From: Lysobacterales bacterium
Lineage (GTDB): Bacteria; Pseudomonadota; Gammaproteobacteria; Xanthomonadales; SZUA-36
Assembly: GCA_014238945.1 (NCBI GenBank)
Contig: JABAAB010000047.1
Location: forward strand, 1-64,000
Length of the DNA stretch: 64,000 bases
Reading direction: 5' to 3'
Position numbers and translations under genes: made by a program. Below, in pieces: positions 1-64,000 of the stretch; position 1 is the stretch's first letter, and each line of letters begins with the position of its first letter. The notes beneath the pieces are model-generated. The model saw nothing but the letters and a program-made list of their open reading frames with translations. It was not told the origin of the DNA and did not search any database.

Positions 1-3
1 ACC

Positions 4-762
4 ATGTGCGGAAAAGCAGCAGTCTCCCATCTCTCCTGGAAAGACATATACGCCTGGTCAACCAGCCTGACGTCACCGTCAACTCTGCCGGCGGAACCCA
101 AAAATCGTATCAATGTTTCCCCTTCGAGACTACGGCGTGTAAAGGAACCGGACTCGATGGTCTGGGAAACTCTTCCAGTCATTTATGTTGATGGGGACAT
201 AGACCGGCCCACCGAAGCTTCCTGGCCATTTTTACCCAACTGGTCCAGAGGGCAATTACCCCGCAACAAAAATGGCAGGATAATCTCGACCGCCAATGCC
301 AGGTTGCGTCATGAAAATCGCCCTTTCGCACCGACCTATATGGGGGCCTGGGCCAATGATTTTCGCGTGTTGGTGGCCGTTTCATGGTTTTATGAGTTTG
401 ACAGCCGTGTGCGCCCCCAGATTCCCTATGCAGTGTTTCCTTTACATGCGCCATTTTGGTTACTGTGTGGACTGGCCAGTAAATTTACAACCCCAGACGG
501 CAACCAGTCTCTGAGTGTCAGCATCATTACAGTCGAACCCAATGACGTACTACTATCAGTGGGTCACCACCGCTCACCGGCCATCATCGAAAACCCAACT
601 GATGCACGCAACTGGTTGAGAGCACCCAAAGCGGATGCTTTGAATTTACTGCGTCCATTCCCCAATGAGAACATGGGTGTCGAAGAAGCACCCATGGGCA
701 TCAAGATCCCTGGCAATGAGAACCTGTCCTTGCCACAAAAGTTACTTAATATTAGAAAGTAG
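4..762 (+). CDS. SRAP-family (YedK/HMCES-like) DNA-protein crosslink peptidase
   Basis: SRAP proteins form a thiazolidine crosslink between Cys2 and abasic sites in single-stranded DNA. The start is fixed by the protein: it begins MCG, so Cys2 is exposed once Met is removed. Visible family motifs are RINVSPS near residue 35, the STANAR block with Asn98, SWFYEF with Glu131, and HHRSP with His188. These match the family Cys/Asn/Glu/His set, but FYEF and HHRSP differ from the commoner FYEW and HxRMP. At 252 residues it is close to family size. The gene runs alone towards a converging hypothetical gene. No LexA box can be judged, because only three bases precede the start. Confidence 0.85.
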   Translation: MCGKAAVSHLSWKDIYAWSTSLTSPSTLPAEPKNRINVSPSRLRRVKEPDSMVWETLPVIYVDGDIDRPTEASWPFLPNWSRGQLPRNKNGRIISTANARLRHENRPFAPTYMGAWANDFRVLVAVSWFYEFDSRVRPQIPYAVFPLHAPFWLLCGLASKFTTPDGNQSLSVSIITVEPNDVLLSVGHHRSPAIIENPTDARNWLRAPKADALNLLRPFPNENMGVEEAPMGIKIPGNENLSLPQKLLNIRK

Positions 763-798
763 ATTAATTGTGAATAATCAAGAGTTGTTTGGTTGGCA

Positions 799-1398
799 TC
801 ACCAACCCCAGGGCTTGCACTCTGCTTTGCGTAGATTTCTTCTGATTTGGTCCCGTCTGTCAGCACTCTCTTTGTTTTGTGAACCAAGATCGTTGCTGGC
901 AAAACTGACATGTTCATCACTGAATGGCCAACCGGATAGTGTAGCAGATTTCATTCTCAGACCCTGGGCAACGGGCTTTGCCATTCCTGCCGCGGAGTTA
1001 GACCCAGTGTCCTGTGCTGAACCAAATGGTGATCCGGTCGGGGTATAACCTCCACCGTTCTGATGCGTTTCACGGTTGCTGGAAGTCCATGCTGGTGAAG
1101 CAGCTGTTGGTGCTGTGGTTGCACGTTTGGGTGACGCAGGACCATTGTTACCCCCCCAGCCCCAGGGAGTGGATGCATTATTCACAGTGGTTTGGGTTTT
1201 TATATGACCGGTGAGCGGGTATTTCTGTTGCGTGTTGCCTTTTGAACTGGGTAGGATTGCCTGATAAATGGCGGTGCCGATACCTGAGATTGCCCGATAG
1301 AGCCAGAGCAGTATGACTGCTAAGATTATGCTGGCGACCAGTAATGCTGCGTAGAATAGCACTGTGTTTCCATTTTTTAGGCCGCGGTTGACACGCAT
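799..1398 (-). CDS. Hypothetical single-span membrane protein with Ser/Thr/Asn/Gly-rich tail
   Basis: I do not recognise a family. The 199-residue product has a basic N-terminus, one strongly hydrophobic segment at about residues 13-35, and a long low-complexity tail rich in Ser, Thr, Asn, Gly, Pro and Ala. It ends in a basic stretch and the residues KPWGW. An N-in topology with an exported tail is inferred. It lies downstream of the secreted serine protease on the same strand, separated by 345 bases that contain an inverted repeat. It converges on the SRAP gene with a 36-base gap. Existence as a gene is likely from the clean membrane segment; function is unknown. Confidence 0.6.
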   Translation of the reverse strand: MRVNRGLKNGNTVLFYAALLVASIILAVILLWLYRAISGIGTAIYQAILPSSKGNTQQKYPLTGHIKTQTTVNNASTPWGWGGNNGPASPKRATTAPTAASPAWTSSNRETHQNGGGYTPTGSPFGSAQDTGSNSAAGMAKPVAQGLRMKSATLSGWPFSDEHVSFASNDLGSQNKESADRRDQIRRNLRKAECKPWGW

Positions 1399-1743
1399 GT
1401 TTGCGCGACAACCCAGCCAACAATGATCCCAGGATCACGGTCGGGTCACTTCAGTTTTCCGGTGCAGACAACTTTTACCTGTCTGACAGCCTGACGATTG
1501 CTATCCCTGTCTTCCTTGTCACTTTCTGGCAACTGAACACATCATGTTGCCAGAAATATTGCCATTTGTGGCCTTACTGCTTTGCACCGAACGCGCTGCG
1601 CCCGAGCCAAGCCTTAATCTATATTTCCGTGTGCGGTTCGCGATCTAGCAATACTTCTTTGCCGCACGTTATAGACTGTTTCGGGGAGTATATCACAACA
1701 CCAGTAGTTTTGTTCGTGCTTTGTTGATTTTATTGCCCACGGT
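1399..1743. other. Intergenic region between the protease and membrane-protein genes
   Basis: No convincing gene is present. Open frames here have no family resemblance and no ribosome binding site. The one clear structure is a perfect 11-bp inverted repeat at 1523-1556, listed separately. The region is more AT-rich than its neighbours and could carry the promoter of the downstream minus-strand gene, but no strong -35/-10 pair stands out. Confidence 0.5.
1523..1556. repeat. Perfect 11-bp inverted repeat, 12-base loop
   Basis: TTTCTGGCAAC at 1523-1533 is exactly complementary to GTTGCCAGAAA at 1546-1556. It lies between two minus-strand genes, about 125 bases upstream of the membrane-protein start. 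No T-run follows on the minus strand, so it is not a classical intrinsic terminator. It could be an operator, an mRNA hairpin or a remnant of a small repeat family. Confidence 0.7.
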
Positions 1744-2721
1744 CTACCAGGCCGAATCGGCTTCAATGTTGCGACTGAAAATCTCCAGTTCTCGGATTAA
1801 TTGCGCATCAATTGCACGGCCGAAGTTGGTGTTGGAACTGCGATTCCAGACCGACCCATCCGGTGGGCCCAGTGGAAACTCAGCCGATGGAAAATCCGTT
1901 TCGCTCCAGTGGGAGCCATTTCTGATACCCACAAGGAATTGATGTCCTTCAAAGACCGCCAAAATCCCACCCCCGGACGCACCTCCCCTGGAATCACAAT
2001 CATCCAATAATTGTCCTTTCCAGGTTCCACCACCCAGGTCACCATTGACACTTTCAAAGACGTTGCAATCCTTGCTCACGCTGATGACATCCGCTGAAGA
2101 ATCATATGCAACCAGCCTGAGTTCACCACCCGATTGCCTGAATGAATCCATATCTGCAAACACAAAGCTTCTGACCTTCAGCGCCTCATCCTCTTTGAAT
2201 CCTTTCCACACTCTGGGTACATACAAAAAGGCCCAGTCACCCCGGCCGAATTCCGGGCCGCTCACCGGTGTCCGTGGATCGAATCCACCCAACTTCAGTT
2301 TCCCTAGGTCGATCTTTACCCCGTATCTTGCCAATTCATCCAGGGCAAGGAAGTGAAATTTACAGCGCCTGAACCTTCTTTTTCGCTCAAGATCAAAAAG
2401 TACATGCGCAGCACTGGCAAGTACAACACCTTTCAGGTTGGGTGCAAATTCCCGGGTATCTATCACCATTGCCGTACCGCGTATTTTCCCATCACATTCG
2501 ATGGTCCCTGCATTCATTTGCTGGTCAGACAAACTGCCGCCATCGGAGCTTCCCCCCAGCATTTGTTGACGATTGTCTTCTATTCCGTTTGCCGGGTCGC
2601 CATCGCCAAAGATATTGACCGGTGTCACTACCCCCGGTGTGTGTGCTATGGAAAAACCACAACACAGCATTCCCATCACAATTAACAATCCTGAATTTGG
2701 CAACGGGTATTTTCCAGACAC
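1744..2721 (-). CDS. Secreted trypsin-like (S1 family) serine protease
   Basis: The 325-residue protein starts with a hydrophobic signal-like segment (about residues 10-26), so export to the periplasm or outside is likely. The S1 triad is visible in order: His106 in the ASAAH block, Asp162 in RGDWAFLYV, and Ser249 in GGASGGG. An N-terminal stretch rich in Asp, Gly and Ser (about 38-70) may be a propeptide or linker. Cysteines near 76, 120, 219 and 242 could form disulphides. The enzyme should hydrolyse peptide bonds; its substrate is unknown. It diverges from the deaminase gene at 2873 and is followed on its own strand by a membrane protein of unknown function. Confidence 0.82.
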   Translation of the reverse strand: MSGKYPLPNSGLLIVMGMLCCGFSIAHTPGVVTPVNIFGDGDPANGIEDNRQQMLGGSSDGGSLSDQQMNAGTIECDGKIRGTAMVIDTREFAPNLKGVVLASAAHVLFDLERKRRFRRCKFHFLALDELARYGVKIDLGKLKLGGFDPRTPVSGPEFGRGDWAFLYVPRVWKGFKEDEALKVRSFVFADMDSFRQSGGELRLVAYDSSADVISVSKDCNVFESVNGDLGGGTWKGQLLDDCDSRGGASGGGILAVFEGHQFLVGIRNGSHWSETDFPSAEFPLGPPDGSVWNRSSNTNFGRAIDAQLIRELEIFSRNIEADSAW

Positions 2722-2872
2722 TTCTCTACTTCCAGCAGGCAGGTTTAAATTGTGAAAACGGCATCAATGTAGTATTGACGGAAACCCTTGTCAAAACCTG
2801 TATTATGAACACACTCAGCTTTGAACCGGCGATTTACAGGTGTACCGAATTCGACTTCATGGAGAATTTAAA

Positions 2873-3880
2873 TTGACAGATGATCTCAAACAATTAATCC
2901 GGCGGCTTCCAAAGGCAGAGCTGCACATTCACATAGAGGGTAGCCTCGAACCCGCCATGATGTTTGAACTGGCTGGGCGCAATGGTATTGAATTGCCATA
3001 TCCCGATGTAGAATCCATCGCTCAGGCCTACAATTTTAACTGCTTGCAGGATTTTCTTGACCTGTATTACCAGGGAATGTCGGTGTTGCAGACCCGGCAG
3101 GATTTTTATGACCTGACCTGGGCCTACCTGCGACGTTGTAAGCAACAGAATGTCATGCATTGCGAAATATTTTTTGACCCACAGGGCCATACCGAAAGAG
3201 GCATCCCGTTCGAGACGGTAATAAACGGTATTGGTACAGCCCTGGAGGATGCGACAACTGAACTGGGCATCAGCAGCAGGATCATCATGTGTTTTCTGCG
3301 TCACCTTGATGAGAAAAGCGCATTTGATACGCTTGAGGCGAGCAAACCCCACCTGGACCGGATCACAGGTGTGGGCCTGGATTCCTCAGAACTTGGTTTT
3401 CCGCCTTCCCTGTTCCAAAGAGTGTTTGACGATGCCGCTGCTTTAGGTCTCAAACGGGTAGCTCACGCCGGCGAAGAAGGACCGCCTGACTATGTTTATC
3501 AGGCACTGGATCTGCTGGGCGTTGATCGCATCGACCATGGCAACCGGTCCCTTGAGGATACCGAGCTGATTGAACGCCTGGTTCAGGAGCGCATGCCATT
3601 GACGGTTTGCCCGCAATCAAACCTGCGTCTTGCGGTTGTTGACAGCATGTCCGATCACCCCATTCGTACCATGTTGGCAAAAGGTCTCAATGTCTGCATT
3701 AATTCTGACGACCCGGCATATTTTGGTGGCTATGTAAACGAGAACTTTGATGCCCTGGTTGATGCCACTGGGCTGACCGGGGACGAAATAGTACAACTGG
3801 TTGTGAACGGATTTGAATCATCTTTTCTGGACGGACCAGACAAACGGAAATATCTGGATCAAATCAATGAACTGCGTTAA
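2873..3880 (+). CDS. Adenine/adenosine deaminase
   Basis: This 335-residue amidohydrolase converts adenine to hypoxanthine, or adenosine to inosine, releasing ammonia. Zinc-site motifs are clear: HIHIEGS near the N-terminus, AHAGEEGP, DHG and NSDDPAYFGGY. The sequence resembles the proteobacterial Aah1-like adenine deaminase group more than E. coli Add, so adenine is the more likely substrate (inference). I chose the TTG at 2873 because GGAG at 2861-2864 sits 8 bases before it and the protein then begins MTDDLKQLIRRLPKAELH, as in relatives; an in-frame GTG at 2840 lacks that support. It feeds hypoxanthine towards xanthine and the XdhAB pathway at 36-40 kb. Confidence 0.88.
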   Translation: MTDDLKQLIRRLPKAELHIHIEGSLEPAMMFELAGRNGIELPYPDVESIAQAYNFNCLQDFLDLYYQGMSVLQTRQDFYDLTWAYLRRCKQQNVMHCEIFFDPQGHTERGIPFETVINGIGTALEDATTELGISSRIIMCFLRHLDEKSAFDTLEASKPHLDRITGVGLDSSELGFPPSLFQRVFDDAAALGLKRVAHAGEEGPPDYVYQALDLLGVDRIDHGNRSLEDTELIERLVQERMPLTVCPQSNLRLAVVDSMSDHPIRTMLAKGLNVCINSDDPAYFGGYVNENFDALVDATGLTGDEIVQLVVNGFESSFLDGPDKRKYLDQINELR

Positions 3881-3903
3881 TTCCCCAAGGAGAAACAACA
3901 TCA

Positions 3904-4416
3904 ATGACGGATTCTGATTACTCCCGCCAGCGATTTTCCATGGCAGACGTGGCCGCCAAACCGGTGACTCGCCGTGTGGCATTGGCCGCAGGCCGCATCA
4001 CCGTGGGCCAGCGGGCATTTGAAATGCTAAGAGACGGGACCTTGCCGAAAGGCGACGCACTGGCGATGGCTGAAATTGCCGGGATTCAGGCTGCCAAGCG
4101 AACACCCTCACTGATACCACTGTGCCATCCCATCTCCCTGAATCGTGTTGCCATTCATTCCACATTGAGACGACAGGGACATGCGGTTGAGGTCTTTGCC
4201 CTGGCTGAAATTAACGAACGGACCGGGGTTGAAATGGAAGCATTGTGCGGTCTCAATATTGCCTTGCTAACCATCTGGGACCTGGTCAAACCGATCAATG
4301 CGGCACTGGAGATCAGCGATGTCAGGTTATTGTACAAATCCGGTGGGAAAAGCGGTGACTGGGTTCATCCCGAGGGTCTGAGTCAGTCAGCGCAAGCAGT
4401 GTTGGATGGTCACTGA
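3904..4416 (+). CDS. moaC: Cyclic pyranopterin monophosphate synthase MoaC
   Basis: MoaC converts 3',8-cyclo-7,8-dihydro-GTP, the MoaA product, to cyclic pyranopterin monophosphate in molybdenum cofactor synthesis. The 170-residue protein has family length and the conserved LCHPI block, the NERTGVEMEAL block and the KSGGKSG end. The ATG at 3904 follows an AAGGAGAAACA ribosome site. The gene starts 23 bases after the deaminase and overlaps the next gene, moeB, by 11 bases, so translational coupling is likely. The partner moaA lies on the opposite strand of the same locus. Confidence 0.95.
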   Translation: MTDSDYSRQRFSMADVAAKPVTRRVALAAGRITVGQRAFEMLRDGTLPKGDALAMAEIAGIQAAKRTPSLIPLCHPISLNRVAIHSTLRRQGHAVEVFALAEINERTGVEMEALCGLNIALLTIWDLVKPINAALEISDVRLLYKSGGKSGDWVHPEGLSQSAQAVLDGH

Positions 4417-5149
4417 GGTCCTGGGCAAGCGATACGCTTCACATATCCCTCTGGATGGAGTTGGGGAAGCAGGACAGCGTCGTATTCGGGATGCCCGTGT
4501 CCTGGTTGCAGGCGTTGGAGGGCTTGGTTGTGCAGCCGCCCAGTACCTGGTCTCCAGTGGCATCGGGAAGTTGACCCTTTGCGACTTTGATACCGTTGCT
4601 GAAAGCAACCTGGGACGACAAATTCTTTATCGCGTCAGGGACCTGGGCAGGCTGAAAGTCGATGCCGCTGTTGAGGCACTGCAGGAATTGAATCCTGATA
4701 CAGAACTGCAATCGATTCCCAGGCGTCTGGACGACAGAAAAATGCAGCTCCTGTTTCCGGATTACGATCTGATCATCGATGCCAGTGACAACTACGGTAC
4801 CCGACTTGCGGTTAATCGAAACTGCCTGGTACTTGGACTACCCTGGGTTATGGGTTCATGTATTCGCATGGAGGCCCAGATCATGTTGCTGAAAGCGAAC
4901 CAACCTGAACAAGCCTGCTACCGTTGCGTTTATGGGGAAGCACCAGAAACCCTGGAAGATTGTCCAGGGGCGGGCATTTTCGCCCCAGTGGCTGGTATCG
5001 CAGGAACATCAGCAGCACACTTTGCATTGGCCAGCCTCGCTGGCATTTCCGTTCCTCATGGACTGCACCTGCTGGATGCTTCCAACTGGGACTGGCGTAC
5101 ATTAAAAATCAGCCGGAATCCCGACTGTGAAGCATGTCAACCAAGCTAG
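4406..5149 (+). CDS. moeB: Molybdopterin-synthase adenylyltransferase MoeB (ThiF/HesA family)
   Basis: MoeB adenylates the C-terminal glycine of MoaD so that sulphur can be loaded. The 247-residue protein shows the nucleotide-binding GVGGLG loop (about residues 31-36), the DFDTVAESNLGRQ block, and two zinc cysteine pairs, CYRC and CEAC. There is no C-terminal rhodanese domain. Its ATG lies inside the end of moaC. A ThiF role in thiamine synthesis cannot be excluded from sequence alone, but the moa neighbours favour MoeB. It converges on the sufU-like gene with an 18-base gap. Confidence 0.88.
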   Translation: MVTEVLGKRYASHIPLDGVGEAGQRRIRDARVLVAGVGGLGCAAAQYLVSSGIGKLTLCDFDTVAESNLGRQILYRVRDLGRLKVDAAVEALQELNPDTELQSIPRRLDDRKMQLLFPDYDLIIDASDNYGTRLAVNRNCLVLGLPWVMGSCIRMEAQIMLLKANQPEQACYRCVYGEAPETLEDCPGAGIFAPVAGIAGTSAAHFALASLAGISVPHGLHLLDASNWDWRTLKISRNPDCEACQPS

Positions 5150-5167
5150 CACTCCCGGTTACTGACC

Positions 5168-5623
5168 TCACTCGGTAGTGACTGACTCCGTATTGCCCTT
5201 GAGTGCGTGTTTCAGTACATGCCATGGCAACGTGGCGCACTTGACCCGCGACGGATAACGCCGCGCAAATGCAAGTGCGGCCAGTTCTCCCAATTCCTCG
5301 TCCTGTTCCGGTAAGAGGCCGGTGGTAATAGCAACCCGAATACAGTCAAATAATTCCTCCGCCTGCTCCAAACTGAGGCCATGTAAATGGGACGCCAGCA
5401 ATGACCCCGACGCAATCGAAATAGCGCAGCCCACACTTTCAACAGCAGCTTGATTGATAAAACCATCAGCATCAACGGAGAACTGCAACTTGATTCGATC
5501 GCCACAAAAAGGGTTCTCACCATGGCCCTCATGCGTCGGTGTGTCCAGGCTGCCGTGATGGCGGGGGAATTGGCTGTGCTCGATTATGATTTCGCTGAAT
5601 CGCTGCATCCGGTCATCGATCAT
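5168..5623 (-). CDS. SufU/IscU-like iron-sulphur or sulphur-transfer scaffold
   Basis: The 151-residue protein has the three conserved cysteines of the IscU/SufU fold: Cys40 in NPFCGD (with Asp42), Cys66 in VGCAIS and Cys129 in VKCATL. The insert between the second and third cysteines is the SufU type. SufU proteins accept sulphur from SufS or act in Fe-S assembly. I start it at ATG 5623, which overlaps the moaE stop by 11 bases; a longer upstream frame would run inside moaE. It is the last gene of permease-moaA-moaD-moaE and no other suf gene is in the window. Service to MoaA's clusters or to sulphur delivery for MoaD is inference. Confidence 0.85.
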   Translation of the reverse strand: MIDDRMQRFSEIIIEHSQFPRHHGSLDTPTHEGHGENPFCGDRIKLQFSVDADGFINQAAVESVGCAISIASGSLLASHLHGLSLEQAEELFDCIRVAITTGLLPEQDEELGELAALAFARRYPSRVKCATLPWHVLKHALKGNTESVTTE

Positions 5624-6086
5624 GGTCGCTTTCCCGATGCGCCTCGCCCTGTACATGTGCAGCGGAGGCACAGTGCTGGCAATTGACCCATTCACTGGTT
5701 CCCGAAACGTAGTGCTCCTTTTTCCAGATGGGTAATCGGGATTTGGTCTGATCGATGATATACCGGCAGGCATCAAAGGCTGCTGCACGATGGGGTGAAG
5801 ACACACAGACAATCACGGCTATATCACCCACTTCGAGCAGGCCCTCACGATGTATGCATACTGCATTAGGGACCAGAAACCGGGTGCGCGCTTCATCAAG
5901 AATCCTGGCACCTTCTTTTTCAGCCAATGGCTTGTACACTTCGTATTCCAATCGCTGTACGGCGCGGCCATCATTGTGGTCCCTGACCCATCCTTCAAAG
6001 ACCACCAAGGCACCGCTACTGTCATCTGCCACAGTCATCCTTGCTGCCATCAAATCAATCGCAGAATCGCTGACCTCGAATCTCAT
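5613..6086 (-). CDS. moaE: Molybdopterin synthase catalytic subunit MoaE
   Basis: MoaE with MoaD inserts the dithiolene sulphurs into cyclic pyranopterin monophosphate. The 157-residue protein carries the family blocks FEGWVR, LEYEVY, the HREG turn, SSPHR and the lysine-bearing PIWKKE. Its start overlaps the moaD stop in an ATGA arrangement, which fits the 1:1 complex. The C-terminal 20 residues are poorly conserved, rich in His and Ser, and overlap the start of the sufU-like gene. Confidence 0.95.
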   Translation of the reverse strand: MRFEVSDSAIDLMAARMTVADDSSGALVVFEGWVRDHNDGRAVQRLEYEVYKPLAEKEGARILDEARTRFLVPNAVCIHREGLLEVGDIAVIVCVSSPHRAAAFDACRYIIDQTKSRLPIWKKEHYVSGTSEWVNCQHCASAAHVQGEAHRESDHDR

Positions 6087-6322
6087 CCGCCCGCCACCGG
6101 TGGAAAAAACAACACTTCGTCATGATCTTCCAGCACTTGATCCCAACCGGACATTTCATCATTTACCGCCACCAGTGCTGCTGCCTCGGCCCTCAGATTC
6201 GCATGTTTCCCAGTCAGCAGGCTGAACAGTTCGGAAGTCGTACCACCCGACCACTCAACGCATTCTGATGCGCAGCCTGTTTGCTCCCGAAACAGTGCAA
6301 AGTAGCGTACTTTATGTTTCAT
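6083..6322 (-). CDS. moaD: Molybdopterin synthase sulphur carrier MoaD
   Basis: MoaD is a small ubiquitin-like protein whose C-terminal Gly-Gly is adenylated by MoeB and converted to a thiocarboxylate. The 79-residue product ends in PPVAGG as required. It begins 18 bases after moaA and overlaps moaE by 4 bases. Confidence 0.95.
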   Translation of the reverse strand: MKHKVRYFALFREQTGCASECVEWSGGTTSELFSLLTGKHANLRAEAAALVAVNDEMSGWDQVLEDHDEVLFFPPVAGG

Positions 6323-6340
6323 TCAGCACTCTGATCCAAC

Positions 6341-7369
6341 TCATCCGCCCATCCGGAACATCTCGACATGCGGCAAATTACCAGGCAGACGGTTTCGAAG
6401 TTCACTGTAGCGATCAGCGCGTTTCGACCACAATCCACAGATAATCTCCGTAAGCTCTTCCACAGATATTCCATCGCGTATTTTATCGCGTAATCCGGTT
6501 CCATGTGCGGAAAACAGACAGCTGTAGAATTCCCCATCAGCGGTGATTCGTGCCCGTGAACAATCTCCGCAAAATGGTTCCGAAATTGAGTTGATAAATC
6601 CGATCTCACCAGCGCCATCCGTAAACTCATACCGGCGTGCCGTCTCTGCTGCTACCTGAGTTTTCACCGGCCGCAATGCCCATCGGTCATGTATCAGCTT
6701 CAGTAACTCCGATCCTGGTACCACCAGCGCTTTATTCCAATGATTGACATTTCCCACATCCATGAATTCGATCAGTCTAATGGTGTGGCCACTGTGTCTG
6801 AAATGGTCAACGAGATGCATGACGGTATGATCGTTGATGTTTCGTTGTACCACTGTGTTTATTTTCAGGTTCGTAAAGCCGGCACGCTCCGCCGCCTCGA
6901 TACCCAGCAACACTTCCTTGACTGACCCCCTGCCCCCCGCCATCAGACGGAAGACTGAATCGTCAAGACTGTCCAGGCTTACGGTAACCCTGCCAAGTCC
7001 AGCTGCTTTCAAGGCATTGGCATGACGTGGCATGAGAACCGCATTGGTTGTCAGTGCCAAATCGGTTAATCCTTCAATGGTTGCAATACGGGTAACCAGT
7101 TCTGTGAAACCCGGCCGCAACAGAGGTTCACCCCCCGTCAATCGAACTTTGTTAACACCAAGCTTGACAAATACACGCACCAAAAACTCCAATTCACCAT
7201 CACTTAACAAATGTTGCGGTGGCAGGAACATACCTCGTCCGTGCATCGACTCTTCTGGCATACAGTAAGTGCATCTCAGATTGCAGCGATCAAGCACGGA
7301 AATCCTCAGGTCCTTCAAAGGCCGGGATAATGAATCTGTTAGTGGTGTCACAAAAATTTTTCCATACAA
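6341..7369 (-). CDS. moaA: GTP 3',8-cyclase MoaA
   Basis: MoaA is a radical SAM enzyme that starts molybdenum cofactor synthesis from GTP. Near residues 28-36 is the CxxxCxxC motif (CNLRCTYC) that binds the SAM cluster. A second C-terminal cluster motif is seen in FCGDCSRA followed by FYSCLF. The C-terminus ends in GG, as active MoaA requires. The length of 342 residues is normal. It lies between the TSUP permease (63-base gap) and moaD. No room exists for a Moco riboswitch directly upstream. Confidence 0.96.
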   Translation of the reverse strand: MYGKIFVTPLTDSLSRPLKDLRISVLDRCNLRCTYCMPEESMHGRGMFLPPQHLLSDGELEFLVRVFVKLGVNKVRLTGGEPLLRPGFTELVTRIATIEGLTDLALTTNAVLMPRHANALKAAGLGRVTVSLDSLDDSVFRLMAGGRGSVKEVLLGIEAAERAGFTNLKINTVVQRNINDHTVMHLVDHFRHSGHTIRLIEFMDVGNVNHWNKALVVPGSELLKLIHDRWALRPVKTQVAAETARRYEFTDGAGEIGFINSISEPFCGDCSRARITADGEFYSCLFSAHGTGLRDKIRDGISVEELTEIICGLWSKRADRYSELRNRLPGNLPHVEMFRMGG

Positions 7370-7432
7370 AAAGGAGTACTGATTTTAACCCAATAAGCCC
7401 AAAACACCTGTATTTTAGTTAAGTATCCGGAT

Positions 7433-8206
7433 TCAACTTAAAGTCATCTCAAGCCATCGCCAGGTCAACCTCAGCGCAACATACAGTATCAGTACCGCCG
7501 TCAGCCGCTTGATCCAGGTTTCCGGCAACCGATAGGCTCCCAAGTGACTCCCTATCTGCCCACCAATGACGACGAAAACAAACAATGGCCATGCTTCCAC
7601 CCACCCATCATAGGCCGAATAATTTCCGGACTTCATCAATTGTCCCAGCAAACCAGCCATTGAATTTACAAGGATAAATCCACTGGTAATACCGGCAACT
7701 GAGCGCGCCGGGGCAAGTTTCATCAAGTAAATCACCGGTGCAAGGAAAATCCCACCGCCAATTCCGGTAATGCCTGCAAGCAAACCGATTACCCCCCCAA
7801 TTGGAGCAGCTGTCAACCAATAACGCAGGGTACTGATGTTATGCATGGTCGCAGGTACCCGAGGTTCTGCCAACATTTGTGTGGCCGCTACCAACAAACT
7901 GAAACCAAGCAAACCAATAAACAGTTGCTCGTCCACATGAAGCAAACCGCCCAGCAGGGCGAGCGGAACGGATAAAATGATAAAAGGCAGCAATCCGGCG
8001 ATCGAAAGATGGCCTGCCCTGGCGTGGTGATAAACACCACCGGTAACAACCAGGACATTGCAACTCAGGGCAATGGCGGGTACCAGGCGAAAATCCATTC
8101 CGGACAAAATGAGAACTGCATTGTAGGTGGATCCGCCACCAAATCCCACAGACGAATACGCCACGGCCACCAGGAAAAACAATCCAATCAGGATCAGCAG
8201 TGACAT
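7433..8206 (-). CDS. TSUP (TauE/SafE) family anion permease
   Basis: The 257-residue protein is almost entirely hydrophobic with about eight predicted spans. It has the paired glycine-rich signatures of the TauE/SafE family, GFGGGS near the start and GIGGGIF in the second half. Members move sulphite, sulphoacetate or other small anions across the inner membrane. A strong AGGAGG site lies 5 bases before the ATG at 8206. It is the first gene of the operon leading into moaA, which hints at a sulphur- or molybdenum-linked substrate; this is inference. Confidence 0.85.
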   Translation of the reverse strand: MSLLILIGLFFLVAVAYSSVGFGGGSTYNAVLILSGMDFRLVPAIALSCNVLVVTGGVYHHARAGHLSIAGLLPFIILSVPLALLGGLLHVDEQLFIGLLGFSLLVAATQMLAEPRVPATMHNISTLRYWLTAAPIGGVIGLLAGITGIGGGIFLAPVIYLMKLAPARSVAGITSGFILVNSMAGLLGQLMKSGNYSAYDGWVEAWPLFVFVVIGGQIGSHLGAYRLPETWIKRLTAVLILYVALRLTWRWLEMTLS

Positions 8207-8533
8207 ATCGCCTCCTCATTTCCAATAGTGACAGTTTCCATATCTCATCGCAGAATTACACACAACTTCAGCGTTTTAGCACACCGGCCCCATTTATCAA
8301 GGTTTTTCTTGAGCACAAGCTCATATCATCGTGTCCGTGAAGTTGGTTCTGCGACACCGGAAGTCCCAGGTATCGAAATTCAGTCACCAGAGAATAGTTA
8401 ACCCCATTTGGGAAGGATGTGAAATTGGTCATAGATCTGTTGATGCGCCCGTATTCTGTTTGCGTTCAGACCGGCCGATCGGTGAAATAACTTTGCTTTG
8501 AAGATTCACGAATTCTTGTGATATGCTTTTTTT
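8207..8533. other. Divergent intergenic region, TSUP permease / DUF1249 gene
   Basis: No gene is visible. The region must hold the promoter of the permease-moa operon (minus) and that of the DUF1249 gene (plus). For the latter, TTGAAG at 8498-8503 and TATGCT at 8522-8527 are an 18-base-spaced pair. A short ACCG/CGGT inverted repeat lies near 8470-8483. I see no known riboswitch. Confidence 0.4.
8498..8527 (+). promoter_or_regulatory. Candidate sigma-70 promoter close to the DUF1249 start
   Basis: The -35 is TTGAAG and the -10 is TATGCT, with an 18-base spacer. The start codon at 8534 is only 6 bases past the -10 and no Shine-Dalgarno sequence is seen, so the transcript could be leaderless. 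The -10 is a weak match. Confidence 0.35.
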
Positions 8534-9067
8534 ATGGTTTCATTCAAGCAAAGGCATGGCTGGTTTTTACGACCAAAACTCAAGAGACTGCAAGACATGC
8601 AGGCTGAGATCTATCGCCAACTGTTGTTACTGATTCCCGATCAGGTCGCACACTACGACTCATTCAAGTCCCGCGTATCAGGTTCACCGCTGTTGCGGAT
8701 GGATATCCTGGAGCGTCATGCGTACACCCAGTTTCTTCGACTTACCTACCACTTTGAAAACAGTGAAGAGAAAGAGGGACATTGTGAAATTTCGCCTGAT
8801 GCTCATATCCGTTTGTACCGGGATGCGCGCCTGGCCGAAGTGACTTCCTTTAACCCTCAGCAGGGCTGTACCCGGCTCGCCCACCCTGCTTTTCCGCAGC
8901 AACAGTTGTTTCAACGCAGCTGGCGGCAAAACCTTGCACTGGACAAGTGGCTGGGGTATCTGATCCACCAGGGTCACAACGTCATCACGATGCGACCGGC
9001 CAATAACATGATCAGCAACAATCAGTCACAATCAGTGATTGCGACCATGGCTTCAAAATCCGTTTGA
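8534..9067 (+). CDS. DUF1249 (YqiB-like) protein
   Basis: The 177-residue product matches the DUF1249 family of small cytosolic gammaproteobacterial proteins of unknown function (E. coli YqiB). Matching features are the helical N-terminus ending LLLLIPD, the IRLYRDARLAEV strand pair, and a helix with the LDKWLGYLIHQGH pattern near the C-terminus. A tail of about 25 residues rich in Asn, Ser and Gln extends beyond the usual family end. No ribosome site precedes ATG 8534, yet conserved sequence begins soon after it. The stop codon lies within the -35 box of the tRNA promoter. Confidence 0.8.
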   Translation: MVSFKQRHGWFLRPKLKRLQDMQAEIYRQLLLLIPDQVAHYDSFKSRVSGSPLLRMDILERHAYTQFLRLTYHFENSEEKEGHCEISPDAHIRLYRDARLAEVTSFNPQQGCTRLAHPAFPQQQLFQRSWRQNLALDKWLGYLIHQGHNVITMRPANNMISNNQSQSVIATMASKSV

Positions 9068-9092
9068 CACTTAAGCCTTAACTGAGTAAGAT
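9064..9092 (+). promoter_or_regulatory. Strong sigma-70 promoter for tRNA-Ala/tRNA-Glu
   Basis: TTGACA at 9064-9069 and TAAGAT at 9087-9092 are separated by exactly 17 bases. A GC-rich discriminator (GCGCGCC, 9094-9100) follows, as in stringently controlled stable-RNA promoters. The -35 contains the TGA stop of the upstream DUF1249 gene. The start site would fall near 9099, a few bases before the mature tRNA-Ala end. Confidence 0.85.
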
Positions 9093-9104
9093 TGCGCGCC
9101 TTGC

Positions 9105-9180
<76 letters not shown>

Positions 9181-9182
9181 AT

Positions 9183-9258
9183 GTCCCCATCGTCTAGAGG
9201 CCTAGGACACTGCCCTTTCACGGCGGCAACAGGGGTTCGAATCCCCTTGGGGACGCCA
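9183..9258 (+). tRNA. tRNA-Glu (anticodon TTC)
   Basis: A 76-base cloverleaf two bases after tRNA-Ala. The 5' GTCCCCA pairs with the 3' TGGGGAC. The anticodon stem CTGCC/GGCGG (one mismatched end pair) has loop CTTTCAC, giving TTC. The T-arm GGGGTTCGAATCCCC is perfect and CCA is encoded. It shares the transcript of tRNA-Ala. Confidence 0.97.
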
Positions 9259-9293
9259 CATACAAGGCGTTGATTGTGAAAGAGTTAACGCGG

Positions 9294-9326
9294 AAAAGGT
9301 CACTCGATTGAGTGGCCTTTTTTTAT
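9294..9326 (+). terminator. Intrinsic terminator of the tRNA operon
   Basis: AAAAGGTCACTC and GAGTGGCCTTTT form a stem with one G-T pair around a GATT loop, followed by a run of T. It sits 36 bases past tRNA-Glu. Confidence 0.85.
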
Positions 9327-9725
9327 TCTGCAGGTCCCAGACCTGGTATACAAATGGCAGATTCCCTGATGATGCTGATCTTTGTGTCAGTCATTCATAT
9401 TTACGAAAATCTGTGCTGCAGGTATAGACCTAAATGGTCCGACACTGTCAAATTTTTTTGCAGATTACTTTCCGTGCGACGCGTTCCCCGAATGGGATTA
9501 CGCTGACTTTTGAACTGTTCACCCCCCGCCCAGTTACAGCAAATCCCAAATTGTGACCCATTCATTGAATTCAGCGGACCTGTAATAATTAACACAGACA
9601 GGAACAATATCCTGATTCATTTTTCTTACGATTTCCCAGACCCTGGCCGTTTCCTGATTCAGCAGCAATTCATCATTACACCCATAAACTACATGCCAGG
9701 TTTCGATCCAATCTGGAGATTCAAG
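9327..9725. other. Intergenic region before the His-rich protein gene
   Basis: About 400 bases with no gene I can support. Open frames run through it but have no ribosome sites or recognisable sequence. The His-rich gene's frame also stays open upstream, but its signal peptide and GGAG site place its start at 9726. Confidence 0.45.
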
Positions 9726-10145
9726 ATGAGTAAAAAGCTTCTGGTCATGTTGTTCACAACCGCATTGGTTTTCATGCCCGGTGTGAGCCAGGCCGGACAT
9801 AATAAACATGGCCATCACGGCGGTCATTTCAATGGGCACGTTTCCCATCATTCCAACAAACACTCGCGGCGTCACCACCGGTATCGCAACCGCCATCAAG
9901 GTCATCACGGCCACCTCGCATTTCGAGATGGGGTTCGCTTTGCCGCTGGAGTCATGCTTCTGGGTTCAATAGTTCACACGATCAATACCCATAATCATAG
10001 GGAAGTGGTGTATAGGCCTGCTCGGAACACTGCTGAAGTGAATTATGGATACCAATTTGATCCAGACGGGCAATGTGTAGAAGTAAGCATAAATCAACAT
10101 GGTCAGGAAGTCTGGACCAATGTCGATGCCTCATACTGTCATTAA
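9726..10145 (+). CDS. Secreted His-rich, probably metal-binding protein
   Basis: No named family is recognised. The 139-residue product begins with a clean signal peptide ending near VSQA (residues 20-23). A stretch of about 45 residues in which roughly every second or third residue is His, with Lys, Arg and Gly, follows. The second half is ordinary sequence with a hydrophobic segment near residues 70-84 and two cysteines, in GQCVEV and SYCH. Periplasmic binding of Ni, Zn or Cu is a reasonable inference. The start at 9726 has GGAG seven bases upstream. The gene stands alone between tRNAs and ppsR. Confidence 0.7.
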   Translation: MSKKLLVMLFTTALVFMPGVSQAGHNKHGHHGGHFNGHVSHHSNKHSRRHHRYRNRHQGHHGHLAFRDGVRFAAGVMLLGSIVHTINTHNHREVVYRPARNTAEVNYGYQFDPDGQCVEVSINQHGQEVWTNVDASYCH

Positions 10146-10358
10146 TGCCAGAAGCACCGTTCCCATTCGATAAAGCGGGCACATACTAGGAAATAAATAG
10201 CTGGATGTCCCGTATGGTCATGAATTGGTGCGGAATGCAGGTGAACTTTCGCGGTTGTTGAAGTGGCACGGATATTCGTTCTTGAGTTGTTTTCGACTTG
10301 CTGTGTTGATCTGACCTGACCGCTTCTGCGTCCTCTGTTGGATTGCCTGTGTAGCTGG

Positions 10359-11174
10359 TTAGAACATTTCTTTTTGTAGTCCCAATTCCATTAGCACACG
10401 ACTGGATATTTCCTCAATGGAACTGTGGGTGGTATGCAGGACTGGTATACCTTCGCTGCGCAGCAGCGTATCCGCCAGGTCGACTTCCTTGTGACACTGC
10501 TTTAAGGAGGCATAACGACTGTTGGGTCTGCGGGTTTCCCGGATCTGCGCCAACCGGTCCGGTTCAATCATGAAACCAACAATTTTTCTTTTGTGCCGAC
10601 GCAGAAAATGCGGCAAACGCAACTCATCCAGATCATCCTCAGTCAATGGATAATTTGCCGCTTTGACCCCGTAGTGCAATGCCATATACAGACAGGTAGG
10701 GGTCTTGCCAGAGCGTGAAACACCCACGATTATCAAATCGGCCTTACCAAACTCCAGGCTGATACCGTCATCATGATTCAATGCGAAATTTGTCGCATCC
10801 ATGCGGTCTTCATAGCGGTCAATGTCTTTCAGACCATGGGTCTGTCCAACAGAAGGCTGAGCCTTGATACCCAGGGTATCCTCCAATGTACCCAGAAAAG
10901 CCAGAAACAGGTCCAGTACGACCCCCTTGCTGTCATGTATCAGGGCTGATATTTGCCCATCGACTATCGTATTAATAACGATCGGGGGAGCCTGATCCTT
11001 TTCAAAGGCTTCATTAATTTTCAGAACCGCATCCATAGCAGCTTCTTCATCGTTCACAAAGGGTATACGCACCTGTGCAAACTCAATTTCAGCAAACTGG
11101 ATCAACAAACTGTGTCCGAGCGCCTCCCCCGTTATCGCGGTTCCGTCGGATACAATAAATACCGTGCGTGACAT
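10359..11174 (-). CDS. ppsR: PEP synthase regulatory kinase/pyrophosphorylase (DUF299)
   Basis: PpsR inactivates PEP synthase by ADP-dependent phosphorylation of a threonine next to its catalytic His, and reactivates it by phosphate-dependent removal. The 271-residue protein starts MSRTVFIVSDGTAITGE and has the P-loop GVSRSGKT at 151-158, both typical. It diverges from ppsA across about 125 bases, a common arrangement that ties regulator to target. Confidence 0.95.
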   Translation of the reverse strand: MSRTVFIVSDGTAITGEALGHSLLIQFAEIEFAQVRIPFVNDEEAAMDAVLKINEAFEKDQAPPIVINTIVDGQISALIHDSKGVVLDLFLAFLGTLEDTLGIKAQPSVGQTHGLKDIDRYEDRMDATNFALNHDDGISLEFGKADLIIVGVSRSGKTPTCLYMALHYGVKAANYPLTEDDLDELRLPHFLRRHKRKIVGFMIEPDRLAQIRETRRPNSRYASLKQCHKEVDLADTLLRSEGIPVLHTTHSSIEEISSRVLMELGLQKEMF

Positions 11175-11299
11175 TCAAACGTCCTTTGTATTAGTCATGA
11201 CATGTAATACGTGGTAAAAACAGATTGATGAATAGTAAGTGATTACGCGCACTTGTAAAATGCCAAGTGTGCACAACTTTCCTCTGGAGGGATTCTGAT

Positions 11300-13675
11300 T
11301 TGAATCGATATATTGCTTGGCTGAACGAAACCGGAATGGACGATCTCGACCAGGTTGGTGGCAAAAACGCATCACTCGGGGAGATGATCAGTCAGTTGGA
11401 CGGTTTGGGTGTTCGTGTACCCGGTGGTTTCGCAACCACTGCTTATGCCTACCAGGAGTTTCTCAATCAGTCGGGTTTGAAACAAAAGATTGATAAGCAG
11501 CTTGACGCCCTGGACGTGGATGATATCCAACAACTGACCAGGGTGGGTCAAGATATCCGCCAGTGGGTTCTTAAGACGCCCTTTGTCAAGGAATTTGATC
11601 TGGCCGTTACCGATGCCTGGGAACAGCTCAAGTCAGTCATTGGTGATGATCCTTCGGTTGCGGTGCGTTCTTCAGCGACAGCAGAAGACCTGCCCGATGC
11701 CTCCTTTGCCGGTCAACAGGAAACATTTCTCAATGTTCGGGGCCTGACGGAGGTAAAAAGTAAAATCCGGGAAGTCTTTGCTTCTTTGTATAACGACCGG
11801 GCCATAGCCTACAGGGTTCACCAGGGTTTCGATCATGCTGCGGTGTCTTTGTCAGCAGGGATCCAGACTATGGTTCGTTCTGACCTTGCATCCAGTGGCG
11901 TCATGTTCACGCTGGATACTGAATCTGGCTTTGACGACGTAGTATTCATCACCTCATCCTGGGGATTGGGTGAAATGGTAGTCCAGGGCGCGGTAAATCC
12001 TGATGAATTTTATGCCTACAAACCCAACCTGAAACAACAAAAACCAGCCGTATTGCGCCGCACTCTCGGTAGCAAGGCGATCAAGATGGTCTACAGCCCC
12101 GACGCTGAAAACTCAGGGGGCGGTGTGCATACCGTTGATGTGCCCATGGAAGACCAACGGCGATTTAGTCTCGTGGACGACGAGGTAGAAGAATTGTCCC
12201 GTCAGGCATTGATCATCGAGCAACACTACGGTCGCGCGATGGATATCGAATGGGCCAAGGACGGTCAGAATAATAGACTGTACATTGTCCAGGCCCGACC
12301 GGAAACGGTTAAAAGCCGAACAAGAGGACAGGCCATTGAACGCTACCGCCTGGCCGAGCGTGGCAAGGTTCTGTGTGAAGGCCGCAGTATTGGCCAAAGG
12401 ATCGGGGCAGGTAAAACCCGTGTCATCGATTCCATTGAGGATATGTTCGAAGTACGCGAAGGCGATGTCCTGGTAACCGACATGACCGACCCTGACTGGG
12501 AACCGGTAATGAAACGTTCGGCCGCCATCGTTACCAATCGTGGGGGAAGAACCTGTCACGCCGCGATCATTGCCCGGGAACTCGGAATACCCGCAGTGGT
12601 GGGTTGTGGTGACGCGACGAGGTTTGTACCCGATAACACCGACGTCACAGTTTCCTGTGCCGAGGGTGAAACCGGTTATGTTTATGCTGGCAAGTTGGAC
12701 TTCAAGATCCAGCGGGATGACCTGCAGGCCATGCCGGAAGCACCGCTCAAGATCATGATGAATGTGGGCAATCCGGACCGGGCTTTCGATTTTTCGCGAA
12801 TTCCCAATGCGGGTGTTGGCCTCGCACGTCTGGAATTCATTATCAACCGCATGATCGGAGTCCACCCCAAGGCGTTGTTGGAATACCAGTCACAGCGTGG
12901 TGATGTTCGTGAACTTATTGACAAGAGAATTGCAGGCTACGATGGACCGGTCGAGTTTTACGTGGACCGGCTTTGCGAGGGAATATCAACCATTGCAGCC
13001 GCGTTTTTCCCGGCTCCCGTGATCGTACGGCTGTCAGATTTCAAGTCAAATGAATATGCCAACCTGGTCGGCGGTCGAAATTACGAGCCACACGAAGACA
13101 ACCCAATGCTGGGGTTTCGTGGCGCCAGCAGGTACGTATCCGAAGAGTTCCGCGATTGCTTTGAACTGGAATGTCGCGCATTGAGAAAAGTCCGTGAAGT
13201 CATGGGGCTGAAAAATATCTGGGCGATGATACCGTTTGTGCGCACCACCGGGGAAGCCCGTGCAGTCATCGACGTGATGCACGAATTCGGTCTGGAACAG
13301 GGCAAGCATGATCTGAAGATCATCATGATGTGTGAATTGCCATCCAATGCGCTGTTGGCCGACGAATTCCTCGATATCTTTGACGGTTTCTCTATCGGTT
13401 CCAATGATATGACCCAACTTACACTGGGGCTGGACAGGGATTCAGCCGATATAGCTCATTTGTTTGATGAACGGGATGAAGCCGTCAAGGCTATGCTGTC
13501 ACTGGCGATCCAGGCCTGTGTGGCACGTGATAAATACATCGGTATCTGTGGACAGGGGCCATCGGACCACCCTGATCTGGCCGAATGGCTTCTGGATCAA
13601 GGTATCCAGAGCATGTCGCTGAATCCAGATACCGTTGTCGAGACCTGGTTGAGACTGGCGCAATATAAATCCTAG
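11300..13675 (+). CDS. ppsA: Phosphoenolpyruvate synthase
   Basis: PpsA makes PEP, AMP and phosphate from pyruvate and ATP for gluconeogenesis. The N-terminal ATP-binding domain has [11 protein letters not shown] and [17 protein letters not shown]. The swivelling domain carries [14 protein letters not shown] with phospho-accepting His420, and the C-terminal PEP-binding domain has [11 protein letters not shown] with Cys750. The TTG at 11300 is chosen because GGAGGG at 11286-11291 sits 8 bases upstream and the protein then begins at the conserved [19 protein letters not shown] region; length is 791 residues. Thr419 next to His420 is the expected PpsR target. It ends tail-to-tail with orn, sharing the CCTAGG palindrome. 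Confidence 0.96.
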
Positions 13676-14247
13676 GATCTTTCTGTTTTATCCTGTCCGC
13701 CGAATTCCCCCATGAATTGCCGGTAATAACGTAATTCACCAATGGATTCCCTGATGTCCGACAAGGCTTCATGGCGGTTTTCTTTTTTGTACCGGCACTT
13801 GATTGCCGGCATCCAGTGAGTCGCCAGCACTTTGATGGTGCTTACATCCAGATGCCGGTAATGAAACCAAGCTTCCAGTTCCGGCATCAATCGGGCCATG
13901 AACCTGCGATCCTGGCAAATGCTGTTCCCACACATGGGTGACGTTCCCGGATTTACCCAGGGTTTCAGAAACTCAAGGGTTTTGGTTTCCGCACTGCGCA
14001 ATGTGTCTTTACTGTTGATGACACGCTGCCACAGACCGGTATCAGTATGGTGGCTGCGGTTCCAGTGATCCATTGCCTTTAACACACGCTCATCGTGGTA
14101 GATGGCACACACAGGGCCTTCCGCAAGCTCATTCAATTCAAAGTCAGTGACAACCGTGGCAATCTCCAGGATGCTATCGGTAACGGTGTTCAGACCGGTC
14201 ATTTCAAGATCCAACCAGATCAGGCGTTCATTTTTTACTTCAGACAT
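13672..14247 (-). CDS. orn: Oligoribonuclease
   Basis: Orn is a DEDD-family 3'-5' exonuclease that degrades dinucleotides, including pGpG from cyclic-di-GMP turnover. The 191-residue product begins [19 protein letters not shown], with the catalytic DLE, and continues with [11 protein letters not shown] and the [11 protein letters not shown] end motif, which supplies the last acidic residue. The ATG at 14247 has an AGGGAAAG site upstream; a longer frame upstream is not conserved. It diverges from rsgA, the usual neighbour pair. Confidence 0.95.
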
Positions 14248-14354
14248 GTATCTTTCCCTGTTTCGGGCACTATACCGACCGATTTGCCCCAATGCCATGC
14301 CCGGATCTGCTACTGCGGTTACAATGTCCCGATGAACACGACTCAAAACACCAA

Positions 14355-15272
14355 GTGACAAACCCCTCCCGGTTACGGGCACTGGTGTTGGTATCTTATG
14401 GCAGCCAGGGTGTCGTGTTACTGGAGGATGGGGTACGCAAGAAATGTAAATTCAGGCGCGGAGTCGGTCGCCCTTATTGCGGAGACCGGGTACTGGTCGG
14501 CAACGCAGATGATAATTCACTGGTGGTCGAATCAATTTTGCCACGCAAGAATTATTTTGTTCGGGCTGACGAGCGTCAGCGGAAACACGTCATCGCAGCC
14601 AACCTGGACCAGGTGGTCATCGTGATTGCATCCCGGCCCCTGCCCTCGCGTGACCTGATGGAACGCTACCTGCTGGCAGTCCATAGCCTTGGAATTGAAC
14701 CCATCATCGTATTGAACAAGACCGACCTGGACGTGGCTGCGGGAGAAACTGCGGCCGGTGCTTCTGTTATCGCCCATCTGCCCGAGTACCAGTCACTGGG
14801 TTATACCGTCATTCGCACCAGTTGCAAGGCCCCACCTGGCATCGAAGGGTTACGGCCTGAACTACAGGATCGCACCAGCGTGCTCGTGGGGCAGTCGGGT
14901 GTCGGTAAATCGTCTTTGATCAACCAGTTGTTGCCCGATATTGACATCCAGACCGGTGCTCTTTCGAAAGCAACAGGCAAGGGAACGCATACAACGACAG
15001 CGACCACGCTGTACGAGTTTACGGCGGGTGGTTACCTCATCGATTCACCCGGTGTGTGGGAATATGGTATCTGGAAACTGGAGCGAGATGAGCTTGCCGC
15101 CGGTTTTATAGAATTCAACTCCTGGCTTGGCGGTTGTCGTTTTAACAACTGTGTACACAGCAGTGAGCCGGATTGTGCGATCAAGCAGGCGGTGATCGAT
15201 GGTCAAATCCAGGAGTGGCGTTATCAATCCTATTTGCGTCTGTTATCCCAGAACAGTAAGACGTTTAACTGA
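14355..15272 (+). CDS. rsgA: Ribosome small-subunit-dependent GTPase RsgA
   Basis: RsgA is a circularly permuted GTPase that helps mature the 30S subunit. The order G4 (NKTDL), G1 (GQSGVGKSS), then G3 (DSPG) shows the permutation. An N-terminal OB-fold and a C-terminal zinc motif ([15 protein letters not shown]) are present. I favour the GTG at 14355, which gives 305 residues beginning at the conserved OB strand, but its ribosome site is poor; an in-frame ATG at 14292 would add 21 unconserved residues. It lies divergent to orn. Confidence 0.93.
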
Positions 15273-15373
15273 TTTCTCACGCCAACAGGACGCCCGAATC
15301 GATGATTCTAGACAGAAGCGGTTTATGGTATTCTGAATTCTCCTTAAGCAAAGATACAAAGTGGAGAAAGACG

Positions 15374-15658
15374 ATGACAAGGATTGTTCTGGCTTTCATG
15401 CTGACTTTGACCTTCAACTCCGTTAGCGCGGACGTGCTGATTATTGACGAAGTGCGCCAGGCAGGCCGTATGCAGTTACCTCAGAACGGCCAAAGCAAAT
15501 CAGATATCGAGGCAAAATTCGGAACACCGACAACAAAGAATACGGCGGTGGGTGACCCACCTATTTCCAGTTGGCGATACGCGACCTACAGCGTCTATTT
15601 CGAGCACGACCTGGTACTGTTTACCGTACTGCATTCGGGTGCAGTCATAGAAAAATAG
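15374..15658 (+). CDS. Small exported protein, possibly BamE/SmpA-like fold
   Basis: The 94-residue protein has a signal peptide ending near NSVSA (residue 19) and a compact domain. The pattern of a helix with KSDIEAKFGTP followed by SSWRYATYSVYFEHDLVLFTVLH resembles the SmpA/BamE-like fold, but there is no lipobox cysteine. The ATG at 15374 has GGAGAAAG upstream. It precedes the TraB-family gene by 55 bases. Function is unknown. Confidence 0.65.
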   Translation: MTRIVLAFMLTLTFNSVSADVLIIDEVRQAGRMQLPQNGQSKSDIEAKFGTPTTKNTAVGDPPISSWRYATYSVYFEHDLVLFTVLHSGAVIEK

Positions 15659-15713
15659 GCACAAGGTTTGCTTCTGCGCTATCCTTGCGCCTTTTTCGCA
15701 GAATCGGATTTTC

Positions 15714-16919
15714 ATGCCTGAAGCAGACACCATCGCTACACAGCAACCGCAACGGAATATCGTCCGGGGCGGTGTCAACTATGTACTGCTCGGAACCGCC
15801 CACGTTTCACGTGCCAGCGTCGATGCTGTAATTGAAATGGCCGATAGCGGTGAATTCGATGCCATCGCAGTAGAACTTTGTCCGGCAAGACACCACGCAC
15901 TGACCCGAAAGCAGCAGTGGAAGGACATGGATCTGTATCGAATTATTCGCGAGAAAAAAGCGGGCCTGGTGATGGCCAACCTGGCTCTGGGTGCCTATCA
16001 GCGACGAATTGCAGAGCAATTCGGAATCGAACCGGGTGCGGAACTTAAAGCTGCTGTTGAAGCAGCCTCCAGACATGACCTGCCCTTGCAGTTGGTCGAT
16101 CGCGATCTTGCCACCACATTGAAGCGCAGTTACCGGGCAATCCCCTGGTACAAACGCATGATGTTAACCGCTGGCCTGGCCATGAGTACGGTTAGCTCCG
16201 AGGAAATAGATGAAGAGCAGATCGAAAAATTAAAGGAGGGCGACATACTCGAATCAACGTTCACTGAGTTTGCACAGCAATCCCCCGAGTTGTACGAGGC
16301 ATTGATTGAAGAACGTGACCGCTTCATGGCAGCACGCTTACGCCAGGAAAACCAGGACAATACCGGCTCAAATGTGCTGGTGGTGGTGGGCGCGGGTCAT
16401 CTGGATGGACTGGCCAAATTCCTTGAATCAGATCAGCGGGACCCTCAGACTGAAGTCGAGAATTTGTCCCAACAACCATCGCCACGAAGCTGGCTCAAGT
16501 TCATTCCCTGGATTATTGCCGCGCTGGTTCTAACCGGATTCTGGCTTGGTTTTTCCCGCAGCCCCGAACTTGGCTGGCAATTGGTTACCCTGTGGGTGGT
16601 TATTAACGGCGGTCTGGCCGCGCTGGGGGCGATGCTCGCACGTGGGCACCCGCTGACCATTTTGAGTGCAATGCTGGCTGCGCCACTGACATCACTCAAC
16701 CCGGCCATTGCTGCCGGAATGGTCACAGGCGTGGTGGAATCATGGCTGCGAAAGCCAAAAATATCCGATCTTGAACGTCTGCGTGATGATACGACGACAG
16801 TCAAAGGCTGGTTCAAAAACCCGGCAACACGCATTTTACTGGTATTCTTTTTCTCCAATTTGGGTTCTGCAATTGGCACCTGGGTTGCAGGTTTCCGGAT
16901 ATTTGATGCGTTAAGCTGA
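15714..16919 (+). CDS. TraB/PrgY-family membrane protein
   Basis: The family is named for the enterococcal pheromone-shutdown protein and belongs with TIKI/EreA-type putative metal-dependent proteases. Motifs seen are GTAHVS (about residues 27-32), VELCPAR, and GAGHLDG near residue 223, which supply the expected His and Glu residues. After a cytosolic-looking domain of about 250 residues come four or so membrane spans (about 265-395). The 401-residue length is usual for the membrane form. Its role in bacteria without pheromone systems is unknown. Confidence 0.82.
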   Translation: MPEADTIATQQPQRNIVRGGVNYVLLGTAHVSRASVDAVIEMADSGEFDAIAVELCPARHHALTRKQQWKDMDLYRIIREKKAGLVMANLALGAYQRRIAEQFGIEPGAELKAAVEAASRHDLPLQLVDRDLATTLKRSYRAIPWYKRMMLTAGLAMSTVSSEEIDEEQIEKLKEGDILESTFTEFAQQSPELYEALIEERDRFMAARLRQENQDNTGSNVLVVVGAGHLDGLAKFLESDQRDPQTEVENLSQQPSPRSWLKFIPWIIAALVLTGFWLGFSRSPELGWQLVTLWVVINGGLAALGAMLARGHPLTILSAMLAAPLTSLNPAIAAGMVTGVVESWLRKPKISDLERLRDDTTTVKGWFKNPATRILLVFFFSNLGSAIGTWVAGFRIFDALS

Positions 16920-16948
16920 ATCAATGACTGGTTATTATCACTAACAGT

Positions 16949-17926
16949 ATGAAAATCGGATCGTACAAGCTCAGTAACCCAATCGCGCTGGCTCCCATGG
17001 CCGGGGTGACTGACCGCCCATTTCGACAACTTTGCCGGAAGCTGGGCGCAGGATATGTGGTCACCGAAATGGTTACCTCAAATCCAACCCTCCGGAACAC
17101 CCGCAAGACCACTTTGCGGAGTAACTTCAATGGTGAGGCCACACCGGTTGCGGTACAGATAGTGGGAACCTGCCCGGAAAGACTGGCTCAGGCAGCACAT
17201 TACAATGTTGGATTAGGCGCACAGGTCATTGATATCAACATGGGCTGTCCGGCAAAAAAGGTCTGTAATAAACTGGCGGGTTCCGCCCTGCTTGACGATC
17301 CTCCCCTGGTCAAACGGATACTGGATTCCGTCATTGCCGCAGTTGATGTGCCCGTGACACTGAAAATCCGCACCGGACAGACTCCATCGGACAGGAATGG
17401 AGTTGAAATTGCACGTATCGCAGAACAATGTGGCATCAGCGCCTTGGCTGTACATGGTCGCACGCGTTCAGAACGGTTTCGCGGACAGGCGGAATACGAA
17501 ACCATAAGGCAAATTTGTAAGGATATTTCCATACCGGTGTTTGCCAACGGGGATGTGACCACTGCGCAGCAGGCAAGGTATGTGCTGGAATACACCGGTG
17601 CCAGCGGTTTGATGATCGGCCGGGCTGCGCAGGGGAATCCATGGATATTCCGAGAATTGAATCACTTTCTGGAACAAGGTCGGACACTGGCACCGCCAAC
17701 ACCCGCAGAGATAAGACGGGTCATGCGTGATCACCTGCAACGACTGTACCAGCATTATGGCACCACCCTCGGTGTGCGCGTTGCACGCAAACACATCGCT
17801 TGGTATCTCAAAGGACGTAAGGGAACAAAATCCGTGGTGTATGATTTAATGCGTGTACAAACCGCAAATGAACAACTTCATTTGCTGGAACAACATTTTT
17901 CAACCCAGTCCAGACTGGCAGCCTGA
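16949..17926 (+). CDS. dusB: tRNA-dihydrouridine synthase B
   Basis: DusB is an FMN/NADPH enzyme that reduces U17 in the tRNA D-loop. The 325-residue product shows APMAGVTDRPFR, the catalytic-Cys block NMGCPAKKV, HGRTR and the FMN-binding MIGRAAQGNPW, and aligns end to end with E. coli DusB from memory. In many gammaproteobacteria dusB is followed by fis; here the next gene is a DUF349 protein and no fis is present. The ribosome site is weak. Confidence 0.95.
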   Translation: MKIGSYKLSNPIALAPMAGVTDRPFRQLCRKLGAGYVVTEMVTSNPTLRNTRKTTLRSNFNGEATPVAVQIVGTCPERLAQAAHYNVGLGAQVIDINMGCPAKKVCNKLAGSALLDDPPLVKRILDSVIAAVDVPVTLKIRTGQTPSDRNGVEIARIAEQCGISALAVHGRTRSERFRGQAEYETIRQICKDISIPVFANGDVTTAQQARYVLEYTGASGLMIGRAAQGNPWIFRELNHFLEQGRTLAPPTPAEIRRVMRDHLQRLYQHYGTTLGVRVARKHIAWYLKGRKGTKSVVYDLMRVQTANEQLHLLEQHFSTQSRLAA

Positions 17927-17947
17927 TAAGAAACGAACCGGACCCCA

Positions 17948-20653
17948 ATGAACTGGAAACAACATCTGTTCAAGCCTAAATGGCAAAACAAGAGTGCGGA
18001 CGTCCGTCTCGAAGCAGTAAAAGCAGGGCAGGATCCTCAACTGTTCAACGAACTGGTTGAAATCGCTTCTTCGGATGTGGATAGCAGAGTTCGGAGTGCG
18101 GCCATCAGGCGGTTGCATCAATTGGAAAACATTCTGAAGCTGTATCCCCACGAGACAGATCCGCAGGTAAAGTTGCTGCTGGAAGACCGAATACGTCACC
18201 TGACAACCTCGACCGGTGACACACCTCCTGCCCTGAAACTACGTCTGCAGGTTGTCAGCAACACAACAGACAGGGTCATGATCGAGCATCTTGCCCAACA
18301 GGCGCCAGAGGCTGAATTGCGGCGCGCGGCGTTGGCAAAAATAGAACGTCAGGGTCTCTTGGGCGACTGTTGCATCGCCGATTCCGATGCTGAAAACCGC
18401 CGCTACGCTGCCAGTCGGATAAACCAGCACACGACCCTGAAACGGGTCATAGAAACACTCAGGAAAAAGGACAAGGCGCTTTATATCGAATTACGTCAAC
18501 GAATGCACAGGGAATTGCTGAAAAAGGCTGACCCCGGTGCCATTCACACCGAGGCCGTCAACCTATGCGTTGCCCTGGAAAAACATGCGCTTGGCAATGA
18601 GCAAGAAATAAAATCAGAGACAGCATCACTGCACAAGGCCTGGCAGCACATTGCCCCGAATGTCACGGAGGACCTCGCACAACGCTATCTCAGGGTCGCT
18701 GACCGTCTTAGCGGGCAGACCACCAGAGCCAAACCAGCAGCAAAAGTCGAAATTGCAAAGCCAACCGAGTCAACAGAACAACCGCAGTCATCACCGGACA
18801 TTCCCGTTACAGCCCCGGTCAGTGAGGCCAACCGTGAACTTGTGGAACACGTCGGGGCAATAAAGAACTATGCCGAGGAGAATTCCGATAGTCCCAGGAA
18901 GGGAGATGTCGGTCGTTTGCGGCATCGACTGGATAGAATTTGGTCACAATGCAGAGCGCCACATAGTGAAGATCAGGATCATTGGCATCAGGCCGGTGAA
19001 ATACTCACAAAACTGGACGTGCAGCTTGATAAACAGAGACAACAAAAAGAAGAGTTACTGCAGCGTGCACAAGCATTGCTTGCCGAATACCTGACACAAC
19101 TGGAAAATGGGGCGCTTCACAAAGCGCTCGAAAGCCGTGCGGGTTTGCAGCGACTGGGCAAGGAAATTGACCAGCACGATGCCTTGCAGGAGATTCGTAA
19201 GAAATTGTCGGGAACCCAGGGGCGCCTGCGAGAGTTGAGGGAGTGGCATCACTGGTCAAACAACAAGATACGCAAACGCCTGATCGCGGAAATGGAGATT
19301 TTACCGGCAGCAGACCTGCACCCCGATGCCCTGATTGATCGAGTCAAAAGTCTGCAGGCTGAATGGAAAGTTCTGGAAAAAAGTGAACAGATCCCCGGGG
19401 ACAAGCATTTCTCTGCAGCGCCCCGAATGTGGAGAGAATTCAGCACCGCCGGAAATGCGGCTTTTGATACAGTACGCCCCTTCCTGGACAAGCGCAGTGA
19501 GATACAGTCACGTCACGCCCAGTCACTGGCCACATTCTGTGTAGAGTTGGAACAAATATCGGAAACCGACCCCACCGACTGGGTGGACCTGCAAAAAGCC
19601 ATCACCCGCGGGCGCAGAAAGCTCCGAAAACTGGATAAAGTACCGGCAAAACAGCGACAGAAGCTTGCCCGGCGGTTAAAGACAGCGCTGGATAAGGCAA
19701 ACTCAGCCATGCAGGGTCACTACCAACTGGTAGAGAGGGAAAAAATGAAATTGATCCGGGCAGCCAGTCAACTGGTTTATTTGCCCGAGCGCTCCGACGC
19801 CATCGCCCAGGCAAAATCACTACAGTCAGACTGGAAGAGAGCCGGCAGAGTATGGCGCAGTCTGGATCAAAAATTGTGGAGCCAGTTTCGCGAACATCTG
19901 GACCCACTGTTTAATGAATTAAAGGAGCAACAGGCTTCCATCAAGACGGCCGATGAGGAAAACCTAAACGCTCAGAAATTGCTGTGCAAAAACTTGAAAG
20001 CCATACTCAACGAGGGTGAAGATTTGCCTTCCCAGCAGGGCAAAATACAGGGGTTGCAGGATGCCTGGAAAGAATTGGCCCATCCCGACCGCAGACTGGC
20101 TGATGAATTTCAATCCATGGTGGAAAATTATCAGCAGTTGGTAAATCAACAGAACCAAAAGCAGGCCGAGGCCGATCGGCAACGTTGGTGGAACAAATCT
20201 GCCCTGTTGCATGAAATTTCAATAAAACTTCGCGATAACACTGATATTGGGCCACTTACAACAGGATTGAAGAAATCCTGGCCAGAGACCGGTTCAAAAG
20301 ATGGACTCGAAGTGGCTTTGGACGGCGATTATGAAGACCTGCTTGCTGGAAATCCTGGCAATCAGAAGTTATCCGAAACAAAAATGATCGAGCAAGCCAG
20401 GGAGCTTTGTATCCGCATGGAGTTCGTTGCCGGACTGCCTTCTCCAAATGAGGACCAGGAACAACGCATGAAATACCAGGTGGATCGATTGGCAGAGTCC
20501 ATGTCAGGGGAAAGTGTGCGTATCTCAGCGATCGACGAAGCCCTTGCAGCAGAGAAGAACTGGCTGGGAATGTATGCCCTGCCGGAGAAAGAATTCAAGC
20601 TCTATGGTGAACGGGTTAAGCAGGCTTTACTATCCATTCTTGAGAATAATTAA
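17948..20653 (+). CDS. Large DUF349 coiled-coil protein with N-terminal HEAT-like region
   Basis: The 901-residue protein is rich in Lys, Glu, Gln and Leu and should be mostly helical. The N-terminus (about 1-200) has HEAT-like repeats such as DVDSRVRSAAIRRL. From about 300 to 750 are repeated helical units with the DUF349 hallmark of a Trp-Lys pair then a basic helix, for example around AEWKVLE, SDWKRAGR and DAWKELA. A Pro/Ala/Gln linker lies near 255-290. DUF349 proteins have no assigned biochemical role. The gene ends one base before nhaC, suggesting co-translation. Confidence 0.8.
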   Translation: MNWKQHLFKPKWQNKSADVRLEAVKAGQDPQLFNELVEIASSDVDSRVRSAAIRRLHQLENILKLYPHETDPQVKLLLEDRIRHLTTSTGDTPPALKLRLQVVSNTTDRVMIEHLAQQAPEAELRRAALAKIERQGLLGDCCIADSDAENRRYAASRINQHTTLKRVIETLRKKDKALYIELRQRMHRELLKKADPGAIHTEAVNLCVALEKHALGNEQEIKSETASLHKAWQHIAPNVTEDLAQRYLRVADRLSGQTTRAKPAAKVEIAKPTESTEQPQSSPDIPVTAPVSEANRELVEHVGAIKNYAEENSDSPRKGDVGRLRHRLDRIWSQCRAPHSEDQDHWHQAGEILTKLDVQLDKQRQQKEELLQRAQALLAEYLTQLENGALHKALESRAGLQRLGKEIDQHDALQEIRKKLSGTQGRLRELREWHHWSNNKIRKRLIAEMEILPAADLHPDALIDRVKSLQAEWKVLEKSEQIPGDKHFSAAPRMWREFSTAGNAAFDTVRPFLDKRSEIQSRHAQSLATFCVELEQISETDPTDWVDLQKAITRGRRKLRKLDKVPAKQRQKLARRLKTALDKANSAMQGHYQLVEREKMKLIRAASQLVYLPERSDAIAQAKSLQSDWKRAGRVWRSLDQKLWSQFREHLDPLFNELKEQQASIKTADEENLNAQKLLCKNLKAILNEGEDLPSQQGKIQGLQDAWKELAHPDRRLADEFQSMVENYQQLVNQQNQKQAEADRQRWWNKSALLHEISIKLRDNTDIGPLTTGLKKSWPETGSKDGLEVALDGDYEDLLAGNPGNQKLSETKMIEQARELCIRMEFVAGLPSPNEDQEQRMKYQVDRLAESMSGESVRISAIDEALAAEKNWLGMYALPEKEFKLYGERVKQALLSILENN

Positions 20654-22339
20654 ATGAGTATTTACAAATATATAAGAGTAATACTTTGTGTTATTTGTAC
20701 TTTATCTTTGAGCACTTTTTCGCATGCTTCAGAGACCAGCCCCGACGTGGCTGGTAGTTGGTATTCTGTGCTGCCGCCATTGGTCACCATTGGTTTTGCA
20801 CTGCTTTGGAAGCGTGTTGTTCCTGCCTTGTTTATGGGCATATGGCTGGGAGCATGGGTGGTCAATGGTTTCGGTATCGTGGGTGTGTGGACGGGTTTAC
20901 TGGATACATTTGAAGTTTATATTCTCAATGCGCTTGCCGACCGGGAAAGGGCCTCCATCGTGCTGTTCTCAATGATGGTGGGAGGCATGGTCGGTATCAT
21001 TTCACGCAACGGCGGCATGCAGGGGATCGTCAACTACATAGTGCGCTGGGCAAACAACGCAAAACATGCATGCCTGGCGACATTTGCTCTGGGTTTGGCC
21101 ATTTTCTTCGACGACTACTCCAACACCCTGGTGGTTGGCAATACCATGCGGTCAGTAACCGATTCCATGCGTGTATCGCGGGCCAAGCTGGCATACATAG
21201 TCGATTCCACTGCTGCCCCCGTCGCCTGTATCGCACTGGTGACCACCTGGATAGGCTACGAAATCGGCCTGATCGGGGATGCAGTCAACAAGTTGCCCGA
21301 CCTCAACCAAGAGGCGTACCTGTTGTTCCTCAATACCATCCCCTACAGCTTCTACCCGGTACTGGCCATCCTCTTTGTTCTGATGATTTCAGCCAGCGGC
21401 CGGGATTTCGGACCCATGCTGAGGGCGGAAACCCGAGCTCGTCAACACGGTATCTCGGAGCGGGAGGCCAATGCCGGCGGCGCCCAGGAAAGCGAGGGAT
21501 TGAAGCCCATTCCGGGTAAACCACAACGCGCTTTCAATGCCTACATCCCGGTCATAGTGATGCTGCTGGGAGTGATTGTGGGTTTATACGTTACCGGCAA
21601 AAATACGATCGGCGATGTCGCTGATCCCTCATTGAGGGAAATTATCGGTAATGCAAGTTCTACCACGGCCCTGATGTGGGCCTCGTTGATATCGATGATG
21701 ACTGCTGCGCTATTGTCACTCGGTCAAGGCATTATGGACCTCGAAGAGGTCGTTAATGCCTGGTACCACGGTGTCAAGTCGATGCTCTTTGCCCTGATCA
21801 TCCTGATGCTCGCCTGGTCGCTGGGCGAAATTACCGATGTCCTTAAGACTGCCGATTACCTGGTCGGCATACTGGGTGATTCTCTGCCTCCATATACCCT
21901 GCCTTTTATCGTTTTTATCCTTGCGGCAGCCACGGCTTTTGCTACCGGTTCCAGTTGGGGAACCATGGGTATTTTGCTTCCGTTGGGAATTCCACTGACC
22001 TGGGCAGTTATGCAGACCCACGGTCAGACCGGCCCGGAACATATGCACATTTTGTATTCCTCGATTGCCGCAGTCCTGGCGGGCAGTGTCTGGGGTGATC
22101 ATTGTTCACCTATATCCGATACCACAATCCTCTCCTCTCTGGCGTCTGGATGTGATCATATCGAACACGTGCGCACCCAACTCCCCTATGCCATGGTGGT
22201 CGGCATCACTTCTCTGTTTGCAGGTAGTCTACCTGTAGCTTTGGGCATGCCCTGGTGGCTGGGGATGTTGCTTGGCCTGGGTATCCTGATGCTGGTTCTG
22301 AAGCTGTTCGGTCGGGAGCCAGGCAATATGAATGCCTGA
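20654..22339 (+). CDS. NhaC-type Na+/H+ antiporter
   Basis: The 561-residue integral membrane protein fits the NhaC family: after an N-terminal hydrophobic, signal-like segment come about 11-12 spans with FFDDYSNTLVVGNTMR, DSTAAPVA and the late GSVWGDHCSPISDTT block. It would exchange sodium (or an organic substrate, as some members do) for protons or another ion. The first 20 codons are notably AT-rich. The start directly abuts the stop of the DUF349 gene, and its stop overlaps the mfd start (TGATG). Confidence 0.87.
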   Translation: MSIYKYIRVILCVICTLSLSTFSHASETSPDVAGSWYSVLPPLVTIGFALLWKRVVPALFMGIWLGAWVVNGFGIVGVWTGLLDTFEVYILNALADRERASIVLFSMMVGGMVGIISRNGGMQGIVNYIVRWANNAKHACLATFALGLAIFFDDYSNTLVVGNTMRSVTDSMRVSRAKLAYIVDSTAAPVACIALVTTWIGYEIGLIGDAVNKLPDLNQEAYLLFLNTIPYSFYPVLAILFVLMISASGRDFGPMLRAETRARQHGISEREANAGGAQESEGLKPIPGKPQRAFNAYIPVIVMLLGVIVGLYVTGKNTIGDVADPSLREIIGNASSTTALMWASLISMMTAALLSLGQGIMDLEEVVNAWYHGVKSMLFALIILMLAWSLGEITDVLKTADYLVGILGDSLPPYTLPFIVFILAAATAFATGSSWGTMGILLPLGIPLTWAVMQTHGQTGPEHMHILYSSIAAVLAGSVWGDHCSPISDTTILSSLASGCDHIEHVRTQLPYAMVVGITSLFAGSLPVALGMPWWLGMLLGLGILMLVLKLFGREPGNMNA

Positions 22340-25300
22340 TGATGGTTATGGATAGCCCGTTCCAGGCACAATTTACAACGGGCAAACAAAAGAATGTCGT
22401 CTGGTCGGGCCTGTATGGCAGTAGTGTTGCGTTGGCGTTGTTGTCTGCGGCAAGACGCCATGACGGCATTGTGCTGGTGGTTACAAGATCAAGCCACCAG
22501 GCCCACTTACTGGAACAGGACATGCGTCTGTTTGCGACTGGCGAACTGCCAGTGCTGCATTTTCCGGACCACGAAACACTGCCCTATGATCCGTTTTCTC
22601 CCCACCCGGATATCATAGCGGACCGTCTTGCTACGCTTTGTGAGCTGGCCGGACTGCGCCGGGGTATCGTGTTGGTTCCGATGTCCACACTGATGCAACG
22701 GCTACCACCTCGAAGTCATACCCTGGGCCGCAATTTCACCCTCGTCAGGGGGCAAAAACTGGTCATCGATGATTTTCGTCAAAGACTGCTCCAGGCCGGA
22801 TACAATTCGTCCGACCCGGTTTACCAGGCCGGACAGTTTGCTGTACGAGGTTCGGTAGTAGACCTTTTTCCCACTGGCAGAAAGCAACCCTTGCGTATTG
22901 ATCTGTTCGACGAGGAAATTGACACCCTGAAAGAGTTTGACCCTGAAAGTCAGCGATCGACGACGGCTCTGCATCAATTTGAAATGCTACCGGCACGAGA
23001 ATATCCATGCGACGAGGAATCATTTGAAGAATTCCGCCAGGCCTTCAGGTTCCGGTTTGTGGTCGACACCCGAAATGTTGCACTGTACCAGGATCTGCGC
23101 AACGGGCTGCATCCGCAGGGTCTGGAACAATACCTGCCACTGTTTTACGAGCAAACAGAGAGTCTGCTGGATTATCTTCCTTCCAATCCACTAACGGTCG
23201 TCCAGCAGGCCAGTGAGGAAGCAGCAGTCAATTTCTGGTCATCGATGAACCAGCGCTGGGAGCAGAGACGACATGACATAGAACGGCCGGTGCTTGACCC
23301 CACTGAATTGTACTTCAGTGCCAGGGAAATGCAGGATCAACTGACTGACTTTTGTCGTGTGGGTTTGGTTGAGGCGGAGGACACAATTCGTGGTGCGGTC
23401 AAATTTGACACAGAACCTGCACCTGACCTGCACATCCATGAACGTGGCAATGAACCCGCACGCGCCTTGCTGGGCTTCATCAAGTCATACCCGGGTCGAA
23501 CCTTGTTTGCCGCAGATACTCCCGGGCGACGTGAGGTCCTCGAAGAAACCCTCAGGGCGTTTGAAGTCCGTCCTCAACGATTTGAATCATGGAGTGACTT
23601 TGAAGCGTCTTCCACGAGCCTGGGACTTGCGGTCCTGCCCGTGGAGGAAGGCTTTGTTGCGGGTAATAAAATTGCAGTACTTACCGAGAGTCAGTTGTTT
23701 GGAGGCAGGGCAAGACCCGGGAGCAGTCGCCGTGTATCAGAACGCGACCCCGAAGCGATCATACGCAGCCTCTCCGACCTTGAATTGGGTGACCCGGTGG
23801 TACATGAGGACCATGGCATAGGCCGTTATCGTGGCTTGCAGTCGCTGGAGATCGATGGACGCGCGGCTGAATTCCTGATGTTGGAGTACGCCGGTGAAGA
23901 CAAGCTCTACGTTCCGGTAGCTTCCATGCACCTGATCAGTCGCTATACCGGGGGTTCCGCTGAAAATGCACCATTGCACCGACTGGGAAGTGAGCAATGG
24001 TCCAGGGCACGCAAACGGGCAGCCAGGAAAATTCGTGATGTGGCTGCCGAATTGCTGGAATTGTACGCCCGCCGGCAAGCACGGCAAGGGTTTGAGTTTC
24101 AGATTGATAAGCCAATGTATGCCGATTTCAGTTCCGGATTCCCCTACGAGGAAACACCAGACCAGCAACGGGCGATTGAATCGGTGATGGAAGATATGGT
24201 CTCCAGCCAACCCATGGATCGGGTGGTGTGTGGCGACGTGGGTTTTGGTAAAACCGAGGTCGCCTTGCGTGCCGCATTTACCGCGGTACAGGCCCAGAAG
24301 CAGGTGGCAATACTGGTGCCGACCACGCTGTTGGCCCAGCAGCACTTTTCATCGTTCAGTGATCGCTTTGCAGACTGGCCTGTGCGCATTGAGCTCCTGT
24401 CACGTTTTCGCAGTGGGAAACAACTCGATTCTGCTCTCAGCGGCCTGACTGAAGGCCAGGTGGACATAGTTATCGGAACCCACAAGTTGCTGCAACGGGA
24501 TATCCGCTTCAAGCGCCTGGGCCTGGTCATTGTCGACGAGGAACAACGCTTTGGTGTACGCCAGAAAGAGCGCTTGAAACAGTTGCGGGCAGAAGTGGAC
24601 ATGCTGACACTGACCGCCACACCGATTCCACGCACGCTGAATATGGCCATGTCGGGTATACGTGACCTGTCCATCATCGCCACCCCGCCTGCTCGTCGCA
24701 TGGCGATAAAGACGCTGGTTTCTCAATGGGACAGCGCCCTGTTGCGGGAGGCTTTGGAACGTGAGATTCAACGCGGTGGACAGGCTTTCTTCCTGCACAA
24801 CCAGGTTCGAAATATTGAGCAGATCGCCCGAGAAATCTCCGAACTGGTACCGGCCGCACGCATCCGTGTTGCCCATGGACAGATGCCCAAGCATGAACTG
24901 GAATCTGTGATGCTGGATTTTTACCGGCAGCGCTTTCATGTTCTGGTTTGTACCACCATTATTGAAAATGGCATAGATGTACCAACCGCCAATACCATCA
25001 TCGTTAACCGTGCGGACAAATTTGGACTCGCCCAACTACATCAACTCAGGGGTCGTGTCGGCCGCTCACATCACCAGGCCTATGCCTACCTCGTGGTGCC
25101 ACACAGACGAAGCATGACCCGTGACGCGCACAAACGACTGGAAGCCATCGCCTCGCTGGAGGAGCTGGGGGCAGGATTTACCCTGGCTACACATGACCTG
25201 GAAATACGCGGGGCAGGTGAATTGCTGGGCGAAGAGCAAAGTGGTGAAATACATTCGGTCGGATTCAGCCTGTACAGTGAGTTGCTTGCCCGGGCTGTGC

Positions 25301-25785
25301 AGGCCATGCGCGATGGTGAAGAGATAGATCTTGAGGGCACGTTACGTGATGAAACCGAAATAGAACTATACCTTACGGCTTTGATTCCGGAAGACTGGAT
25401 CGGCGATATTCACTTGCGTATGACCTTGTACAAACGTATCGCCAGCGCTGTGGATGAAACAGCATTGAGAGATTTGCAGGTTGAGATGATTGATCGATTT
25501 GGCTTATTGCCAGAGGCCACAAAAAACCTGTTCCAGGTGGCCGCATTACGTCAGAAAGCACGTAAAATTGGTGTCAGCCGTCTGGATTTTGGTGCAACCG
25601 GTGGCCGTGTGGAGTTTACCGAGGACACCAGTGCGGATCCGGCAGCTTTGCTTGAAATGATTCAGCAACGGTCTTTTGAATTCAAATTGCAAGGACCGCA
25701 CAAGCTGCGCATACTGATCGATGAAGTATCTGCTGACCGGCGCATACGCATCAGTGAAGAAATACTGGAAAAACTAAGTCCATGA
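22339..25785 (+). CDS. mfd: Transcription-repair coupling factor Mfd
   Basis: Mfd removes stalled RNA polymerase and recruits UvrA. The 1148-residue protein has the UvrB-like N-terminal module (HFPDHETLPYDPFSPH), the RNA-polymerase-interacting domain around SDLELGDPVVHEDHGIGRY, a RecG-like motor with Walker A GDVGFGKTEV near residue 632 and DEEQRFG near 733, and a C-terminal TRCF domain. I use ATG 22339, which overlaps the nhaC stop by one base; a second ATG nine bases on is also possible. It overlaps the next gene by 4 bases. Confidence 0.96.
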   Translation: MMVMDSPFQAQFTTGKQKNVVWSGLYGSSVALALLSAARRHDGIVLVVTRSSHQAHLLEQDMRLFATGELPVLHFPDHETLPYDPFSPHPDIIADRLATLCELAGLRRGIVLVPMSTLMQRLPPRSHTLGRNFTLVRGQKLVIDDFRQRLLQAGYNSSDPVYQAGQFAVRGSVVDLFPTGRKQPLRIDLFDEEIDTLKEFDPESQRSTTALHQFEMLPAREYPCDEESFEEFRQAFRFRFVVDTRNVALYQDLRNGLHPQGLEQYLPLFYEQTESLLDYLPSNPLTVVQQASEEAAVNFWSSMNQRWEQRRHDIERPVLDPTELYFSAREMQDQLTDFCRVGLVEAEDTIRGAVKFDTEPAPDLHIHERGNEPARALLGFIKSYPGRTLFAADTPGRREVLEETLRAFEVRPQRFESWSDFEASSTSLGLAVLPVEEGFVAGNKIAVLTESQLFGGRARPGSSRRVSERDPEAIIRSLSDLELGDPVVHEDHGIGRYRGLQSLEIDGRAAEFLMLEYAGEDKLYVPVASMHLISRYTGGSAENAPLHRLGSEQWSRARKRAARKIRDVAAELLELYARRQARQGFEFQIDKPMYADFSSGFPYEETPDQQRAIESVMEDMVSSQPMDRVVCGDVGFGKTEVALRAAFTAVQAQKQVAILVPTTLLAQQHFSSFSDRFADWPVRIELLSRFRSGKQLDSALSGLTEGQVDIVIGTHKLLQRDIRFKRLGLVIVDEEQRFGVRQKERLKQLRAEVDMLTLTATPIPRTLNMAMSGIRDLSIIATPPARRMAIKTLVSQWDSALLREALEREIQRGGQAFFLHNQVRNIEQIAREISELVPAARIRVAHGQMPKHELESVMLDFYRQRFHVLVCTTIIENGIDVPTANTIIVNRADKFGLAQLHQLRGRVGRSHHQAYAYLVVPHRRSMTRDAHKRLEAIASLEELGAGFTLATHDLEIRGAGELLGEEQSGEIHSVGFSLYSELLARAVQAMRDGEEIDLEGTLRDETEIELYLTALIPEDWIGDIHLRMTLYKRIASAVDETALRDLQVEMIDRFGLLPEATKNLFQVAALRQKARKIGVSRLDFGATGGRVEFTEDTSADPAALLEMIQQRSFEFKLQGPHKLRILIDEVSADRRIRISEEILEKLSP

Positions 25786-27158
25786 AGCAACAAAATATTG
25801 CCAGCCTGATGGCCGAACTCAAGCATCATTTTGACGATGGACGCACATACGGGCTGAAATGGCGACGCAGACAACTTGATGGTCTGACGCAAATGCTCAA
25901 AACACATCAGCGAGACTTTGAACAGGCACTGGGCGAGGACATGGGCAAGCCTTCCAGTGAAGCCATGCTGACGGAACTGTCGTTTGCTGAAGGCGTCATC
26001 TCCCACACCCGGAGACACTTGAAAAAATGGGCAAGACCAAGACGCGTCCACACCCCCGCCGTGCTGCAACCCGGACGCAGTTATATTTTTAACGAACCAC
26101 TGGGGACTGTTCTTATCATCAGCCCCTGGAATTATCCCGTACAGCTGTGTCTGTCCCCCCTGGCTGCAGCAATCAGTGCCGGTAACTGCGCCGTGATTAA
26201 ACCCTCGGAACTGGCACCGGCGAGTTCCGCATTGCTCGCTCGCCTGATTCCGCAATTTATCGAGCAGGATTGTTACCGTGTGGTTGAAGGCGGCATCCCG
26301 GAAGCCACCGCGTTACTCGAACAACGATTTGACCACATCATCTATACCGGTGGTGAACGCGTCGCACGTATCGTGATGATGGCTGCTGCGCAACACCTGA
26401 CACCGGTAACGCTGGAACTCGGTGGCAAAAGCCCCTGTATTGTACTGCCGGACGCTGACTTGGAAGTTACGGCGCGGCGTATCGTTTGGGGAAAATTTAC
26501 CAACGCCGGGCAGACCTGTATTGCACCTTATTATATTCTCACCGACAAGCAGACCGAGGCGCGTCTATTGCCTGCTCTGGCAGCTGAAATTCAAGCCATG
26601 TACGGCAGTAACCCGCAACAATCGAACGACTATGGACGCATTGTCAATACAGGTCACTTCGACCGACTGGCGCGTTTGTTTACTGGACACAATATTGCCA
26701 TCGGTGGTGATTCTGATCGTAATGACCGGTATATATCACCCACCGTACTCACCGAGGTTTCTACGAATTCGGCCCTCATGTCAGAGGAGATTTTCGGACC
26801 TTTATTGCCGATAGTCACGATTACCGATCTGGATTCTGCGGTTGATTTTGTCCGCCAACGACCAGCACCGCTTGCAGCGTACCTGTTCACAGCAAACCGG
26901 GATGCACAAAAGACCTTCAGCAGAAGCGTCAGTTGTGGAAATCAGTGTATAAACGACGTCGTTGTCTTCATGGCCAATCATGACCTGCCCTTCGGGGGCG
27001 TGGGAGCCAGCGGCATGGGCACCTACAAGGGCAAACTTGGTTTTGAAAACTTAACCAACCCGAAATCCGTACTTATTCGCTCACGCCGACCTGATGTGGC
27101 AATCCGCTATGCACCTTATACGAAACAGAAATTACGCTGGATGCGGCGACTCGCGTGA
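25782..27158 (+). CDS. Aldehyde dehydrogenase, class 3 / coniferyl-aldehyde type
   Basis: This NAD(P)-dependent enzyme oxidises an aldehyde to an acid. The 458-residue product has ISPWNYPVQL, the catalytic-Glu block LELGGKSP, the catalytic-Cys block NAGQTCIAP, and EEIFGPLLP. Its shortness and basic C-terminus (KQKLRWMRRL) match class 3 or coniferyl-aldehyde dehydrogenases that act on hydrophobic aldehydes and sit at membranes. It lies between mfd and csiV with 4-base overlaps on both sides, an unusual place. Substrate is not predictable. Confidence 0.88.
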   Translation: MKQQNIASLMAELKHHFDDGRTYGLKWRRRQLDGLTQMLKTHQRDFEQALGEDMGKPSSEAMLTELSFAEGVISHTRRHLKKWARPRRVHTPAVLQPGRSYIFNEPLGTVLIISPWNYPVQLCLSPLAAAISAGNCAVIKPSELAPASSALLARLIPQFIEQDCYRVVEGGIPEATALLEQRFDHIIYTGGERVARIVMMAAAQHLTPVTLELGGKSPCIVLPDADLEVTARRIVWGKFTNAGQTCIAPYYILTDKQTEARLLPALAAEIQAMYGSNPQQSNDYGRIVNTGHFDRLARLFTGHNIAIGGDSDRNDRYISPTVLTEVSTNSALMSEEIFGPLLPIVTITDLDSAVDFVRQRPAPLAAYLFTANRDAQKTFSRSVSCGNQCINDVVVFMANHDLPFGGVGASGMGTYKGKLGFENLTNPKSVLIRSRRPDVAIRYAPYTKQKLRWMRRLA

Positions 27159-27994
27159 AGCTCTTCCGCCGCTGTCACCCACTATATTTGCTGCTGTTAT
27201 TGGCTACGACAGATGCATGGCCAGAATCAGGTTCTTACCAGGTGGAAGTCATTATTTTTCAAAATTTGCAGGGGGTGGGTGAATCAGAACCGGTGTTGGA
27301 GTTGAAGAGCTACTCCCGGTTCCCGTCACTGGTACCGGACCAGTTGCCTGATTTTCAACTTGAAGAACCTGGTGTAGAACTGATGGAAATTCCTTCGGAC
27401 AGATTTCCGCTCGAAATGATCGAAACATTGCCTGAAAATTTATCCGGTGTCACACCAGGAATATTACCAGGAGAAAAGACCGATGATCCATCTACGGTAA
27501 TGCCGGTGCCAATACCCGACGATCTGCCGGATGACTTGCTGGTGCAGGAAAACAAGAGTATGCGTATGGACGATGTCTGGAGACGTCTGCGGTCCAGCGC
27601 GGAATATCGTCCACTGGTGTTTGGTGCATGGCAACAGAATCGTACGGATTATTACCCGCCAATTCGCATTCATGATCAACAAATTGTTGAAACTCAACTT
27701 CGCCCACCCACAGCGGTCATGATTGCCGATCTTAGCAGCGCTGACCCCTACGCAGCCTACCGCAGTGTGTTCTACGGTATTGACGGCACCGTTCAACTGC
27801 GACGCAGCCGTTTCCTTCATCTCTATCTGGACCTCAAGTTCCGACAGATCGATGACGAAACCGACCTGCAGTCAGATGAGTTCCAGGTCTTTTCACTTCA
27901 ACAGAACCGACAAATTCGAACCGGACGCATGCAGTACTTTGATACGCCCCACTTTGGGGTGCTGGTGTTTGTATCGGCCATCAAGGCTCCGTAA
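27155..27994 (+). CDS. csiV: CsiV-family periplasmic protein
   Basis: CsiV is a periplasmic peptidoglycan-binding protein first studied in Vibrio cholerae, and the family often neighbours mfd. The 279-residue product has a signal peptide (residues 1-22), then YQVEVIIFQNL, a long Pro/Glu/Asp-rich middle section, and a C-terminal beta-rich domain with VQLRRSRFLHLYLDL and YFDTPHFGVLVFV, which are typical. It starts with GTG overlapping the dehydrogenase stop by 4 bases. Confidence 0.82.
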   Translation: MKLFRRCHPLYLLLLLATTDAWPESGSYQVEVIIFQNLQGVGESEPVLELKSYSRFPSLVPDQLPDFQLEEPGVELMEIPSDRFPLEMIETLPENLSGVTPGILPGEKTDDPSTVMPVPIPDDLPDDLLVQENKSMRMDDVWRRLRSSAEYRPLVFGAWQQNRTDYYPPIRIHDQQIVETQLRPPTAVMIADLSSADPYAAYRSVFYGIDGTVQLRRSRFLHLYLDLKFRQIDDETDLQSDEFQVFSLQQNRQIRTGRMQYFDTPHFGVLVFVSAIKAP

Positions 27995-28009
27995 TACGGG
28001 AACCATATA

Positions 28010-28462
28010 ATGCTCAAGGCATCGACACTCGGACACCATGAACTGCACCAGACAATACAGGACGGTACTCTGGATGGAGATAGTTTCGATCATGAATCTC
28101 ATGTTCGACTTGCCTGGTATTATCTTGTGAATTGGCCTTATCAACAGGCGATTGAAAAATTCAATGTCGATTTCCTGCACTTTATCAGTGATGCGGGCGC
28201 TGCTGGAAAATATCACAGGACGATAACAGACGCGCTCCTGCAATTGATTGCATCCCACCTGGATGATCCGCAATGCAGATCGGACTGGAACTACTTCAAA
28301 CGGGATGCCAGACCCTTGTTCGAAGATGCATCCGGGTTGTTGCAGCGGTTTTATTCAAGCCGTTTGCTGGCCAGTGATGAGGCCCGGAATTCTTTCCAGA
28401 CGGCGGATTTGAAAGATCTTCCTGAGCCCTACCCCGGACTGATTCCCGATGGCCGGGAATGA
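28010..28462 (+). CDS. Conserved hypothetical helical protein
   Basis: I recognise no named function. The 150-residue product is soluble and helical with the pattern FDHESHVRLAWYYL, a central KYHRTITDALL, and DWNYFKRDARPL. The spaced His residues (in DHESH and KYH) recall small families of uncharacterised proteins with possible metal sites. It follows csiV by 15 bases and is probably the last gene of the dusB-to-csiV run. A GGGAA site precedes the ATG. Confidence 0.65.
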   Translation: MLKASTLGHHELHQTIQDGTLDGDSFDHESHVRLAWYYLVNWPYQQAIEKFNVDFLHFISDAGAAGKYHRTITDALLQLIASHLDDPQCRSDWNYFKRDARPLFEDASGLLQRFYSSRLLASDEARNSFQTADLKDLPEPYPGLIPDGRE

Positions 28463-28592
28463 GACCTCTCACACCTGGCAAAGACAAATATCATATAATG
28501 ACAAAAGATAAATCAAATTCCCGGCAAACGGGATGGGCTGATGTTAAATGCAAGTCATCAATCCATGGCAATCAACAGGGAGAATGTTTTCC

Positions 28593-28976
28593 GTGAAATT
28601 TGAAAAGGTGATATTCGCTTTTTTCATCGTGCTGGCGCTGACACTCAATTTCGTTTTTTTTATTGGTGATATAGACAACCCGGAACACCACGACGGCATG
28701 ATTCTCGGTGCAGCGCTGGCGGTGAGCATCATTGCGACCATCATGAAGCTCGGCGACCGCTCACAAATGGGCGCCGTGCTCCTGGCGACCAGCCTGGTGG
28801 CAGACTTACAGTTATTGATCGCTGCCGGTATCTGGACCTGGGCAGTCAATATCTCCGAACTCGGCAGTGCGGTGGAAATGATGCCAATCATCGTATCTTC
28901 ATCGGGTGGTGCCCTGTTGGCCAACCTGGTATCCGTAACCCTGCTGATTGCAGAAACCATCAGTATCCGGCGCTAG
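28593..28976 (+). CDS. DUF6394-like small membrane protein
   Basis: The 127-residue protein has three or four hydrophobic spans, beginning FEKVIFAFFIVLALTLNFVFF, and resembles the DUF6394 family. I choose GTG 28593 because AGGGAG at 28577-28582 is 10 bases upstream and relatives begin at the FEKV block; ATG 28584 lies too close to that site. The gene abuts the RCK channel gene with no gap, so the two probably form a functional unit at the membrane. Its role is unknown. Confidence 0.72.
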   Translation: MKFEKVIFAFFIVLALTLNFVFFIGDIDNPEHHDGMILGAALAVSIIATIMKLGDRSQMGAVLLATSLVADLQLLIAAGIWTWAVNISELGSAVEMMPIIVSSSGGALLANLVSVTLLIAETISIRR

Positions 28977-30686
28977 ATGCCGCGGAACCCATCCACTGAT
29001 GCCATAGTCTTTCTGACCATGCGGCGTATGCGAACGCCGCTGATCGTGCTGATTCTGGTTTATTGTTTCTCGACCCTGGTCATGATGCAGGTTCCGGGTC
29101 TGGATGATGCCGGCAACCCCTATTACCTCGGGTTTCTTGATGCCGCCTATTTTGTAGCCATCCTGCAGACCACCATAGGGCTTGGTGAGGTTCCCTATAG
29201 GTTTACCGATGCCCAGCGACTGGCGGTGTACTTATTGTTAGTGCCCAACGTGGTGGCCTGGTTGTATTCATTTGCGACCTTGCTGAGTCTGTTCCTGGAC
29301 GCGCAATTCCAGGCGGTCCTGCACCACAGCCGGTTCCGTCGTAAAGTGAATCGTATCCGGGAACCCTTTTATATTGTATGTGGCTTTGGAAGCACCGGCT
29401 CCATGACCGTTTCCGGATTGCTGGCGCGGGGATTGCAGGCCGTGGTGATCGAGAAAGAAGACGAGAAAGTACGTCGAATGGCACTGGTGGAAGAATATTC
29501 ACATGTACCGGCGCTGATCGGTCCCGCCCGGGACCGGAATATGCTGGAACTGGCCGGTTTGGAAAATGACAACTGCATGGGTGTAATTGCCACCACCAAC
29601 GATGATCACATCAATTTGACCATTGCCATCACGGTCAAATTGCTGCGCCCCGGCCTGGTGGTCATTGCCCGCAGTGAAACGCAACGCGTGTGTGCCAACA
29701 TGGCTTCATTTGAAACCGACCATGTGGTTGATCCTTACAGGATATTTTCCGAACGTTTTGAACTCGCACTGAGTTCACCGACCAAGTACCTGGTGCAGGA
29801 CTGGCTGATCAGTGTGCCCGGCACGCGTCTGCGCGAAGTCCTGAAACCACCTACGGGACACTGGATCGTATGTGGTGGTGGACGGTTTGGTTCACGAATT
29901 ATTGAACAATTACAAAATGCAGATTTGCCGTTTACCGTGGTGGATGTGCACCCGGACAGGTTGACGGAAGTTGAAAATTCAGTACTGGGACGCGGAACCG
30001 AAGCCAGCACCCTGTGCGAAGCCGGTGTTGAAACTGCCGCAGGTATCGTCGCCGCCACAGGGGATGACATTGATAACCTGTCCATTATCATGACGGCACA
30101 CCAGTTGAATTCCCGCTTGTTTACCATCGCCCGCCAGGAAACGCAGGAAAATGACGCCCTGTTTGATGCCTCGGAAACACAACTGATTGCCCGCCGCAGC
30201 CATATCGTCACACGCCGGATATTGTTGCTGGTGACCACGCCATTGCTTCAGTCATTTCTGCAGCATCTGATCAGGAGTGATTCCGGATTTGCCAAACGCG
30301 TGGCCAGTAAGCTGGAAAGGGTCCTCGATAATCGTTCTCCGGTTATTTGGGTGACTGATCTCAGTGACGAAATTGCAGCCAATATTCGCTATGCCCTGAC
30401 AAAAACCAACAGTGTGCGACTCGAGGATATTACCCTTTCCAGTCGTACCGAAATGAAGCAACCCCTGCCCTGTGTCTGTCTGAGTCTTGAGCGCGGTGCA
30501 CAAAGGGTGTTTCTGCCGGGTGCTGACACTGAACTACACGAGGGTGACCGTTTGTTGTTTGCCGGTCGCGATGATGCCCGCCAGCAAATGTCATGGACCC
30601 TGCAAGACACGCACGCGTTATTGACCAACATAACCGGTAAGGAACTGCCTCGAGGTTCCTTGTGGCGCTGGTTGTCGGAGCGCTAA
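28977..30686 (+). CDS. Two-span ion channel with tandem RCK (TrkA-N/TrkA-C) domains
   Basis: The 569-residue protein has two membrane spans (about 20-38 and 80-106) around a pore loop, then two Rossmann-type RCK domains with GFGSTG at 136-141 and GGGRFGS near 298, and TrkA-C-like ends. This is the layout of ligand-gated potassium channels. The filter reads TTIGLGE instead of the standard TVGYGD, so ion selectivity may differ. It is co-encoded with the DUF6394-like protein and converges on the omega-amidase gene with a 4-base overlap. Confidence 0.85.
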   Translation: MPRNPSTDAIVFLTMRRMRTPLIVLILVYCFSTLVMMQVPGLDDAGNPYYLGFLDAAYFVAILQTTIGLGEVPYRFTDAQRLAVYLLLVPNVVAWLYSFATLLSLFLDAQFQAVLHHSRFRRKVNRIREPFYIVCGFGSTGSMTVSGLLARGLQAVVIEKEDEKVRRMALVEEYSHVPALIGPARDRNMLELAGLENDNCMGVIATTNDDHINLTIAITVKLLRPGLVVIARSETQRVCANMASFETDHVVDPYRIFSERFELALSSPTKYLVQDWLISVPGTRLREVLKPPTGHWIVCGGGRFGSRIIEQLQNADLPFTVVDVHPDRLTEVENSVLGRGTEASTLCEAGVETAAGIVAATGDDIDNLSIIMTAHQLNSRLFTIARQETQENDALFDASETQLIARRSHIVTRRILLLVTTPLLQSFLQHLIRSDSGFAKRVASKLERVLDNRSPVIWVTDLSDEIAANIRYALTKTNSVRLEDITLSSRTEMKQPLPCVCLSLERGAQRVFLPGADTELHEGDRLLFAGRDDARQQMSWTLQDTHALLTNITGKELPRGSLWRWLSER

Positions 30687-31462
30687 TCAGACCGTATATC
30701 AAATTCATCCGCGTCCTGCAGAAACGGCAACTCGCTGCGGATGCCCAGGATCTTTTCCATATCCAGGCTGGCCAGGGCATTTTTTTCCTCTGAGCCCAAC
30801 TCGAGCAGCGCTTCACCCAACGGGTCGTAGACTGCACTCCCCCCGGAATACTTCAACCCCCGTCGATCCTCACCAATGCGGTTCACTCCGATCACATAGC
30901 ATTGATTTTCTATGGCCCGGGCACGCAACAGGGTATCCCAGGCTGCCATTCGGGGAACGGGCCAGTTGGCTACAAATATCATGGCGTCATAGTCTCCCCG
31001 GTTTCGACACCAGACTGGAAATCTCAGGTCATAACAGGTTTGCAGACAGATTCGCCAGCCACGGTAGTGCACAATCTTTCGTTCAGAACCGGCCACGTAT
31101 CGTTTGTCCTCGCCTCCATAGGAAAACAGATGACGCTTATCGTAGTATTGCAGTTCACCATCCGGACACACCCACAGGAACCGGTTTACTGTACCGCGTG
31201 GTGTATTGATGGCCACGCTGCCACCAAGTACGCAATCAAACTCCGCGGAGAGTTTCTTCATCCAGTGCAGTGTTTCCCCATCCATGGACTCCCGGTTTGC
31301 CTGTGTATCGCCAAGAAAGCCGTGGGTAAAAGTCTCCGGAAAAAGGATCACATCGCTGGACCCACCATGCTCACGGACGATGACTTCCAGGTAACTGCGA
31401 TTCGCTTGTGCATCAGCCCAGTACAGGCGAGACTGGACCAGCAGGCATTTCAGATTATCCAA
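30683..31462 (-). CDS. Carbon-nitrogen hydrolase, omega-amidase (YafV) type
   Basis: The nitrilase-family Glu-Lys-Cys triad is visible as FPETFTHG, YDKRHLFS and CYDLRFP. Members like YafV/Nit2 hydrolyse alpha-ketoglutaramate or alpha-ketosuccinamate, clearing by-products of glutamine transamination. I start it at TTG 31462, since GGAGGAG lies 6 bases upstream and the first beta-strand (KCLLVQSRLYW) follows at once; length is 259 residues. It is the last gene of the puuE operon strand and may deal with ammonia release in purine breakdown (inference). Confidence 0.87.
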   Translation of the reverse strand: MDNLKCLLVQSRLYWADAQANRSYLEVIVREHGGSSDVILFPETFTHGFLGDTQANRESMDGETLHWMKKLSAEFDCVLGGSVAINTPRGTVNRFLWVCPDGELQYYDKRHLFSYGGEDKRYVAGSERKIVHYRGWRICLQTCYDLRFPVWCRNRGDYDAMIFVANWPVPRMAAWDTLLRARAIENQCYVIGVNRIGEDRRGLKYSGGSAVYDPLGEALLELGSEEKNALASLDMEKILGIRSELPFLQDADEFDIRSD

Positions 31463-31493
31463 TGTAAACTCCTCCAGGTGAGCACTTATCTTA

Positions 31494-32525
31494 TCAGGCC
31501 ACAAAAAGGTAATCGCTACCTTCTACCTTGTTATTTGTCTGCATAAAAGTGGCAATTTCGCTGCGTGCCCCCGCGGAGCCAACCGCGACCAGCACCATGG
31601 GCAGTGGGTCTTGCTGAATCTTGTCTACCGCCCATACCGGCAAGCCACGTTTGCGGCCACCGATGCGACGGGGGTGAACCTCGATAAACCCTTCAACCTC
31701 ACCACCCTCTTCAAGCAGAAGATCATGTATCCGTTTCCCCGACTCCCCCGCACCCCAGATGATCACGGGATCACCTTTTAACCGGTGTTGTACCAGAAAA
31801 TGGGATTTGGCCTGCATGAAACGGTCCCTTTTGTAACGCGCATCGGTATGCGTTAAACGGTCAGCGTGTTCCCGCCACCGAAACAAAACCAAGTCGGGTT
31901 TGGCCATCTTCATTGCTGCGGTATCTGCACGCAGGAAAAGGTCATAATCCTCCGGCCAACTGGTATCCCGGTATCCTTCAAGTCGCTCAAATGCTGTACG
32001 CCGGAACATCGTTGCAGGGTTTGGCATGGGACACTCTATGAATATCTGATTGTGTACCTGGTCCGGTTCAAGCACGGAATTCAACCAGTCCTGGTAGCGT
32101 CTGAAGCCACCCATGACACCGGAATCTGAAAATATCTCTACACAACATCCGGCAATATCAATCTGCGGATTTTTTTGCAGGTATTGCAGTTGTATTTCCA
32201 GACGTCGTGGCAGGGAAATATCATCGGCGTCCATACGCGCAATGAAGTCACCCCGGCACCGGTCAAATCCGGTGTTGCTGGCACTGACCACACCACGGCC
32301 CTTGCTCTTGAAAATATGTAACCGGGAATCTGAACGATCCAGTTCCGCAATGGCATCATCCGTGCTGTGATCATCGACCAGCAACAATTCAAGCCGTGTA
32401 TGGGTCTGGGTCAGAATGCTGTGCACCGCCGTCGCCAGGTACTCACCACCGTTGTGCACGGGCATCACCACCGAGACCAGAAATTCGGACCCGGAATGTA
32501 ACACGGCTGCGTGTCTCTTGTTCAT
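31494..32525 (-). CDS. Family-2 glycosyltransferase with C-terminal Rossmann-like domain
   Basis: Residues 15-240 are a GT-A fold glycosyltransferase: VSVVMPVHNGG, LLVDDHSTDD and ARMDADDISLP, the last holding the DxD metal site. From about residue 253 there is a second domain starting VIIWGAGESGKRI, with the glycine-rich loop of a nucleotide- or acyl-group-binding Rossmann fold, resembling the start of PglD-like proteins. The donor and acceptor are unknown. The gene sits between ureidoglycolate lyase and omega-amidase on the same strand with gaps of 36 and 31 bases, which is odd for a sugar-transfer enzyme. Confidence 0.82.
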   Translation of the reverse strand: MNKRHAAVLHSGSEFLVSVVMPVHNGGEYLATAVHSILTQTHTRLELLLVDDHSTDDAIAELDRSDSRLHIFKSKGRGVVSASNTGFDRCRGDFIARMDADDISLPRRLEIQLQYLQKNPQIDIAGCCVEIFSDSGVMGGFRRYQDWLNSVLEPDQVHNQIFIECPMPNPATMFRRTAFERLEGYRDTSWPEDYDLFLRADTAAMKMAKPDLVLFRWREHADRLTHTDARYKRDRFMQAKSHFLVQHRLKGDPVIIWGAGESGKRIHDLLLEEGGEVEGFIEVHPRRIGGRKRGLPVWAVDKIQQDPLPMVLVAVGSAGARSEIATFMQTNNKVEGSDYLFVA

Positions 32526-32561
32526 AATTCGACCACAGCTGTGGCCATCATGGACCCGGTC

Positions 32562-33047
32562 TCATATTTGCAGCAATACTTCTTCGTCCAGTCTGCAATC
32601 CTGATAATTGTCACCGTCGCCCTGCCGGTCGATCACCAGGTAGTCTGATATCTGATCCAGCGTCAGTTGATAGTGGTGCCATATCCCGTGTGCAATATTT
32701 ACCCCCTGTTTTCCGTTACTTATAAACGCCTTTATTTCATTACCTGCGGGTACGCCACTGGTATTTGAAACCACAATTGGAAACGGTCGCTGATGCAAAG
32801 GGAAAAATGCCTGGCTACCCAGTGGATGGCGTTCCATCTCTTCAATTCTGAATGGCAGTTCAACGGGATGACTGCGGTAAATACTTAAATTTGTCTGTCC
32901 ACCCTCAATGAACTGTATATCCGCCAGCTGAGCAAATTTCTGGGTATGACCACGATTGATCCATTCCGCTTCATCTCCCCTGGTTTCCAGTACCTGGCCA
33001 AAGGGTAGGAATGCGGTCGCAGTTAACGGTAAAGCCCGGATGATCAT
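32562..33047 (-). CDS. allA: Ureidoglycolate lyase
   Basis: AllA splits ureidoglycolate into glyoxylate and urea, the last step of this pathway. The 161-residue cupin-like protein has the family patterns FLPFGQVL, INRGHTQKF, NLSIYRS, PFPIVVS and GVNIAHGIWHH. The ATG at 33047 is one base after the allantoicase stop, so the two should be coupled. An upstream extension of the frame lies inside allantoicase and is not real. Confidence 0.9.
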   Translation of the reverse strand: MIIRALPLTATAFLPFGQVLETRGDEAEWINRGHTQKFAQLADIQFIEGGQTNLSIYRSHPVELPFRIEEMERHPLGSQAFFPLHQRPFPIVVSNTSGVPAGNEIKAFISNGKQGVNIAHGIWHHYQLTLDQISDYLVIDRQGDGDNYQDCRLDEEVLLQI

Positions 33048-33048
33048 C

Positions 33049-34044
33049 TCAATTCTCCACGGTCGGGTCTGAGGTGGTTCCCAACAGACGCAGACGTGCA
33101 ACCCCCCCGTCCGGGTAAATGTCCAGACGGACATGAGTCACGTTACCCACATCCCTGAGTTGGCTTTCAAATATATGCAACTGGTCGGGTCCCAGTGCCA
33201 GCGGTGGTAAAATTTCTGCCCAGTTCAGCGAATCTTCCGCCAGGTCGGCTGCCTTACCCGGTCTACCGCCCTTCAGTGAGCACTTTGCCGGGTAGTTTCC
33301 CCTGAAGAACGCCGTATCCAGTTCGATACGGAAAATTTTCCCTTCCCGACCCAACTCCAAAATGACCCAGTCATTACCCGGATGACGTCTTCTGCGTGTC
33401 TCCCAACCGTCACCCATATTGGCCATCGGGCGTGTTGACAACAGCTTTTGCATGTCACCAAAATGCATATTATTGCAATTCAGTGCCCGGCCACCTGCAT
33501 CCTCGGATCCCAGGTCCACCCAACGCCTGGTAGCGGTTTCATTAAGGGACAGGGCCTTTCCATGGACCCTGAGCCGGGCGATTCCACCATCCGGATAGAT
33601 ATTCAATCGCAGATGTGTCCAGACCGCGTCACTGGCAATATCAAAGTGCCTGCAACTGTCTCCCTCGAGTTCCGACCTGGGAATCAACTCCGTCCAACGG
33701 GTGGTATCACCAGGATCGCCTTCAATACGACAGGCTTCGAGCGATGCAGCGGGTGGGAAGTTGCCGGTAAAGAAACTGGTGTCGATGTCCACGCTGCGGA
33801 TCACACCGGGACATATGCGAATCACGCAATCATCGTGCCCCTGAATACGTTTGCGGCGGCTCTCCCAACCATCCATCCACTTGCCGTGTTGATCGTAACG
33901 GTCCGGTATAAAAACCGGATCTTGCGGGGCAAGCATTCGTTTGGCCGGCGCAAAAAAATCATCGCTGACCGAACAGATGGCGGCCCCGTTTTCCGGTAGA
34001 GCCAGGTTGATAAACCCGGTACTCCGATGTTCATTCTCCTGCAT
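33049..34044 (-). CDS. alc: Allantoicase
   Basis: Allantoicase hydrolyses allantoate to ureidoglycolate and urea. The 331-residue protein shows the family's two tandem homologous halves, each with the pattern DGWE(S/T)RR(K/R)R: MDGWESRRKR in the first and GDGWETRRRRHPGNDW in the second, each followed by an IDTSFF or LDTAFF strand. I use ATG 34044, which has AAGGA upstream; an in-frame TTG 15 bases earlier is less likely. The start overlaps the uraD end by 14 bases. Confidence 0.93.
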   Translation of the reverse strand: MQENEHRSTGFINLALPENGAAICSVSDDFFAPAKRMLAPQDPVFIPDRYDQHGKWMDGWESRRKRIQGHDDCVIRICPGVIRSVDIDTSFFTGNFPPAASLEACRIEGDPGDTTRWTELIPRSELEGDSCRHFDIASDAVWTHLRLNIYPDGGIARLRVHGKALSLNETATRRWVDLGSEDAGGRALNCNNMHFGDMQKLLSTRPMANMGDGWETRRRRHPGNDWVILELGREGKIFRIELDTAFFRGNYPAKCSLKGGRPGKAADLAEDSLNWAEILPPLALGPDQLHIFESQLRDVGNVTHVRLDIYPDGGVARLRLLGTTSDPTVEN

Positions 34045-34540
34045 TGAGAATTCCTTCAATCCTGAACTGCGCTATACGGCAAACCTGGCTCACGGCAGTT
34101 TTAAATTCCGTTTCGGCATCATTGGCGATACGTTTGCGAAAGTTATCCAAAATCGCACTGCGGTCCAGACCCTTGACGGCGATTATAAAGGGAAAATCAA
34201 ACTTGTTCCGGTAAGCCAAATTGAGTCGTGCAAATTCTTCAAATTCCGACTCGGAGCACTGGTCAAGACCCGCCCCCCGCTGTTCAGAAACAGAATCGGC
34301 GGTCAATTTCCGTTGTTTCGAACGTGCGCAGGCCAATTCCGGATGTGCTCTCAGTGTCTCCAGTTGACGTTCATTTCCAGAAGCCGTAAATACGGACTCA
34401 AACCGCCCACAAAGATAATCAGCGTATTGCTCCCGATTGCATGGACTGGTGTCCAAACGCGATTCATAGACTTCATCGGCCACCCAGGGTGAATGCTCAT
34501 AGACCGAGCCAAAAGCAGTTTGGAAGCTTTTTCTGTCCAT
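34031..34540 (-). CDS. uraD: OHCU decarboxylase UraD
   Basis: UraD decarboxylates 2-oxo-4-hydroxy-4-carboxy-5-ureidoimidazoline to S-allantoin. The 169-residue product carries the catalytic-His motif AHPELA and the FDFPFIIAVKG block, both hallmark. It sits between puuE and alc with short spacing and overlap, in the order expected for the ureide pathway. Confidence 0.93.
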   Translation of the reverse strand: MDRKSFQTAFGSVYEHSPWVADEVYESRLDTSPCNREQYADYLCGRFESVFTASGNERQLETLRAHPELACARSKQRKLTADSVSEQRGAGLDQCSESEFEEFARLNLAYRNKFDFPFIIAVKGLDRSAILDNFRKRIANDAETEFKTAVSQVCRIAQFRIEGILNAGE

Positions 34541-34551
34541 TCAGTAAACAG

Positions 34552-35463
34552 TCAAACTGGTGGATGCCGCTGATGCCAGTGACGGGCGATGTCTACCCGG
34601 CGGCAAAACCACACATCATCGTGTGACCTGGCATAACGGAGGAAGCCCTCAAGTGCGGCAACACGTCCCGGCCGACCGGAAATCCGGCAATGCAATCCGA
34701 CCGACATCATGCGGGGTGAATGGGCGCCCTCGGCATAAAGCACGTCAAAGCTGTCCTTGAGATACTGCAGGAACTGTGTACCGCAGTTAAATCCCTGTGC
34801 CGTGGCAAAGCGCATATCATTGGCATCAAGGGTGTAGGGGATGATCAAGTGGGGTTTGCCATGGGCATGGTTCCAAAATGGCAATTCATCGCTGTAATCG
34901 TCTGCATCGTAAAGGAACCCCCCTTCTGCAACGACCAGTGACCGGGTGTTGGGACTGGTGCGTCCCGTGTACCAACCCAGGGGTCGTTCACCGGTGACAT
35001 CTGTGATGGCTCTGATGGCCCGTTCCATGTGCTCACGTTCGGTTTCCTCGTCCACGTATTGGTAATCAACCCAGCGATATCCATGGCTGCAAATTTCGTG
35101 ACCGGCAGCAAAAAGCGCCTGCACCGGTTCGGGATTGCGTTCCACTGCCATGCCAACGGCAAACACGGTTACCGGTACCTTGTATCGGTCAAAGAGTCGC
35201 TTGAGCCGCCACACACCCACACGTGAGCCATATTCGTACAGGGACTCCATCGACATGTGGCGCACACCTTCGCGTGGTGTGGCATTGACAATCTCCGACA
35301 GAAAGGCCTCCGATGCACTGTCACCATGCAGAACACAGTTCTCTCCGCCCTCTTCATAATTGAGCACAATTTGCAAGGCAAGACGTGCATCACCCGGCCA
35401 GTGTGGATCGGGTGGTTTTGATGCATAGCCACGTAAATCCCTGCTGTATGTTCTGTTACCCAT
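34552..35463 (-). CDS. puuE: Allantoinase PuuE (polysaccharide-deacetylase fold)
   Basis: PuuE opens allantoin to allantoate without the classical amidohydrolase fold. The 303-residue protein starts with YSRDLRGYASKPPDPHWPG, typical of PuuE, and has NYEEGGE, the EICSHGYRWVDYQ metal-binding block and the GWYTGRTSPNT block. It is the first gene of the minus arm (puuE-uraD-alc-allA-GT2-omega-amidase) and diverges from uraH. Confidence 0.94.
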   Translation of the reverse strand: MGNRTYSRDLRGYASKPPDPHWPGDARLALQIVLNYEEGGENCVLHGDSASEAFLSEIVNATPREGVRHMSMESLYEYGSRVGVWRLKRLFDRYKVPVTVFAVGMAVERNPEPVQALFAAGHEICSHGYRWVDYQYVDEETEREHMERAIRAITDVTGERPLGWYTGRTSPNTRSLVVAEGGFLYDADDYSDELPFWNHAHGKPHLIIPYTLDANDMRFATAQGFNCGTQFLQYLKDSFDVLYAEGAHSPRMMSVGLHCRISGRPGRVAALEGFLRYARSHDDVWFCRRVDIARHWHQRHPPV

Positions 35464-35516
35464 GAATTGCGTGTGCCCTGCTGAATTATTTTCCGGTCTT
35501 TAAGAATCCGTCGAAC

Positions 35517-35525
35517 TGGTATACT
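35517..35525 (+). promoter_or_regulatory. Extended -10 promoter element for uraH-xdhAB-puuD
   Basis: TGG followed by TATACT (35520-35525) is an extended -10 on the plus strand. The -35 region at the right distance (TCTTTA) is weak, which is usual for extended -10 promoters and suggests activator dependence or modest strength. The start site would be near 35532. Confidence 0.5.
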
Positions 35526-35533
35526 TTGAAATA

Positions 35534-35553
35534 GACCATGGCTAACCATAGTC
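35534..35553. promoter_or_regulatory. Operator-like inverted repeat between the two purine arms
   Basis: GACCATGG and CCATAGTC form 8-bp half sites with one mismatch around a CTAA spacer. The site lies just downstream of the extended -10 box and within the 163-base region between puuE and uraH. It is placed to block plus-strand transcription. A GntR- or MarR-type purine regulator is an inference; none is encoded nearby. Confidence 0.45.
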
Positions 35554-35626
35554 CATTACCGACTGCCTCTACAAGAAGCAGCTCAAAGACCAGGCGAGCA
35601 CAGGTTCGGGGAGAGCAGGAAACGCA

Positions 35627-35977
35627 ATGGCACAGCTGACCACACATGTACTCGACACCACCAGCGGAGGTCCCGGACAGGGAATCCGAATTGAATTGTT
35701 CAGTACGGAATCCAGCGGCGTCCCACTGGCAATCTCCGAGACCAACGCGGACGGACGTTGTGATTCACCCCTGTTGGCGGGCAAGGAATTTTCAACCGGC
35801 GAGTATGAGCTGGTTTTCCATGTGGGTGCTTACTTCAGGAACAGGGGATATGAAGATGGTGAACCCCGTTTCCTGGACCGTGTAGTCATCCGGTTTGGCA
35901 TCAATGATGCAAATCAGCATTACCACGTCCCGTTGCTGGTCTCACCCTTCGGCTACAGTACCTACCGTGGTAGTTGA
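35627..35977 (+). CDS. uraH: 5-hydroxyisourate hydrolase (transthyretin-related)
   Basis: UraH hydrolyses 5-hydroxyisourate, the product of urate oxidation, to OHCU. The 116-residue protein begins with LTTHVLDTTSGGPG and ends HYHVPLLVSPFGYSTYRGS, giving the family's His residues and the C-terminal YRGS tetrad. No signal peptide is present. Its stop lies 8 bases before the xdhA ATG. Confidence 0.96.
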   Translation: MAQLTTHVLDTTSGGPGQGIRIELFSTESSGVPLAISETNADGRCDSPLLAGKEFSTGEYELVFHVGAYFRNRGYEDGEPRFLDRVVIRFGINDANQHYHVPLLVSPFGYSTYRGS

Positions 35978-35985
35978 AACAACCC

Positions 35986-37464
35986 ATGCACCATAAAATC
36001 CGTTTCATAAGGGCTGGCCAGGTCGAGGAAATCGACAACTGTAATCCAACCCAAACGGTGTTGGAGTACCTGCGTGAAGAAAAAGGTTTAACCGGGACCA
36101 AGGAGGGCTGCGCCGAGGGTGACTGCGGTGCCTGTACCGTGGTAGTCGGTGAACTGTACAGCGATGGAATCCGTTATCGTGCCGTCAATTCCTGTATCCA
36201 GTTTCTTGCAACGCTCGACGGCAGACAATTGATCACCGTGGAAGATCTTGCCACGCCTGAATCCGGTTTACACCCTGTACAACAAGCCATGGTTGACCAG
36301 CACGGCTCTCAATGCGGGTTCTGCACACCGGGTTTCGTCATGTCTTTGTTCGCCATGTTTCACCACGAACGGGAGAGCGCAGTCAAAGCTGTGGATATTG
36401 ACCTTGAACTGGCCGGAAACCTGTGTCGCTGCACTGGTTATGCGCCCATCGTACGCGCGGCCGAGCAGGCTCTGACGCCCGGACGTTCTGACCTTTTGTC
36501 GGACAATATCACACAACAACTCAGGCAACTGAAAGCCATTCAACCCATCAACAGTTTGGAAACAGGCGCTGGTGACAGACTTTTTTTTACGCCGCGAACC
36601 CTGGACGAATTGTGTACTACCCTGCAAAAACATCCACGGGCCACCCTGGTTGCCGGGGCCACAGATGTGGGTCTCTGGGTGACCAAACAAATGCGTCGGC
36701 TGGATTCGATCATCTACCTGGGGGGCGTAGGTGAACTCGGGAGAATCAGGGACGATGGCCATGGCCTGGAACTGGGAGCCGCGGTGTCCTATACGGATGC
36801 TATCGAGCCCATTTCAAAATACTATCCGGCGTTTCGATCACTGATGGAACGCATCGGAGCGAAGCAGGTACGCAACGTGGGAACGGTGGGTGGGAACATT
36901 GCCAATGGCTCCCCCATCGGTGACATGCCTCCGGGTCTGATTGCCGCAGGGGCCAGATTGACCCTGTGCAGCAAAGCGGGTCGTCGGGTCATGGACCTGG
37001 AAGATTTTTTCATCCGCTATGGCGTGCAGGACCTGCAACAGGGTGAGTTTGTAGAATGTTTGTATCTGCCCGCTCCTGAACCTGACCAGGTATTTGCCAC
37101 CTACAAGATATCCAAACGCATTGAGCAGGATATATCCGCTGTCTGTGCCGCATTCGCCTTGAAGATCAAGGGAGGGAGAATAAAGGATGCGCGGGTCTGT
37201 TTTGGCGGAATGGCAGAAATTCCAAAACGCGCCAGCCATTGTGAACGGTCCCTGGAGGGCCGTACCTGGAATCAACAGAGCATCGAAATGGCAATGACCG
37301 CTTTGGCAGATGACTTTACCCCAATCAATGATATGCGTGCCTCGCGGACATACCGAATGCGCGTGGCTCAAAATCTGCTGCAACGCTTTTATCTCGAACA
37401 ACTCGACCTGCAATACCCCGTGCGGCTTACCTCGAAATTTGGGCAGGCTGTCTCAGATGGATGA
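35986..37464 (+). CDS. xdhA: Xanthine dehydrogenase FeS/FAD subunit XdhA
   Basis: XdhA carries electrons from the molybdenum subunit to NAD. The 492-residue protein has a [2Fe-2S] ferredoxin domain (CAEGDCGAC), a second cluster domain (CGFCTPGF and NLCRCTGY), then an FAD domain with TLVAGATDVGLWVTKQ and NVGTVGGNIANGSPIGD. I start it at ATG 35986; an in-frame TTG at 35974 overlaps uraH. It overlaps xdhB by 8 bases. Confidence 0.94.
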   Translation: MHHKIRFIRAGQVEEIDNCNPTQTVLEYLREEKGLTGTKEGCAEGDCGACTVVVGELYSDGIRYRAVNSCIQFLATLDGRQLITVEDLATPESGLHPVQQAMVDQHGSQCGFCTPGFVMSLFAMFHHERESAVKAVDIDLELAGNLCRCTGYAPIVRAAEQALTPGRSDLLSDNITQQLRQLKAIQPINSLETGAGDRLFFTPRTLDELCTTLQKHPRATLVAGATDVGLWVTKQMRRLDSIIYLGGVGELGRIRDDGHGLELGAAVSYTDAIEPISKYYPAFRSLMERIGAKQVRNVGTVGGNIANGSPIGDMPPGLIAAGARLTLCSKAGRRVMDLEDFFIRYGVQDLQQGEFVECLYLPAPEPDQVFATYKISKRIEQDISAVCAAFALKIKGGRIKDARVCFGGMAEIPKRASHCERSLEGRTWNQQSIEMAMTALADDFTPINDMRASRTYRMRVAQNLLQRFYLEQLDLQYPVRLTSKFGQAVSDG

Positions 37465-39769
37465 GTCTGTGGCGAACTACGTGCATACCCCAACGGCCCA
37501 TGACAGTGCCGCCAAGCATGTGTCCGGCCAGGCCCGTTATGTCGATGACATGCCGGAACCAAAGGACCTGTTACATTGCTATATCGGCACCAGCACTTGT
37601 GCTCACGCCCGCATTAAAGCACTGAATCTGAGTGCTGTACGACGTGCACCGGGGGTGGTTGATGTCCTCACAGCCGGAGACATACCCGGAAGTAATGATA
37701 TCAGTCCGGTTCATATGCACGATGAACCGGTGCTGGCCCAAGATCTGGCCCAGTTTGCTGGTCAACCACTGTTTGCCGTGGTTGCGGAAACCCGCAAGCA
37801 GGCCAGACGGGCGGCACGACTGGCAGAGATAGATTACAGCGAGCTTCCAGTCGCACTGGATATCGAATCGGACCCGGAACATCAGTCTCATGTTCTGGAT
37901 TCCCGAATATTGCAGCGGGGTGAACCCGACACCGCACTGCCAGCGGCACCCAACAGGTTGACAGGTGAATTCCGGATCGGTGGACAGGATCACTTCTATC
38001 TCGAAGGACAGGTATCCATGGCCGTGCCGGGAGAAGACGGGGATATGCTGATACTGACCTCTTCCCAACACCCTTCTGAAGTCCAGCAATTGGTCGCGCG
38101 AAACCTTGGCCTACAGGACAATGATGTTACTGTCGAGGTGCGTCGGATGGGCGGAGCGTTTGGTGGCAAGGAAACCCAGGCTGCGCAGTGGGCGATCATT
38201 GCCGCACTGATGGCGAATGTCACCGGCAGACCGGTCAAACTGCGTCTGGACCGGGATGACGATATGCTCAGCACCGGCAAACGACATGATTTTCTGATCC
38301 GTTATGACGTGGGCTTCGATGACCAGGGGCGGATAGTCGCGGTCCTGTTTGACCACGCTGTACGGTGCGGGATTTCCGCGGATCTGTCCGGGCCGATAGC
38401 AGATCGTGCCATGTTCCACAGTGACAACGCCTATTACCTGTCTGATCTGCGCATCAATTCCTACCGCTGCAAGACCAACACGGTCTCAAATACTGCCTTT
38501 CGTGGATTTGGAGGCCCCCAGGGCATGCTCGGTATTGAACGGGTTATTGACGCCATAGCATGGCAGCTGGGTAAGGATCCGTTGTCTGTGCGTCTTGCCA
38601 ATCTTTATGGCTTGAAACAGCGCAATGTCACGCCCTACGGAATGGTTGTCCGCGACAATGTCATCAAAGAGTTGATCGCAGATTTATTGGTCACGTCCGA
38701 TTATGAACGGAGACGACGGCAGATAGACCGCTTCAACCGTGACAGCCCGGTGATCCGCAGGGGTATTGCATTGACACCGGCAAAATTCGGTATCTCATTT
38801 ACCACCACCTTTCTGAACCAGGCAGCTGCGTTGGTACACGTGTACAAGGATGGCAGTATTCACCTGAACCATGGCGGTACCGAGATGGGACAGGGACTGA
38901 TGATCAAGGTGGCACAAATTGTGGCGCAGGAATTCCAGGTTGATCTTGAGCGTATCAAGATTTCTGCAACCAACACCGGGAAAGTACCCAATACCACCGC
39001 CACTGCGGCTTCGGCGGGTACCGACATGAATGGCATGGCAGCCCGTGCCGCGGCGAGAAAAATCAAAAAGCGGTTGACCAGATTCGCAGCCGGTAAATTT
39101 GACGTCCCGGAGTCAGAAGTGACCTTTGGCAACAACCAGGTCATGGCGGGGGAACATACACTGGGTTTTGCCGAACTGGTTGCACAGGCCTGGCTGGGAA
39201 GGATTTCACTATCTGCAACCGGTTTCTATCGCACCCCGAAGATCCATTATGACCCCGAAACATTCAAAGGCCGCCCCTTTCTGTATTTTGCCTACGGTGC
39301 CGCGGTCACCGAGGTGGAGGTGGATTGCCTGACCGGCGAACACCGCATTCGCCAGGTCGATATCCTCTATGATGCCGGCCGGTCACTGAACCAGGCCATT
39401 GATTTGGGTCAGATTGAAGGCGGGTTCATACAAGGCGCGGGGTGGCTTACCACGGAAGAACTCTGGTGGGACGCCCAGGGCCATCTGCGTACCCACGCAC
39501 CTTCAACCTACAAGATCCCGACCTGTGGTGATATGCCAGGGTCGTTCAATGTCCGCATCTGGGACAAAGGCAGAAACCGGGAAAAGACCATCCACCGTTC
39601 CAAGGCCGTCGGTGAACCGCCACTGATGCTGGCCATATCGGTACACAGCGCCCTGAACCAGGCCATCGCTGGAAAACTGGCTGGAGACGCGCTGCCCGAG
39701 CTTGACTCGCCGGCCACGCCGGAAGCCATCCTCAACTGTCTGCACCAACACGGGAACCCGGAACAATAG
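37457..39769 (+). CDS. xdhB: Xanthine dehydrogenase molybdenum subunit XdhB
   Basis: XdhB oxidises hypoxanthine and xanthine to urate using the molybdenum cofactor. The 770-residue product shows the Moco-binding motifs MGGAFGGKE and AFRGFGGPQG, and the catalytic-Glu block KAVGEPPLML near the C-terminus. The ATG at 37457 is inside the end of xdhA. The accessory protein XdhC, needed to sulphurate Moco, is not in the window. Its cofactor is supplied by moaA, C, D, E and moeB at 3.9-7.4 kb plus genes elsewhere. Confidence 0.95.
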   Translation: MDESVANYVHTPTAHDSAAKHVSGQARYVDDMPEPKDLLHCYIGTSTCAHARIKALNLSAVRRAPGVVDVLTAGDIPGSNDISPVHMHDEPVLAQDLAQFAGQPLFAVVAETRKQARRAARLAEIDYSELPVALDIESDPEHQSHVLDSRILQRGEPDTALPAAPNRLTGEFRIGGQDHFYLEGQVSMAVPGEDGDMLILTSSQHPSEVQQLVARNLGLQDNDVTVEVRRMGGAFGGKETQAAQWAIIAALMANVTGRPVKLRLDRDDDMLSTGKRHDFLIRYDVGFDDQGRIVAVLFDHAVRCGISADLSGPIADRAMFHSDNAYYLSDLRINSYRCKTNTVSNTAFRGFGGPQGMLGIERVIDAIAWQLGKDPLSVRLANLYGLKQRNVTPYGMVVRDNVIKELIADLLVTSDYERRRRQIDRFNRDSPVIRRGIALTPAKFGISFTTTFLNQAAALVHVYKDGSIHLNHGGTEMGQGLMIKVAQIVAQEFQVDLERIKISATNTGKVPNTTATAASAGTDMNGMAARAAARKIKKRLTRFAAGKFDVPESEVTFGNNQVMAGEHTLGFAELVAQAWLGRISLSATGFYRTPKIHYDPETFKGRPFLYFAYGAAVTEVEVDCLTGEHRIRQVDILYDAGRSLNQAIDLGQIEGGFIQGAGWLTTEELWWDAQGHLRTHAPSTYKIPTCGDMPGSFNVRIWDKGRNREKTIHRSKAVGEPPLMLAISVHSALNQAIAGKLAGDALPELDSPATPEAILNCLHQHGNPEQ

Positions 39770-39771
39770 TC

Positions 39772-40968
39772 GTGGAAGCGCATCTGCACATGTGGCTGGA
39801 GCTGCTGGTACGCTGGGCCCATTTTATTGTCGGTATCGCATGGATTGGCGCTTCATTCTATTTCAATTGGCTGGAAAATCACCTGCAGCGCGAGCAGCGT
39901 CCGGATGGTGTCGCCGGTGACCTTTGGGCGGTGCATGGCGGTGGTTTCTATTACCTGAAGAAGTTCGCCGTGGCCCCGGGCGAACTTCCTCCCACCTTGC
40001 ACTGGTTCAAATGGGAGGCCTATGCCACCTGGATCAGTGGTATGACCTTGTTAATCATCATGTTCTACTGGAATGCACAGACCTATATGCTCAAACCCGG
40101 GTCGGGCGGGATATCAGCAGGGGCAGCCATCGCCATCGGTGCCGGTTCACTACTGGCCAGCTGGGTATTCTATGACCTGTTGTGCCGATCTGCCCTGGCA
40201 CAGCGTGAATGGTTGACCGGTCTGCTGTTGCTGACCTGGTTCGCGCTGCTGGCCTGGATCCTCAGTTCCTGGTTAAGTGACCGTGCAGCGTACATACACG
40301 TTGGTGCGGCCATCGGCACCGTCATGGTCGCCAACGTATTCCGGGTCATAATTCCCGCGCATAGAGAACTGGTTGACGCGGTCAGCGAACAACGCACACC
40401 GGATGCGAGCAAGGGCCTTAACGCACTGCAACGCTCCCGGCACAACAATTATTTCACTCTGCCGGTGTTATTCATCATGCTCAGTGCACACTACCCCGCC
40501 ACCTACGGACACCCGTACAACTGGCTGGTACTGCTGGTCTTTTCACTGGCGGCGGTTGCCATCAGGCATTTCTTCAACATCCGCCATCTGCCGGGCTTCA
40601 CCGCCTGGCCGCTGATACCTGCTGCCCTGTTGCTTGTAGGATTGATTCTGTTCACTGCGCCGGGAACACGCAGCTTAGAAAGCAGCGTGGACGTGGACAC
40701 GGTAATTGATACCGACACCGTGTTGGAAATAGTCCATCAGCGTTGCAGCAACTGCCATGCAGCTGTTCCGGAGTTTGCAGGTCTTGCCACCGCACCACTC
40801 GGTGTGGAACTGGATACTTCCCAAAAACTGGAACTGCACGCGCAACGGGTATTTCATACCACGGTTACCGTACGCACCATGCCGTTGGGCAACCTGACCC
40901 GGATGACGGAGGAGGAACGGCAGATCATTGCCGACTGGTATGGTAGCCGCACAGCGGGTGAACCCTGA
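39772..40968 (+). CDS. puuD: Membrane urate hydroxylase PuuD with cytochrome c domain
   Basis: PuuD oxidises urate to 5-hydroxyisourate at the membrane, replacing soluble uricase. The 398-residue protein has about eight spans with RWAHFIVGIAWIGASFYF, the AVHGGGFYYL block and KWEAYATWISG. Near residue 322 there is a C-terminal haem c site, CSNCH, preceded by a linker rich in Asp and Thr. Electrons likely go to the respiratory chain. It starts with GTG two bases after the xdhB stop; the conserved N-terminus supports that start. Confidence 0.92.
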   Translation: MEAHLHMWLELLVRWAHFIVGIAWIGASFYFNWLENHLQREQRPDGVAGDLWAVHGGGFYYLKKFAVAPGELPPTLHWFKWEAYATWISGMTLLIIMFYWNAQTYMLKPGSGGISAGAAIAIGAGSLLASWVFYDLLCRSALAQREWLTGLLLLTWFALLAWILSSWLSDRAAYIHVGAAIGTVMVANVFRVIIPAHRELVDAVSEQRTPDASKGLNALQRSRHNNYFTLPVLFIMLSAHYPATYGHPYNWLVLLVFSLAAVAIRHFFNIRHLPGFTAWPLIPAALLLVGLILFTAPGTRSLESSVDVDTVIDTDTVLEIVHQRCSNCHAAVPEFAGLATAPLGVELDTSQKLELHAQRVFHTTVTVRTMPLGNLTRMTEEERQIIADWYGSRTAGEP

Positions 40969-41071
40969 ATTGAGTTGAACGGTTACTTACACGCCACGGA
41001 CTCAGGGGCAACGGCCACCCATTCTCACTATAATCAGCTCCGACAATCAACAAGCCGGCCGGAGCGCAACA

Positions 41072-41643
41072 GTGAAATTCACTCGCAATACCCGCACCAC
41101 ATTCCTGACCTTTCTATTTTCAGTTCAGCCGCCTGGGCTGGTAACGGCGGTATACCCGTGGCCGGCAATGAAGCCTGCATGCAGGGTACGTTGGCCGAAT
41201 TGGGACAGTATCTCGGTAACTGGGATATCGAAGATTCCACTTTGAGCCAGGAGGAAGGTGGCTGGGTAGCGGGCCCCGGTGCGCGCTGGAATTTCATTTG
41301 TCTGGGCAGTGGTAAAGAAAACGGCACGGCCATACAGGACTTCTGGTTACCACCGGACGGTAAAGTTGGAACCAATCTGCGCACCTACAATACCGAGACA
41401 CAGTCCTGGGATATTGCCTGGACCATCACCGGCATGAGTGGCTTTGCCCATTTCCAGGCAAAAAAAGATGACTCCGGAAACATCGTCATGCACTACAAGT
41501 CACCACTCCCGGATCCGAACCGGCGTATTACCTTTTTTCCACCCGACGCCAATGGCTGGAAGTGGAAACTTGAATTCGCCATCGGCGAAGACGGTGCATG
41601 GGTGGAGGTTTACAGGATCAGCGCAACCCCGTCCGTTCAGTAA
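41072..41643 (+). pseudogene. Secreted DUF1579-like protein, signal peptide out of frame by one base
   Basis: The body of the gene (GNGGIPVAGNEAC onward, ending at 41643) reads in one frame and looks like a calycin/DUF1579-type domain (LGNWDIE, WLPPDGKVGTNLRTYN, ITGMSGFAHFQ). The likely start, GTG 41072 with GGAG 7 bases before it, is in another frame and encodes a basic, hydrophobic signal peptide (KFTRNTRTTFLTFLF). Adding one T to the T-run at 41117-41120 would join the two as a signal peptide ending in SSAAWA. Either a sequencing error, a true frameshift mutation or slippage is possible. Without joining, the body frame can only start upstream at a TTG with no signal. Confidence 0.6.
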
Positions 41644-41672
41644 CCCGGATATTATTTCCGTGGTGTCATAGC

Positions 41673-41700
41673 AAAATAATAATACGGGCAAACTCGCCCG
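41673..41700 (-). terminator. Probable intrinsic terminator after lysS
   Basis: On the minus strand CGGGC and GCCCG form a 5-bp stem around GAGTTT, followed by a T-rich stretch interrupted by A (TATTATTATTTT). It lies 18 bases past the lysS stop and ends the long carA-to-lysS gene series. Confidence 0.5.
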
Positions 41701-41718
41701 CCCGGCATGATCTCTTGC

Positions 41719-43242
41719 TCAGGCTTCCGGACGCATATGCGGAAACAGCAGCACATCACGGATGGATGCGGCATCGGTCATCAACATGACCAGGCGGTCG
41801 ATACCGATACCTTCGCCCGCGGTTGGCGGCATACCGTACTCCAAAGCCCGGATATAGTCCGAATCGTAATGCATGGCTTCGAGATCACCCTGGTCTTTTT
41901 GCGCCACCTGAGCGCGGAACCGGTCTGCCTGGTCCTCCGGATCGTTCAATTCCGAAAATCCGTTGGCAATCTCACGGCCACATATAAATAATTCAAATCG
42001 ATCGGTAACCCGGTGATCATTATCATTTCGTCGTGACAGAGGTGATACTTCCGTGGGGTAGTGGGTAATAAACACCGGGTCGGTGAGTTTCGATTCTACC
42101 GTCGCTTCAAACAACTCCATTAACAGCTTACCGCCACCCCAGTTGTCTTCAGTGTGGATATCCCGGGTCTTGCATGCGCCAAGCAGTGTCTCAATGTCCC
42201 ACAAGTCAGTATCGGCGAGGTCCGGATTGTATCCCCGTACGGCATCTTCGACACTCAGCCGTGCAAATTCCGCCCCAAAATCAAGGTTCTGTCCCTGGTA
42301 CTCGATCCGGGCGCCACCATGGACCGCTATCGCCATGTCACGCAGCATGGTTTCGGTCAGATCCATCAGGTCATTGTAATCAGCGTAGGCCCAGTAAAAT
42401 TCAAGCATGGTGAATTCGGGGTTATGACGTGTGGACATGCCCTCATTCCGAAAATTGCGATTGACCTCGTAGACCCGTTCCAGACCACCTACGGTCAGAC
42501 GTTTCAGATACAGTTCCGGTGCGATGCGCAGATACATATCGAGGTCCAGCGCGTTGTGGTGGGTTACGAATGGACGTGCTGCCGCACCACCGGGAATCGG
42601 GTGCATCATGGGTGTTTCGACCTCCAGAAATTCACGACCTGGGGCTTCCATAAAATCCCGCACAAAGCGGATGATCTTTGAGCGGGTGCGAAAAACCTGC
42701 TTTGATTCTTCATTGATGATCAAGTCGACGTAACGCTGGCGATAGCGGGTTTCGGTATCTGTCAGGCCATGCCACTTTTCAGGTAGTGGCCGCAACGATT
42801 TGGACAATAGCCTGAGTTGTGAAGGCTTGATCGACAGTTCACCTTTCTGGGTTCGAAAAATTGCCCCACTGCCACCGATGATGTCACCGATATCCCATTG
42901 CTTGAACTGTTGATACAGCCCCTCAGGCAGGTTGTCACGCTGCACCACGAACTGCATGGTACCCGCGCCATCGCGCACATTGACAAAGGCGATTTTTCCC
43001 ATCACGCGTTTGGCCATCATACGACCTGCCAGGCTGAATGATTCATCAACACCCGCCAGGGTCTCGGTGTCATCCTCTCCAAAACGCCGCTGCAACTCTA
43101 CTGAACTGGTATTGGGATGAAAATCATTCGGGTAGGCATTGCCCCGCTCCCGGAGTGCGCTCAGCTTATCCCGGCGCTCGGCGATCAAGCGGTTTTCATC
43201 GGGGATCTTCACAGCGCCCTGGTTTTGTTTTTTGTTGCTCAA
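41719..43242 (-). CDS. lysS: Lysyl-tRNA synthetase, class II
   Basis: LysS charges tRNA-Lys. The 507-residue enzyme has an N-terminal OB-fold anticodon domain ([25 protein letters not shown]) and class II motifs, motif 2 as [18 protein letters not shown] and motif 3 as [10 protein letters not shown]. The TTG start overlaps the prfB stop (TTGA), so translation is coupled. The prfB-lysS pair is standard in gammaproteobacteria. Confidence 0.96.
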
Positions 43243-44382
43243 CTATTCATACCTTTTCTATTCGGGTCTGTTGGCAGGACCTCGCCCGACAATCCCTGTT
43301 TCAGGGATGCCTCAACAAACTGATCCAGGTCTCCGTCCAGCACGGCCTGGGTGTTGCCGGTTTCGACATTTGTTCTCAGGTCCTTGATACGGGACTGATC
43401 CAGAACATAGGACCGAATCTGGCTACCCCAGCCAATATCTGACTTGGAGTCTTCCAGTTGCTGGCTTTCGGCACTCCGCTTCAGCAACTCAAGTTCGTAT
43501 AACTTGGCACGCAATTGCTTCATCGCGTGATCCTTGTTCTTGTGTTGTGAGCGATCATTTTGACACTGTACTACGGTATTCGTCGGAATATGTGTAATCC
43601 GTACCGCGGATTCGGTGCGGTTGACGTGCTGGCCACCGGCGCCGGAAGCCCGGTAGACATCGATTCGCAAATCAGCCGGATTGATATCTATTTCGATGTC
43701 GTCATCAACCTCGGGTGAAACAAATACCGCTGCAAATGAGGTATGTCGGCGATTCCCTGAATCAAATGGTGACTTTCTGACCAGGCGGTGGACGCCGATT
43801 TCGGTCCTGCACCAGCCATACGCGTAATCACCGGTTACGTGAATGGTGGCACTTTTTATACCCGCAACTTCGCCCGAAGAAACTTCGATCAGGTCGGATT
43901 TCCAACCACGGCGTTCCACCCAGCGCAGATACATACGCAATAGCATCTCGGCCCAGTCCTGGGCCTCGGTGCCACCGGAACCGGCCTGGATTTCGAGATA
44001 ACAGGGGTTGGCATCCATTTCGCCACTGAACATACGCTGGAACTCCAGTTTTCCGACTTGAGTTCCAATTTCTTTAAGTTCTGCAAGCACCGAATCAACA
44101 ATATCCTCATCGGCCTCCTCGATGGCCATTTCCAACATCTCGGTATTTTCAGAAAGTCCCAGCGCCACCTGGTCCAGGGTATTGACTATGCCCTCGAGTC
44201 GCGCCCGCTCACGCCCCATATCCTGTGCCTTTGCAGGTTGGTTCCAGATTTCGGGATTCTCCAACTCACGACTTACTTCTTCCAACCGGTCCCTTTTGCC
44301 GGCATAGTCAAAGGTACCCCCTAAGCGCAACAGAGCGGCGCTGCAGGTCTTCTAGCTGAATGCTTATCTGGTTGGTTTCCAC
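43239..44382 (-). CDS. prfB: Peptide chain release factor 2, programmed +1 frameshift
   Basis: RF2 reads UGA and UAA stops. The gene is split: a first frame starts at GTG 44382 ([17 protein letters not shown]) and reaches CTT TGA at 44313-44308 after 24 codons; a +1 shift on CTT continues as [11 protein letters not shown] to 43239. An internal Shine-Dalgarno AGGGGG at 44322-44317 precedes the slip codon with E. coli spacing. SPF (KSPFDSG) and GGQ (GAGGQHVN) motifs are present. The product is about 380 residues with a C-terminal extension of about 15. Low RF2 raises shifting, so the gene is autoregulated. Confidence 0.96.
44308..44322 (-). promoter_or_regulatory. prfB programmed frameshift site
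   Basis: On the minus strand the site reads AGGGGG TAC CTT TGA C. The AGGGGG acts as a ribosome-binding stimulator, CTT is the slippery codon and the in-frame TGA is the sensor for RF2 level. The layout is identical to the classical bacterial site. Confidence 0.95.
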
Positions 44383-44458
44383 GCAAATTAACCTGGCTTG
44401 ATGTCGGTAAAATTAACAGCGGTGCATTTTACACCAAGGCGGCCTTGACGAGTGACAT

Positions 44459-46195
44459 TTATGCAAGAATCTGGTCAATCATCAACTGGCATGTTTTGCG
44501 GCCACGGAAATGATTCACATCCAGTTTGTAAACCAGACTGGTCATATTCGGGTCCGGCAGATCTTCAGGCAGTCGCCCAAAGGCAATCGCATCAATGGCC
44601 ACTTGTCCACCCACCGGTCTCAATTGCATTTTCAGGTGTGCCCCGCCAACCACCCTTCGGTTTTCAATGTGAAACCGCCCCTCGAACACCGGTTCAGGAA
44701 ATAGTTGTCCCCAGGGTCCCAGGTCACGTAATTCTTCGGCAAAATCCAGGTTGATGTCCTGCGGTTGCAGTTCACCGTCGGTCAATATCACGTTGTCCAG
44801 AGTTCTGCCGGCAAGAAAATGTTTGACCGACTCGGTCAGCGCCTGTTTGAAACTCTGCAGCCCATCGGCCGGCAGGGTCAGCCCGGCAGCCATTGCATGA
44901 CCGCCAAAGGCCAGGATCAAGCCGGGATGTAATGCATCAACACGGGCCAGCACATCACGGATGTGCAGACCACTCACCGATCGAGCCGAGCCCTTTAATA
45001 CCCCGGAGCCTGTAGTTTCCGGGGCAAACGCAATGACCGGCCGGTGTATTGCGTCCTTAATTCGGGATGCCACCAGACCCACGATGCCCTGGTGCCAACC
45101 GTCGTCATACAGGCACAGGGCTGCGGGCGGGTCTGCCTTGTCCAGTTTGTTGAGTATGGAACTTAACTGATCGAGGGCATCGCGTTGCATCTGTTCCTGC
45201 CTGGCCCGTCGCTGATGATTCAGTGTATCGAGTTCACCTGCCAGTTCCATGGCCTCTTCGCGGTCATCGGTGAGCAGGCAGCGGATACCTATTCCCATGT
45301 CTTGCATACGACCCGCCGCATTGAGCCGGGGAGCAACCGCAAAGGCCAGGTCAGATGCGACGATGTGGCGGTAATCTCTCTTGCCCAGCCTCAACAGGGC
45401 CAGCAAACCCGGGCTGCACAGACCATGGCGGATTCGTTCCATACCCTGGCGAACCAGGATGCGGTTATTGCCGTCGAGCGGTACCAGGTCAGCGACCGTA
45501 CCCAGCGCCACCAGGTCCAGAAGCTGCGCGAGGTTGGGCTCGGATCTCGGCAGAGTAAACCAGTCGCGTTCGCGCAATGCACCCCGCACTACCCCCATCA
45601 GGTAGAAGACCACTCCCACACCGGCCAGCGCCTTGCTGGGGAACTGGTCCCCATGGCAATTCGGATTGACGATGGCATGCGCGTTGGGCAGAACCTCACC
45701 GGGTAAGTGGTGGTCAGTAACAATTACCGTACATCCAAATTTACGTGCCAGTGCAACACCATTGTTTGAACTGATGCCGGAGTCCACCGTCACCAGCACA
45801 TCGGGCGGGTTGTCTTTAAAGGTTTCTACCAGGGCGGTAGTGAGTCCATAACCAAACTCAAAACGATTGGGTACCCGGAAATCAACTTTTTTCGCAGCCA
45901 TCAATTGCAACGCACGTACGGCGACGGCCGTACCGGTTGCACCATCCGCGTCAAAATCCCCGACAATCAGTATCTTCTGTCCATTGACAATGGCATCGGC
46001 AAGTATGGTGGCTGCCCGTTTGACACCGGACAAATTTGCAGGTGATTGCAAACGACTCAAGACCAGGTCCAGTGACTCTTCTGAGGTGATATTGCGTGCC
46101 AGCAGGATTCGGCGAACAACCGGGTGCATGGATTGTGGAAGATGGTCGTTGTCTAGCGTGATTTCCCGGGGTCGGACCGCTCGGTTTGTGTGCAT
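44459..46195 (-). CDS. recJ: Single-strand-specific exonuclease RecJ
   Basis: RecJ is a 5'-3' single-strand DNA exonuclease of recombination and mismatch repair. The 578-residue protein has the DHH-superfamily metal motifs: DFDADG at 80-85, VDSGIS and TDHH around residue 160, and the DHHA1-type GGHAMAAGLT. It is placed between greA (3-base gap) and prfB (76-base gap), a known gene order. Confidence 0.96.
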   Translation of the reverse strand: MHTNRAVRPREITLDNDHLPQSMHPVVRRILLARNITSEESLDLVLSRLQSPANLSGVKRAATILADAIVNGQKILIVGDFDADGATGTAVAVRALQLMAAKKVDFRVPNRFEFGYGLTTALVETFKDNPPDVLVTVDSGISSNNGVALARKFGCTVIVTDHHLPGEVLPNAHAIVNPNCHGDQFPSKALAGVGVVFYLMGVVRGALRERDWFTLPRSEPNLAQLLDLVALGTVADLVPLDGNNRILVRQGMERIRHGLCSPGLLALLRLGKRDYRHIVASDLAFAVAPRLNAAGRMQDMGIGIRCLLTDDREEAMELAGELDTLNHQRRARQEQMQRDALDQLSSILNKLDKADPPAALCLYDDGWHQGIVGLVASRIKDAIHRPVIAFAPETTGSGVLKGSARSVSGLHIRDVLARVDALHPGLILAFGGHAMAAGLTLPADGLQSFKQALTESVKHFLAGRTLDNVILTDGELQPQDINLDFAEELRDLGPWGQLFPEPVFEGRFHIENRRVVGGAHLKMQLRPVGGQVAIDAIAFGRLPEDLPDPNMTSLVYKLDVNHFRGRKTCQLMIDQILA

Positions 46196-46198
46196 GCC

Positions 46199-46675
46199 CT
46201 AAAGGTACTCAACACGGATGATCTCGTAGATCATTTCACCACCCGGCGCCTTGACCACAATTTCATCGCCCTCCAGACGTCCAATCATGGCCCGGGCAAT
46301 GGGTGACGTAATCGCGATACGTCTTTCCTTGATATCTGCCTCCAGGTCGCCGACGACCTGGTAGGTAATCTCGGCTTCCGTTTCGATATCATACAAAGTC
46401 ACGGTTGCACCAAATACCACCTTGCCGGCCGCATTGAGCTTGGACACTTCGATGATCCTGGCAGTTGACAAGCCCGACTCGATACGCTGAATTCGGCCTT
46501 CGATAAATCCTTGTTGCTCCCTGGCCGCATGGTATTCCGCGTTTTCTTTCAGATCACCGTGAGCACGGGCTTCTGCGATTGCGGCGATGACTCGCGGGCG
46601 GTCCACTTTTTTCAGCTGCGTAACTTCGGTACGCAGCCGGTCGGCACCGCGGTCTGTTAAAGGTGGTCTGTTCAT
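46199..46675 (-). CDS. greA: Transcript cleavage factor GreA
   Basis: GreA enters the RNA polymerase secondary channel and stimulates cleavage of backtracked RNA. The 158-residue protein has the N-terminal coiled coil with acidic tip ([16 protein letters not shown]) and the C-terminal FKBP-like domain ending IYEIIRVEY. It follows carB by 6 bases in the conserved carA-carB-greA order. Confidence 0.95.
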
Positions 46676-46681
46676 GTCTTT

Positions 46682-49600
46682 CTATCCTTGCCGCAATGCA
46701 TTGCCACCGGCATCGTGTAGCTGTTGTAAACTGCGAACTTCCAGGTCATGTTCGTGATCAATGGCCTGTAAAGTCGCCCAACCCCTAGAGATGGTTGTCG
46801 TATAGCTTACCTTGTACTGCAATGCTTCACGACGGATGGAAAAAGAGTCGTGGATTGCCTGCCTGCCCTCGGTGGTATTGACAATAAACGATATTTCACC
46901 ATTTTTGATTGCATCTACGATATGAGGACGACCTTCGAGGACCTTGTTGATTCGTTCACAGTTATATCCATTGTCACGCAAATACTGGCAGGTACCCCCC
47001 GTTGCAACCAGTGTATAGCCCCGGTCAACCAGGTCCTCAGCGATTGGCAGCAGCGGCTCCTTGTCTGCATCACGAACACTGAGCAACGCCTTGCCTGGTT
47101 TGGGTATACCGTACTGTGCTGCCTTCATGGCGCGCGCACAGGCACCACCAAAACTGCGGCCAACCCCCATGACCTCACCGGTGGAGCGCATCTCAGGACC
47201 AAGAATTGGATCGACGCCAGGAAACTTAATGAACGGCAAAATGGCTTCTTTTACAGAATAGAAATTAGGTATTATTTCATGTGTAACATCTTGTTCTTTC
47301 AATGTTTTACCAACCATACACAGCGCAGCAATAGACGCCAATGGTCGTCCGGTAGCCTTGGAAACAAAGGGTACAGTACGAGAAGCACGCGGATTGACTT
47401 CCAATATGTAAATATCGTCACCACGCAGTGCGAACTGGGCATTCATCAAACCCACCACACCCAACTCGAGTCCCATCATGGCCATTTGCTTACGCATTTC
47501 GTCCTGGATGGCGGTGGAAAGGGAGTGCGGCGGAATGGAACAGGCTGAATCGCCTGAATGTACACCGGCCTGTTCGATATGTTCCATGATGCCACCGATC
47601 AACACGTCCCTGCCATCGCAGATTGCATCAATATCAACCTCTATGGCATGGTCGAGGAAGCGGTCCAGCAATACCGGGGAATCGTTGGAAACCTTGACCG
47701 CGTCATGCATGTAGCGACGCAATTCATGTTCGCCATGAACCACGTCCATGGCTCGCCCACCCAGAACGTAGGACGGGCGCACCACCAGTGGATAGCCTAT
47801 TTCCTCGGCCAGGGAAATCGCCTGGTCCACGCTGGTGGCGGTCCGGTTGGGTGGTTGCTTCAAACCCAGTTTCTTGAGCATTTGCTGAAAACGTTCGCGG
47901 TCTTCGGCCAGATCAATGGAATCGGGTGAAGTACCGATAATCGGCACGCCCGCCGCCTCCAGGGCGCGGGCCAGGTTTAACGGAGTCTGACCTCCATATT
48001 GGACGATGACGCCTTCCGGATTTTCCCGGTGAACCACTTCAAGCACGTCTTCCAGTGTCAGTGGTTCAAAATATAGCCGGTCGGAAGTGTCGTAATCAGT
48101 TGATACTGTCTCCGGATTACAATTGACCATGATGGTTTCAAAGCCATCTTCACGCAGTGCCAGGGCCGCATGTACACAACAGTAATCAAATTCTATCCCC
48201 TGACCTATCCGATTTGGGCCACCACCGAGCACCATGATCTTACGTCGCTCAGTGGGCTCCGCTTCGCACTCTTCCTCGTAGCTTGAATAAAGATAGGCGG
48301 TCGTTGTGGCAAACTCTGCGGCACAGGTATCTACCCGCTTGAACACCGGTCTCACTTCGAGCGCGTAACGATGCTCGCGTACTTGTTTTTCCTGACAATT
48401 CATTAGTTTTGCCAGACGCCCATCTGAAAAACCCTGCTGTTTGAGAGCAAATAACTGCTGCCGGTCCAACGCCTCCAGAGAAATCCGCGCAAGCCTGGAT
48501 TCGGTACCTACCAGGTCTTCGATCTGGGCCAGAAACCAGGGATCGATACGTGTCAGCTTATGGATCTGATCAATATCCAGGCCCTCCCTGAAAGCATCTG
48601 CCACATACCAGATACGTTCGGCACCCGCTTCACGCAGTTCGCGGGTCAATTCCGCCATCCGCTCAACGGGATCATCCCGTTGTAAAACCGGATCCAGACC
48701 GTCGTGTCCAGTCTCGAGGCTGCGCAGCGCCTTTTGCAGTGATTCCTGGAATGTACGACCGATGGCCATGGCTTCACCAACCGATTTCATTTGAGTGGTC
48801 AATCTTGAATTGGCAGCGGGAAACTTTTCAAAGGCGAAACGCGGAATCTTGGTTACCACGTAATCGATACTCGGCTCAAAGGATGCCGGTGTCGCACCAC
48901 CGGTAATTTCATTACGCAATTCATCGAGCGTCATGCCCACCGCCAGTTTGGCGGCCACCTTTGCAATCGGGAATCCAGTCGCTTTTGACGCCAGTGCCGA
49001 GGAACGTGAAACCCTCGGATTCATCTCAATAATAATGACCTGACCATCGTCCGGGTTGATGGCAAACTGTACATTGGAACCACCGGTATCCACACCAATT
49101 TTACGCAACACCGCGATCGAGGCATCCCGGAGTCGCTGGTACTCCTTGTCGGTCAGTGTCAGGGCGGGTGCCACGGTAATCGAGTCCCCGGTATGGATAC
49201 CCATCGGATCCAGGTTCTCTATTGAGCAGATGATTATGCAGTTATCCTGGTGGTCCCGCACCACCTCCATCTCAAACTCCTTCCAGCCCAGTACGGACAC
49301 TTCCAGAAGCACCTCGGTGGTGGGTGACAACTCCAGACCGTGACTCACGATGTCGACAAACTCTTCCCGGTTGTAAGCGATTCCGCCCCCGGACCCACCC
49401 ATGGTGAAGGAAGGCCGGATAATGGTCGGGAAACCAATCGTATCCAGTGCCTCGAGGGCCTGGTCCAGAGTGTGTGCGAGGATCGATTCAGGTGTGTCCA
49501 GACCGATCTCGGCCATGGCCTTGCGAAACAGATCACGATCCTCTGCCATATCAATCGCTTCACGCGATGCACCGATCATTTCGACCCCGAATTCCTCCAG

Positions 49601-49921
49601 CACACCCTCACGTGCGAGATCCAGAGCGCAGTTTAATGCGGTCTGACCGCCCATGGTTGGAAGCAACGCATCGGGCCTTTCCTGGCGGATGATCTGGGCA
49701 ACAGTACGCCACTCAATGGGTTCGATATAGACTGAATCCGCTGTTTCCGGGTCGGTCATAATGGTGGCCGGGTTGGAATTCACCAGCACCACGCGGTAAC
49801 CCTCTTCACGTAATGCCTTGCAGGCCTGGGCCCCGGAGTAGTCAAATTCACAGGCTTGGCCGATCACGATCGGACCCGCGCCGATGATCAGTATGCTGTT
49901 GATGTCGGTTCTTTTAGGCAT
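46682..49921 (-). CDS. carB: Carbamoyl-phosphate synthase large subunit
   Basis: CarB makes carbamoyl phosphate for arginine and pyrimidines from bicarbonate, ammonia and two ATP. The 1079-residue protein has the two homologous ATP-grasp halves, [19 protein letters not shown] and [17 protein letters not shown], and a C-terminal allosteric MGS-like domain ([15 protein letters not shown]). It follows carA by 6 bases. Confidence 0.98.
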
Positions 49922-49927
49922 TTTATA

Positions 49928-51055
49928 TTAGGGTCTGGCTTCCATCATCCCGATAAAGCGATCGAACAGAGGTGCAATGTCGTGTGGTCCCGGACTGGCT
50001 TCCGGGTGTCCCTGGAAACCAAAGGCCTGACCACTGGTCAACTCGATTCCCTGCAGGCTGCCATCAAACAGTGACCGGTGGGTTGCCTTTACTGTTTCTG
50101 GCAAACTGCTCTCGTCCAGGGCGAATCCATGGTTCTGGCTGGTGATCATGACCTTACCGGTTTGCAAATCCTGCACCGGGTGATTGGCACCGTGATGACC
50201 GAATTTCATCTTGACGGTGTTTGCTCCAATCGCCAACCCAAGAAGTTGAACACCCAGACAAATACTGAACACGGGTGTGGCACTGTCCAGTAATTCCCGG
50301 ATGGCTTTAATGGCATAATCACAGGGTTCCGGATCACCGGGGCCATTGGAAAGAAAAACACCATCCGGTTGCATGGCCAGGACATCCGATGCCGGCGTGG
50401 TGGCCGGTACCACGGTGACCCTGCAACCCCGGTCACTCAGCATACGCAGAATGTTTCGCTTGATGCCGAAGTCAAAAGCAACCACGTGGTAGACAGGGTT
50501 GGTATGCAGCCAGGTGCCGGTATCCAGATCGTAGGACCCCTGTGTCCACTCGTAGGATGATTCGGTGGTCACTACCCGTGCCAGGTCCTGGCCCTGCATG
50601 CCAGGAAATGATCTGGCCTGGGACAATGCCTGGCTGGTATCCACCTTCTCTGCAGCCATAATGCACCCTCCCTGGGCTCCCTTTTCTCGCAAAATCCGGG
50701 TCAGGCGACGGGTATCAATACCGGCTATGGCCACGATGCCGTGATCTTCGAGATAGCTGTTCAGGGAAACATCACCACGCCAGTTACTGTAACGCATCGG
50801 TACATCCCGAACGATCAGACCGGCGGCCATCGGCCGTGTCGACTCCTCGTCAGGGGTATTGCAACCGGTATTTCCGATGTGGGGGAAGGTCAGTGTAACC
50901 AGTTGCCCGGCATAGGACGGGTCGGTCAGGATTTCCTGGTATCCGGTGATGGCGGTATTGAACACCACTTCTCCGGTCGTTGTGCCGGCAGACCCAATGC
51001 TTTGGCCATAAAACAGACTTCCGTCTTCAAGTGCCAGCACTGCCTGCTGCTTCAA
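49928..51055 (-). CDS. carA: Carbamoyl-phosphate synthase small (glutaminase) subunit
   Basis: CarA hydrolyses glutamine and channels ammonia to CarB. The 375-residue protein has the N-terminal [11 protein letters not shown] and [20 protein letters not shown] blocks and a class I amidotransferase domain with catalytic-Cys motif [12 protein letters not shown] and [14 protein letters not shown]. The TTG at 51055 is preceded by GGAGG at a good distance. Two inverted repeats lie in the 171-base leader. Confidence 0.97.
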
Positions 51056-51079
51056 AATCCTGCCTCCGGATACACGAAA

Positions 51080-51105
51080 CGGGAATGCCCTGATGGCAAT
51101 TCCCG
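51080..51105 (-). repeat. Leader hairpin upstream of carA
   Basis: GGGAATGCC and GGCAATTCCC form a stem of about 10 bp with one bulged base and a short loop, 25 bases upstream of the carA start. It could be an mRNA leader structure; no T-run follows closely. Confidence 0.5.
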
Positions 51106-51134
51106 CTTAGATCTGATTAATTCTAACGCGTTGG

Positions 51135-51149
51135 TGGGTCACAGACCCA
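51135..51149. repeat. Perfect TGGGTC-N3-GACCCA palindrome upstream of carA
   Basis: A perfect 6-3-6 inverted repeat in the carA upstream region. Its size suits a dimeric repressor, but no known consensus (ArgR, PurR) matches well by eye. Confidence 0.45.
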
Positions 51150-51226
51150 AAACGCAAATGATGTTCCAAGCGACAGAATTTTACTGGAACGATAATCACC
51201 TGTCTAACAAATTAATCATCAATTTA

Positions 51227-51958
51227 TCAGTCCGTCATATCCAACCAGTCGCTGTTGGTGTAATAGCCGGCGGATTGCCTTACCAGCCATTCCCCCGCCA
51301 GCAATGCACCGGTCGCAAATACATCACGATCCAGTGCTTTGTGTTTAACCTCGATACACTCCAATGGTGTGCTGAAATTCACTGTGTGTTCGCCGATTAC
51401 TTCTCCCTCACGTGTTGAGGAAATATCCACTTGGCCATGCTCATTACCACCGTGTACTTTGCTTTGCCCTGAATTCATGGCTTGAGCCAGTGCCAGGGCT
51501 GTCCCGGAAGGCGCGTCAAGCTTGTGTCGATGATGGGTTTCGCTGATGCTGATTGTTGCTTCGCCTGCCATGATTCTGGCCGCCTGGCGTACCAGGCTGG
51601 TCATCAGGGCCATTCCTTTGCTGAGGTTCGGTGCCCACAATACCGGGACCTTGACAGCAGCATGATTCAGGGCCGCGATGTCATCAGCAGATAGACCCGT
51701 GGTTCCGGTAAGCAAAGCCACATCATTTTTTTCACACCACCTGGCCGCATTGCGGGTTCCCCCTGGCAAGGTGAAATCAATCAACAGGTCGACATCTCTT
51801 TCGAATTCATCCAGTGCCGTGTGAATCTCGATGCCGGGAAGATCAGCCGGCCGGTTTCTTGTAACCAGTCCTGACAGTTGGTACTTTTCGTTACCCGCCA
51901 AATTGGCCAGAACCCTGCGGGTCATACGGCCAGCGCCGTGCAACAGGACTCGAATCAC
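51227..51958 (-). CDS. dapB: 4-hydroxy-tetrahydrodipicolinate reductase
   Basis: DapB reduces the dihydrodipicolinate precursor in lysine and peptidoglycan synthesis. The 243-residue product has a Rossmann start ([10 protein letters not shown]), GTTGLS, the catalytic [15 protein letters not shown] block and NFS. It is about 30 residues shorter than the E. coli enzyme, mostly in the region after the first strand. The GTG start overlaps the dnaJ stop by 4 bases. Confidence 0.93.
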
Positions 51959-53079
51959 GAAGTCATCCGGTCAAAAAACTCCCTCACTCCATCCAGCCAG
52001 GAGCTGGATTTTGGGTTGTGCTCGGTGTTACTGGACTCATAGGAGCCCTGGAACTGTTTAAGCAATTCTTTCTGATCTCTTGATAGCCTGACGGGGGTCT
52101 CAATCGTCACCTTGCACATCAGGTCGCCCTGGCGATGACTGCGAACCGATTTAACACCCTTCCCCCTGAGGCGGAACATGCGGCCGGTCTGGGTTTCTGA
52201 TGGTACTTTGAGTTTCACCTGGCCGTTGAGTGTCGGGATTTCAAGCTCACCGCCCAAGGCAGCAGTGGTGAAGTGTATTGGCACCTTGCAATAGAGGTCA
52301 TCGCCGTCACGCTCAAATAATCTGTGTGGCTTTACCCGTACTTCCACGTAAAGATCACCTGCCGGTGCACCTGCCATTCCCGCTTCGCCCTCACCGGCAA
52401 GCCTGATACGGTCACCACTGTCCACGCCGGCGGGAATCTTTACTGACAAGGTCTTGGTTTCGCGAATGCGACCCTGACCCTGGCAATTACCACAGGGATT
52501 CTTGATTGTCTGGCCTACGCCCTTACAGGCAGGACAGGTTTGCTGGACCGAGAATATGCCCTGCTGCATTCTTACCTGGCCAACACCGCTACAGGTGGTA
52601 CAGGAGATTTTTTCACCGTCTTCGGCACCGCTGCCGTTACAGTTATCACATTGACCCAGGGTGGGAATGCGGATTTCACGCGCTATACCGGTAACGGCAT
52701 CTTCCAGATCCAGTTCCATTGAAAAACGCAGGTCTGAACCACGTTGCTGACGCCCACCACGACCCCGGCCACCAAAAATATCCCCAAAAATATCCCCAAA
52801 AATGTCACCGACGTCCCCTTCAAAACCGGAAGGTCCCCGCGCACCTGCACCCGGTCCGACCGCCGCGTGTCCGAATTGATCATAGGCCGCCCGTTTTTTG
52901 TCGTTCTTCAGAATATCGTAGGCTTCCTGGGCTTCTTTGAAATGCTCCTGCGCGTCAGCATCATCCGGATTCCGGTCCGGATGGTACTTCATAGCCAGCT
53001 TTCTATAGGCCTTTTTGAGCTCGGGTTTTTCAACATTTCGCTGAACTCCAAGTACCTCGTAATAATCGCGTTTTGCCAT
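51955..53079 (-). CDS. dnaJ: Chaperone DnaJ
   Basis: DnaJ stimulates the DnaK ATPase and delivers substrates. The 374-residue protein has a J domain with HPD (KYHPDRNP), a Gly/Phe region with tandem GDIF repeats (about residues 85-97), four CxxCxGxG zinc repeats, and the C-terminal substrate domains. The ATG at 53079 begins [11 protein letters not shown]; upstream codons in frame are not conserved. It is separated from dnaK by metB and may use its own promoter as well as read-through from metB. Confidence 0.97.
52772..52808 (-). repeat. 12-base tandem repeat inside dnaJ (GDIF units)
   Basis: The sequence ATCCCCAAAAAT recurs in tandem almost three times on the plus strand, encoding consecutive Gly-Asp-Ile-Phe units in the DnaJ G/F region. 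Such a repeat can expand or contract by slippage without a frameshift. Confidence 0.7.
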
Positions 53080-53101
53080 ATTTATCTGTCTGATCGCAGT
53101 T

Positions 53102-53130
53102 TTTGTAACCTGCACCAGAACTAAGGTCAA
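53102..53130 (-). promoter_or_regulatory. Candidate sigma-70 promoter for dnaJ
   Basis: On the minus strand TTGACC (53130-53125) and TACAAA (53107-53102) are 17 bases apart, in the gap between metB and dnaJ. It would let dnaJ be made without metB read-through. No sigma-32 consensus is seen at this spot. Confidence 0.45.
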
Positions 53131-53142
53131 ACAGTGGGTAAT

Positions 53143-54378
53143 TCAAGCGTAGCGTGCTACCGATTCTCCAATATTGTTCGCACTGGTATTATTCACCCTG
53201 GCGTTATTCGCACCCACCACCCGGTCAAGTGCCGTGGAAATGTCATTGACCAGGTCCGGTGTGTATTCGATCCCCACGGACAACCGCAACAGGTTGGGAT
53301 TGATACCGGCGTGGGTACGGGCCTCGTCTGACATTGCCGAGTGGGTCATGCTGGCAGGATGACACACCAGGCTTTCAACACCACCCAGTGATTCAGCCAA
53401 GGTGAAACAACTCAGCCCTTCCAGGAATATACGTACGGCAGATTCACCTCCATTAATTTCAAAACTGATCACTGCGCCGAAGCCTGTCTGCTGGGTACAG
53501 GCAAGTTTGTGATCTGGATGACACGCCAGACCCGGGTAATGGACCCGGTGCACCGCCTCGTTTTGCTGCAGGACACCGACTACCGCCTGGGCGTTCTCCT
53601 CGTGGCAACGCATACGGGCATGCAATGTGCGCAAGCCACGAAGAGTCTGGTTACAATCCCACGGCGAGGCCGTTGAACCAAGACAGTTTGCCCACCAGTC
53701 CAGTTGTTCCCCCAAGTCCGGGTCGCGACTGACGACCGCACCACCAACCACGTCACTGTGGCCATTGATGTACTTGGTCGTGGAATGCACTACCAGGTCT
53801 GCACCAAGATACAACGGGCGCTGCAAAAGCGGGGTCAGAAAGGTATTGTCAACGACCAGCAATGCACCGATCTCGGATGCAATGCTGGCCAGTCGTCGAA
53901 TATCGGTAATGCGGAGCAATGGATTGCTCGGGGTCTCGACCCAGATTACCTTTGGGCGATGTTGATCACTAACCCGTCTGATGCGCGACAGGTTGGTAAA
54001 GTCGGCAAACTGAACCTTGAAACGACCACTTTGTGCAAGTGATAAGAAGGCCCGGTAGCAGCCTCCATAGCAGTTATGGGGTGCAATGATGGTGTCCTGT
54101 GATTTGAGCAGGGAGGTCACCAGGACCACGGCTGACATTCCGGTATTGGTCACCACGCAATGCTGGCCGCCCTCCAGATTCATGATGGTCCGGCCCAGCA
54201 GGTCGCGGGTCGGGTTACCACTGCGTGAGTAGTCGTACTCACGTTTGCCGTACAAACCGTCAAAGCTGTGGTTGGAAGACAGGTAGATGGGTGGCATGAC
54301 GCAGCCATGCTGCTGGTCGCTGTCAACTCCGGCGCGAACCGCGTCTGTAATCCTGTGATGTATTCCGGGTGATTTCAT
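53143..54378 (-). CDS. metB: Cystathionine gamma-synthase-type PLP enzyme
   Basis: MetB joins an activated homoserine and cysteine into cystathionine on the way to methionine. The 411-residue PLP enzyme has YSRSGNPTRD, the DNTF strand and the lysine-bearing HSTTKYINGHSD with Lys202, plus SLGGVESLVCHPASMTH. Related enzymes (O-succinylhomoserine sulfhydrylase, methionine lyase) share these motifs, so the substrate is not certain; the SAM-I riboswitch upstream supports methionine synthesis. The C-terminal tail of about 25 residues is Asn- and Ala-rich. It is inserted between dnaK and dnaJ. Confidence 0.9.
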   Translation of the reverse strand: MKSPGIHHRITDAVRAGVDSDQQHGCVMPPIYLSSNHSFDGLYGKREYDYSRSGNPTRDLLGRTIMNLEGGQHCVVTNTGMSAVVLVTSLLKSQDTIIAPHNCYGGCYRAFLSLAQSGRFKVQFADFTNLSRIRRVSDQHRPKVIWVETPSNPLLRITDIRRLASIASEIGALLVVDNTFLTPLLQRPLYLGADLVVHSTTKYINGHSDVVGGAVVSRDPDLGEQLDWWANCLGSTASPWDCNQTLRGLRTLHARMRCHEENAQAVVGVLQQNEAVHRVHYPGLACHPDHKLACTQQTGFGAVISFEINGGESAVRIFLEGLSCFTLAESLGGVESLVCHPASMTHSAMSDEARTHAGINPNLLRLSVGIEYTPDLVNDISTALDRVVGANNARVNNTSANNIGESVARYA

Positions 54379-54488
54379 GTCGCTCGCCTTGTTTCCGTTA
54401 CTGAGGATGTCTAAACCTCATTGGAAACTCCGGCGAAGCCGTTGGGTGGGGAAGGCCCATCACGCTGAATCAGGGTGCTGCCAGTCCG
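54379..54488 (-). promoter_or_regulatory. metB leader, expression platform
   Basis: This stretch lies between the aptamer and the metB ATG. No hairpin with a T-run is present, so control may be at translation. The ribosome site AAGGC (minus strand, 54390-54386) can pair with GCCTT at 54456-54452. A second AATGAGG (54425-54417 area) repeats the 3' strand of aptamer stem P1 and could compete for its partner. Both pairings are inferences from complementarity. Confidence 0.4.
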
Positions 54489-54601
54489 CTCATTTTCCGG
54501 TGGTCGTTAGAACACCGCAGGAGTTGGCACCTTTACGGGATGGTTGGTCCCGAAGGTTGCCCCGGCGTCAAAGGGCCTGTCCCTCAGCCGGTCTCAATGA
54601 G
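54489..54601 (-). ncRNA. SAM-I (S-box) riboswitch aptamer upstream of metB
   Basis: On the minus strand the S-box core is evident: stem P1 CTCATT/AATGAG (54601-54596 and 54494-54489), a P2 stem CCGGC/GCCGG with the TGAGGGA turn, the conserved GGGACAGGCCC and GGGGCAACC blocks, P3 (ACCTT...AAGGT), the conserved GGTGCCAACTCCTGC, and P4 CGGTG/CACCG. The aptamer binds S-adenosylmethionine and would lower metB expression when SAM is high. Confidence 0.93.
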
Positions 54602-54612
54602 TAGCGTCTCCC

Positions 54613-54640
54613 ATAGTAACGCGCACAACGGTGATGTCAA
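54613..54640 (-). promoter_or_regulatory. Sigma-70 promoter of the metB riboswitch transcript
   Basis: On the minus strand TTGACA (54640-54635) and TACTAT (54618-54613) are separated by 16 bases. The start would be near 54605, just before aptamer stem P1, exactly where a riboswitch leader should begin. Confidence 0.8.
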
Positions 54641-54688
54641 CTTGTCATTTTGGAGGTCTGGCCCCAGGTCAAAACGCCAAAAATCTCC

Positions 54689-54716
54689 AAAAAAAACCCC
54701 GACAGATGTCGGGGTT
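54689..54716 (-). terminator. Strong intrinsic terminator after dnaK
   Basis: On the minus strand AACCCCGACA and TGTCGGGGTT form a perfect 10-bp stem with a 2-base loop followed by eight T. It lies 25 bases past the dnaK stop and separates the grpE-dnaK transcript from metB. Confidence 0.95.
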
Positions 54717-54741
54717 CAATGTACACGGAGGATTGTAACTA

Positions 54742-56664
54742 CTACTTTTCAGCATCCTCGGAGTCATCCACTTCTTCAAATTCTGCATCTACCACGTCAT
54801 CGGATGCCGGTTCGGATGTTGAGCCTTCATTTTCACTGGCAGCCTGGGCCTCAGCCGCTGCCTGCTGGTAGATCACCTGGGCGGCCTCGGTCAACTTGGT
54901 GGTGGCCGCATCAATGCTGTCCTTGTCATCGGACTTCATAGCCTCTTCAACACCTTCAATTGCAGCGTCAATGTTGCCCCGGTCTTCGTCACTGATCTTG
55001 TCGCCCAACTCTTTCAGGCTGGAGCGGGTCGCATGAACCATGGCGTCGGCACTGTTGCGCGCCGTAACCGTCTCGTGGAATTTGCGATCCTCCTCAGCAT
55101 GAGCCTCGGCGTCCTGGACCATTTCTTCGATCTCGCTCTCTGACAGTCCGGAGCCTGCCTTGATCTCGATTCGCTGTTCCTTGCCGGTGGCACTGTCCTT
55201 GGCGCTGACATGCATGATGGCATTGGCATCGATATCGAAAGTGACCTCAATCTGCGGCATGCCACGCATCGCCGGAGCAATACCTGCGAGGTCAAAACGA
55301 GCCAGTGATTTGTTCGCACTGGCGACCTCACGCTCACCCTGCAACACGTGTACGGTGACGGCGGTCTGGTTGTCTTCTGCGGTTGAGAAAACCTGCGTTG
55401 CCTTGGTCGGAATCGTGGTATTTTTCTCAATCAGCTTGGTCATCACACCGCCCATGGTCTCAATACCCAGAGACAGCGGTGTCACATCAAGCAACAATAC
55501 ATCTTTGACATCACCGGCAAGGACACCACCCTGTACGGCCGCGCCCAGCGCTACCGCTTCATCGGGATTGACGTCCTTGCGTGGTGTTTTGTCGAAGAAA
55601 CCGGAAACGGTCTCCTGCACCATTGGCATACGCGTCTGGCCACCAACAAGTATGACATCGTCAATCTCACCTACTTTCAGACCGGCATCATCCAGTGCAG
55701 TACGGCAGGGCCCCACGGTCTTTTTGACCAGGTCTTCCACCAGCGACTCCAGCTTGGCACGGGTCAGTTTGATGTTCAGATGTTTGGGTCCGGAGGCATC
55801 AGCAGTAATATAAGGCAGGTTGACTTCGGTCTGCTGGGATGAGGACAACTCGATCTTGGCACGTTCCGCAGCCTCCTTCAGACGTTGCAGTGCCAGGGGA
55901 TCATTGCGCAGATCTACACCCTGATCCTTCTTGAACTCAGAAACCAGGTAATCCATCACCCGGGCGTCGAAATCTTCACCGCCCAGGAAGGTATCACCGG
56001 AAGTCGACAGCACTTCGATCTGGTGCTCACCGTCAACGTCCGCGATTTCGATGATTGAAACGTCAAAGGTTCCGCCACCGAGGTCGTATACCGCAACCTT
56101 CATCTCACCGACCTTCTTCTCTACGCCAAAAGCCAGCGCTGCAGCGGTGGGTTCAGAAATGACACGTCGGACTTTAAGACCGGCAATTTTACCCGCATCT
56201 TCGGTTGCCTGACGCTGGTGATTATTAAAATATGCAGGAACGGTGATCACTGCTTCGGTGACTTCCTCGCCAAGATAGTCTTCGGCGGTTTTCTTCATCT
56301 TCATCAAAACACGTGCTGAAATTTCCGGGGGTGCCATTTTCTTGCCACCCACTTCAACCCAGGCATCACCGTTATCTGCTTTTACAATCGTGTAGGGAAC
56401 CAGGTCACGGTCCTTCTGGACCACGGCCTCGTCAAATTTACGCCCGATCAGACGCTTTACCGCAAACAGCGTATTTTGCGGGTTCGTAACGGCCTGACGC
56501 TTTGCCGACTGACCTACCAGGACTTCGTCGTCCTTGGTAAATGCAACAATGGATGGCGTGGTTCGGTCACCCTCTGAATTTTCAATAACCCGGGGCTCCC
56601 CACCCTCCATAACTGCTACGCAGCTATTGGTGGTGCCCAGATCGATTCCTATGATCTTGCCCAT
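54742..56664 (-). CDS. dnaK: Chaperone DnaK (Hsp70)
   Basis: DnaK is the ATP-dependent Hsp70 that works with DnaJ and GrpE. The 640-residue protein begins [15 protein letters not shown], has the second phosphate loop [12 protein letters not shown], the linker [20 protein letters not shown], and ends with an acidic tail rich in Glu and Asp. The ATG has a GGAGAA site. A sigma-32 promoter lies in the 94-base gap to grpE. Confidence 0.98.
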
Positions 56665-56703
56665 TTAAGTTCTCCAAAAAAGGTTAAATAATTGATGCTT
56701 CAA

Positions 56704-56731
56704 ACATGGGGCCGGGACATCTGTTTTCAAC
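56704..56731 (-). promoter_or_regulatory. Sigma-32 heat-shock promoter of dnaK
   Basis: On the minus strand GTTGAA (56731-56726), 14 bases, then CCCCATGT (56711-56704). This matches the CTTGAA-N13/14-CCCCATNT consensus with one mismatch in the -35. The start would be near 56697, about 33 bases before dnaK. Confidence 0.8.
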
Positions 56732-56758
56732 GTCACCGGCTTTCATGCTTCGGAAATT

Positions 56759-57343
56759 TCAAGGTTTTCGCGAAACCACGACCTTTGCCGGCCTGATCAG
56801 CCGGTCATGTAACTGGTAGCCTTTTTCGAGCACGTTGATGACGGTGTTTTCATCGTGTTCCTCGGAAGGGATCATGGTCATGGCTTCATGTTTCTGCGGG
56901 TCAAATGCCTCACCCACCGGATCAATGGTTTCCAGTCCGTGGGTGTCCATCACTTTGGTCAGCAATTTCATGATCAATTGCTTGCCTTCGATCAGGGCAT
57001 CGACCGTTGCGGTCTGACTGGCTGCTTCCAGACCCCGCTCCAGACTGTCACGCACCGGCAACAGGTCACCCATGAACCGCTCCAGTGTGCGGCGACGGGA
57101 TTTCTCGTGTTCACGTATCAGACGTTTGCGCAAATTCTCCATTTCTGCCTGCATACGAAGCATGGCATCTCTGCTCTCGGCGGCTTCACGTTGCGCATCC
57201 CCGAGAGCGGTTTGTAATTCCATCAGCGGATCGGGTGGTTCGTTTTCATTTACAGGTTCCCCACCCTGCTCTGCCGATGCTGCCGTGACATCGGTATCGA
57301 CCTGCTCATCGGTTTTTTCAAATTCATTGTCGTGTTCGGTCAC
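56759..57343 (-). CDS. grpE: Nucleotide exchange factor GrpE
   Basis: GrpE releases ADP from DnaK. The 194-residue protein has an acidic disordered N-terminus, a long coiled-coil helix (RMQAEMENLRKRL), and the beta-domain with DRLIRPAKVVVS. The GTG start at 57343 has AGGAG 8 bases upstream. A consensus sigma-32 promoter lies about 50 bases upstream. It diverges from recN. Confidence 0.95.
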   Translation of the reverse strand: MTEHDNEFEKTDEQVDTDVTAASAEQGGEPVNENEPPDPLMELQTALGDAQREAAESRDAMLRMQAEMENLRKRLIREHEKSRRRTLERFMGDLLPVRDSLERGLEAASQTATVDALIEGKQLIMKLLTKVMDTHGLETIDPVGEAFDPQKHEAMTMIPSEEHDENTVINVLEKGYQLHDRLIRPAKVVVSRKP

Positions 57344-57398
57344 TGTCTTAACTCCTGATTGCCGGGGTGTGCTGTTCTACACCTGCTTTCACGCCCTG

Positions 57399-57426
57399 AT
57401 ATGGGGATTCGCAACGCTGATTCAAG
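57399..57426 (-). promoter_or_regulatory. Sigma-32 heat-shock promoter of grpE
   Basis: On the minus strand CTTGAA (57426-57421), 14 bases, then CCCCATAT (57406-57399): a full match to the sigma-32 consensus. The start would be near 57392, 49 bases upstream of grpE. Confidence 0.9.
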
Positions 57427-57511
57427 CATCCGGAGGCTATCTCCCTCGCCCCGTGTTGTGACCATGTGGCCGGCGTGTTAATTTGCACACTGACAATTCG
57501 CCACCTGAACC

Positions 57512-59197
57512 ATGCTCAACCATCTTCACATCAGTAATTTTGCCATCGTACCAACACTGGACCTTGATTTTCGTCAAGGATTCACCGCCATCACGGGTGA
57601 AACCGGTGCCGGGAAGTCCATCCTGGTAGATGCTCTTGGTCTGTTGCTCGGTAGCCGGTCTGACGCTGAATGGGTACGTCCGGGTGCAGCACGGGCAGAA
57701 TTGACCGCCGAATTTTCATTACAAAATAACAGGCAGGCCAGGAAATGGCTGGAACAAACCGAACTGGCCGACGGTAGCTGTTGCCTGCTGCGTCGAACCA
57801 TCACCGCCGGAGGTCGCTCCCGTGCCTTTATCAATGGCACCCCCGTGACGGTGGGTCAGTTGCAGACCCTGGGACAAATGCTGGTCGAAATTCATGGCCA
57901 GAATGAGTTCCTGCGCCTGACAAAATCCGCCCAACAATTACTCCTGCTGGATGATAGTGGAGATTACCAGGACAAACTGGTAGCAGTCCGTTCAATTTAC
58001 GCACAGTGGAAATCAGTCGGCGAGCAACTTAAAGCACTCGATCGGGAGTTGCCGACATCGTCCAACGACCTTGATTTCCTCAAGTTTCAGCTTACTGAAC
58101 TGGCGCAACATGATGTTTCCAAAAGATCGATCGATAAGCTGCAAAAAGAACATGACCGCCTGGCCGCAGGTGAGGCCTTGCTGATGGCGCTCAATACCGG
58201 TATCGGTCAGCTTGAGCCCGATTCACCCAATGGTGATACAGGAGTGAACTCCCGGCTCAATACCATGCTCACGCAATTACAGTCCTTCACTCACCTCGAT
58301 GACGACATCAGCAACGCCTGCCAGATGTTGACAGAGGCAGCGGTGAATTGCGATGAGGCACTAACCACACTGCGTGCCGCAAGGGAAAGTGCGGATTTGG
58401 ACCCTCTCCGTTTTGAATCCGTGGCCAACCGTCTCAGCCAAATTCACGAACTGGCACGTAAGCACGGCGTTAATATGGATGAACTCGATGGGGTCATTCA
58501 AAATCTGAAACAGCGCATACAACTGGCCAGCAGTACCCGCCAGCGACGCATGCAATTAGAACAGGAATTGACCGCACACCTGGAACAATACCGCGTTGTT
58601 TCAAGCAATTTGGGCCGCCTGCGTATTGCACAGGCGGCCATCCTGTCGACAGGGGTCACCCAATTGATGGCAGAACTCGGTATGAAGGGTGGTGTTTTTG
58701 AATTACTGGTTTCCCCCGATCCGACGCGACCACCTGCGACCAGTGGCGATGACGTCATTCAGATTAACATCAGCGCCACACCCGGTATGCCACCGGGTCC
58801 GCTCAACAAAATTGCATCTGGTGGTGAATTGTCCAGGATCAGCCTCGCTATCAAAGTCGCGTCCAGTGACAGAAACACAGCGGTGACACAAATCTTTGAT
58901 GAAGTGGATGCCGGGATAGGTGGTGACACTGCCAATTCCGTAGGGCGCTTATTGAACCGTTTGTCAGAACACGGCCAGGTATTGTGTGTCACCCACCTGG
59001 CCCAGGTCGCCGTTTGCGCAGACCATCAACTGCAGGTAATTAAAGCCTCAAGCCGGGTGGCGGCAAGGGTCGACACCCGGGTGCTGGACGAGAAAGACCG
59101 GGTGGATGAGATAGCGCGTATGCTCAGTGGACGATTATCTGAACAATCCCGGGCACACGCTCAGGAATTGCTCAGTGCAGCAAACGCGACCGACTGA
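57512..59197 (+). CDS. recN: DNA repair protein RecN
   Basis: RecN is an SMC-like ATPase that acts early in double-strand break repair. The 561-residue protein has the N-terminal Walker A GETGAGKSIL, a coiled-coil middle, and the C-terminal signature ASGGELSRISLAIK with the Walker B IFDEVDAGIGGDTA. I see no LexA box (CTGT-N8-ACAG) in the 168-base upstream region, although recN is often SOS-controlled. It ends 2 bases from the converging fur stop. Confidence 0.96.
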   Translation: MLNHLHISNFAIVPTLDLDFRQGFTAITGETGAGKSILVDALGLLLGSRSDAEWVRPGAARAELTAEFSLQNNRQARKWLEQTELADGSCCLLRRTITAGGRSRAFINGTPVTVGQLQTLGQMLVEIHGQNEFLRLTKSAQQLLLLDDSGDYQDKLVAVRSIYAQWKSVGEQLKALDRELPTSSNDLDFLKFQLTELAQHDVSKRSIDKLQKEHDRLAAGEALLMALNTGIGQLEPDSPNGDTGVNSRLNTMLTQLQSFTHLDDDISNACQMLTEAAVNCDEALTTLRAARESADLDPLRFESVANRLSQIHELARKHGVNMDELDGVIQNLKQRIQLASSTRQRRMQLEQELTAHLEQYRVVSSNLGRLRIAQAAILSTGVTQLMAELGMKGGVFELLVSPDPTRPPATSGDDVIQINISATPGMPPGPLNKIASGGELSRISLAIKVASSDRNTAVTQIFDEVDAGIGGDTANSVGRLLNRLSEHGQVLCVTHLAQVAVCADHQLQVIKASSRVAARVDTRVLDEKDRVDEIARMLSGRLSEQSRAHAQELLSAANATD

Positions 59198-59199
59198 TA

Positions 59200-59607
59200 T
59201 CAATCCTTTTTGAGGGGTCGAACATAGATAACCAGGCTGTGGTCTTCGATTTCATATCCATGTTCGGCCGCGATTTTCGACTGCAAATCTTCAATTTCGC
59301 TATTGACGAATTCGGTTACCTTGCCGGTTTCGACACACACCATGTGGTCGTGGTGGCTACCTGAATCCAGTTCGTAATATGCCTGCCCACCCTCGAAGTT
59401 GTGTTTGACCACCAAACCCGCTGCTTCGAACTGATGCAACACGCGATAGACCGTGGCGAGCCCGATGTCTTCACCTGCCTGCATCAGTACCCGGTAGATG
59501 TCATCTGCCGTGACATGTTCATTGCCGGTCTCATCCAGAAGCTCAAGAATTCGTTTCCTGGGCTGGGTAACTTTCAATCCAGCTTTTCTGAGATTATGCG
59601 TATCCAT
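59200..59607 (-). CDS. fur: Ferric uptake regulator Fur
   Basis: Fur is the Fe2+-dependent repressor of iron acquisition. The 135-residue protein has the winged-helix (ATVYRVLHQFEAAGLV) and the metal-binding GSHHDHMVCVETGKV block with HHDH. The second cysteine of the E. coli CxxC structural site is Thr here, as in Pseudomonas Fur. It is divergent from the bamE-type gene, the usual gammaproteobacterial arrangement. Confidence 0.96.
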   Translation of the reverse strand: MDTHNLRKAGLKVTQPRKRILELLDETGNEHVTADDIYRVLMQAGEDIGLATVYRVLHQFEAAGLVVKHNFEGGQAYYELDSGSHHDHMVCVETGKVTEFVNSEIEDLQSKIAAEHGYEIEDHSLVIYVRPLKKD

Positions 59608-59714
59608 ACCGGTTCCTGTGAAATTTAATTTGCATGCGTGGTTTTTCAGGGATGCGGACTATTGTATCATTCACGCCCTTGATCTTTTGTATCAGCAATC
59701 GCTGAAGGAACCAC

Positions 59715-60386
59715 ATGACCAGGTATTTGTTCATAGCCCTGTTGACCACCCTGACGATAACTTCGGGCTGCCAACTGATATACAAACAGAATGTCCAACA
59801 GGGTAATGCTCATGTACAGGAGGACCTTGACCAGGTGGAACTGGGAATGAGCAAGACACAGGTCGCATTCCTGCTCGGTACCCCTGCCATTCATGACCCA
59901 TTTCACCAGGACCGATGGGATTATATCTCCATGTTCAGTCGTCGTGGCAATGAACAGGCACGACGCCTGGTAACACTGACGTTCAAGGATGATGTACTGG
60001 TCGCCACCGATGGCATTGGTGATTCAGCCGGAGGTGATATCAAGGCCCTCGAGGACACCAAGGCAGCGGTTGCAAACATCGATGACATTGCCACCGCCAG
60101 AGAGACGGTACTGGTAACCGAGGATGGGGTCATACACTGGACCGTGCAACTGGGTGCTTTTTCTACGCATGCCAAGGCTGCGGAATTGGCCTTGGAGGCA
60201 GACAGAAATGGTTATCCCGCGGTAATTGAAGAACGGGTGGTGCCCGGACTGGGTACGCGATTCCAGGTGCGCTCGGGTCAATTTGACACATTCAATGATG
60301 CCCAGGCGGCACTGGGTGGCATGGAAGACGATTTGGATGTGGCAGCTTTTACCGTACCAATCAAGGCACTAAACAACGACGGATAG
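59715..60386 (+). CDS. bamE: BamE-like outer-membrane lipoprotein fused to a SPOR domain
   Basis: BamE is a lipoprotein of the BAM complex that inserts outer-membrane proteins. The signal peptide ends in a lipobox with Cys19 (TSGC). Residues 20-100 match BamE: IYKQNVQQGN, VELGMSKTQVAFLLGTP, DPFHQDRWDY and LTLTFKDD. After an Ala/Asp-rich linker (about 101-138), residues 141-216 form a SPOR domain (HWTVQLGAFSTHAKAAELALE ... FQVRSGQFDTFNDAQ), a fold that binds denuded peptidoglycan at the septum. At 223 residues it is about twice the usual BamE length. The fur neighbour is the standard bamE context. Confidence 0.9.
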   Translation: MTRYLFIALLTTLTITSGCQLIYKQNVQQGNAHVQEDLDQVELGMSKTQVAFLLGTPAIHDPFHQDRWDYISMFSRRGNEQARRLVTLTFKDDVLVATDGIGDSAGGDIKALEDTKAAVANIDDIATARETVLVTEDGVIHWTVQLGAFSTHAKAAELALEADRNGYPAVIEERVVPGLGTRFQVRSGQFDTFNDAQAALGGMEDDLDVAAFTVPIKALNNDG

Positions 60387-60390
60387 TCCT

Positions 60391-60732
60391 TTATACAGAA
60401 CCTGGTCGGGATCTTCCTTTGCCGCTGTTCCCGGCTGCCTGCCTCAGGGCACGTTGCCTGCGGACCTCTTTCGGATCGGCGATCAAGGGCCGGTAAATCT
60501 CAACCCGGTCACCATCGGCAAGAACCTGGTCTATTGCCACCCTTTGTCCAAAGATTCCCACCTGTTTTGGATCTGGCTCAAAACCATCAAAACGATCCAG
60601 AATTCCGGACCGGGTTATCGCATCGGCCAGTGTCGAACCGGCCTCCAGTACCACTGTTACCAGTTCCTGTTGTTCCGGCATTGCCAGCACAACTTCAATG
60701 TTAATATGTTCGTTTCCGGTATTATTGCTCAT
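60391..60732 (-). CDS. RnfH/RatB-family ubiquitin-like protein
   Basis: The 113-residue protein belongs to the RnfH family (beta-grasp fold), which pairs with RatA. It has IEVVLAMPEQQELV, the VGIFGQRV strand and the conserved end DGDRVEIYRPLIADPKEVRRQRA. The function is not firmly known. It abuts ratA with no gap and lies opposite smpB, the conserved order. It converges on the bamE gene with a 4-base gap. Confidence 0.9.
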   Translation of the reverse strand: MSNNTGNEHINIEVVLAMPEQQELVTVVLEAGSTLADAITRSGILDRFDGFEPDPKQVGIFGQRVAIDQVLADGDRVEIYRPLIADPKEVRRQRALRQAAGNSGKGRSRPGSV

Positions 60733-61161
60733 TCAGGTGTAAACCTTATCCGCCTGTTTGCAAAATTCATCAACCAACTGGTCTGCTATGCGACCAAACC
60801 CCTTGCCAAACAACGCAGCCTCCAGACCGCTGCTCAATTCAAATTCCAATTTTAGCTGCACCTTTGAGCCATCTTCACCCAGTTGCTTGAAATACCACTC
60901 TCCCCGGAGTGTATTGAACGGACCGTCCAGCAGTTTCATGATGACGCTACTACCGCGGTCGAGTTCATTTAAGGTGGTAAATTGCTGCTGAATTCCGGCA
61001 ACAGAAATGGCCAGGGATGCTCGTTGGGTATCGCCGTTTTGTTCATGCACCGTGGCCCTGGTACACCAGGATAAAAAGTCCGGGTAAGAAGAAACGTCTT
61101 CGACCAGCCGGTACATGTCCATGGCAGTATGGGCCACCAGTGCTGATCGTTCTATTTTCAT
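60733..61161 (-). CDS. ratA: RatA-type START-fold protein
   Basis: RatA is a START/polyketide-cyclase-fold protein; in E. coli overproduction blocks 70S formation, while relatives act with coenzyme Q (Coq10-like). The 142-residue product has YRLVEDVSSYPDFLSWC, DGPFNTLRGEWYF and LEFELSSGLEAALFGKGF. I use ATG 61161; an ATG 15 bases upstream is equally possible as the ribosome site is weak. Confidence 0.9.
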   Translation of the reverse strand: MKIERSALVAHTAMDMYRLVEDVSSYPDFLSWCTRATVHEQNGDTQRASLAISVAGIQQQFTTLNELDRGSSVIMKLLDGPFNTLRGEWYFKQLGEDGSKVQLKLEFELSSGLEAALFGKGFGRIADQLVDEFCKQADKVYT

Positions 61162-61258
61162 ACCCGTACTGACCATTCGCAGAGCATTCACCAAGTACAA
61201 AATTTTACACGATTAGCCCCGCAGGCAGTAGAATACCCCGCTGGCAGGATGACAGAAT

Positions 61259-61720
61259 ATGAACAACACGGGATCCAAAACAATTGCGCGTAACAAACGC
61301 GCCCGCTTTGAGTACTTTATTGAAGAGCGGATCGAAGCAGGTTTGAGTCTGCAGGGCTGGGAGGTCAAGTCATTGCGCGATGCACGCGTGCAGTTTGCGG
61401 ACAGTTACGTCCTTTTAAAAGACCACGAGGCCTTCCTGTTTGGCTGTCGAATTGACCCCCTGCCAACCGCTTCCACACATTTCACACCCGACCCCGTGCG
61501 CACCCGCAAGTTGTTGCTGCACCGTCGGGAGATCAACCGCCTGGCCAGCCTGGTGGACCGCAAGGGTTATTCTGTCGTGCCAACGGCACTATACTGGTCC
61601 AGGGGCAAGGCCAAGGTAGAGATCGGTCTTGCCCGGGGCAAGAAAATGCACGACAAACGCAAAGTCGAGAAAGACCGCGACTGGAAACGCCAAAAAGCCC
61701 GTATTCTGAAACACGGCTGA
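61259..61720 (+). CDS. smpB: SsrA-binding protein SmpB
   Basis: SmpB carries tmRNA to stalled ribosomes. The 153-residue protein has [34 protein letters not shown], and the basic C-terminal tail [16 protein letters not shown] that reaches the mRNA channel. No tmRNA gene is in the window. It faces ratA-rnfH in the conserved arrangement. Confidence 0.97.
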
Positions 61721-61740
61721 GTCAACGGAGAATCCTAACA

Positions 61741-63159
61741 ATGACTGCCACAACCTCTGTATTCGGTGTATACCTGTTGATTCTTTTTGGACTTGCGATC
61801 TGGAGTCGCAAGGAAACCACAAGCTTGAGCGGGTACTTCCTGGCCGGCAAGAAACTGCCACCCTGGGTAGTGGCTTTCAGCACCAATGCAACCGGCGAAA
61901 GCGGTTGGTTACTGCTGGGATTGACCGGTATGGGTTACGCCGTTGGCGCCCAGGCATTCTGGGTGGTAGCCGGGGAAATGATCGGTATCAGCTGCGCGTG
62001 GTTATTGATCTCACGCAAACTCAAACGCAAGGCAGACCAGTGTGACGCCATCACGGTTCCTGACGTACTGGCCGACCATTTTAATGATTCACGCCATGTA
62101 CTGCGTGGTATCAGCGTGTTGATAATCGTGATCATGGTCGGTGCCTATGTCGCAGCGCAAATGGTCGCAACCGGCAAGGCGTTCAGCGGCTTCACTGACA
62201 TGACTTACACCACCTCGGTGGTATTCGGTGCCTCAATCATCATTGCCTATACACTGGTTGGTGGTTACAAGGCGGTGGCCTACACTGATCTCTTGCAGGG
62301 TGTCCTGATGTTGCTTGGGTTGATCATCGTACCATTGGTTGCAATCGACGCGGCCGGTGGATGGCAGGCCATGATCGAGATATTACGTCAGGATGACCCG
62401 ACTCTGCTGAGTTTCTGGGGCCCGCCCGGAGAGAGCCTGGAAGGCTGGGTCGTGATTATCAGCTTTCTTGCCATCGGTATCCCTTTCATAGGTGTGCCTC
62501 AGCTATTGGTACGCTTTATGTCCGCGCGCAGTGAACAGAGCCTGGTGCCGGCCGGTATCATCTCCATAGCCGTCATCCTGTGTTTTGATATCGGTGCGGT
62601 AACGGCCGGTATGGCGGGCCGGGCCCTGTTTCCCGGTATTGAGGACCCAGAAGGAATTCTGCCCCTGCTGTCGACCGAGTTGTTTCCACCACTGATTGCC
62701 GGTGTTCTATTGGTGGTGGTCGTTGCCGCCATCATGTCCACCGTGGACAGCTTGTTGCTGCTGGCATCATCGGCGGTGGTGCGTGATTTTCTGCAGAAAA
62801 TCAAGAAAATCAATCGCAGTGATCACACTCTTGCCAACTATGGCAAAGCCATCACCCTGGTTGTGGGCCTGCTGGGGGTGGCTTTCGCCTTGAAACAAAG
62901 CCCGCTGGTATTCTGGTTCGTATTATTTGCCTGGTCCGGGTTGGGGGCTGCCTTTGGTCCGGTTGTCCTGTGCATGCTTTTTTATCCAAAAACGACGTTA
63001 AATGGGGCGATTGCCGGCATGGTCGGTGGATTCCTGACTTCGATTATCTGGATCGTGTTCTTCAAGGAGGGCGCGTATGGGCTGTACGAGATTATCCCGG
63101 GCTTTATCGTTGGTCTGACCTTGATCTTTTCCGTAAGCAAATTCGAATCCAGGGAATGA
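61741..63159 (+). CDS. Sodium:solute symporter (SSS family, PutP-like)
   Basis: The 472-residue protein has about 13 spans and SSS signatures: the SGYFLAGKKLPPWVVAFSTNATGESGW start, VGGYKAVAYTDLLQG, and the late AAIMSTVDSLLLLASSAVVRD block with the sodium-site serines. Proline or another small amino/organic acid is the likely substrate, taken up with sodium. GGAG lies upstream of the ATG, 20 bases after smpB. Confidence 0.88.
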   Translation: MTATTSVFGVYLLILFGLAIWSRKETTSLSGYFLAGKKLPPWVVAFSTNATGESGWLLLGLTGMGYAVGAQAFWVVAGEMIGISCAWLLISRKLKRKADQCDAITVPDVLADHFNDSRHVLRGISVLIIVIMVGAYVAAQMVATGKAFSGFTDMTYTTSVVFGASIIIAYTLVGGYKAVAYTDLLQGVLMLLGLIIVPLVAIDAAGGWQAMIEILRQDDPTLLSFWGPPGESLEGWVVIISFLAIGIPFIGVPQLLVRFMSARSEQSLVPAGIISIAVILCFDIGAVTAGMAGRALFPGIEDPEGILPLLSTELFPPLIAGVLLVVVVAAIMSTVDSLLLLASSAVVRDFLQKIKKINRSDHTLANYGKAITLVVGLLGVAFALKQSPLVFWFVLFAWSGLGAAFGPVVLCMLFYPKTTLNGAIAGMVGGFLTSIIWIVFFKEGAYGLYEIIPGFIVGLTLIFSVSKFESRE

Positions 63160-63191
63160 AGCCGGGTATTTGTATTGACTGGATACCGCTG

Positions 63192-64000
63192 TCATGACAG
63201 GAATCTGGCAATTTCATCCGCAAACCGGCGGGTCATCTGATCTGAAACCAGCGTCTGTGACATATCACCCAGGGCCGGTGTCTTGTTCATGTCAAAAAGA
63301 TGAACCTCCCCATCCACCTGGGTGTAATCAAAGCGGCCGTAGTCAAAGCCCGCGGCGTTTCGCGCTTCCCGCAGTACTTCGGGAACCTGGTCGGACACCC
63401 CTCTGGATGTAGATGTGGACCCTTTGACTACGGGCACCGGCGCAGCAAACCAGGTCAACGATTCCTGTTCGCCAAAGAAAAGGTAACAACGGTGCAGATA
63501 GTCACCATTTTCTGTCCGTTCTGGCAGAAATTTTTCAACAATCAATTTTTTATTCTTCCAAACACCATTAGGAACATATTGTATGCTATTGAATATAGGA
63601 TAGTTATATGAATCCAATGTTTCACGTTTTCGCCAGGGCCGTTCGACATCTCTTGACTCTGAAATCGACTTTCCAGCATATAAACTTATGCCATGCTCGA
63701 TGACTCCTCCGTAATTGGCATCGGTCTTGACTATGACTTTTCCCGCATAGGAATCACCCCTTTTCAACAAATTCTTACTGATTACCGACTTTGAAATGTC
63801 CTTCACACCCCCATTGATCGCTACCGGATAACGTGAAGCCAGGTCCAGGTACTCGGTATCCACCACGGTGGTGTCAACATGGACAAAGGCGATATCAGCC
63901 GGAATGTAATGCGGACCGGCAGTCACCTGCACTTGGATGCCCTGCTGTTGCCATACCTCCATAAGTTTAGCCAGGTAGTAGCGGCTGCCCAGTATCTCAT
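63192..64000 (-). CDS. ATP-grasp-like protein, 5' end beyond the window
   Basis: The visible 268 or so residues resemble ATP-grasp ligases: VIVKTDANYGG (a nucleotide-binding Lys and glycine loop), LIVEKFLPE, and the acidic C-terminal FDMNKTPALGD, where Asp and Asn would bind metal. The frame stays open to the window edge with coding-like sequence (GSRYYLAKLMEVW) upstream of the ATG at 63962, so that ATG is probably internal. Substrate is unknown. The centre of the gene (about 63560-63680) is clearly more AT-rich than its neighbours. It converges on the symporter. Confidence 0.7.
   Translation of the reverse strand, partial: EILGSRYYLAKLMEVWQQQGIQVQVTAGPHYIPADIAFVHVDTTVVDTEYLDLASRYPVAINGGVKDISKSVISKNLLKRGDSYAGKVIVKTDANYGGVIEHGISLYAGKSISESRDVERPWRKRETLDSYNYPIFNSIQYVPNGVWKNKKLIVEKFLPERTENGDYLHRCYLFFGEQESLTWFAAPVPVVKGSTSTSRGVSDQVPEVLREARNAAGFDYGRFDYTQVDGEVHLFDMNKTPALGDMSQTLVSDQMTRRFADEIARFLS

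Follow-up and report, generated by a model that had tools for sequence, protein, structure and literature searches.

A BamE lipoprotein fused to a SPOR domain, predicted to connect outer-membrane assembly with denuded septal glycan, in a little-known group of Gammaproteobacteria

How do Gram-negative cells match the growth of their outer membrane to the division of their wall? This question is open. For E. coli, the activity or position of the BAM complex has been linked to wall growth and division, with a direct recruiting signal left open in the available text of both sources (PMC9242858, PMC8620860). The locus analysed here poses the question in concrete form: a BAM lipoprotein, BamE, is encoded in one frame with a SPOR domain. 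It lies in a window of 64,000 nucleotides (the whole stretch of DNA that was analysed), taken from an assembly of 4.85 Mb in 126 contigs with a completeness of 97.96 and a contamination of 0.95. The fusion gene and its parts are as follows.

59705..59709, + strand: AAGGA, a likely ribosome-binding site by direct reading of the sequence
59715..60386, + strand: BamE-SPOR fusion gene of 223 aa, a single open frame with stop TAG and Pfam matches to BamE and SPOR
59715..59771, + strand: signal peptide by reading, residues 1-19, ending in TSGC19, the predicted lipidation site
59802..60005, + strand: BamE domain, residues 30-97 (Pfam E 1.5e-21)
60015..60134, + strand: linker, residues 101-140, separating the BamE and SPOR domains
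60135..60365, + strand: SPOR domain, residues 141-217

The frame opens with ATG at 59715, and its TAG stop codon ends at 60386. The residue after C19 is Gln (Q20) and not Asp, which fits a lipoprotein signal of the BamE type, and C19 was conserved in all 15 aligned proteins. The Pfam BamE family (PF04355) matched with 76.4 bits against a curated cut-off of 23.2. SPOR (PF05036) matched residues 141-200 over profile positions 4-61 of 76, with 37.3 bits against a gathering score of 21 (E 3.5e-9), and the Pfam scan gave no third domain above cut-off in the protein. An earlier note on this DNA had placed both domains within one open frame, which coordinates, strand and Pfam bear out: the SPOR match is significant in the region that the note had assigned to it (residues 140-216), and no stop separates the domains. 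The frames of relatives are likewise open there. Chance or an assembly artefact was ruled out as the source of the fusion, because 20 genomes have it, in an unchanged gene order up to the limits of their contigs.

Structural comparison agreed with these assignments. A sequence search of solved structures with the protein found BamE chains (best E 9.5e-15), and the SPOR domain of CwlC gave a weak match (E 0.0065). Structure prediction, named in the earlier note as a check, gave both folds: the BamE half matches BamE as seen in structures of BAM complexes, and the SPOR half, with the RNP-like fold of known SPOR domains, matches the SPOR domain of RlpA in its structure with denuded glycan. In the model of the window's protein the BamE half is weak (pLDDT blocks of 53-73), and at pTM values of 0.53 and 0.46 the relative placement of the domains is without confident prediction. 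The linker measures 40 aa in the window's genus, 45-47 aa in genus g223 and 83-117 aa in the other four fused genera.

If the fusion protein serves as BamE, its gene neighbourhood and copy number are relevant. The flanking genes are as follows.

57512..59197, + strand: recN (Pfam SMC_N, RecF/RecN/SMC)
59200..59607, - strand: fur-family gene (Pfam FUR, E 4.6e-44)
60391..60732, - strand: rnfH (Pfam Ub-RnfH)
60733..61200, - strand: ratA-like gene (Pfam Polyketide_cyc)
61259..61720, + strand: smpB (Pfam SmpB, E 1.4e-56)

We take the gene at 60733..61200 to be ratA from its position. By Pfam, the gene order is GrpE, RecN, Fur, the fusion, RnfH, the RatA-like protein and SmpB, and in relatives fused and unfused bamE have identical flanking genes as far as contigs extend. 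A genome search found the fusion protein as the sole BamE match in the assembly. It scored 55.5 with the NCBIfam BamE equivalog NF008585, whose naming cut-off is 93, and the fusion protein of Marinihelvus fidelis was likewise under that cut-off (58.5). Homology, the gene order and the single copy all support the predicted membership of the fusion protein in BAM. Elsewhere in the window, a 256-aa frame (63192-63962, - strand) adjoins a sodium:solute symporter gene; Pfam at 1e-3 and NCBIfam at 0.1 gave no match to it, and its PHROG matches were all weak.

The genome also encodes BamA, recognized as one frame by its five POTRA domains, and a gene of the BamD family; the genome search did not detect BamC. 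Besides the fusion, there were five SPOR matches. One is an FtsN-like gene adjoining an apparent argS (both named by reading), and one an RlpA-type gene with its own transglycosylase domain. Two belong to a DedD-like gene, named by reading, that is split by a frame change, and one in a Sel1-repeat protein was marginal in the genome search and absent from the Pfam scan at E 1e-3. One Amidase_3 protein was found as well. The fusion thus has other SPOR proteins beside it, and the genome encodes the class of enzyme that produces the SPOR ligand. The DedD-like gene (L001:1459-2373, - strand, contig C82) consists of frames of 174 and 123 aa with the break inside the first SPOR domain; it is a single unbroken frame in the five relatives examined, so that the window's genome has either a mutation or an assembly error there.

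The fusion extends well beyond the window, as a survey of the kind proposed in the earlier note made evident. The family-level group comprises 39 genomes, 36 of which had a BamE match. We judged 36 BamE frames from 35 genomes (G418 contributed two), leaving out L059 of G462, which runs off the contig end, and a second, weak BamE match of G472. Pfam SPOR was found in 20 of these 36 frames, and six of 14 genera were fused. By alignment and motif check, the fused form occurs in all ten genomes of the window's genus, in all six of g223, and in one each of g227, g228, g231 and g232. Unfused BamE accounts for 16 frames from 15 genomes in seven genera of the group, and one genus was without a call. 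Eleven of the 16 unfused frames (L055-L058, L061-L063, L065, L068, L069, L072) have an acidic tail ending in PDIDG.

Searches with single proteins and profiles gave a broader set of relatives. Both Pfam domains were present in all of the best 120 of 681 homologues (E <= 1e-3, single-protein search; P0002 among them is the window's own protein) and in 119 of the best 120 of 1974 matches to a profile built from fused proteins. The remaining profile match, P0270, terminates within the SPOR-like stretch. With the single g227 protein as query, 11 of 96 matches had both domains. P0265, with the source name Marinihelvus fidelis, has the same sequence as the g223 protein L052, and a notification list gives this species as validly named (PMC12453557). 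Other named fused-form relatives come from metagenome assemblies labelled Lysobacterales, Xanthomonadales, Oceanospirillales or Gammaproteobacteria. Source names for the fused protein are mostly BamE and once DedD. Two proteins of 386 aa (P0082) and 389 aa (P0256, named DedD by one source) have BamE-SPOR followed by a second SPOR domain, identified by Pfam in the former and by reading in the latter.

Is the fusion then a property of the class? We compiled 97 further BamE frames, mostly outside the family, from 29 class-search loci and 68 of 80 named loci (the remaining 12 have the fused form). The 97 include at least three unfused BamE frames from within the family (L086-L088) and one frame, L120, that is cut off by the end of its contig. 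A Pfam scan found SPOR in none of the 97 at E 0.01, so that a class-wide fusion is unsupported; lineages outside the sample may differ. The window's protein as query gave a match in 249 of 274 class genomes, and among the matches listed only that of the window's own genome covered the SPOR part. Because a single-protein search misses diverged SPOR parts, the count from the Pfam scan is the fairer of the two. Long-tailed BamE frames of the Methylophilaceae type were considered as further fusions and rejected, their tail being an NTF2-like domain and not SPOR. Matches to the NTF2-like Cds6_C occurred in eight of the 97 frames. Their bearers are likely L103, L109, L111, L114, L115, L120, L127 and L133 (460-537 aa, Methylophilaceae-type), and the Cds6_C tail is likely another, distinct C-terminal extension of BamE.

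The history of the fusion was examined with a tree of the BamE domain (90 columns). Nineteen of the 20 fused rows lie on one side of a branch whose support, 88/71, is not strong; the remaining one, L070, sits by itself on a long branch. When outgroups were omitted, the branches with good support required two changes, and a single change was seen in 1% of the bootstrap trees. An AU test did not reject the fused proteins as a single clade (p 0.088 with outgroups, 0.105 without). Judged from these trees, one gain with subsequent losses or two gains may account for the pattern. The SPOR part was matched elsewhere in eight family genomes, in five of them within a two-SPOR DedD-like protein at 33-39% identity. 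Such matches are suggestive only of a possible origin from that protein. BamC (PF06804) was undetected in 30 of the 39 genomes of the family-level group and weak in the other nine, which indicates that BAM composition may vary in the group. In the two main fused genera it was undetected in all 10 + 6 genomes, and weak matches occurred in two fused genomes. A tie between the fusion and BamC loss is unsupported, since BamC was also undetected in 10 of the 15 genomes with unfused BamE.

What might a SPOR domain on the only BamE do? We consider it probable that the protein is a BAM subunit that binds denuded septal glycan, and that it concentrates insertion at the constricting division site. With BamE placed by its lipid anchor beneath the outer membrane, the BamE domain would dock on BamA and BamD in the way known from E. 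coli, and the 40-residue linker would give the SPOR domain reach to the wall. Amidases would make the SPOR ligand at septa, and we propose that BAM is thereby retained there during daughter-cell separation. With SPOR on its BamE subunit, BAM would be able to grip the amidase product directly. Only tentatively do we extend this to a positive, built-in address, in which BAM would be wired to denuded septal glycan via its own subunit and the amidase product would call insertion to the septum. Such an address differs from the situation in E. coli, where the mature wall switches BAM off elsewhere.

Published work on BAM bears on this proposal. According to the available text of PMC9242858, division sites show the strongest outer-membrane insertion, BAM is suppressed by mature wall rich in tetrapeptides, and BAM subunits, including BamE in vitro, bind peptidoglycan; wall cross-links in cells were obtained for BamA and BamC and not for BamB and BamE. 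In E. coli, BamA is evenly spread and only its activity is localised (PMC9242858), and BAM at midcell was seen both in cells lacking FtsN and in a bamE deletion (PMC8620860); a SPOR domain is required for neither pattern. Recruitment by the wall thus appears unneeded in E. coli, which counts against the proposed role.

Alternatively, the SPOR domain may act mainly as a mechanical link from BAM and the outer membrane to the wall, in the manner of Pal or OmpA, without steering insertion. Known tethers share the plan of an outer-membrane lipoprotein with a wall-binding domain, Caulobacter BAM has Pal as an ancillary factor (PMC3359395), and some relatives carry two SPOR domains (two stretches in P0082). 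We regard such a general tether as unlikely, because the ligand of known SPOR members is amidase-made and enriched at septa (PMC6895207), and this suits a local over a general tether.

The glycan-contact surface bears on a second alternative, that the SPOR domain has lost the ability to bind denuded glycan and now acts as a spacer or protein-binding domain. Two features of this surface were located by structural register with RlpA.

60147..60149, + strand: Q145, equivalent of the glycan-contacting Q270 of RlpA (structural register of 141 on 266)
60258..60272, + strand: codons 182-186, with R182, Q184 and R186 at the positions of RlpA L307, R309 and R311

The roles of the patch residues in RlpA are taken from PMC6895207. 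In the fusion, RlpA R302 and R309 correspond to P177 and Q184, so that two of the three patch arginines are replaced; R186 is retained and R182 takes the position of L307. The SPOR part is acidic (net charge -6). Its pN/pS of 0.319 is near that of the linker (0.364; BamE 0.115), with synonymous sites saturated, and constraint over the whole SPOR domain appears mild, at a nearly linker-like rate. All of this would fit a domain that has ceased to bind. However, Q145, A148, F149, R182 and R186 are unchanged in all ten proteins of the window's genus, as are codons 182-186 (R182, Q184, R186); the Gln equivalent to Q145 is conserved in all 20 fused proteins, each of which also has at least one patch arginine. 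Moreover, known SPOR domains differ in the basic residues of their patch (PMC6895207). A SPOR fold with most glycan-contact positions is supported, and loss of binding seems to us quite improbable. For the reading we prefer, a subunit that holds BAM at septal glycan, the replaced arginines, the acidic charge and the fast evolution of the SPOR part count as points against, together with the unfused BamE in 15 family genomes, the NF008585 score below its naming cut-off, and the weak BamE half and uncertain domain placement in the predicted structure.

It is highly improbable that the BamE fold binds the barrel of a trimeric autotransporter instead of BamA, with the C-terminal domain holding the wall as in TpgA: NF047726 gave 11.6 bits (19.4 for M. 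fidelis) against a cut-off of 350, Pfam gives SPOR and no OmpA family, the fusion is the genome's sole BamE in conserved bamE gene order, and no autotransporter or adhesin was found in the eight neighbouring frames scanned.

BamE and SPOR are each known; as far as our searches go, their pairing inside BAM is undescribed. We found no description of a BamE-SPOR fusion in the open-licence literature searched, a scope outside which most subscription papers fall, and the available portions of PMC9239104, PMC12419801 and PMC8620860 describe none. This agrees with the earlier note, which knew of no described role for such a protein. A natural BamE with a predicted reader of denuded glycan, present in some genera and not in their sisters, and carried by the validly named M. 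fidelis, is a ready-made experiment. If the proposed role is true, outer-membrane building is likely tied to cell division in a little-known group of Gammaproteobacteria.

Compared with BamE (SmpA/OmlA) as a BAM subunit, for example in E. coli or Neisseria gonorrhoeae, the fusion adds a linker and SPOR: the NCBIfam BamE model has 113 positions, and the fusion protein 223 residues. RlpA of P. aeruginosa (6i05/6i09) is also a lipoprotein with SPOR, at its C-terminus, and its contact Gln, Ala and Phe stand in the same register as in the fusion. However, it has a lytic transglycosylase domain where the fusion has BamE, and at the positions of its R302 and R309 the fusion carries Pro and Gln. Pal binds the wall. 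Its wall binding is consistent with PMC9242858, and in Caulobacter this lipoprotein is found with BAM (PMC3359395); there it is a separate protein rather than a fusion, and it is not SPOR. TpgA, the trimeric autotransporter- and peptidoglycan-associated protein, has a BamE-like N-terminal fold by structure match (9vnj_B) and differs in serving an adhesin. It has an OmpA-like wall-binding domain where the fusion has SPOR, and its gene has the adhesin gene as neighbour. Anchoring of TpgA to the wall is through a peptidoglycan-binding domain (PMC13082670). Finally, the type II secretin LspD of Legionella is part of an outer-membrane machine with a SPOR domain of its own (PMC9239104), but it is a secretin and not BAM, and its SPOR domain lies close to the N terminus.
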